From a virus, in IMG/VR virus record IMGVR_UViG_3300025168_000457, positions 1 to 28,882 of that record: DNA of 28,882 bases; one strand, written 5' to 3'. The notes under the pieces are model-generated. The model saw nothing but the letters and a program-made list of their open reading frames with translations, was not told where the DNA came from and searched no databases. Position 1 is the first letter of the stretch, and the number at the start of each line of letters is the position of its first letter. The position numbers and the translations under genes are program-made. Below are positions 1 through 28,882 of this stretch, one piece after another.

Positions 1-317
1 AGCCTAAGAATTGGGATAAGCTATCTAAAGCAGATAGACAAAATTGGGGAGAATCAATAGTAAAAGATTATAGGTATCTATCAAGCCCTAATGAAATGCA
101 CGCAAGGATAAATGAAATTAGATATGGATATTATTATAATCCTGGTGAAAAAATAACAACAAAAGAAGCAGCTATGATATTAGAGGATATTAAATTTGGA
201 AAAACCGAAATAGATCCTGACTGGGCAAAACTATTTAAAACTCCTGATGCTTTGAAAAAGATGATGAATACTGCTCCAGCAGTTGGCGCTGTTGCCGCAA
301 CAACATTAAAGGAATGA
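1..317 (+). CDS. C-terminal part of a large virion-associated protein (5' end outside window)
   Basis: The frame is open from the left edge (first full codon at base 3) to TGA at 315-317, giving 104 residues. An internal ATG at 96 is not preceded by a stop, so this is a 3' fragment, not a 73-aa gene. It contains a YLSSPNEMHARINEIR segment and ends with a hydrophobic APAVGAVAATTL stretch. From memory, a 'xSxPxEvxARIxxxR' segment near the end followed by a small hydrophobic tail is seen at the C-termini of giant internal virion proteins of Bacteroidota phages; I could not verify this. The next gene overlaps it by 4 nt (ATGA), so both are translated from one message. If the window ends are joined, this fragment continues in frame from the open gene at 25816-28882. 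Its biochemical role is unknown. Confidence 0.75.
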   Translation, partial: PKNWDKLSKADRQNWGESIVKDYRYLSSPNEMHARINEIRYGYYYNPGEKITTKEAAMILEDIKFGKTEIDPDWAKLFKTPDALKKMMNTAPAVGAVAATTLKE

Positions 318-586
318 GAAAACTAGACGCAGACTTAGGAAAAATATATCATAAAGATGATTTTTATTATCTTGAAAAGATATATGAAGATTTATCAGAA
401 CTTATTGATGAAGAACAAGAAATAAAAAGAAGAGCAAAAAGACACGGATTTAAAATTATCAAAAGTAATTGGGAGGTAGAGAGTAATCCTTATTATTATA
501 TTCAAACTATAATAAATGATTTTAATGATAGATATGTAGATGAATTAAGATACGTGTTTAAATTAAAACTTAAATATAAAAAGTAA
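314..586 (+). CDS. Hypothetical protein, 90 aa, charged helical
   Basis: The ATG at 314 overlaps the upstream stop by 4 nt, and its own TAA shares a base with the next ATG at 586, so it sits in a translationally coupled array. The product is rich in Lys, Glu, Asp and Tyr and should be mostly alpha-helical, with an acidic segment around residues 24-36 (DLSELIDEEQEIKRR) followed by a basic patch (KRRAKRHGFK). There is no signal peptide, membrane segment or recognisable catalytic motif. I do not recognise the family. Its position between a virion-protein C-terminus and the genes leading into terminase makes a packaging or head-assembly accessory role possible, but that is inference only. Confidence 0.75.
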   Translation: MRKLDADLGKIYHKDDFYYLEKIYEDLSELIDEEQEIKRRAKRHGFKIIKSNWEVESNPYYYIQTIINDFNDRYVDELRYVFKLKLKYKK

Positions 587-1116
587 TGTACTTACTTAAA
601 CTAAATAGAAAGGGAGACATATTTAAAGATGATGACGGAGTTACTGGAATACCAGAATTTCTTACACTCATTAAGAAAGAAAAATTCGGGCCTACGGCCC
701 TCAAATGGGTTGCCCTAGTCTATGACTATGAAAGCCCATATAGACATTATAGCGAAGGTGAAAGAGTTAAGGCTGTATCTAAAGATTTATACGATACTTA
801 TAATTGGAAAGGATCTAAAGATGCTACTTTAAGAGCTGCTTGTGATAAATATTCTGAATTACAATTTGATCCATTAGACGAACAGCTTATAGCATTTAAC
901 AATAAGATTAATCAATTCACTGCTCTTATTGACGGAATGCATCTTGACGAAGAGAATGCAGAGTTATTGCAAAAACTAATGATAGGAGTAGAAAAGATAT
1001 TAAAGACAAGACAATCATTATTAGATGCTATAGATAGAAGAGGGGAAAGACAAAAGATTGCTGGTGATAAGGGATTATCATTTTTAGAAAGAAGAAAAGA
1101 AATTAAAGAAATGTAA
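586..1116 (+). CDS. Conserved-looking phage protein of unknown function, 176 aa
   Basis: The start overlaps the previous stop by one base (TAATG). The N-terminal third (residues 1-75) has a structured look: a short beta-like opening (MYLLKLNRKGDIF), then GVTGIPEFL, then a WVALVYDYESPYRHY segment and a VKAVSKDLYDTYNWKGSK segment. The C-terminal half is a run of charged helices ending in RQSLLDAIDRRGERQKIAGDKG. I recall similar proteins just upstream of terminase genes in marine Bacteroidota phages, without an assigned function. A small-terminase or packaging-cofactor role would fit the location, but no helix-turn-helix or oligomerisation motif is clear enough to claim it. A GC-rich inverted repeat lies inside the gene at 688-700. 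Confidence 0.8.
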   Translation: MYLLKLNRKGDIFKDDDGVTGIPEFLTLIKKEKFGPTALKWVALVYDYESPYRHYSEGERVKAVSKDLYDTYNWKGSKDATLRAACDKYSELQFDPLDEQLIAFNNKINQFTALIDGMHLDEENAELLQKLMIGVEKILKTRQSLLDAIDRRGERQKIAGDKGLSFLERRKEIKEM

Positions 1117-1118
1117 TT

Positions 1119-1298
1119 ATGAAAAAAGGTTTATATGCAAACATTCACGCTAAAAGAAAACGTGGAGAAACAATGAAAAGTAAAGGAGATGCTGGAGCTC
1201 CATCTGATCAAGATTTTAAAGATGCTGCTAAAACAGCAAAAGCAAGTAAAGGTATGAAATATTATAAAGGAGGTAGATTGAGACCACAAAAAGATTAA
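1119..1298 (+). CDS. Small basic phage protein with GLYANIHAKRKR core, 59 aa
   Basis: This gene is below the size limit of most ORF callers. ATG at 1119 is 2 nt after the previous stop and TAA at 1296-1298 overlaps the next ATG by one base. The product starts MKKGLYANIHAKRKRGE and contains DAGAPSDQDFKDAAKTAKA; it is Lys/Arg/Ala-rich with no membrane segment. Short proteins with a K-K-G-L-[YW]-A-N-I-H-A-[KR]-[KR] start followed by a 'KGAP...F..AAKTAK' part are, to my knowledge, common in tailed phages of many hosts, usually near structural or packaging genes and without assigned function. The perfect packing between two coupled genes and the recognisable core make it a real gene. A nucleic-acid-binding or capsid-associated role is possible from its charge, but unproven. 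Confidence 0.85.
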   Translation: MKKGLYANIHAKRKRGETMKSKGDAGAPSDQDFKDAAKTAKASKGMKYYKGGRLRPQKD

Positions 1299-1519
1299 TG
1301 GCAAAAAAGAAAAATAAATACGATTTACAATATCTTTATAACTCTTATAAAAAATACTACAATATAGCTGATTTAGATAAAGCTAATAAGTATAATGATA
1401 TGGCTATAGAGATACATGGAGTAGACTTGAGAGATAGGTATCATGCAAAGTTAGCAAAAAAAGAAGAAAAGTCAGGTATGTTTGGCTTAGGGAAAACCAA
1501 GAAATTAAGATATGGGTAA
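1298..1519 (+). CDS. Hypothetical protein, 73 aa, Lys/Tyr-rich
   Basis: ATG at 1298 shares one base with the stop of the 59-aa gene, and the 3' end overlaps the terminase start by 8 nt. The product begins with a Lys cluster (MAKKKNKYDL), has a Tyr-rich helix (YLYNSYKKYYNIADLDKANKY) and ends in a Gly/Lys tail (GMFGLGKTKKLRYG). The alternation in the Tyr-rich part looks like a single TPR-like helical pair, which I would treat only as a resemblance. It is the gene immediately before terL, the usual place for a small terminase subunit, but at 73 aa and without a visible DNA-binding helix-turn-helix I do not call it TerS. Confidence 0.7.
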   Translation: MAKKKNKYDLQYLYNSYKKYYNIADLDKANKYNDMAIEIHGVDLRDRYHAKLAKKEEKSGMFGLGKTKKLRYG

Positions 1520-3329
1520 GATTAAATTTGATCCTCAAAGATATCGTCCCATACCTAACGCTGGTCATCCAGATTTAAATCCTGACTCTGTAGCCTATCA
1601 AGAATATTGGACTCAAGAAACTGATAGATGTCTTAATGGTTTTAAGCCTAAAGGCATGAAGCATATATCTGGCAAGTATTATTTTTATCTAAATTATTAT
1701 ATGATATTAGGTAATGATGGCACAACAGGTAATCGTAAAACCTTAATACACCCTTGGTATAGAAATATGGATCATGAGTATTTTGATACTATAGAATTAT
1801 GTAAAGAAGAAGGTAAAGGTATGATTGTTATTAAAGCAAGGGATAAGGGATTCTCATACATGAACTCTGGTGCTGTAGCGCATGAATATACATTCTTTCC
1901 TTTTAATGATGTAGGTGTAGCGGCAGGATTACAAGTTACAGCTGATGCATTCTTTGATAAAACTAGAAAAGGTCTTAATGGTATACATCCTAACTTTAAA
2001 CACTCAGTATTAAAAGACACTGATGGCATAATGAGATCTGGATATAAACAAAAGAATAAAGATGGTAAGTGGGAGACAGGCGGTTATCAATCTAATATCA
2101 TATGTAGAACGATGGATAATCCAGAAGTCTTCAAAGGAGAAAGAGTTTCACTTATGATATTTGAAGAAGCTGGAGAGTTTAAAAAACTTAAGAATGCATA
2201 TATGTCATCTAAAGCTTGCTTTATGGATGGTGATATACAATTTGGCGTACCTATTGTTGGAGGAACTGGTGGTGATATATCTAAAGCATCTAAAGATTTT
2301 ATGGATATGTATTATAGTCATGATGCTTATAATCTAATACCTATGTTTATTCCAGCATCTAAAGCATATTATGGATTCTTTGATATAAATACAGGAAAAG
2401 AAGACGAAAAAGGAGCAAGAGAAAAGCTTATAACAGACAGAGAAGATATACAAAAATCTGGAGATAACGAAGCATATAACTTACATATACAAAATTATCC
2501 TTTAACTATAGAGGAAGCATTCTTAAACACTCACTCTTCAAGATTTGATATTGCTTTATTAAACGCACAAAGATCTAGAATATTGTCAAGTAAAGATAAT
2601 AGAAGTCAAATACAAAGAGGGTACTTAGATTGGCAGTTAGGTGAAAAAGATCCTGTAGTGACATGGAGGCCAAATCCTAATGGGCCGTTTAAAATATTAG
2701 CTCACCCAGAGCCAGAATATAAGCATTTAGATATAGGGGGTATAGATAGTTACGACCAAGATCAAGCTGGAGCTTCAGATTCTTTGGGTAGTGCGATAAT
2801 TTATCGTAGATTTGCAAATACTGATATGTCAAGTGATTACGTGGTTGCTGAGTATACAGATCGTCCTGATAAAAAAGAAGATTTTTGGGATGGTTGTTTG
2901 AAACTTGCAGTATATTACAACTCAAAAATGTTAGTAGAATACACAAAGATAGGTATTTTAGATTATTTTAAACGAATGAATGCTTTAAAATATTTAAAAG
3001 AAAAACCAGAGTCTGCACACAACCCTGGAACAAAGACTAGAAACAGATATGGTGTGCATATGAATAAGCAAGTAAAAGCATTATTGGAAGATTTGATAGA
3101 TGATTACTTAAGAGAGAGCGCGCAAGATATATGGTTTTTAGACTTGATAGATGAGCTTGCTAATTATGGATTACAAAATACTGACCGTGCTATGGCATTT
3201 GGTCTTTGTTTAATTCATAATATTGACAATTACAGAATGCAAGCTAGCATGAAAGAAGATGAAGTAAAAGATATAGGTTTCAAATATTATAAAATGGGAT
3301 ACGATGGTGTACCAACACAAATAAATTAA
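1512..3329 (+). CDS. terL: Terminase large subunit (packaging ATPase/nuclease)
   Basis: 605 aa, a full-length two-domain packaging motor. The ATPase domain shows a Walker-A-like ARDKGFS at residues 109-115 (the R-x-K-G-x-S form usual in phage terminases), a Walker B LMIFEEAG at 214-221 with the catalytic Glu, and a GGTGGD coupling motif at 250-255. The C-terminal RNase H-like nuclease has its acidic residues in GGIDSYDQD (first Asp near 412), LVEY (Glu near 476) and a final cluster LIDELANYGLQNTDRAMA (Asp near 557 followed by RAMA). All expected motifs are present, so it should be active: ATP-driven DNA translocation into the prohead through the portal and cutting of concatemers. It overlaps the upstream 73-aa gene by 8 nt and is followed 4 nt later by the portal gene. 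No separate small terminase is recognised nearby. Confidence 0.97.
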   Translation: MGKIKFDPQRYRPIPNAGHPDLNPDSVAYQEYWTQETDRCLNGFKPKGMKHISGKYYFYLNYYMILGNDGTTGNRKTLIHPWYRNMDHEYFDTIELCKEEGKGMIVIKARDKGFSYMNSGAVAHEYTFFPFNDVGVAAGLQVTADAFFDKTRKGLNGIHPNFKHSVLKDTDGIMRSGYKQKNKDGKWETGGYQSNIICRTMDNPEVFKGERVSLMIFEEAGEFKKLKNAYMSSKACFMDGDIQFGVPIVGGTGGDISKASKDFMDMYYSHDAYNLIPMFIPASKAYYGFFDINTGKEDEKGAREKLITDREDIQKSGDNEAYNLHIQNYPLTIEEAFLNTHSSRFDIALLNAQRSRILSSKDNRSQIQRGYLDWQLGEKDPVVTWRPNPNGPFKILAHPEPEYKHLDIGGIDSYDQDQAGASDSLGSAIIYRRFANTDMSSDYVVAEYTDRPDKKEDFWDGCLKLAVYYNSKMLVEYTKIGILDYFKRMNALKYLKEKPESAHNPGTKTRNRYGVHMNKQVKALLEDLIDDYLRESAQDIWFLDLIDELANYGLQNTDRAMAFGLCLIHNIDNYRMQASMKEDEVKDIGFKYYKMGYDGVPTQIN

Positions 3330-3333
3330 GATT

Positions 3334-5649
3334 ATGGAAAATAGATATAAATCAATGCCTTCAATGGTTGTTTCTGAAAAAGAAAAAACAAAAGATTGGT
3401 GTAGACAAGTTTTAAATGCTATAACAAGCTATATGGGATCCGAAGGTGGAGAATATTATGCTTCAAGAGCTAAAGATATTAGAAACTATCAAGTATATAA
3501 TGGTGTATTAAATCAAGGAGATTATAAATATATTACAGAACAATATGGTCTTACTTACCCAGCTAGATTAGTAAACTATCCTATCATAACCCCTAAAATT
3601 GATTTATTAATTGGTGAAGAATTAAGAAGGCCTATTGATATGAAAGTTACCACAGTTAATAAACATGCTGTCATTAGAAAACATGATCATAAAGTTGGTT
3701 TAATAATGAGAGATCTTTTAGGGGAGTTCCATGCTGAAATGAAAGAAGAAATGAATATTGATATATTAGGTGAGGGAGATACTATTCCTATTCCAGAAGA
3801 TATAGAAACTTATATGAAATATAACTATCGTGAGATGGTAGAAGAAACAGCTCAAGATGGATTAGAATATATAACAAATAGATATAACATTAAAGATGTT
3901 TTCAAAGAAGGGTTTAGAGATTTACTTATAACTGGTAAAGAATTTTATAAAGTTAATATACAAAATGGAGATCCCTATGCAAGAAGGGTGGATCCTAGAA
4001 ATATAGTATTTGACGATTCTTTTCATTCAGATTATTTAGATGAAGCTACTTGGGTGGGAGAAGAAAGATGGTTATCAATTAATGAGATTAATGATGAATA
4101 TAAAAATGATCTTTCCACTGATGATTTATTAGAGCTTGATAAAATGAGAAACCTATATTTAGGTGGAGACTTAAATAATTACAATAGTAGCTTTGAGTGG
4201 GTGGATGTTGCTCATGGTAGAGAAGCAAGGATTCGTGTAGTTAATGCTGAATGGAAATCTTTACGTGCTATTAAATTTAAATTATCTGATAATAAATATG
4301 ATCCATCAAGACCATTTAGAAAGATGGTAAAAGATACATACAAAAAAAGAAAAGGAGAAAATATTGAAACTAAATGGGTGGATGACGTTTGGGAGGCTAC
4401 TTTAATTGGTGGTAAAATTTTAGCTAATGCAAATAGAAGAGATAATCAAATTAGAAGTATAGATGATCCAGGTAAAACCCCATTATCTTATACTGGATGT
4501 ATAAAAGGCAATACTACTGGCGCGACAGCATCTCTTGTAGACTTACTTGATAATATCCAAATGCTTTATAATATTGTTGTTTATCAAATAGAACTTGCTA
4601 TGGCTCGTTCAGGTGGTAAAGCTGTAGTATATGATACATCACAATTACCTACTAATTTAGGTATGGATATACAACAAGTACTATACCATTTAAAGACAGA
4701 TGGTATCATACCTATTAATTCAAAAGACGAAGGGAATCAAATGAGTAGTTTTAATCAGTTCCAACAAATTGATTTTACTTTATCTCAGTCTGTACAACAG
4801 CTTATTAATCTAAAAGTAATGTTAGAAGAAATGGCTGGAAATATTTCTGGAGTTACCAGGCAAAGAGAAGGAGCTGTAGGTCAATATGAATATGTAGGTA
4901 ATGTTCAAAGAAGTGTTGTACAATCTGCTACTATTACAGAGGGATGGTTTTATTCTCATGGAGAATGTAAGCAAAGGGTGTTGGAGAGATTGTGTAATTT
5001 AATGAAAGTTGCTTGGGCTGGTGGTAAAAAAGCTGGAATGATATTAGGAGATGGAGCTTATAAATTTTTAAATATCATGCCAGATATTGCTTTGCAAGAT
5101 TATGGTGTTTATGTAGGCGATAGCGGTAAAGATGATTCTATGAAACAAGTTGTACAGCAATTATCTCAAGCTGCATTACAATCAGGAGGTATTGATCTTT
5201 TAGGTGTTATTAAAGTTTTAAGAGCTGATACAATGACTGAAGCTGAAAAAGTTTTAGAACAGGCTATGAGTGAGATGCAGAAACAACAAGAAGAGACTAT
5301 GAAACAACAAATGCAAGCTCAACAAGCTGCTGCTGAACAAGAGCAAGCTAAGTTCCAAGCTGAGGCACAACTTAAACAAATGGATAATGAAGCTAAGTTA
5401 CAAGTTGCTCAAATTGCAGCTGAGTCAAGATTAGAGGTTGCTAAGATACAAGCTGATGTAGATAGAGATTTACATGACACTAAAGAGAGAAACGAAATGG
5501 ATAAGAAGGCGGCTGACTATTATGTTGAAAGAAAAAATAAAGAACATGATGAGTCAAGGGAAGATAAAAAAGAAGGAGTGGAAAGGTCTAGAGAGTCTGG
5601 ATCTACAACAAGCGCTGATAGTTTGAAAAAAGCTGCACAAAAAATATAA
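3334..5649 (+). CDS. Portal protein
   Basis: 771 aa, long for a portal but in the range of P22-type and crAss-like portals. It lies directly after terL. Portal-type features include RLVNYPIITPKIDLLIGEELRRP (about residues 78-100), a wing/crown region with VDPRNIVFDDSF (about 219-230), and a segment with LINLKVMLEEMAGNISGVTRQREG (about 490-513), where the 'N-x-[ST]-G-V-[TN]-x-x-x-x-G' pattern is common in large portals. From about residue 632 to 740 there is a Gln/Ala/Glu-rich coiled coil, then a hydrophilic tail. It would form the dodecameric channel at one capsid vertex, bind terminase during packaging and the ring proteins afterwards. The long C-terminal coiled coil probably forms a barrel inside the head, as in P22; this is inference. 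Confidence 0.94.
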   Translation: MENRYKSMPSMVVSEKEKTKDWCRQVLNAITSYMGSEGGEYYASRAKDIRNYQVYNGVLNQGDYKYITEQYGLTYPARLVNYPIITPKIDLLIGEELRRPIDMKVTTVNKHAVIRKHDHKVGLIMRDLLGEFHAEMKEEMNIDILGEGDTIPIPEDIETYMKYNYREMVEETAQDGLEYITNRYNIKDVFKEGFRDLLITGKEFYKVNIQNGDPYARRVDPRNIVFDDSFHSDYLDEATWVGEERWLSINEINDEYKNDLSTDDLLELDKMRNLYLGGDLNNYNSSFEWVDVAHGREARIRVVNAEWKSLRAIKFKLSDNKYDPSRPFRKMVKDTYKKRKGENIETKWVDDVWEATLIGGKILANANRRDNQIRSIDDPGKTPLSYTGCIKGNTTGATASLVDLLDNIQMLYNIVVYQIELAMARSGGKAVVYDTSQLPTNLGMDIQQVLYHLKTDGIIPINSKDEGNQMSSFNQFQQIDFTLSQSVQQLINLKVMLEEMAGNISGVTRQREGAVGQYEYVGNVQRSVVQSATITEGWFYSHGECKQRVLERLCNLMKVAWAGGKKAGMILGDGAYKFLNIMPDIALQDYGVYVGDSGKDDSMKQVVQQLSQAALQSGGIDLLGVIKVLRADTMTEAEKVLEQAMSEMQKQQEETMKQQMQAQQAAAEQEQAKFQAEAQLKQMDNEAKLQVAQIAAESRLEVAKIQADVDRDLHDTKERNEMDKKAADYYVERKNKEHDESREDKKEGVERSRESGSTTSADSLKKAAQKI

Positions 5650-5660
5650 TAAATATTTTG

Positions 5661-5668
5661 TATATTTG
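5661..5668 (+). promoter_or_regulatory. Possible Bacteroidota-type -7 element (TATATTTG)
   Basis: TATATTTG fits the Bacteroidota -7 consensus TAnnTTTG and lies in the 51-nt gap between portal and scaffold-like genes, 32 nt before the ATG at 5701. It overlaps a perfect 10-nt palindrome, ATTTGCAAAT (5664-5673). There is no convincing TTG at the expected 19-21 nt upstream (the nearest TTTG is at 5622-5625, about 35 nt away), so the call is weak; single TAnnTTTG matches are expected several times by chance in DNA this AT-rich. Confidence 0.35.
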
Positions 5669-5674
5669 CAAATC

Positions 5675-5690
5675 GGGAGTATTAACTAAA
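5675..5690 (+). promoter_or_regulatory. Shared 16-nt leader element, copy 1 (GGGAGTATTAACTAAA)
   Basis: This 16-mer occurs again, identical, at 9636-9651. In both places it ends exactly 10 nt before an ATG (here 5701, there 9662). It lies too far upstream for GGGAG to act as an ordinary Shine-Dalgarno site. It may be a 5'-UTR translation element or a phage-specific transcription signal. Confidence 0.55.
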
Positions 5691-5700
5691 TTAAAATAAA

Positions 5701-6717
5701 ATGGCAGAAGAATCAAAATTAGTGGAAGAAGTTGTGGAAAGTAATGACGCAACAACACTAGAAAGTGCTGAGGGTAAATTTAATCCTTTAGCATTTACAG
5801 AAGATGTTTATAGTGGAGAAGAAGTAAAAACAGAAACGAAAGAAGTAGAAGTAGAGAAAGAAGTAGAAGAGGTTGAGTCTACAGATGAAGAAGCTACAGA
5901 TGATAAATGGGCTTGGGATTCTAAAACAGAAGAAAAAGATGAGAAAAAAGAAGAAGAGTATAATTGGGAAGGAACTGTAGATGAAAAATCTGAAGAAGTT
6001 CCTACAGCTCAAGAATCTTTAAACTGGGCTAAGGTTGGTGAAGAACTTGGAATTGAAATAGAATCTAAAGATCAATTTGTACAAGCATTAAATTCTTTAC
6101 AACAACAAGCACAACAACCAAAAGCTCCAGCTAATGATCAAACAACAGAGCTTAGATCTTATTTGAATTTTTCAGATAGAGATTTAGTATCTGAAGAATT
6201 AAAGGCTGATGGTATTGAGGATTCAGAAATTGAAGAGTCTTTAGATAAACTAGAAGATTCTGGAATGATGAAGATGAAGGCTAAGAGTATTAGAAGGGTT
6301 ATTAATAATGCTATTGATCAACAAACAACTCAAGCTAATAATCAAGCTCAAGAAGCAGCGAAACAAAAGAAACAACAAGCAGAGAACGCAAAGCAAGAAT
6401 TAAAGACACAAATCAAAGACATGAATGAGTTCATGGGTGGGAAAGTAACAAAAAAACAGAAAGAAGAAGTCTATAGATATGCTACAGGCGATATGATGAA
6501 AGAAATATATGCGGATCATGCCAATGTTGCTGATGTTGCTATGTTTATGCTCTATCGTAAGCAGATTGAAAAGATTCTTCGTTCTCAAGGATTGGAAGAC
6601 GGCAAGGCCTCTGTCATGGACAGTATAGTCTCTCCAAACCTTAACACTGGAAAAAGCAAATCTAACTTCAAGGTGAAGTCAGGTGAGTTTGATCCGAAAG
6701 CGTTCATGAGCGAGTAG
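5701..6717 (+). CDS. Probable capsid scaffolding protein
   Basis: 338 aa, between portal and major capsid genes, the classic place for a scaffold. Residues 1-110 are extremely acidic and low-complexity (Glu/Lys/Val runs such as KEVEVEKEVEEVESTDEEATD). Residues 125-155 are Gln/Ala-rich, 200-240 form a Gln/Ala/Lys coiled coil, and the C-terminal part has a folded helical segment (TGDMMKEIYADHANVADVAMF) and ends in a basic-to-neutral tail KSNFKVKSGEFDPKAFMSE. Acidic, coiled-coil, highly helical proteins in this position act as internal scaffolds in T7- and P22-type phages. No protease motif is visible, so release without cleavage is more likely than HK97-type digestion. The DNA of the last 300 nt is clearly richer in GC than the first part of the gene. 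The function rests mainly on position and composition. Confidence 0.65.
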   Translation: MAEESKLVEEVVESNDATTLESAEGKFNPLAFTEDVYSGEEVKTETKEVEVEKEVEEVESTDEEATDDKWAWDSKTEEKDEKKEEEYNWEGTVDEKSEEVPTAQESLNWAKVGEELGIEIESKDQFVQALNSLQQQAQQPKAPANDQTTELRSYLNFSDRDLVSEELKADGIEDSEIEESLDKLEDSGMMKMKAKSIRRVINNAIDQQTTQANNQAQEAAKQKKQQAENAKQELKTQIKDMNEFMGGKVTKKQKEEVYRYATGDMMKEIYADHANVADVAMFMLYRKQIEKILRSQGLEDGKASVMDSIVSPNLNTGKSKSNFKVKSGEFDPKAFMSE

Positions 6718-6781
6718 GTCTATAGAAGTAAGACAATGTCTGCTTAAGGTTGAAAGTTAATTGAGCAAAATAATAATAATG

Positions 6782-6809
6782 TTTAATTAATTTAAAAAAA
6801 ATTTAAAAA
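6782..6809 (+). promoter_or_regulatory. A/T-only translation leader of the major capsid gene
   Basis: The 28 nt immediately before the capsid ATG contain no G or C and end in six A. There is no Shine-Dalgarno motif. Bacteroidota genes typically start without Shine-Dalgarno pairing and prefer A-rich, unstructured leaders, so this is the expected form of a very strong start site for the most abundant protein of the virion. Confidence 0.5.
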
Positions 6810-8390
6810 ATGGCTTCAATTTATACTGGTACTTACGGAAGTAGTACCACTGCCGAGAATGCCTTGAATACTGCACTTATGCAATACCCAGAGATCGCAA
6901 GAACTCTAGTTAAGCAGTATCCTCGTTATTCTGCGACTTATTTGTTAGAGCGTACAGGTCGCTACGCTAAAGAACAAGTTTTAGGAGATAATTCTTTTGA
7001 ATGGAAAGTAATGGGTAGATACAATACTCCTTCTTTTTCAAATGGATGGGCTTCTACAGACGGTGTAACATTTAATGGATCTACAGAAGATGCAGGAGGT
7101 TCTGCTGCAACAGCTGGAAATTATGATAACATGGATGCTGATGGTGATGCGTTCTATTTATCATTTGACGGTGAAGGTATTTATACTACTGCTGGTTCTT
7201 CTTATGCTAGCCATCTTAATAAATGGGATATGGTTCGTTTTCAATCAGGAGCTATTGCGGTTGTTGTAGAAGATCCTATTAATGATGTTGCAAGAGCTGC
7301 TGCTAATGGCGGTTTAGTTACTACTACAGCTTCTCAAGTTGTAAAATTTGAAATGGTTGATGGTACTGCAAATCCTTTATTAACTGCAGATATTGCTGCT
7401 GGTGCTATTGTTGCTTCTATTGGTTCTGCATTCCCTAATGGGTCTGACGGTGCTGATGTAGGTGAAAATACTGTATTGCCTTCTACTCATAGAAACTACT
7501 TAACTACAATGCGTAAGAAGTGTTCTATTACTGGTAAAGGTCTTACTGATGTAACTTGGATTGAGAACAATGGTTCAAAGTTATGGTACTTTACAAAAGA
7601 GCAAATGATGATGGATGAGTTTATGTATCAACAAGAACTACAAAGATGGTATGGAAGAACTTCTATTACTAACGCTGTAGGTTCTTATGCTACTGCTCCA
7701 ATTGCAAGTTCTCTTGGTACGTCTGGTACACAAGCTACTTCAATGGTAACTGGAGACGGTCTATTAGCTCAAATTGATTCTTCTAATCAAGCTTCTTATT
7801 CATTAGGAACTTTAACTGAAGATATCATCACTGAGTTTATTGCTAAATTATCATTAAATGCTACTGCTGCTGAAGGTAACGAGTGGGTTGTATTTACTGG
7901 TACTGAAGGAAGACTTGCTTTCCATAGAGCTATGAAAGATATGCTTGTTGCTCCTTCTGGTGCAATGACTGGTGGTTCTATGTCAGGTGTTAAAGGTGAT
8001 GTATCTCTTGGTGCAAACTTTACTTCTTACTATGCTTTAGGAAACAAAATAACAATGGCTTATTGTCCTGCGTTTGATGATCCTAACTTACACTCTTCTG
8101 CTGGTGGAACTAATTCATTTGGTGACAACAGATTAAAAGAGTCTGCTAAGATGGTATTCCTAGATTTCGGAAAAACTTCTGGTATTTCTAACATTGAGTT
8201 AGTTACTAAAGGTGCTGAAGGAATTAATAGAAGTATGATCAAGAAATATGTAGCTGGAATGGTGAACCCTTATGACCAAAAATCAATGTTGGCTGCTAAC
8301 GCTGATGACAAATTTGAATGCCACGTGCTTTCAGAGTCTGGAATCGTTGTTAGAAACCCATTGTCTTGTGGTATTTTAAGTGCATCTTAA
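6810..8390 (+). CDS. Major capsid protein
   Basis: 526 aa, following the scaffold-like gene. It begins with a helical N-arm (residues 12-50: TAENALNTALMQYPEIARTL, then YSATYLLERTGRYAKE) followed by NSFEWKVMGRYNTPSF, which I recall as typical of capsid proteins from marine Bacteroidota phages. Residues about 90-230 are Gly/Ala/Thr/Asp-rich and beta-like, possibly a surface insertion. The middle contains SILTGKGLT-like (SITGKGLTDVTW) and long helical KEQMMMDEFMYQQELQRWYG, which would fit the spine helix region of an HK97-type fold. The C-terminus is ALGNKITMAY...VFLDFGKT...ECHVLSESGIVVRNPLSCGIL. Size, position, the strong A/T leader and codon choice richer in C/G than neighbouring genes all point to the abundant shell protein. 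No N-terminal cleavage domain is evident. HK97 fold is inferred, not demonstrated. Confidence 0.88.
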   Translation: MASIYTGTYGSSTTAENALNTALMQYPEIARTLVKQYPRYSATYLLERTGRYAKEQVLGDNSFEWKVMGRYNTPSFSNGWASTDGVTFNGSTEDAGGSAATAGNYDNMDADGDAFYLSFDGEGIYTTAGSSYASHLNKWDMVRFQSGAIAVVVEDPINDVARAAANGGLVTTTASQVVKFEMVDGTANPLLTADIAAGAIVASIGSAFPNGSDGADVGENTVLPSTHRNYLTTMRKKCSITGKGLTDVTWIENNGSKLWYFTKEQMMMDEFMYQQELQRWYGRTSITNAVGSYATAPIASSLGTSGTQATSMVTGDGLLAQIDSSNQASYSLGTLTEDIITEFIAKLSLNATAAEGNEWVVFTGTEGRLAFHRAMKDMLVAPSGAMTGGSMSGVKGDVSLGANFTSYYALGNKITMAYCPAFDDPNLHSSAGGTNSFGDNRLKESAKMVFLDFGKTSGISNIELVTKGAEGINRSMIKKYVAGMVNPYDQKSMLAANADDKFECHVLSESGIVVRNPLSCGILSAS

Positions 8391-8415
8391 TTATTAACCT
8401 TTAAAATTTATAAAA

Positions 8416-8718
8416 ATGGCAAATAGATGTTTTTTCTTCGCTGCAGATAGTACAACCGATATGGTTTGTATAGACAGCGATAAAGTGACTGATTTAGAAG
8501 TTTCTGATGCAACAACTGTAAATATTAACTATGGCACAAATGCTGGAGGTAATGGCTCTATCGTTATTGGTGTTACAAGTGGTAAAGCAGATGATGTTGT
8601 AAAGGCAATAGCTAGACTAGTCTTAACTGGAAGAGGTGTAATTACTTTGGCAGATGACGTTACTGGACAATATGGTATTGACGGCATTGAAGAAGTTGAT
8701 TCAATCGCACACTCGTAA
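8416..8718 (+). CDS. Small beta-rich capsid-accessory (decoration-like) protein, 100 aa
   Basis: 100 aa, 25 nt after the capsid stop with an A/T-rich leader (TATTAAC at 8392-8398, then only A/T to ATG apart from two C). The sequence MANRCFFFAADSTTDMVCID, then VTDLEVSDATTVNINYG, then SIVIGVTSGKADDVVKAIARL, reads as a compact beta-sandwich with one helix. Short proteins that open with a '[KR]-[FC]-F-x-F-x-[AT]-D-S' segment and contain 'I-x-[IV]-[TG]-x-G-K' directly downstream of the capsid gene are, in my recollection, frequent in marine phages and are thought to be decoration or accessory head proteins. There is no signal peptide or membrane segment. The exact role is not established. Confidence 0.6.
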   Translation: MANRCFFFAADSTTDMVCIDSDKVTDLEVSDATTVNINYGTNAGGNGSIVIGVTSGKADDVVKAIARLVLTGRGVITLADDVTGQYGIDGIEEVDSIAHS

Positions 8719-8728
8719 TTAAATAACT

Positions 8729-8765
8729 GGTATTTGTGAATAGATAGCCTATGCGCATGAATACC
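8729..8765 (+). other. RNA hairpin 1 in the 8719-8834 intergenic region
   Basis: GGTATTTGTG (8729-8738) pairs with CATGAATACC (8756-8765): ten consecutive pairs with two G-U wobbles, around a 17-nt loop that can form a further ATAG/CTAT stem. It follows the stop of the 100-aa gene by 10 nt and has no U-tract, so a processing or mRNA-stability role is more likely than intrinsic termination. No gene longer than 16 codons lies in this gap. Confidence 0.45.
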
Positions 8766-8780
8766 TCAATAAATAACTTG

Positions 8781-8818
8781 GTAGAGGGGGGTAAAAAATA
8801 AAAACCCCCCAATACTAC
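8781..8818 (+). other. RNA hairpin 2, G6/C6 stem upstream of the 179-aa gene
   Basis: GGGGGGT (8786-8792) pairs with ACCCCCC (8804-8810) around an 11-nt A-rich loop; GTAG (8781-8784) and CTAC (8815-8818) extend it beyond a small internal loop. Runs of six G and six C are exceptional in this AT-rich DNA. The hairpin sits 16 nt before the ATG at 8835 and is followed by A-rich sequence without a U-tract, so it is likely a 5'-UTR stabiliser, attenuator or processing barrier. Confidence 0.5.
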
Positions 8819-8834
8819 AAAAACAAATAAAAAA

Positions 8835-9374
8835 ATGGCTTTAAAATTTAGTTTTAACAAATTAAGAACAAGTGTACTAGGATTTCTTAGTGCAACTGAC
8901 AGTGCAGGAACTTCACTTGCGGGTGGAGAAGAAGCAGTGTATGTTCCAATGATGAGATCAGCGAGAATCGTTGAAAATGTGATAGCTGACATTACATTAA
9001 CTAATGAGGATTCAGGGAAATTACTTCTTGTTAATCCTGCTGCAACTACAACAATAACAATGCCTGCTATAGGTAATGCAGGGTTTCATGTTGACGTTGT
9101 AGTAACTGAAGGTATTGCGGCAACTGATGGTTCAATGGGCGGTATTGTTAATGTTTCTTTTTTACAAGGAGACAATATTGGTCAAGTACACGAAGTTGAT
9201 GGTACTGCTGGTAACTTTGCAGTTACTGGTGATGACTTTTTTGTATTTACTGCAGCTTCAACTCCAGGAGATAGAATTTCATGTATATCTACGGGAACAC
9301 AGTGGATTGCACAAGCTTATGTAAAAGACTTAAGTGATTCTGACTTTTCAGCTAATGCTGATACTATTGCATAA
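8835..9374 (+). CDS. Putative head decoration / head-fibre base protein, 179 aa
   Basis: 179 aa, with an A-rich leader after a strong hairpin. The N-terminus (residues 1-45) is a short helix and linker; residues 50-170 form a beta-rich module: IADITLTNEDSGKLLLVNPAA, then TTTITMPAIGNAGFHVDVVV, ending GDRISCISTGTQWIAQAYV. The order 'L-T-x-x-D-S-G-K ... D/N-P-A-A-x-x-T-I-T-[ML]-P ... G-D-R-I-x-x-[IV]-S-x-G-x-x-W' is a very common phage beta-barrel/sandwich pattern found in head fibres and decoration proteins. The gene stands with the capsid genes, before a UUCG hairpin, so a capsid-surface role is likely. Whether it is trimeric or binds host glycans cannot be judged from sequence alone. Confidence 0.65.
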   Translation: MALKFSFNKLRTSVLGFLSATDSAGTSLAGGEEAVYVPMMRSARIVENVIADITLTNEDSGKLLLVNPAATTTITMPAIGNAGFHVDVVVTEGIAATDGSMGGIVNVSFLQGDNIGQVHEVDGTAGNFAVTGDDFFVFTAASTPGDRISCISTGTQWIAQAYVKDLSDSDFSANADTIA

Positions 9375-9395
9375 TAGTAATTAAATTTGAGTTTC

Positions 9396-9415
9396 GGGGG
9401 AGCTTCGGTTCCCCC
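9396..9415 (+). terminator. UUCG-capped hairpin after the capsid block
   Basis: GGGGGAGC (9396-9403), loop TTCG, GTTCCCCC (9408-9415): an 8-bp stem with one G-U pair, closed by a C(UUCG)G tetraloop, the most stable RNA tetraloop type. It follows the 179-aa gene's stop by 21 nt. The downstream sequence is AAAATTCTTATCTTTG, not a clear U-tract, so it could be a weak terminator, an mRNA 3'-end protector or a processing boundary. It directly precedes a promoter-like element. Confidence 0.55.
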
Positions 9416-9423
9416 AAAATTCT

Positions 9424-9431
9424 TATCTTTG
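9424..9431 (+). promoter_or_regulatory. Possible Bacteroidota-type -7 element (TATCTTTG)
   Basis: TATCTTTG matches TAnnTTTG in the 61-nt gap before the gene at 9436. A TTCG (9404-9407) with 16 nt spacing is a poor -33 match and lies in the hairpin loop. If active, transcription would begin at or within a few bases of the ATG at 9436, giving an essentially leaderless message. Confidence 0.4.
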
Positions 9432-9435
9432 TAAA

Positions 9436-9630
9436 ATGAAGACAAGACTGGTAGTAAGGGATGGGAAAGTAATAGAGTTAAAAGAAGGAGAAGAACTAAG
9501 CAAACTAAAAGAAACACGTTTCCATATAGGAGGTAAATCTGGTTTTAAATGGCTAAAAAAGTCAACAGCAAAAACTTGGATTTCAGGAGACAAAATTTAT
9601 AAAAAAAAACAAGATAGAAGATTATCTTAA
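9436..9630 (+). CDS. Small basic protein, 64 aa, unknown function
   Basis: 64 aa, strongly basic, reading MKTRLVVRDGKVIELKEGEE at the start and ending in Lys/Arg-rich sequence with ISGDKIYKKKQDRRLS. The first 20 residues look like a small beta-hairpin (LVVRDGKVIEL). Only 5 nt separate the ATG from a promoter-like TATCTTTG, so the start may be leaderless. Codon use is like its neighbours. Near the 3' end there is a run of ten A (9600 region) and a weak inverted repeat AAGATA/TATCTT (9611-9628). It lies between capsid and connector blocks, set apart by a hairpin upstream and the shared 16-nt leader downstream. I do not recognise the family; a small regulator or virion protein are both possible. 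Confidence 0.65.
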   Translation: MKTRLVVRDGKVIELKEGEELSKLKETRFHIGGKSGFKWLKKSTAKTWISGDKIYKKKQDRRLS

Positions 9631-9635
9631 TAACA

Positions 9636-9651
9636 GGGAGTATTAACTAAA
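9636..9651 (+). promoter_or_regulatory. Shared 16-nt leader element, copy 2 (GGGAGTATTAACTAAA)
   Basis: Identical to 5675-5690 and, like it, ending exactly 10 nt before the ATG (9662). The sequence upstream (TATCTTAA, 9623-9630) only partly resembles the TATATTTG found at the same relative place in copy 1. Confidence 0.55.
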
Positions 9652-9661
9652 ACGTAAAAAA

Positions 9662-10420
9662 ATGAAACATGTAGTATTAATTAAAGCAAACGATGTGTCA
9701 AAGTTTAATTACTGTAAATTCGGTAATTACAAAAGCACAAAAGGAAAAAATATAGTTCTAATTGATCCTAATGGGGATGTTGTTAGTGGCTATGAAATGC
9801 ATCAACCAATAGTATCTTTAGATATTAATGATGAAGATGATAGAAGAATATATGAGTTCTTAAAAGATCATCCATTAATTAAAGGTAAGTTTACTATTAA
9901 TGATATGAGAGCAACAGAAGAAAAGAATGCAGAATTATCTTTATTAAAAGCAGAAGCTATTACAACTGCCTCAGCAATTGAAAATAGAGATTTAAAAGAC
10001 TTTGCTATGCTTATGGGTATTAGCACAGACTTAGATGATAAGTTAATTAAAGCTAAGATTATTCAATTCTCTAATGATAATCCTAATAAGTTTTTAGAAA
10101 CAGCTGGTGATGCTGATAAAATGCATCGTGTATTCTTAAAGAAAGCATTAGCTAAAAAAGCTTTAACTAAGGTTAATGGGGTGTGGAAACATAATTCAAT
10201 GAGTATTGGTTTAACAGATGATGCTGCTATTGTTTGGTTAAAAGACAATGGAGACATGTACGCTATCTTAAAGAATCAAGTTAGGGGTAATGCTCCAGTT
10301 CAAAGAGAAGAGCCTGTAGTTGCTGCTGTAGCAAATGATAACATCATGTCTGCTTCAACAATTAGTTCTTTAGAGAATGATGCTAAAGAAAAAGGATGGT
10401 TCACTAAAAATAAAAAATAA
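9662..10420 (+). CDS. Virion-block protein of unknown function, 252 aa
   Basis: 252 aa, preceded by the shared 16-nt leader. Three parts can be seen. Residues 1-60 are beta-rich (MKHVVLIKANDVSKF, NIVLIDPNGDVVSGYEMHQP). Residues about 75-160 are helical and charged (TINDMRATEEKNAELSLLKA, DLKDFAMLMGISTDLDDKLI, FSNDNPNKFLETAGD). Residues about 160-205 carry VFLKKALAKKALTKVNGVWKHNSMSIGLTDDAAIVWLK, a pattern of helix, short hairpin with a conserved-looking Trp, then '[IL]-G-x-x-x-[DE]-x-[AV]-x-x-[WF]-[LI]'. I recall this last pattern from structural-block proteins of related phages, with no assigned role. The C-terminal 45 residues are Ala/Asn-rich and probably disordered. It precedes a ring/adaptor candidate by 7 nt. 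A small nucleoprotein or connector-associated role would be a guess. Confidence 0.75.
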   Translation: MKHVVLIKANDVSKFNYCKFGNYKSTKGKNIVLIDPNGDVVSGYEMHQPIVSLDINDEDDRRIYEFLKDHPLIKGKFTINDMRATEEKNAELSLLKAEAITTASAIENRDLKDFAMLMGISTDLDDKLIKAKIIQFSNDNPNKFLETAGDADKMHRVFLKKALAKKALTKVNGVWKHNSMSIGLTDDAAIVWLKDNGDMYAILKNQVRGNAPVQREEPVVAAVANDNIMSASTISSLENDAKEKGWFTKNKK

Positions 10421-10427
10421 GTAATAC

Positions 10428-11213
10428 ATGATTCTAACTGAGGCTTACGACTATATAGATTTACTTTTAGATAAAGCAGACCAGCCTTATTTTACAACAG
10501 AAGAGAAAAATAAATTCTTAAATTTAGCTATATCTGACTTTGTTAATTTTCATTATCAAAAAATGCTTGCTGATGAAGACTCAAGAAGAGCGTTAGCTGG
10601 CTGTATAGATTATCAAGCTTATGATGTACCTACATCTAGAATAATTGATGGTTCGGCTATCCATGATAATAGGTATCCTGCTTTATCAGAAGTATATCCT
10701 GATGGTTGGACAAGTAGACCAGATAGAGAAGGATTTTTTATATATGGAAATCAATATGTATTACCAAAGCAACAATTATATGTTTTATCTGTAAGTGCTC
10801 AACATTATAATTATGATGAAATTATAGACCCTAACACAGGACTTATTTATTCAGGTATAACAGCACAAGATGTGGTTTTTAGCCCAACTGTTTCTGTAAA
10901 AAATAAATCAATAAGAAACTTTCAAGAAGATGAATATTCTGCAGACCCTTTTAATGCGCCAATTAAAGAATCTCCACATTGGGCATATATAGAAGGTAGA
11001 ATAAATATAATTCCTATGCTGAGTATAAGACGTTTAGTGTTTATGGTTCTAATATTACCAACAATAGAAGAAGCCTTTACAGCGGATGTGCAAGGAACAT
11101 CAACTTCACCTATAGAAAGGTCTTTTGCAGAACATTATCAAAAACAAATAATACAGTTAGCTGTACAAAAAATGACAAAAGTTGATGTAGGTTTAATGAC
11201 TCCTCCATCATAA
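10428..11213 (+). CDS. Probable head-tail connector (ring/adaptor) protein, 261 aa
   Basis: 261 aa. It opens MILTEAYDYIDLLLDKADQP and continues YFTTEEKNKFLNLAISDFVNFHYQ, a helical bundle start typical of portal-adaptor proteins (the 'L-L-D-K-A-[DN]-Q-P-Y-F-T' pattern occurs, in my recollection, in ring proteins of crAss-like and related phages). The middle (residues 60-200) is beta-rich with PYR-like and aromatic segments (GFFIYGNQYVLPKQQLYVLS, SPHWAYIEGRINIIP). The C-terminus ends with a helix HYQKQIIQLAVQKMTKVDVG, matching the 'h-x-x-[EQ]-I-[IV]-x-[IL]-A-V-x-K-M' tail usual in this class. It would sit under the portal and connect it to the tail rings. It is the last gene before a likely terminator at 11251-11295. 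Confidence 0.7.
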   Translation: MILTEAYDYIDLLLDKADQPYFTTEEKNKFLNLAISDFVNFHYQKMLADEDSRRALAGCIDYQAYDVPTSRIIDGSAIHDNRYPALSEVYPDGWTSRPDREGFFIYGNQYVLPKQQLYVLSVSAQHYNYDEIIDPNTGLIYSGITAQDVVFSPTVSVKNKSIRNFQEDEYSADPFNAPIKESPHWAYIEGRINIIPMLSIRRLVFMVLILPTIEEAFTADVQGTSTSPIERSFAEHYQKQIIQLAVQKMTKVDVGLMTPPS

Positions 11214-11250
11214 TATGATATTTGAAGAGAGTTCTTTTGCTCCCTGCTGC

Positions 11251-11295
11251 AAGAATAGGTTAAGACTAGAAATAGTTAAGGCCTATTTTTGTTTT
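11251..11295 (+). terminator. Probable intrinsic terminator after the first connector gene
   Basis: AAGAATAGG (11251-11259) pairs with CCTATTTTT (11282-11290) through nine pairs including one G-U, and the loop contains an inner ACTA-GAAA-TAGT hairpin. The stem runs into TTTTTGTTTT. This is the best terminator candidate of the window and it overlaps the -33 element of the following promoter. The gap 11214-11340 otherwise holds only a doubtful 31-codon ORF (11215-11310). Confidence 0.55.
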
Positions 11296-11319
11296 ATAGA
11301 GAAAATTTAACTAATTTTG
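11286..11319 (+). promoter_or_regulatory. Bacteroidota-type promoter for the connector/tail operon
   Basis: TTTTTG (11286-11291), exactly 20 nt of spacer, then TAATTTTG (11312-11319): both elements of the Bacteroidota housekeeping-sigma promoter (TTG and TAnnTTTG) at the right distance, in an intergenic region, 21 nt before the ATG at 11341. Transcription would start near 11325, leaving a leader of about 15 nt. It probably drives the whole array from 11341 onward, with no later gap above about 15 nt. Confidence 0.65.
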
Positions 11320-11340
11320 TAAACACCTAAATTACGCCTA

Positions 11341-12429
11341 ATGATAACATTAAATGAAATAGCTCATAATATTAAAAATCTTGCGTATGGAGGTAACACT
11401 AGTGTAGAAAATAGTATATCTTTAAGACAAATAAAACATTGGATACATTATCATAGAGCAAAACTAATTGCTGATAATATTGATAAAGGAATTACAAATA
11501 ATCAATCGCTATATCAAGAAATGGTTTTAACAGCTAGAAATTCAACAGATTCTACTATTAAAAATTTTTATGATCTATGGGATGCTTATGATAAAGATTC
11601 GTCTTTATCTGCTCCTGTAACAACTGGTGAGCTTTTATTAAATTATCCTAAAGCTTCTACTATAAATAAATTAAATGGAGAGTGGTTATCGCACTCAAGT
11701 TTATCTATAGATAGTACAGGAGACCAACAAGAGTGGCAAGACTCAAACTCTAGAAGTTTTTATGGAGATGAAATATCTTCTTCTCAAGTAAGAGGTGATT
11801 TTAGAAATTTTGGAGATAATTCTTTTTGGATTCCAAGACCATTACAGTTAAAAAATGATGAAGGAATAAAAACCGTAAATCTTGAAAGATATGCTCATTT
11901 TCCTGATGACCCCGTAACAACTCTTTTGAATGAAGAAGCAAGTGGCTATGCAAAAAGAAATATAAAATTATATCGTAAAGAGCATAATCATTTTGATGAA
12001 TATAATAAATTTACAGATAATAGCAAGCCTTATTATATTCAAAAAACAACAACAAATAATAGAGATTATAATTCTCATGGAAATTATATATCTTTTCAAA
12101 GACTACAAGTATCTCCTAATTATCATGGAGGATTAAATTCTCCTGGAAATAAAAAAGTATTTTGGAAATATAGAGCATCAGTTTCAATGATATTAGAAGA
12201 TCCTACAGAGATTGATATGATGTGGGATTTTTCTTGGCACCCTAAAGTAGACTGGGATGACGGTAAAACTCCTTATCCTATTCCAATGGAATATGTAAGT
12301 GATTTAATCCAGAGGGTTATACAAGTGGAAATGCAAACAGAATTAAAAACAGTACCAGATGTAGTAGTTGATGGTATGGATGATTTAATAAAATTAAAAA
12401 CACAAGGTGGGACACAAGTACAAAGATAA
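11341..12429 (+). CDS. Ring / tail-connector protein, 362 aa
   Basis: 362 aa. The N-terminus reads MITLNEIAHNIKNLAYGGNT, followed by SLRQIKHWIHYHRAKLIADN: the combination 'L-N-E-[IV]-A-x-N-I-x-N-L ... S-[LI]-R-Q-I-x-x-W-I-x-x-[YH]-R-A-x-L' is one I associate with a ring protein of crAss-like and marine Bacteroidota podoviruses. The body is rich in aromatic and polar residues with probable beta structure (KVFWKYRASVSMILEDPTEI, WDFSWHPKVDWDDGKTPYPIP). The C-terminal helix (MEYVSDLIQRVIQVEMQTEL) is followed by a short tail. It is the first gene after the TTTTTG-N20-TAATTTTG promoter and overlaps the next gene by 23 nt. It probably forms a ring of the neck between portal and muzzle; which ring cannot be stated. 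Confidence 0.75.
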   Translation: MITLNEIAHNIKNLAYGGNTSVENSISLRQIKHWIHYHRAKLIADNIDKGITNNQSLYQEMVLTARNSTDSTIKNFYDLWDAYDKDSSLSAPVTTGELLLNYPKASTINKLNGEWLSHSSLSIDSTGDQQEWQDSNSRSFYGDEISSSQVRGDFRNFGDNSFWIPRPLQLKNDEGIKTVNLERYAHFPDDPVTTLLNEEASGYAKRNIKLYRKEHNHFDEYNKFTDNSKPYYIQKTTTNNRDYNSHGNYISFQRLQVSPNYHGGLNSPGNKKVFWKYRASVSMILEDPTEIDMMWDFSWHPKVDWDDGKTPYPIPMEYVSDLIQRVIQVEMQTELKTVPDVVVDGMDDLIKLKTQGGTQVQR

Positions 12430-12799
12430 ATATATATCAATAAAAGATATTTTTAAAAATGTAAAATTAATATTATATAAAAATATTGATTATAAGTTGT
12501 ATTATAGCATAATAAGAAGATTTTTTGAAATACTCGTAAGAGATGTTGTTGAAAGAAATCGTCAAGTTTCTTTACCAGATCAAATGGGATATGTTTATTT
12601 AGATGAAAAACCTCATAAGAGAGCTTTTCATATAAGGGTGGATAATAAAGCAACAAAAGAAACAGGAGAAACAGTATTTTATAAAGTTCCTATTTTAGAT
12701 GATTATTATAAAAAATTAATATGGATAAGACCAAAAAAATATAGAAATTGTAAAATAATGCCTTTAGGCTATTCAAGAAAATTAATAAATAAAAATTAA
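12407..12799 (+). CDS. Small conserved-looking structural-block protein, about 130 aa, GTG start
   Basis: The frame has no ATG near its 5' end; the only standard start is GTG at 12407, inside the end of the preceding gene. The true start could be a non-standard codon near 12434, where the homologous-looking part (ISIKDIFKNVKLILYKNIDY) begins. The product is basic and Tyr/Ile/Lys-rich: an N-terminal helical half (YYSIIRRFFEILVRDVVERN) and a beta half with SLPDQMGYVYLDEKPHKRAFHIRVD. 'L-P-[DN]-x-[MF/L]-G-x-[VI]-Y-[LI]' is seen in small proteins encoded between ring genes of related phages, function unknown to me. Base composition here is extremely AT-rich even for this genome. Placement inside the connector operon, overlapping the upstream ring gene by 23 nt, suggests a tail or neck assembly role. 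Confidence 0.65.
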   Translation: MGHKYKDKYISIKDIFKNVKLILYKNIDYKLYYSIIRRFFEILVRDVVERNRQVSLPDQMGYVYLDEKPHKRAFHIRVDNKATKETGETVFYKVPILDDYYKKLIWIRPKKYRNCKIMPLGYSRKLINKN

Positions 12800-12805
12800 G
12801 AAACT

Positions 12806-13270
12806 ATGGCAGATACGGATTTAAATGTAGCCACACTAACAGTAACAATAACAGAAGCATTAGCTATAGGGCATGATAATGGCTCTTCAGATAGTTTAGA
12901 TTTTGCTCAAACCTATACACATACTTTTGGCAGTATTGTGAACACATCTAAAAGAATTATAAAATTAGCAAATACAAATTTAACTGAAGTGGCTACTTTT
13001 GGGTCTACAACTGCGGATGCTGCTTTTGTAAGAGCTGATGTAAGATATATTAGGGTGACTAATTTAGATGGAACTGATGCGCTACAAGTAGGATTAGATG
13101 ATGAGGATTCTGATGCTGGCTATACATCTGTTGCTGCAAATAGCAGTATTATGTATACAGGAACAACTGTAGAGGGAGGAAATGGAGGATCAACATTAGA
13201 TAATGCTACTGCCTTAAAAGTAAAAGGCGTTGCTAATCATCAATTAGAAGTATTTATTGCTTCTGTATAA
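12806..13270 (+). CDS. Beta-rich virion protein, 154 aa (possible tail/neck or decoration component)
   Basis: 154 aa, 6 nt after the preceding stop. Thr/Ala/Asp-rich, few Lys or aromatic residues, no Cys, no membrane part. It reads LNVATLTVTITEALAIGHDN, then RIIKLANTNLTEVATFGST, then VRYIRVTNLDGTDALQVGLD, and near the end ALKVKGVANHQLEVFIASV. The order 'x-V-x-I-T-E-x-[LV]-x-[IL]-G ... [RK]-I-[IV]-x-[LI] ... [VD]-x-[RY]-[IL]-R-[IV]-T-N-x-D' is common in small phage beta-sandwich virion proteins. Placement between ring genes argues for a neck/tail component, although the fold type is also used on capsid surfaces. The exact role is unresolved. Confidence 0.65.
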   Translation: MADTDLNVATLTVTITEALAIGHDNGSSDSLDFAQTYTHTFGSIVNTSKRIIKLANTNLTEVATFGSTTADAAFVRADVRYIRVTNLDGTDALQVGLDDEDSDAGYTSVAANSSIMYTGTTVEGGNGGSTLDNATALKVKGVANHQLEVFIASV

Positions 13271-13281
13271 AATAATATATT

Positions 13282-14388
13282 ATGCACATACAGATAGATA
13301 GAGTTTTTACAACTGTAGCTAGAAATTTAGGATTAAAAGATTTTTCTAGATATACAAATAACTGGATAGAATGGTCTTATGAAGCTGAGAAGCTTATAGG
13401 TAGTAAAGATACGTTTGTTCAAAAAGAAGCTACATATGATGCTTCTGGTGCTCAAGCTACAGGAACTATAACATTTGCAGCTAATCCTACATCTGGCGAT
13501 TCTATTACACTAAATGGTGTAAAACTATATTTTAGAAACTCTACAGATTTAGGAGAGGCCAAATCTCCTAATGAAATAGAGATAGGAGCTACATTAGCGG
13601 CTACACTGGACAATACAACAGCTCAATATGGTTTAAATCAAAGTTTAACAGGATTGGTAGATGTTTCTGCTGGTACAGGAACATATACTAATTCGGCAAT
13701 ATATAATTATCCAGAAGCTTTAAATGTTGCAGATTATAGTATAAATACAACTACTGGAGTGCTGACTATAACAATAAAAGAAATAGGTCCAAAAGGTAAT
13801 GAATACACATTAGCTTCAGATAATGCTAATGCTAAAGTTAATGGATTAAATTTAACTGGAGGAAAAGGAATTTTTAGAAATCAACAACTTACATTACCTG
13901 AAAACAATATTAAATTACTAGCAGTTAGAGTGGGAACTGATGATTCAGATCATGAGCATAAAGAATTAAGAAAGACTGGAGCAGTTCATAGAGGAAGAGT
14001 GGGTAAAACTACTGATGACTCTCAACAAAGATCTTTTAGGTATTATGTAGATGGTAATAGACTGAATATACAACATGATAATTTAGATGAAATTACTATT
14101 GTTTATTTAGCTTATCCTGTAGATTTAAGAGGTTGGCCTAAAATTAAAGAAGGTCATGAAACAGCAGTCGCTCAATATATAATGTGGCAAATGAAATTAA
14201 TAGAATTTTATAATGGTAAACTACCTCAGTATATAACTAAAGAATTAGAAAAAAGATGGTATTTCTTATGTGGTAAAACTAGAGGTGATGATGGTATGCC
14301 AACTTCAGAAGAATTAAAACAAATAGGCAACATGTGGAATACACTAGTTCCCATAACAAACGATGGGAACAGTTTAACAAACCATTAG
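13282..14388 (+). CDS. Ring / tail-connector protein with an inserted beta domain, 368 aa
   Basis: 368 aa. Residues 1-50 are helical (VFTTVARNLGLKDFSRYTNN, WIEWSYEAEKLIGSKDTFV). Residues about 197-368 continue a connector-type protein: LTLPENNIKLLAVRVG, ITIVYLAYPVDLRGWPKIKE, YIMWQMKLIEFYNGKLPQYI, and a final RGDDGMPTSEELKQIGNMWNTLVPI that strongly recalls ring proteins of crAss-like phages ('Y-x-A-[YF]-P-V-D-x-x-G-x-P-x-I ... M-P-[ST]-x-[ED]-E'). Between them, residues about 57-195 form a separate module: TGTITFAANPTSGDSITLNG, IGATLAATLDN, ADYSINTTTGVLTITI, KGNEYTLASDN and LNLTGGKG, a pattern known from phage tail-sheath and other virion proteins. The gene ends 1 nt before the muzzle ATG, consistent with a ring that contacts the muzzle. 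Confidence 0.75.
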   Translation: MHIQIDRVFTTVARNLGLKDFSRYTNNWIEWSYEAEKLIGSKDTFVQKEATYDASGAQATGTITFAANPTSGDSITLNGVKLYFRNSTDLGEAKSPNEIEIGATLAATLDNTTAQYGLNQSLTGLVDVSAGTGTYTNSAIYNYPEALNVADYSINTTTGVLTITIKEIGPKGNEYTLASDNANAKVNGLNLTGGKGIFRNQQLTLPENNIKLLAVRVGTDDSDHEHKELRKTGAVHRGRVGKTTDDSQQRSFRYYVDGNRLNIQHDNLDEITIVYLAYPVDLRGWPKIKEGHETAVAQYIMWQMKLIEFYNGKLPQYITKELEKRWYFLCGKTRGDDGMPTSEELKQIGNMWNTLVPITNDGNSLTNH

Positions 14389-14389
14389 T

Positions 14390-17300
14390 ATGGCAAAAAA
14401 AAATAAACCTCAAGATCCCCAAACATCAAGTCCAGGAATCTCTAAACCAGAAAGTTTCACTCATGGGATGATTAGTGATCTTGACCCTCACTTTCAATTA
14501 GAAGGAAGTTATGAGGATGGTCAAAACATTAGATTAACTAATTCAACAGGAGATACATTTACAGTAGAAAATATAGAAGGTAATAGTTTATTTGTTGATT
14601 TAGCAAATCCTTTTCCAAATGACAATACTAAAGGAATATCTACAATAGCAGATCAAGGTGTTGGTGCAAATTTTGCAAATGATTATCCAACATTTTTAGA
14701 TAGAGGTCCTAATCCGTTTTTTGGACCTGGAGCTCCAAGACCTGATAATTTAGAATTATCTAATAGATGTTCTATTGTAGGTCATGTTTCCTACGCAAGT
14801 CAATTACTGTTAATGATAGTTGGTAGATTTGAATGGGCTAATACTCCAGGAGGTAATGTTTACCAAGAAACAGATAGAACTATATTTTTAATGGTTGATT
14901 TTGATCATGAATTACAAGTTAAAAAAGTTACAGATTTAAGAGTTTGTTATTCAGCTTCATCACAGCAATATCCAGATTTAAACATGGATTTAGATATTCC
15001 TGTTAGAATAGAGCATCTTATTGAAAACGAAAGTATTTCTAGAATTTATTGGACAGATAATAAAAATCAATTAAGAACATTAAATATAAAGCAATCCAGA
15101 TTAGACGAATTAAGTAAAAGCTCTTTAGATATAACTCCTTTAATGAAGCCATCACAACCTACTCTTGCTAGTACTTTAAGTGGATCTTTGCCTGTAGGTG
15201 TTTATCAGTATTGTTATAAGTATATTTCAGAAAATGGGGGAGAATCAACTTTTTCTCCTTTAAGTAATATTTATCATGTTTCAGATCAAGCGTTTGGTAG
15301 CTCTACATTATATGGGGGTGGGCCAAAAGGTAATTTAGGAACACAAGGATTTCAAATTAATATAAATGATATAGATGTAAGTTTTGAATATATTGAATTA
15401 TATGCATTGCTTTATGAAGAGCAAAATAATGCTCCAAGAGTTTGTGTAGTTTCAAGAAATAAACTTTCTGGTACACAGTCTACATTTCAACATACAGTAT
15501 GGAATAATGAAGTTCCAAATGGTTTAGAAGAAATATTAATAGAGTCAAATACATTTGATGTTTGTAAAGATATTGCAATTAAAGATAATATTTTATTTGC
15601 TGCAAATCTAAGGCAAAAAAGAAATTTTATTTCTGAGAAAGAATGGAATGTTAAAGTTTTAAGATGGAGAATAAAGGATGGTACTTCTTTGCAAGAGTTA
15701 GACGCAATGCTAACAACAAGCGATACAGAAGTTAAGCATTATCAGGGAACAACAGGATCACCTGTAGAGATTGGCAATCAACAAAATTATAATTCAGAGT
15801 ATTGTGGGCACGGACAGTTATTAGGAAGCACTGGATCTATGTATGACGCAACAACCGCAACTTATGATCACCTTAACTATGATGGTAATTTAAATAACCC
15901 TATGTGGACAACATGTGTTGCTAATCAAAGACATGGTTCTGGTGGTACTTCTTCTATAGTTAAAACTAAATTTGAATATAGATTTTTAGCTGATAGAATG
16001 ACATTAGGAGCAGAAAGCTTTGAATATGCACATAATGGCCTAGGTGGTTGTCGTATATCATTTGGAATAGAAGAGAAAATTGCAGATCAATCTCAGAATG
16101 CATATAATTCTCCTTTTATATCTTCAACTAGTATGGGGGACGAAACTATTACTGAATTTTCAAGTATACCTGGCACTCCTGCTGGGCCTTCTGGTGATAC
16201 TACATTTAGAGCATCTATGAATTTAGGTGGATCAAAAGACCCTCATTTAGCTGGAAATAAAAGAGGATATCAAAGGGGTGATATTTATAGATTTGGAGTT
16301 CAAACTTATGATTTAAATGGATCTCCAGGAAATGTATTATGGATTGGAGATATAGAGACTCCACATCAGTATGATGTTTTAAGAATGGTTGATATTAAAA
16401 AAACAAGAGGAGGTGCTGGTGGAGGCTATTCTCCTACTCGTCCTACTAATAATTTAGCTAATTATCAAGCGCAAGGTTACACTACAGGATGGAGTTTAGA
16501 GTCTGGAGATCACTTTATATCTCTTCCGAACATTAAAGACTATAGATTATCTCATATTTATGGGCATACTGTACCTCCTGTAGATGTAGAATGGTTTACT
16601 GATAGACATAATGAGGGTACTCAAAATTTAAAAGCATATATAAAACCTAATGGAAATGAATTAAATTCCGCTATTAAACCAGGCACATCTTCTGATAAAG
16701 CAATAGATGGACGTGTAAAAGCTATGCCAGCATGGAATAACTGGCAAGTTTCTGGGTCGGCTTATGGCATGGATTTAGAAAACTTTGATAAAACACATTA
16801 TTTATATGATTTATATGTAGCTTTTGAATTTATAATACCAGATGAAGTGGTAAAAAAAATATCTGGATTTAGAGTTGTAAGAGCAGAAAGAACAGAAGAG
16901 GATAGAAGAATAATACAACAAGGATTATTAAATCAAACTGCACAATATGGAAACTCTAAATATGGACAAAAATACGGTTATGATACAACTAGATTTTCAA
17001 CAGAAGACAATAAAGCTTTTGACGAAGACCCAATATTTGTAAATCAATGGAATGATCAATCTAGCGGATCAACAGCAGGAGTCCCAACATTACCTGAACA
17101 ACCAGAATATAATGTATATTTAAATGGATACTTAGGGCTTGCTGAAAATTCTCATATGGCATTTTATCATAATACTGCAGGTGATTTTACAAGCGGAACT
17201 TTTAATGGAGTAGCAACTACAGGAGGGAATACAGCAGGAAAAGTTTTTTATTGGCCAGAAAGAGAAGATTCAAAACAATGGGCTGGTGGTGGCGCAGAGG

Positions 17301-20300
17301 ATGCAAGAGGAGAAGGAGATAATTCTCTTTTACATGGAGGCCCAGGAACATATGGAAATCATTTTAGACACTCTGCTTATTTTGGTAGTTATGATAAATT
17401 TAATAATCATACTTCTGCAGGTGATCCAAATGTAACATCTCAAACAGCCACTCACATAAGTGGTAGTATTTTTACATTAGACGCTCCTGATAGTGCATTT
17501 GGAATTAGACCATATGTTTATAGAGAAGGAGATATATTAAGAATAGATGGCTCATTAAAATTATCTGACGAAACAAGGTACAGAACAGCTACATCAACTT
17601 GGGGGCCTAATTATCCTAATTATAGTTTTGCACACAATAGAGGTATGAGTAAAAAATCTCATGATTTAAATGATTCTCCTAATACTTATGGTTGGGGAAT
17701 AAATGGTGGGTACGAAAATTGGAGACCAGAAGCAACTGATCACACACTTAGGCAAGCTTTGTCTTTTTGCACAAGAAAAGATATAGATGATAATTATGCT
17801 GTTCTTATAGGAAAGTATTATTGTTATGATCCATATTTTGGAATAGGAATGGAAATTGATGGCGGTTTATTCGCTGGAGAAAATAAATCTACTGGAGGTA
17901 ATGCTTCCCCAAAAAACCAATATGGATGGCAATTACCTATATCAGCATCTAAAGAAATAACAGATGGTGAAATAGTACCAAATGGATTTTTTAAAGTCTC
18001 TAAAAGAGTTAAGTACAATAAAGTAAGTGGATTTTCAAACAATACTTTAGGATATGTTAAACGTGCTACTATAAATAATACTAACAATCCTGGTCTGGCA
18101 GCTTTTTCAGAAACAGGCACTAGCTATGTCTTTGGAGGTGTAAATTCTAAGATAGCTTATATAAATGATAAAGCTGGTGGATCAGCAAATCAATATGCAG
18201 ATGTAAAAAAACAAGACTATACTTATGATACTGTCTCTACTTTACAAATGGGATTAAGGAGTATTTTAATTGAGGTAGATAATAGATATAGTGAAGTGAG
18301 AAAATTTAATTCTTCTGAAAGTTATTGGGCAAATATAAGTAGTTATCCAGACGCTAATTATAATTGCTGGTTTGCTCCATTAAATCTATCTGCTTTATAT
18401 ACTCACTCTAACTGGAGAGCAGAAGATAAAGACGGTCTATCAGGTACTAGTTCATATTTAGCAGGATATAATAGCCATTTTATTTTCCCATATCTATCAG
18501 CATGGATATCAAACTATGGCGATATAGGTTTATCTAACAATGATCAAGAAGCTCATGATTCTGGTCCAATTCAAAACTTTAGTAATAGAGGAAAAGATTT
18601 AGTTCCTTTTAAATATTTATGTTCTATTGTAAGAAAAACTACACCCTATGGAGGATATAATAAAGGGTCTATTGAAAAAACACGATATATTGCTTGTGGT
18701 AATTTTCATCCTATAGGAGCAAGTTCTGGTAATACACAAGGACATGTTTCTCAAGTATTTGGTGGTGATACATTTGTTAATTTATATTCTCATCAAAAAA
18801 CTTCTACTCCTTACATGAAAAAATCTGCTGCTAGGTGGCAAGTATTTCCAGTAGAATCTTATGTGAATACAGATATGAGAAGTGGATTAACATTAAACTC
18901 ATCAGATACTGTAATAGGTAAAGAAATGAATCAAGCCCCTTACAGTAATGACTGGCTGTACAATAGTGTTTATTCTCAAACAAATAATATTAAATCTGGG
19001 TTAGCGGTAGATGAAGACAAGTTTGATGATAGTTTAAATTTACCTTATGAAATTGCTTATTCTAATACAAAAATATTAGGACAAACATCAGATGCATTTA
19101 GAGTATTCCCTATAAATCAATTCCATGATATGGAAGGGTTATATGGAGAGATTAATAAAATAGTAAATTTTAAGAATGAGATATATATTTTACAAGACAC
19201 TGCTTTTGCAAAACTACTTGTAAATCCTTTATCTATGTTAAGTGACGATTCTGGTACATCTTTATTTACTGGAACAGGAGAAACTGTAGAAAATCATATT
19301 TATATATCAACTAAATATGGAACAAGACATAGATTTAGTGTAGCAATGAGTGAGAAATCACTTTATTTTGTTGATAGTAATTTTGGTAGACTATTTAAAT
19401 ATGATACAGAAAAACTAATATCTTTAGGTGATGCTTTAGGTCAAAGAAATTATTTAAAACAAATCATTAAAGAATGGGAGCAAAGAGCTTATAGAATTTG
19501 CCCCACTGATGGTTCAGTACACCCTACTCTGTATAGTCTGTTAGATAGTGTTGTAAAGCCAGATGGAAGCAGAAACTATCTTTCTGATAATCCATTAAGT
19601 TTTTTAGGTATAACTTCTATATATGATTTTAAAAATAAAGAATTATTAATTACGTTTCATAATTCTTCATGGAATAGTAAAAACGATAAAAGACAAATTT
19701 TTGCAAGAATAGAGGATAATCATTCAACAGATAATACACAATATTCACAGCCAGTAGGTGATTCAGAAACATTAGTATACAGTGAAGCCATTAATGCTTT
19801 TACATCTAAGTATAGTGTTGCACCACCTCAATGGTTAACTGGAGGTCAAGGATCTTTTATACTTTGTCCAGAAAATGAAATTAATGTAAACTCTATATCT
19901 AATTTTAGTTTTACTGATGGATTCTCTGGTAGCAATACTATTTATCCTTATACTTTATCAGGAAGTCATACATCTACTCCTGATGGAACGACACTTCCTA
20001 GTAGAAATAGAAGATGTAATCCATTAAGATTATGGGTATGGGATAAACATATTGAACAAAAGAAAAATAATTTCTTTAGTAAAAAAGATGATGTTTTTAA
20101 ATTACAATCAGGTTTAGTATCTCCTGTAGACCCATCAGCACCAACTACATCTGGATTTGCTTTATTTTGGGAAGGAGTAAAAGAGGTGGCTGATGAAAGT
20201 TATATTGTAAAAATAATTAATAGTGAGGCTGCAAATAGTAAGGTATTTGATAATTGTAAAATAATAATGACCCCTAAGCATGTAGACTTTAGCTTTATAG

Positions 20301-21040
20301 ATTATACAACAGATATTACACACGATACTATCAATGTAAAAAATGTTTTGGATCTTAAGACAACAAATCTTGACGAAACTGAACAATTAGTTATTAATAG
20401 AAGATGGGATTTTAATGCAACAATGAATGGATGGCTTTTTTATTCTGGTGCTGCTAATGGATTTACAGCTCCCGACATATCACCAACTTATATTACTTTA
20501 GCATATAATGGAGATGGTCGCTTTAGAAGTCCAAGTCATGGAGAAGAAATTAATTTACCTGGTAAGTATAATAATATAATCAGAATGAGAGTTAGAAGAA
20601 CTCTTAATGGCAATAACTGGGAGGGTCAAGTATTTTGGCAAGGGCATGATCCTATAAGAAAAGCAAGTGGAGATTATGTTAATTTACCAGAAAGTGCAAC
20701 TAGAACTTCAATAATAGCCGAACCAGGAGGAATAGATAATGAATTTGTAATTATTGAATGGGACATGAGTTCTACTGTAGATTGGAACGATTCTACAATT
20801 CAGAGAATTAGAATAGATTTATCAGGTCCTACTGGAGAATCTACATTTGATGTTGATTGGGTGGAAATAGGAGGTTTAAAAACAGACAAGTATATAGATG
20901 GAATATTAAAAACTTCATTAAGAACTGAAAAAAGTCCACGTAGAACTAGAGGAACGTGGGCAAAAATCAAATATAGTGCCCAAACCACAGATAAATTTAA
21001 TATCTTTGCAATACTTGCAAAATATAGAAAAACCTATTAA
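14390..21040 (+). CDS. Muzzle/nozzle tail protein, 2216 aa, with a C-terminal carbohydrate-binding-like domain
   Basis: 2216 aa, the largest gene in the window, ATG one base after the previous stop. N-terminus: SFTHGMISDLDPHFQLEGSY, then EDGQNIRLTNSTGDTFTVEN and IEGN (residues 22-64), the opening I recall from crAss-like 'tail stabilisation'/muzzle proteins. About 267-295: VGVYQYCYKYISENGGESTF-SPLS, an Ig/FN3-like strand pair also typical there. About 1590-1690: FRVFPINQFHDMEGLYGEIN, QDTAFAKLLVNP, LFTGTGETVENHIYISTKYG and GDALGQRNYL, beta-propeller-like and canonical for the family. The last 35 residues (SPRRTRGTWAKIKYSAQTTD to YRKTY) match the usual terminal strand set. Residues about 2003-2160 are an extra beta-sandwich resembling a carbohydrate-binding module. 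The protein would form the end of the short tail that contacts the host, with internal loops possibly acting in receptor binding. No tail-spike or fibre gene is seen, which increases that likelihood. Confidence 0.82.
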   Translation: MAKKNKPQDPQTSSPGISKPESFTHGMISDLDPHFQLEGSYEDGQNIRLTNSTGDTFTVENIEGNSLFVDLANPFPNDNTKGISTIADQGVGANFANDYPTFLDRGPNPFFGPGAPRPDNLELSNRCSIVGHVSYASQLLLMIVGRFEWANTPGGNVYQETDRTIFLMVDFDHELQVKKVTDLRVCYSASSQQYPDLNMDLDIPVRIEHLIENESISRIYWTDNKNQLRTLNIKQSRLDELSKSSLDITPLMKPSQPTLASTLSGSLPVGVYQYCYKYISENGGESTFSPLSNIYHVSDQAFGSSTLYGGGPKGNLGTQGFQININDIDVSFEYIELYALLYEEQNNAPRVCVVSRNKLSGTQSTFQHTVWNNEVPNGLEEILIESNTFDVCKDIAIKDNILFAANLRQKRNFISEKEWNVKVLRWRIKDGTSLQELDAMLTTSDTEVKHYQGTTGSPVEIGNQQNYNSEYCGHGQLLGSTGSMYDATTATYDHLNYDGNLNNPMWTTCVANQRHGSGGTSSIVKTKFEYRFLADRMTLGAESFEYAHNGLGGCRISFGIEEKIADQSQNAYNSPFISSTSMGDETITEFSSIPGTPAGPSGDTTFRASMNLGGSKDPHLAGNKRGYQRGDIYRFGVQTYDLNGSPGNVLWIGDIETPHQYDVLRMVDIKKTRGGAGGGYSPTRPTNNLANYQAQGYTTGWSLESGDHFISLPNIKDYRLSHIYGHTVPPVDVEWFTDRHNEGTQNLKAYIKPNGNELNSAIKPGTSSDKAIDGRVKAMPAWNNWQVSGSAYGMDLENFDKTHYLYDLYVAFEFIIPDEVVKKISGFRVVRAERTEEDRRIIQQGLLNQTAQYGNSKYGQKYGYDTTRFSTEDNKAFDEDPIFVNQWNDQSSGSTAGVPTLPEQPEYNVYLNGYLGLAENSHMAFYHNTAGDFTSGTFNGVATTGGNTAGKVFYWPEREDSKQWAGGGAEDARGEGDNSLLHGGPGTYGNHFRHSAYFGSYDKFNNHTSAGDPNVTSQTATHISGSIFTLDAPDSAFGIRPYVYREGDILRIDGSLKLSDETRYRTATSTWGPNYPNYSFAHNRGMSKKSHDLNDSPNTYGWGINGGYENWRPEATDHTLRQALSFCTRKDIDDNYAVLIGKYYCYDPYFGIGMEIDGGLFAGENKSTGGNASPKNQYGWQLPISASKEITDGEIVPNGFFKVSKRVKYNKVSGFSNNTLGYVKRATINNTNNPGLAAFSETGTSYVFGGVNSKIAYINDKAGGSANQYADVKKQDYTYDTVSTLQMGLRSILIEVDNRYSEVRKFNSSESYWANISSYPDANYNCWFAPLNLSALYTHSNWRAEDKDGLSGTSSYLAGYNSHFIFPYLSAWISNYGDIGLSNNDQEAHDSGPIQNFSNRGKDLVPFKYLCSIVRKTTPYGGYNKGSIEKTRYIACGNFHPIGASSGNTQGHVSQVFGGDTFVNLYSHQKTSTPYMKKSAARWQVFPVESYVNTDMRSGLTLNSSDTVIGKEMNQAPYSNDWLYNSVYSQTNNIKSGLAVDEDKFDDSLNLPYEIAYSNTKILGQTSDAFRVFPINQFHDMEGLYGEINKIVNFKNEIYILQDTAFAKLLVNPLSMLSDDSGTSLFTGTGETVENHIYISTKYGTRHRFSVAMSEKSLYFVDSNFGRLFKYDTEKLISLGDALGQRNYLKQIIKEWEQRAYRICPTDGSVHPTLYSLLDSVVKPDGSRNYLSDNPLSFLGITSIYDFKNKELLITFHNSSWNSKNDKRQIFARIEDNHSTDNTQYSQPVGDSETLVYSEAINAFTSKYSVAPPQWLTGGQGSFILCPENEINVNSISNFSFTDGFSGSNTIYPYTLSGSHTSTPDGTTLPSRNRRCNPLRLWVWDKHIEQKKNNFFSKKDDVFKLQSGLVSPVDPSAPTTSGFALFWEGVKEVADESYIVKIINSEAANSKVFDNCKIIMTPKHVDFSFIDYTTDITHDTINVKNVLDLKTTNLDETEQLVINRRWDFNATMNGWLFYSGAANGFTAPDISPTYITLAYNGDGRFRSPSHGEEINLPGKYNNIIRMRVRRTLNGNNWEGQVFWQGHDPIRKASGDYVNLPESATRTSIIAEPGGIDNEFVIIEWDMSSTVDWNDSTIQRIRIDLSGPTGESTFDVDWVEIGGLKTDKYIDGILKTSLRTEKSPRRTRGTWAKIKYSAQTTDKFNIFAILAKYRKTY

Positions 21041-21050
21041 AAAAAAGATT

Positions 21051-22223
21051 ATGAGTTATTCTGACATACTTAACGTTGTAAATCAATATGGATCTGGGAT
21101 GCAGAATTTATATGCAAATAAAGCTAATAATTTAAATAATGTTAATTTTAATGCAGGCCCAGTAAACCCTAATTCTTCAGGTGCATTTACACCAAAAACA
21201 GCTAGAGATATTTATAGTAGCTCTACAAATGTTAATAATCCTATGGCTTCCTTTAGTGATTATAAACCTTATTCAGGAGAAAACTTAATGATGCAGGGGA
21301 TGAAGGGAATGCAATATGCTAATATAGCTGGTAAAATTTCTCCTTATCTAGCATCTGGAGCATCTGATTTATATGGAGCTACTATAGGTAAAGGAACTGG
21401 ACTCGCTGGAGCTCAAAATTTTAATCTTGGTCCAGCCGCGGCAGTGTATGGTTTTACACAAAATCAAAACCCTTATGATTACACTCAAACAGAAAAATTA
21501 GGTACTTATGCTTCAACAGCTATGGCTGCTAGTCAGGTAGCTAAATTAGCTGGTGTAGGGGCTACTACTGGTATTGGAGGGGCTACTGTTGCCCCTATTC
21601 TTGGAATGAATCCTTTTGTATTATTAGGTAGTTTAATATTAGGAAGTATTTGGAGTAAAAAGAAAAAGAGAAAAGCAAAAGCTAATATAAAGAGAGTAAA
21701 GGCAGAAATTAAGGAGCAGCAAGATGATATTTATAGCTCAAGAGAAGATCAAGTAAAAGAAATGAGACAAGATATGTTATCCCAGCAAACAACAGATTTG
21801 TATAATCAAAGACAAGGAAGATACGATAATCAATACGGTGGAGCTTATGCTGAAGAAGGAATGAAGATGGATGAGAATATAGTTGCTGAATTTACAGGAA
21901 ATGAATTAATTGTAAATGATCAAGATAAAGTAGAGAAAGGATTAGCTAGTGGAAATTATGCTATGGCTTCTGCTCCTATTAGAAAAGCAATGAATAATAA
22001 ACAATTAACTCCAGGACCTGAAACACATCAAGGCAATCCAATGCCTGTAGATATTGAAGGTAATATATATGTAGGTGGAGGTAAACTTCCTTTTAAAGCA
22101 AAAAAAGGATCTGGTATATATGACCATGCTACAGATCAATTTAAGTCAACTATGACTGATAAAGAAATAGCTATGGTAGCACAAGAGAATATTAATAAGT
22201 GGGAATCAAACGGAATGGCATAA
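21051..22223 (+). CDS. Ejection (internal virion) protein candidate 1, 390 aa, with one membrane-like segment
   Basis: The start chosen is ATG 21051, 10 nt after the muzzle stop and preceded by an A-rich leader; a longer frame from 20976 would overlap the muzzle gene by 65 nt and adds an unlikely 25 residues. 390 aa. Residues 1-170 are Asn/Gly/Ser/Ala-rich. About 174-201 is hydrophobic and Gly-rich (APILGMNPFVLLGSLILGSI), followed at once by KKKKRKAK, like a single membrane-inserting segment with a positive-inside flank. About 210-270 is a charged coiled coil. The C-terminal part (EFTGNELIVNDQDKVEKGLA to GGGKLPFKAKKGSGIYDHAT) is a small compact domain of a type I recall in Bacteroidota phage virion proteins. 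By position after the muzzle, and by the hydrophobic segment, it parallels T7 gp14: packaged in the head and released to form part of the DNA-translocation channel. Confidence 0.65.
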   Translation: MSYSDILNVVNQYGSGMQNLYANKANNLNNVNFNAGPVNPNSSGAFTPKTARDIYSSSTNVNNPMASFSDYKPYSGENLMMQGMKGMQYANIAGKISPYLASGASDLYGATIGKGTGLAGAQNFNLGPAAAVYGFTQNQNPYDYTQTEKLGTYASTAMAASQVAKLAGVGATTGIGGATVAPILGMNPFVLLGSLILGSIWSKKKKRKAKANIKRVKAEIKEQQDDIYSSREDQVKEMRQDMLSQQTTDLYNQRQGRYDNQYGGAYAEEGMKMDENIVAEFTGNELIVNDQDKVEKGLASGNYAMASAPIRKAMNNKQLTPGPETHQGNPMPVDIEGNIYVGGGKLPFKAKKGSGIYDHATDQFKSTMTDKEIAMVAQENINKWESNGMA

Positions 22224-23731
22224 TGGCAGATATAAGTAAAGAAATAGCAAAAAAAGATGCTCAAAAGTTATTTGATTCAATAGGAAAATTTACAAGTTCT
22301 GGTTGGGTTACTACAGGAGAGGAAGGAAATACATTAGATGAGGTAAAAAGAATTATAAAGAAATATAAAGACGGCAATGATTTAAATTTATTAGAATCTT
22401 TATATGAAGAAATATATAGCACTGGAGTAAATACTACGTTAAAGGGAGAATTTGCTGGCCAACAAAGATTAAAAGATAGGTTAGAAAAATTAAAAAAAGA
22501 AAATCCTAATAGGTCTTTACTAGAATTAGATTTAATTGATGAAGGAAGAGAATTTTCTATAAAAGGAGGTCAAGCTCAATTTGAACGTCCTTTTGATTTA
22601 TATAATAAACATAAATCTGAAATACCATCTTATGTTGCTCCTAATTCTGACATAACCCTAGAAGGTATAACAGAAAGGTTTCAAGGGGGTAATAAAACAA
22701 ATCCTTTAACTGTTGATGACATTAATGCTTTGGATAATAAAAATGCTATTGACTTAATAATAAATAATAAAATCCCTTTAACTGATGAGGCTAGAGGCAC
22801 TTTGTTTACTTATTTAAAATATTCACCTCAAGAGTATCAAGATAATTTTAAGTCTACTTATTATAGTCAAGAAGAAATTGACAGAATGAAAGGGACGGAA
22901 TATACAGATCAAACAGATGAAACAATTCCAGAGGTTGATCCTGATGTAATGCTTCATGAAACACTAGACACTCCAGATGTTCTTCAAGAGCCTATAGAGG
23001 CGGAACCTGAAGCTGTTGAGACACAAGAAGTAATTGATAAAATTGAAGAGCCTATTGTTCCTGCTAATACAGGAAAAACAAGATCTGAAAAATTAGTTGG
23101 AGCTGGTAATGCTTTATTACAAGGAGCAGGGGCTGCATTAGATGCTATTGGCGGGCCTGGAGCTATTATATCATATATAATGGGGAAAAAGGGGCTGAAG
23201 GCTGCTATGAAAGAAATACAACCTCAAGCTAGCCCACAGTTATCTCCAATGTTTATGAAGCATTTAAGACAAACTAAAGAGTTAGCTAAAAAAGGTTTTC
23301 ATCCATCTGAAGAAATGAAGATTAGAAAAGAAATAGATGGGTCTTATCAAAGAGGATTAGAGAATGCTGTAAGAGGTTCTGGTGGTCAAAGAGCTAAATT
23401 CTTAGCGCAGTCAGGAGTTTTAGACGCTCAAAGATCTTCAGCTTTATTAGACTATGCTGTAAAGGATGAAGATTTACAAAGAAAAAATGCTGAAAAGTAT
23501 GAAAAGATAATGCTATTTAAAGAAAATTTTGATATGCAGAGAACAGACAGGGATAGAACAGAAGATATGGAAAGACAAGTCGCTACTAAAAAAGCAGCAA
23601 TTGCATTTACATCAGCAGCATTTACAAATGCTATTTCAGGTTTAAATGGTAGTACTGGAATTTTACAAAATCTATTCTCTACTAATAAAGAAATAGGAGT
23701 AAACTCTCCAGACAATTTATCAGAAAACTAA
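22223..23731 (+). CDS. Ejection (internal virion) protein candidate 2, 502 aa
   Basis: ATG 22223 overlaps the previous stop by one base (TAATG); an earlier in-frame start at 22199 is less likely. 502 aa. The N-terminal half is charged and helical; residues about 245-290 are acidic (Glu/Asp/Pro-rich linker with DPDVMLHETLDTPDVLQEPI). About 300-335 is Gly/Ala-rich and hydrophobic (GAGNALLQGAGAALDAIGGP-GAIISYIMG). The C-terminal part (HLRQTKELAKKGFHPSEEMK, RGSGGQRAKFLAQSGVLDAQ, DEDLQRKNAEKYEK) forms long helices; 'S-G-G-[NQ]-R-A-x-x-L-x-x-x-G-V-[VL]-D-A-x-R-x-x-A-L' is typical, in my recollection, of cargo proteins of crAss-like and related marine phages. With its neighbours it likely forms the head cargo that is expelled before DNA. 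The SSE role is inferred from context. Confidence 0.65.
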   Translation: MADISKEIAKKDAQKLFDSIGKFTSSGWVTTGEEGNTLDEVKRIIKKYKDGNDLNLLESLYEEIYSTGVNTTLKGEFAGQQRLKDRLEKLKKENPNRSLLELDLIDEGREFSIKGGQAQFERPFDLYNKHKSEIPSYVAPNSDITLEGITERFQGGNKTNPLTVDDINALDNKNAIDLIINNKIPLTDEARGTLFTYLKYSPQEYQDNFKSTYYSQEEIDRMKGTEYTDQTDETIPEVDPDVMLHETLDTPDVLQEPIEAEPEAVETQEVIDKIEEPIVPANTGKTRSEKLVGAGNALLQGAGAALDAIGGPGAIISYIMGKKGLKAAMKEIQPQASPQLSPMFMKHLRQTKELAKKGFHPSEEMKIRKEIDGSYQRGLENAVRGSGGQRAKFLAQSGVLDAQRSSALLDYAVKDEDLQRKNAEKYEKIMLFKENFDMQRTDRDRTEDMERQVATKKAAIAFTSAAFTNAISGLNGSTGILQNLFSTNKEIGVNSPDNLSEN

Positions 23732-23734
23732 AAT

Positions 23735-25816
23735 ATGGCACTAGACTACGGGTTATTTGAAGCACTAACTGGTCCTATGCAAGCAGCAGGGAACATACAG
23801 GCTAATCGTGATGCTCAAAAATTACAGCAATTACAAATACAAGAGCAAGAAACTCAATTACAACTAAGGGAGAAAGAAAGAGAACAGAACATACAGGGTC
23901 AATTAGATTTAGCATTTCAAGCCTCTAAAGATGCTATATTTACAAAAAATAAATATAGAAGACAAATAGATTCAGATGATTACTCTGCTTGGCATAAAGA
24001 TTATTCTGGATGGTCAGATATAGAGCAAATATTAAAGCAATATGATAATGTTCCGAATGCAAGATTACATGGTGGTTTAGATGAAGCATTATCAAAATAT
24101 AAACAAAGAGTACAAACACCTCATGCTGATCCTGAAAAAGGAAATCCTATTCTAAATAGAGTTAATCAAAACCTTGCATCAATAGAGCAATATCAAAAAT
24201 ATGCTTTAGATAAAGATGGTTATGCTAAATTTCTTACAAGTAACTCTCATAAAAGATTTGACGATTGGCAGAAAGGATTAACTGATATTTATAAATACAC
24301 TGGCCCTAGAGGAGACTATTTAGCTAATGCTGGTGAGGGGGCAAATGTAGGTGATAATATTGATTTAGATGATGTTATAGCTTCTAACTACATGTCAATT
24401 ACAAATGACATGGAAATAGATTTAGGAGTTAGTAAATCAACTTTCACTGATATTGATATACGAAATTGGGTGAGTACAGAATTACAATACCAAGAATCTG
24501 GAGGTATAGGCCGTTTTGGTGATGAAGCTATATTTGGTACAAAAGAAATAGATACAGAATATTCAACTGAGTTAGTTAGATCTTTAGATGTTTCAAATCA
24601 AACAGGAGTTTATACAGGATCTGATTATTTTAAAGTTCAAGATAATAACAAAGCAGGAAAAGGTTATTCATTTAATGAATTATTTGATGAAACTTCTTCT
24701 GAACCTTGGGGTAGATTAGGTGGTTATGATAAGAATACTAGAATGCATAGTACTAAAGGTGGAAAATCTCCTTTTTCTAAAGGAATGCAATTAGTTGGTA
24801 GTGGTAGAATATTTGCTAATAACCCTAACCTAGAAAGCGCTGTAACAAAGGCTTGGGCTGGTGTTTATGAAGGAGATGAAGAGAATCCAACATCTAGATA
24901 CAATACTAGAAATCGTAAAATTAATGATATAAATACAACAACATTATACGATAGGAGAGGTCATAAAATAACTGATCAAGATGTTGCATCAACAGTATTT
25001 ACAGGTGCGAATTTATGGCAAGAATCAGAAACTATGGATTTAAGATTAACTGGTTATCATGTTGCATTAGAAGGTAAGAATAAAGATGGAGACACTTTCT
25101 TACTAGCTGATGTATCTAGTGAAGATGATATGAATAAAATGAAAGAACAGTATGGAGATGTTCAATTTGATTATGTTATGGTTGCTGAACTTATAGATGA
25201 TGATTTAGGTCCTGATGATGCTTATTATAGAAAAGTTGACATGGAGGATCCAAATCTTCAAGCTACTATAAATAAAAGTATAGACTCTAAAGACTTAAAT
25301 AATGTTTTAAATCAAATGGCCACTTATGAAGAAGAGATGGCACACAAGCAATATCAAAATAATCGTAAATTAGTTGATGGAGCTAAGATACAAAAGCAAA
25401 TGAATTTACCAGATGATGCTGCTGTTTCTCAAGTTGTTAGTGCTTATGATCAATCTCTTACTGTTGGATTAGCTACAGCAGGAATACCTAGTAAAAAAAT
25501 TGAACAAGCAATTCCTATGATAATTGCTGATTTATACTTAGCTTCGCAAGAACAAAAAGAATTTCCAGTTGTTGTAGAAAAAGATGATCAAGGAAATATA
25601 ACCAAACAAGCTAACACCCCTTATGAGCTTATGGCTTATCAAGCACAACAATTAAAAATAGGCTTAACTTCTGGTAATCCTCAGTTTGAATTAATGCTAG
25701 AAGCTATAAAAACAGGCCAGTATAATAAATATAGAGAAAGTACAAGTGATACAAAGGCTTATAATCAAAGCAAAAATTTAGCTAGAACTATTCAGAATTA
25801 TTATAATAATAAATAA
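23735..25816 (+). CDS. Ejection (internal virion) protein candidate 3, 693 aa
   Basis: 693 aa, ATG 4 nt after the previous stop, TAA overlapping the next ATG by one base. The N-terminus has a Gln/Leu/Glu-rich coiled coil (residues about 20-55: DAQKLQQLQIQEQETQLQLR-EKERE). Most of the rest is soluble and mixed helical with few hydrophobic runs; segments such as SWHKDY-like (YSAWHKDYSGWSDIEQILKQ), GARGDY-type (TGPRGDYLANAG) and DRRGHKITDQDVASTVFTGA are distinctive but I cannot name a domain. No catalytic triad, lysozyme or peptidase motif is evident. Position, size and coiled coil parallel the T7 gp15/crAss cargo class, a soluble tube-forming or cargo protein injected with the genome. Function is by context. 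Confidence 0.6.
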   Translation: MALDYGLFEALTGPMQAAGNIQANRDAQKLQQLQIQEQETQLQLREKEREQNIQGQLDLAFQASKDAIFTKNKYRRQIDSDDYSAWHKDYSGWSDIEQILKQYDNVPNARLHGGLDEALSKYKQRVQTPHADPEKGNPILNRVNQNLASIEQYQKYALDKDGYAKFLTSNSHKRFDDWQKGLTDIYKYTGPRGDYLANAGEGANVGDNIDLDDVIASNYMSITNDMEIDLGVSKSTFTDIDIRNWVSTELQYQESGGIGRFGDEAIFGTKEIDTEYSTELVRSLDVSNQTGVYTGSDYFKVQDNNKAGKGYSFNELFDETSSEPWGRLGGYDKNTRMHSTKGGKSPFSKGMQLVGSGRIFANNPNLESAVTKAWAGVYEGDEENPTSRYNTRNRKINDINTTTLYDRRGHKITDQDVASTVFTGANLWQESETMDLRLTGYHVALEGKNKDGDTFLLADVSSEDDMNKMKEQYGDVQFDYVMVAELIDDDLGPDDAYYRKVDMEDPNLQATINKSIDSKDLNNVLNQMATYEEEMAHKQYQNNRKLVDGAKIQKQMNLPDDAAVSQVVSAYDQSLTVGLATAGIPSKKIEQAIPMIIADLYLASQEQKEFPVVVEKDDQGNITKQANTPYELMAYQAQQLKIGLTSGNPQFELMLEAIKTGQYNKYRESTSDTKAYNQSKNLARTIQNYYNNK

Positions 25817-28800
25817 TGGCAGAAGACTATACATCAGGGCTAAACATATTATTAGGAAACGCTAACCCTACTACTAGACAACCTCAATCACCTGAACAAG
25901 ATTTACAGAGTCAGTATGATTCTCAGATGAATACAGAACCTTCTAATTTTTCTCAATTACTAGGAAGTGTGTCTACTATGCCTGAGCAAAATATAGAATT
26001 AGACAGATATACTAGAGGTATGGCTGCTGATCAGATGGGAGACCAGCAATATGCTGGATTAGATAGATTAAGAGAAGGTGCTGCTCCAGAACAACAATTT
26101 GCAGATCCTGCTGAAATGATTAGTTCTGCTGGACAAAGAGTAGAGAGGGGATTAAAAGCAGGTTGGGGTGATTTAGTTGCTGGAACAGGAGATACTATTG
26201 ACTTTGTTACTGCATTAGTTAGTCCAGGAGAAGGAGATCTAACTACGAGTGTAGGCTCTTATCTTAAAAAAGTAGGAACAGAATATCAAAAAGAAAATGC
26301 TTTAGTATTATCTGAAGACTTACAAGATATAACATGGGACGATATGTTTAAAGGAGAGTTTTGGTCTTCTAAAATATCTAGATTAGTTCCTTATGCTGCA
26401 TCATTTGTAATACCCTATGCTGGTGGGTCTATGTTTGCAGGAAGATTACTCGGGAGGTATGGTCCTACAGCTTTAAAGTATGCGTCTAAATCAGGTATGT
26501 TTGGTAAAATGGCTAAGGGTGTAAAACTAACAGGGGCTGGAGAAAAAGGATTTAAAGGAGTAAAAGGTACAGGTGCTTTAGGCAAACTAGGAGTTGATCT
26601 TGGTAAGGCAGGATATGCCCCTACTAAACTTGCAAGAAATATAAGTGGATATATTGGTGGTGGTGCAACAGCCAATTTATTTGAAGGAGCTTATTTAGCT
26701 GGAGAAGCCTATCAAGAAATGGCTAATGATGTAGATGATAATGGCAATCCGTTATTTACACCAGAAGAAGCAGCTAGTCATGCTGCTGGCGTTATGGGAG
26801 ATAATGCTAAATGGATGGGAGTAGATATGCTTCAATATGGTATTTTATTTGGAGGTGCTGGTAGAGGCGTGATGGGAAAAGTATTAAGAAATCCAATTGC
26901 TAAAACACCATTTGCTACAAACATGAAAGGGCTTACAGGAATGTTAATGAGAAGAGTGGTTCCTAATTTACCTGCTGCTGCGGCATATGCAAGTATAGAA
27001 GGAATAACAGAAGGATTCCAAGAGGTGTATCAAGAATGGGCTAAATACAAAAACATACAACAAGCTAACAATAAAGGTTATGCTTCTGCAATGTCATGGC
27101 TTAGAGAAGCTCCATTTGGTGAAGACAGGCCTGAACTTAGAGATATATTCTGGTCTTCTGTAGGATTAGGAGGTGCTATGGGTGGAGCTAGAGGTTACTT
27201 TGATGCTGCTGCTGAAAGAAAACATCTCACTGATAAAAAGATAGATGCTTATAATAATGTAATAGATATGCTTTCTAACAATGAAGGCAATATGAGTGCA
27301 GATCAAGCTATAATATTTGAACAAGCTATAGATAACTTAATTGCATCAAATTTATGGAATTATTCAGGAGATGGTTCTGCTGCTATGTCTATTGTAGATA
27401 ACTTAGTTAAAGACAATAAACTATCAGAAGAACAAGGGCTTGAATATAAAGCTAGAATTGAATTAGCTGAAAGAGACTATGAAACACATCATGTTAATAG
27501 TTCTCTTACAGAGGCAGGTGCTGAAAAAGCATTTAACCTAGAAATGGTTAAAACTCGTAAAGAAGGAGAAATAGCTGATGAGACAGCAAGATATAATGAA
27601 ACAGTAGAGCATCAAAAATCTGTTATTAAAGATAAAGCAAAATTAGAAGCTAAACTTAAAATATTAAAAGACCAACATAATGCAACGTTAGAAGCTTTAA
27701 ATAACGATCTTGCAAATGTTGAGCAATCAATAGAGGATATATATACAGCTAAGGTGGATCAAGCTCCTATAGCTAAGTCTACTGGTAAAAGAGATTCTAG
27801 ATTTAAAGAAAAAGGTTTATCAAAAGACGAGTTTGAAACATTTACACAAGAAGGTGAGAAGCAGAAAACTGAAGCAGATAAAGCTGAAGCCAAAACAAAA
27901 GCTGAAGAGAAGACTGGTATCTTAGAAACAGTAAAAGATTTAGGTAGTAAAGCCGTAGAAGGTGTTAAAGGTTTATTTAGTAAAGCAAAAGACAAGGCAC
28001 AATCACCAGAAACTAAAGAGACTATAAAAAAAGTTAAAGATTATACTAAAAATGAAATAACCCCTACTGCAAAGAAGTATTTAATAAAACTATTAGAAGC
28101 TGGTAAAATTGCAGCCACGACAGTTGCCTCTATAGTGGGTACAGGTATTAATAAAATTATTAATAGAGAAGATGTAGATAAAGCCGTAAAAAAAGAAGAG
28201 AGGGCTGAATCTAAAGAAAAATCTAAAGAGTCTGACAAAGACGAAAAAAAAAAAGACCAACGTCAAATAGTTCCTAAAACTAAGGAATACGAATCCACAG
28301 AAAAAACTATAAAAGAAAAAGGAGAACCTGTTAATGTTGTAGGTGATATAGAAAAAGTAGGAGGTCCATCAGCTAGTAAATTTAGCTACATGATTAAAAG
28401 AGCTAAAGGGAAAGCCCTTAAATTCTTTGCATATAAAGAGGCAGATATAGTTAGTTTATTAAGTAAACGTCAAAACATATCATTAAGATTAGTAGAGCCT
28501 GTTAAAGGTCAGGAAGGTGTAGTTGAGATAGATGGCAAATTGTATTTCCAATTTGGTAATAAACTATATGAAAGTAAAATTGAAGTAGTTGTTGGCGATA
28601 AAGTTATTGGAGAGCTAGAACAAGCAACCCCCGAATCATATCAAGACAAAGGCCCTACTAAAAAAGCCAAGAAGAAAGATAAGCGTAAGATAGATCAATT
28701 AATAGGAGCCGTAAAAGAATCTAAAGAAAAGATTAAAAAGTTTCTTACTAGAACACAAAAAGAAATACCTAATTACGAGCCTACTACATTAAATATAAGA

Positions 28801-28882
28801 CCATTATATAGATATGGATCAGGTGTTATAGCATCATCTATAGTTAAAGATATAGTTAACAAAAAGTTTCCTGGAGCTAAAG
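25816..28882 (+). CDS. Giant ejection/internal virion protein, N-terminal 1022 residues (3' end outside window)
   Basis: The ATG at 25816 overlaps the preceding stop (TAATG) and the frame stays open to the right edge. Residues 1-110 are polar, Gln/Ser/Pro-rich. From about 130 to 465 there are repeated Gly/Ala-rich hydrophobic stretches: LVPYAASFVIPYAGGSMFAG (near 190-210), ISGYIGGGATANLFEGAYLA (near 277), MLQYGILFGGAGRG (near 338), VVPNLPAAAAYASIEGITEG-FQEVYQEW (near 381-408) and SSVGLGGAMGGARGYF (near 448-463). These look like amphipathic membrane-associating helices of a pore-forming ejection protein. About 585-650 is coiled coil; about 790-840 is a Lys/Glu-rich linker containing an 11-A run in the DNA; about 845-955 reads as folded beta/alpha sequence. 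No RNA polymerase, peptidase or muramidase motif is visible in this part. It is the last of four cargo-type genes and may continue into the partial gene at 1-317 if the window is circular. Confidence 0.7.
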   Translation, partial: MAEDYTSGLNILLGNANPTTRQPQSPEQDLQSQYDSQMNTEPSNFSQLLGSVSTMPEQNIELDRYTRGMAADQMGDQQYAGLDRLREGAAPEQQFADPAEMISSAGQRVERGLKAGWGDLVAGTGDTIDFVTALVSPGEGDLTTSVGSYLKKVGTEYQKENALVLSEDLQDITWDDMFKGEFWSSKISRLVPYAASFVIPYAGGSMFAGRLLGRYGPTALKYASKSGMFGKMAKGVKLTGAGEKGFKGVKGTGALGKLGVDLGKAGYAPTKLARNISGYIGGGATANLFEGAYLAGEAYQEMANDVDDNGNPLFTPEEAASHAAGVMGDNAKWMGVDMLQYGILFGGAGRGVMGKVLRNPIAKTPFATNMKGLTGMLMRRVVPNLPAAAAYASIEGITEGFQEVYQEWAKYKNIQQANNKGYASAMSWLREAPFGEDRPELRDIFWSSVGLGGAMGGARGYFDAAAERKHLTDKKIDAYNNVIDMLSNNEGNMSADQAIIFEQAIDNLIASNLWNYSGDGSAAMSIVDNLVKDNKLSEEQGLEYKARIELAERDYETHHVNSSLTEAGAEKAFNLEMVKTRKEGEIADETARYNETVEHQKSVIKDKAKLEAKLKILKDQHNATLEALNNDLANVEQSIEDIYTAKVDQAPIAKSTGKRDSRFKEKGLSKDEFETFTQEGEKQKTEADKAEAKTKAEEKTGILETVKDLGSKAVEGVKGLFSKAKDKAQSPETKETIKKVKDYTKNEITPTAKKYLIKLLEAGKIAATTVASIVGTGINKIINREDVDKAVKKEERAESKEKSKESDKDEKKKDQRQIVPKTKEYESTEKTIKEKGEPVNVVGDIEKVGGPSASKFSYMIKRAKGKALKFFAYKEADIVSLLSKRQNISLRLVEPVKGQEGVVEIDGKLYFQFGNKLYESKIEVVVGDKVIGELEQATPESYQDKGPTKKAKKKDKRKIDQLIGAVKESKEKIKKFLTRTQKEIPNYEPTTLNIRPLYRYGSGVIASSIVKDIVNKKFPGAK

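Follow-up and report, generated by a model that had tools for sequence, protein, structure and literature searches.

A CBM-type domain inserted in the muzzle protein of a crAss-like phage clade as a candidate accessory adsorption module

Muzzle gene and genomic context

The window, i.e. the whole stretch of viral DNA analyzed here, comprises 28,882 nucleotides (IMG/VR record IMGVR_UViG_3300025168_000457). On its plus strand, an open reading frame (ORF) of 2216 aa at positions 14390..21040 bears the inserted domain described below. Homology assigns this ORF as a crAss-like muzzle (nozzle) protein, in agreement with an earlier note on this DNA. Its closest solved relative was gp44 of phicrAss001 (PDB 7qok; phmmer, E 7.6e-30), with which it aligned in four collinear segments, the homology including the propeller and the C-terminal module; a further match was to the virion structural protein family phrog_28748 (E 1.2e-60). 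In phicrAss001, the muzzle sits at the tail end as a hexamer and has been described as a gate (PMC10172136). By analogy with its homolog gp44, whose place in the solved virion is the tail end, the domain-bearing protein is expected there as well.

Other genes in the window encode the large terminase (phrog_6681), the portal (phrog_6547), and the major head protein (phrog_11589). Since the isolates matched by the terminase were crAss-like, Flavobacterium, and Cellulophaga phages (all with less than 60% identity), a host among the Bacteroidota is likely; a flavobacterial host is plausible.

Fold of the inserted domain

The domain, a predicted CBM-type (galactose-binding-like) beta-sandwich, was located at 20381..20878 on the plus strand (aa 1998-2163) from an AlphaFold2 model, the match to PDB 8gtc chain M, and homology to phage tail-tip domains. 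Its first strand starts at aa 1998 and it ends at aa 2163. The range given previously, 20396-20869, was correct to within a few residues, and the peptides quoted for it all occur, in the order stated, at aa 2003-2162 of the ORF at 14390-21040 (+).

AlphaFold2 was run without templates on 46 related sequences, taken from the window and from fetched loci; roseophage vB_DshS-R4C, the source of 8gtc, was absent from the alignment. The 8gtc structure was released in 2023, later than the collection of the AlphaFold2 training data. In the resulting model, the domain (model residues 66-231, i.e. aa 1998-2163) formed a beta-sandwich with pLDDT mostly between 90 and 98, and the truncated muzzle flanks had pLDDT of 38-66. 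A single-sequence model of aa 1986-2216 was set aside (pLDDT 33).

The modeled sandwich superposed on solved members of the galactose-binding-like/CBM-type fold. The best solved match in VIA-align was 8gtc chain M, residues 485-629 (Z 14.8, rmsd 2.4 A, 139 residues, 23% identity), followed at Z 10-12 over 124-156 residues by xylanase-associated CBMs, CBM15, CBM28, CBM29, CBM22, CBM4, CBM16, and agarase domains. Foldseek likewise placed 8gtc_M at the top (5.9e-6), with CtCBM11 at 3.4e-4, and among viral predicted structures the top named matches were tip attachment protein J and straight fiber proteins. Galactose-binding-like sandwiches also comprise structural members that bind nothing and members that bind proteins; the structural matches included reelin, meprin, laminin, and a complex I assembly factor. 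According to the model, the segment forms an independent CBM-type beta-sandwich, the fold that the earlier note had proposed.

Pfam gave no match of the window domain to any CBM family at the sequence threshold of the family (CBM_11 and CBM_4_9 among the families meant) and only three unrelated weak matches over the 13 domain members; a PHROGs scan with the domain alone found nothing. Because no Pfam CBM family matches, the domain is described here as predicted to work like a CBM, not as a member of a given CBM family. It shares its fold with CtCBM11 and beta-sandwich CBMs of families 4, 15, 16, 22, 28, and 29, but is only 6-16% identical to them, and those CBMs are attached to enzymes, not virions.

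Insertion history

Immediately upstream of the domain, at 20240..20380 (+; aa 1951-1997), alignment with insert-less muzzles identified the first part of the conserved C-terminal nozzle module (KVFDNCKIIMT...); this stretch includes a linker of approximately 20 aa belonging to the insert clade. Downstream, at 20879..21037 (+; aa 2164-2216), lies the conserved muzzle tail, which is present with or without the insert and displays an invariant KxNIFA..AKYR in the alignment, with pairwise identity averaging 78% among members of the insert clade. The residues following the domain (KYxDGxLR...RGTW..KFNIFAILAKYRKTY) are the usual tail of the family, as had been claimed.

In total, 49 muzzle relatives were found. 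The domain is present in close relatives of 2200-2400 aa; distant relatives of about 1880-2010 aa keep both flanks (KxFDN...KYxxGxLR...KFNIFAI.AKYRK) and lack the domain. From KxFD to the protein end, muzzles without the insert have 89-128 aa, compared to 266 in the window muzzle. The insert boundary was set by MAFFT alignment and lengths, because global pairwise alignment scattered the insert-less tails across the insert. In two relatives, the muzzle frame is broken into two ORFs (1702 + 293 aa in L027; 140 + 1875 aa in L033), which may reflect a frameshift, misassembly, or a genuine division of the gene.

In the muzzle tree, which was built without the C-terminal part of the protein and has long deep outgroup branches, the 13 insert-bearing rows grouped as a clade, set apart by a branch with support of 100. 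phicrAss001, phi14:2, and all other insert-less rows were placed outside this clade. The supported clade and its insert-less outgroups indicate a single gain of the domain, in the common ancestor of these crAss-like muzzles, followed by vertical inheritance. That it is an ancestral part lost in other muzzles was rejected, the outgroups being without it. The homolog alignment, in which the segment is absent from other muzzles, bears out its status as an insertion. Searches by tblastn with the window segment retrieved no isolate phage muzzle bearing the domain; with L013 as query, only Klebsiella tail proteins with weak E-values were obtained, again without a domain-bearing isolate muzzle.

Relatives in phage tail-tip proteins

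A profile of the muzzle C-termini had a sole match in the PDB, residues 488-630 of 8gtc_M (E 0.016). This range spans almost exactly residues 482-629 of the R4C megatron (8gtc chain M), which its authors describe as a CtCBM11-like carbohydrate-binding domain that is extra relative to RcGTA (PMC10276861). Consistent with this match, the window insert aligned with a domain of a viral tail protein (L065; BLASTP, 31% identity over 157 columns, E 5e-22), which itself matched 8gtc_M at E 6.9e-16. The ORF of this tail protein (6708-8651) seemingly contains two tandem copies of the domain, 'FEIDWIAIGKYAP' closing the copy directly before the analyzed one.

The profile of the muzzle inserts matched the tail-tip profile at E 1e-29 (hhalign), and it scored all 23 tested non-muzzle members, R4C included, at E <= 3.3e-6. 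As a control, 2000 shuffled sequences were scored; the best reached E 1.9, and all fell below every real relative. The segment is present in about 20 non-muzzle phage tail proteins; families identified in the carrier proteins were Phage_Tail_Tip (PF09327), Ig_J_second, and phrog_31 ('central tail fiber J') or tail fiber families. The domain occurs in isolate phages of, among others, Klebsiella, Enterobacter, Brenneria, Pseudomonas, Alteromonas, Pseudoalteromonas, and Dinoroseobacter. Because some 20 tail proteins share the segment and shuffled sequences score far below the members, the resemblance is not attributable to chance. With similarity across the whole domain, the insert is on sequence grounds homologous to a domain recurring in lambda-J-like and megatron tail-tip and fiber proteins. 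Relatives in host-interacting tail proteins were thus found, one of them solved and named a carbohydrate-binding domain.

A contig scan with tail-tip sequences also revealed the domain on four bacterial contigs; the same scan with muzzle-type inserts as query found no relative. The copies on contigs of Neptuniibacter and Phenylobacterium (L106-L109) may belong to prophages, GTAs, or cellular genes.

Like the muzzle insert, the R4C domain is an extra domain in a tail-end protein, with the same fold and detectable sequence kinship. R4C is a siphophage, however, and the carrier protein there is the megatron of a GTA-type baseplate instead of a podovirus-like muzzle; glycan binding by the R4C domain was itself deduced from its fold. 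The counterparts in lambda-J-like tail tip attachment and tail fiber proteins (for example, of Klebsiella, Brenneria, Alteromonas, and Pseudoalteromonas phages) belong to the same profile family and sit in host-contacting tail proteins with PF09327 or phrog_31. In contrast to them, the muzzle versions form a clade of their own, lack the H-G-x motif region, and are marked by a GKYNN motif and by additional loops or nested inserts. In the domain tree, muzzle and tail-tip versions were two separate groups (100/99).

Sequence variability and nested insertions

At least seven relatives have further insertions inside the domain itself. A segment of about 90 aa (...GKYFFF...VxIWxGxV..W...HGRRxSG.A.GQWQVGD...) was aligned in the first loop of the domain in L006 (at 12492-12869), L010, L014, L015, L018, and L019; it matched no family, PDB entry, or phage sequence. 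In L004, about 150 aa are nested in a different loop (16337-16828). By eye, this insert is CBM_4_9-like (NLIVNGSF...IDNITLQ), and Pfam and PDB sequence searches with it gave nothing.

The inserted domain is among the more variable regions of the muzzle. Mean pairwise identity in the insert clade was 0.44 for the domain and 0.49 for the crass region, compared to 0.68 for the N-terminal part, 0.72 for residues 1400-1880, and 0.78 for the tail.

Position on the muzzle and proposed role

The insert aligned to gp44 at about 1292-1320, beyond the last strongly conserved propeller segment, a region that we infer to be the C-terminal ring-joining module. By alignment, the insertion point seems to fall within the conserved C-terminal nozzle module and not within the tip-facing crass domain, the part proposed to touch the cell in phicrAss001 (PMC10172136); the module may be oriented toward the tail barrel instead of the cell. 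This location also differs from published muzzle length variation, which was attributed to insertions in the crass and IG2 domains (PMC10172136). gp44 of phicrAss001 has the homologous scaffold, including the C-terminal module, but is without the domain.

With a probability of about 0.6, we consider the domain an accessory adsorption module, predicted to bind glycans, that was inserted once and inherited vertically. A CBM-type domain entered what appears to be a loop of the C-terminal nozzle module in a single event at the base of the clade. Because the phicrAss001 muzzle is a hexamer, the tail end would be ringed by six copies, which may bind capsular polysaccharide, exopolysaccharide, or LPS of the host. 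Each site would bind with low affinity, but the six together with high affinity; such weak, multivalent contacts with glycans would keep the adsorbing phage's tail at the cell while contact with the true receptor opens the muzzle gate. The domain probably helps the phage to cling to sugars around the host, most likely as an accessory and not as the sole receptor-binding protein. Glycan binding, ligand, and receptor role are all proposed from fold, kinship, and location.

It is possible, if rather doubtful, that the sandwich is instead a structural decoration which packs on the tail barrel or on neighboring muzzle subunits and stiffens the tail without a ligand. Its location in the C-terminal nozzle module fits such a role too, as does the fact that all complete clade members have kept it by vertical descent, but a domain confined to one clade is not needed for muzzle assembly; it also belongs to the more variable parts of the protein, with loops tolerating nested insertions, and its relatives occur in adhesion devices. 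The stronger reading of the earlier note, in which the muzzle substitutes for a tail spike and the domain, in place of tail fibers or spikes, is the main receptor-binding domain setting host range, appears improbable despite the variable, inserted, CBM-type character of the domain and its nested insertions. Host-range determinants are usually swapped, whereas this domain was inherited vertically across diverged muzzles; fiber genes may lie outside the 28.9 kb fragment; and the domain is positioned away from the tip-facing crass domain (PMC10172136). Because the insert appears in the C-terminal nozzle module, that reading goes too far, and this part of the earlier interpretation was not supported, in contrast to the fold and the insertion. 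Binding of a protein, e.g. an outer-membrane or S-layer protein, is similarly hard to credit, since, in both sequence and fold, the domain is closest to the R4C carbohydrate-binding domain and to polysaccharide-binding CBMs, even though protein-associated domains of the same fold (reelin, meprin MAM, laminin) occur among the structural matches.

More speculatively, the accessory adsorption module may be a tail-tip glycan module of siphophages or GTA-like elements that passed to the nozzle of a crAss-like podovirus. In this tentative scenario, the C-terminal module of the gatekeeper would have become a sixfold adhesin and a docking point for nested modules, and the plug would sense host polysaccharide.

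CBM-type domains are already known in phage tails; what is new is the occurrence of one in the muzzle of crAss-like phages, together with the nested insertions. A literature search for insertion of a CBM-type domain in phage tails found nothing. Carbohydrate-binding-type domains on crAss-like phage proteins are represented by the BACON-domain proteins of crAssphage, which are a different domain family on a different protein (PMC6949934). Little is known of how crAss-like phages first contact their hosts, and the muzzle has mostly been viewed as a gate; a clade-specific muzzle domain of sugar-binding type offers a concrete, separable candidate for adsorption. One adhesive domain would then serve differing tail machines: the siphophage tip, the GTA-like baseplate, and the podovirus-like nozzle.

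Elsewhere in the muzzle, the least conserved 50 residues in the insert clade are aa 1351-1400 (window 18440-18589). Their mean pairwise identity of 19% is below that of the inserted domain, and they may form an exposed loop in the crass region.
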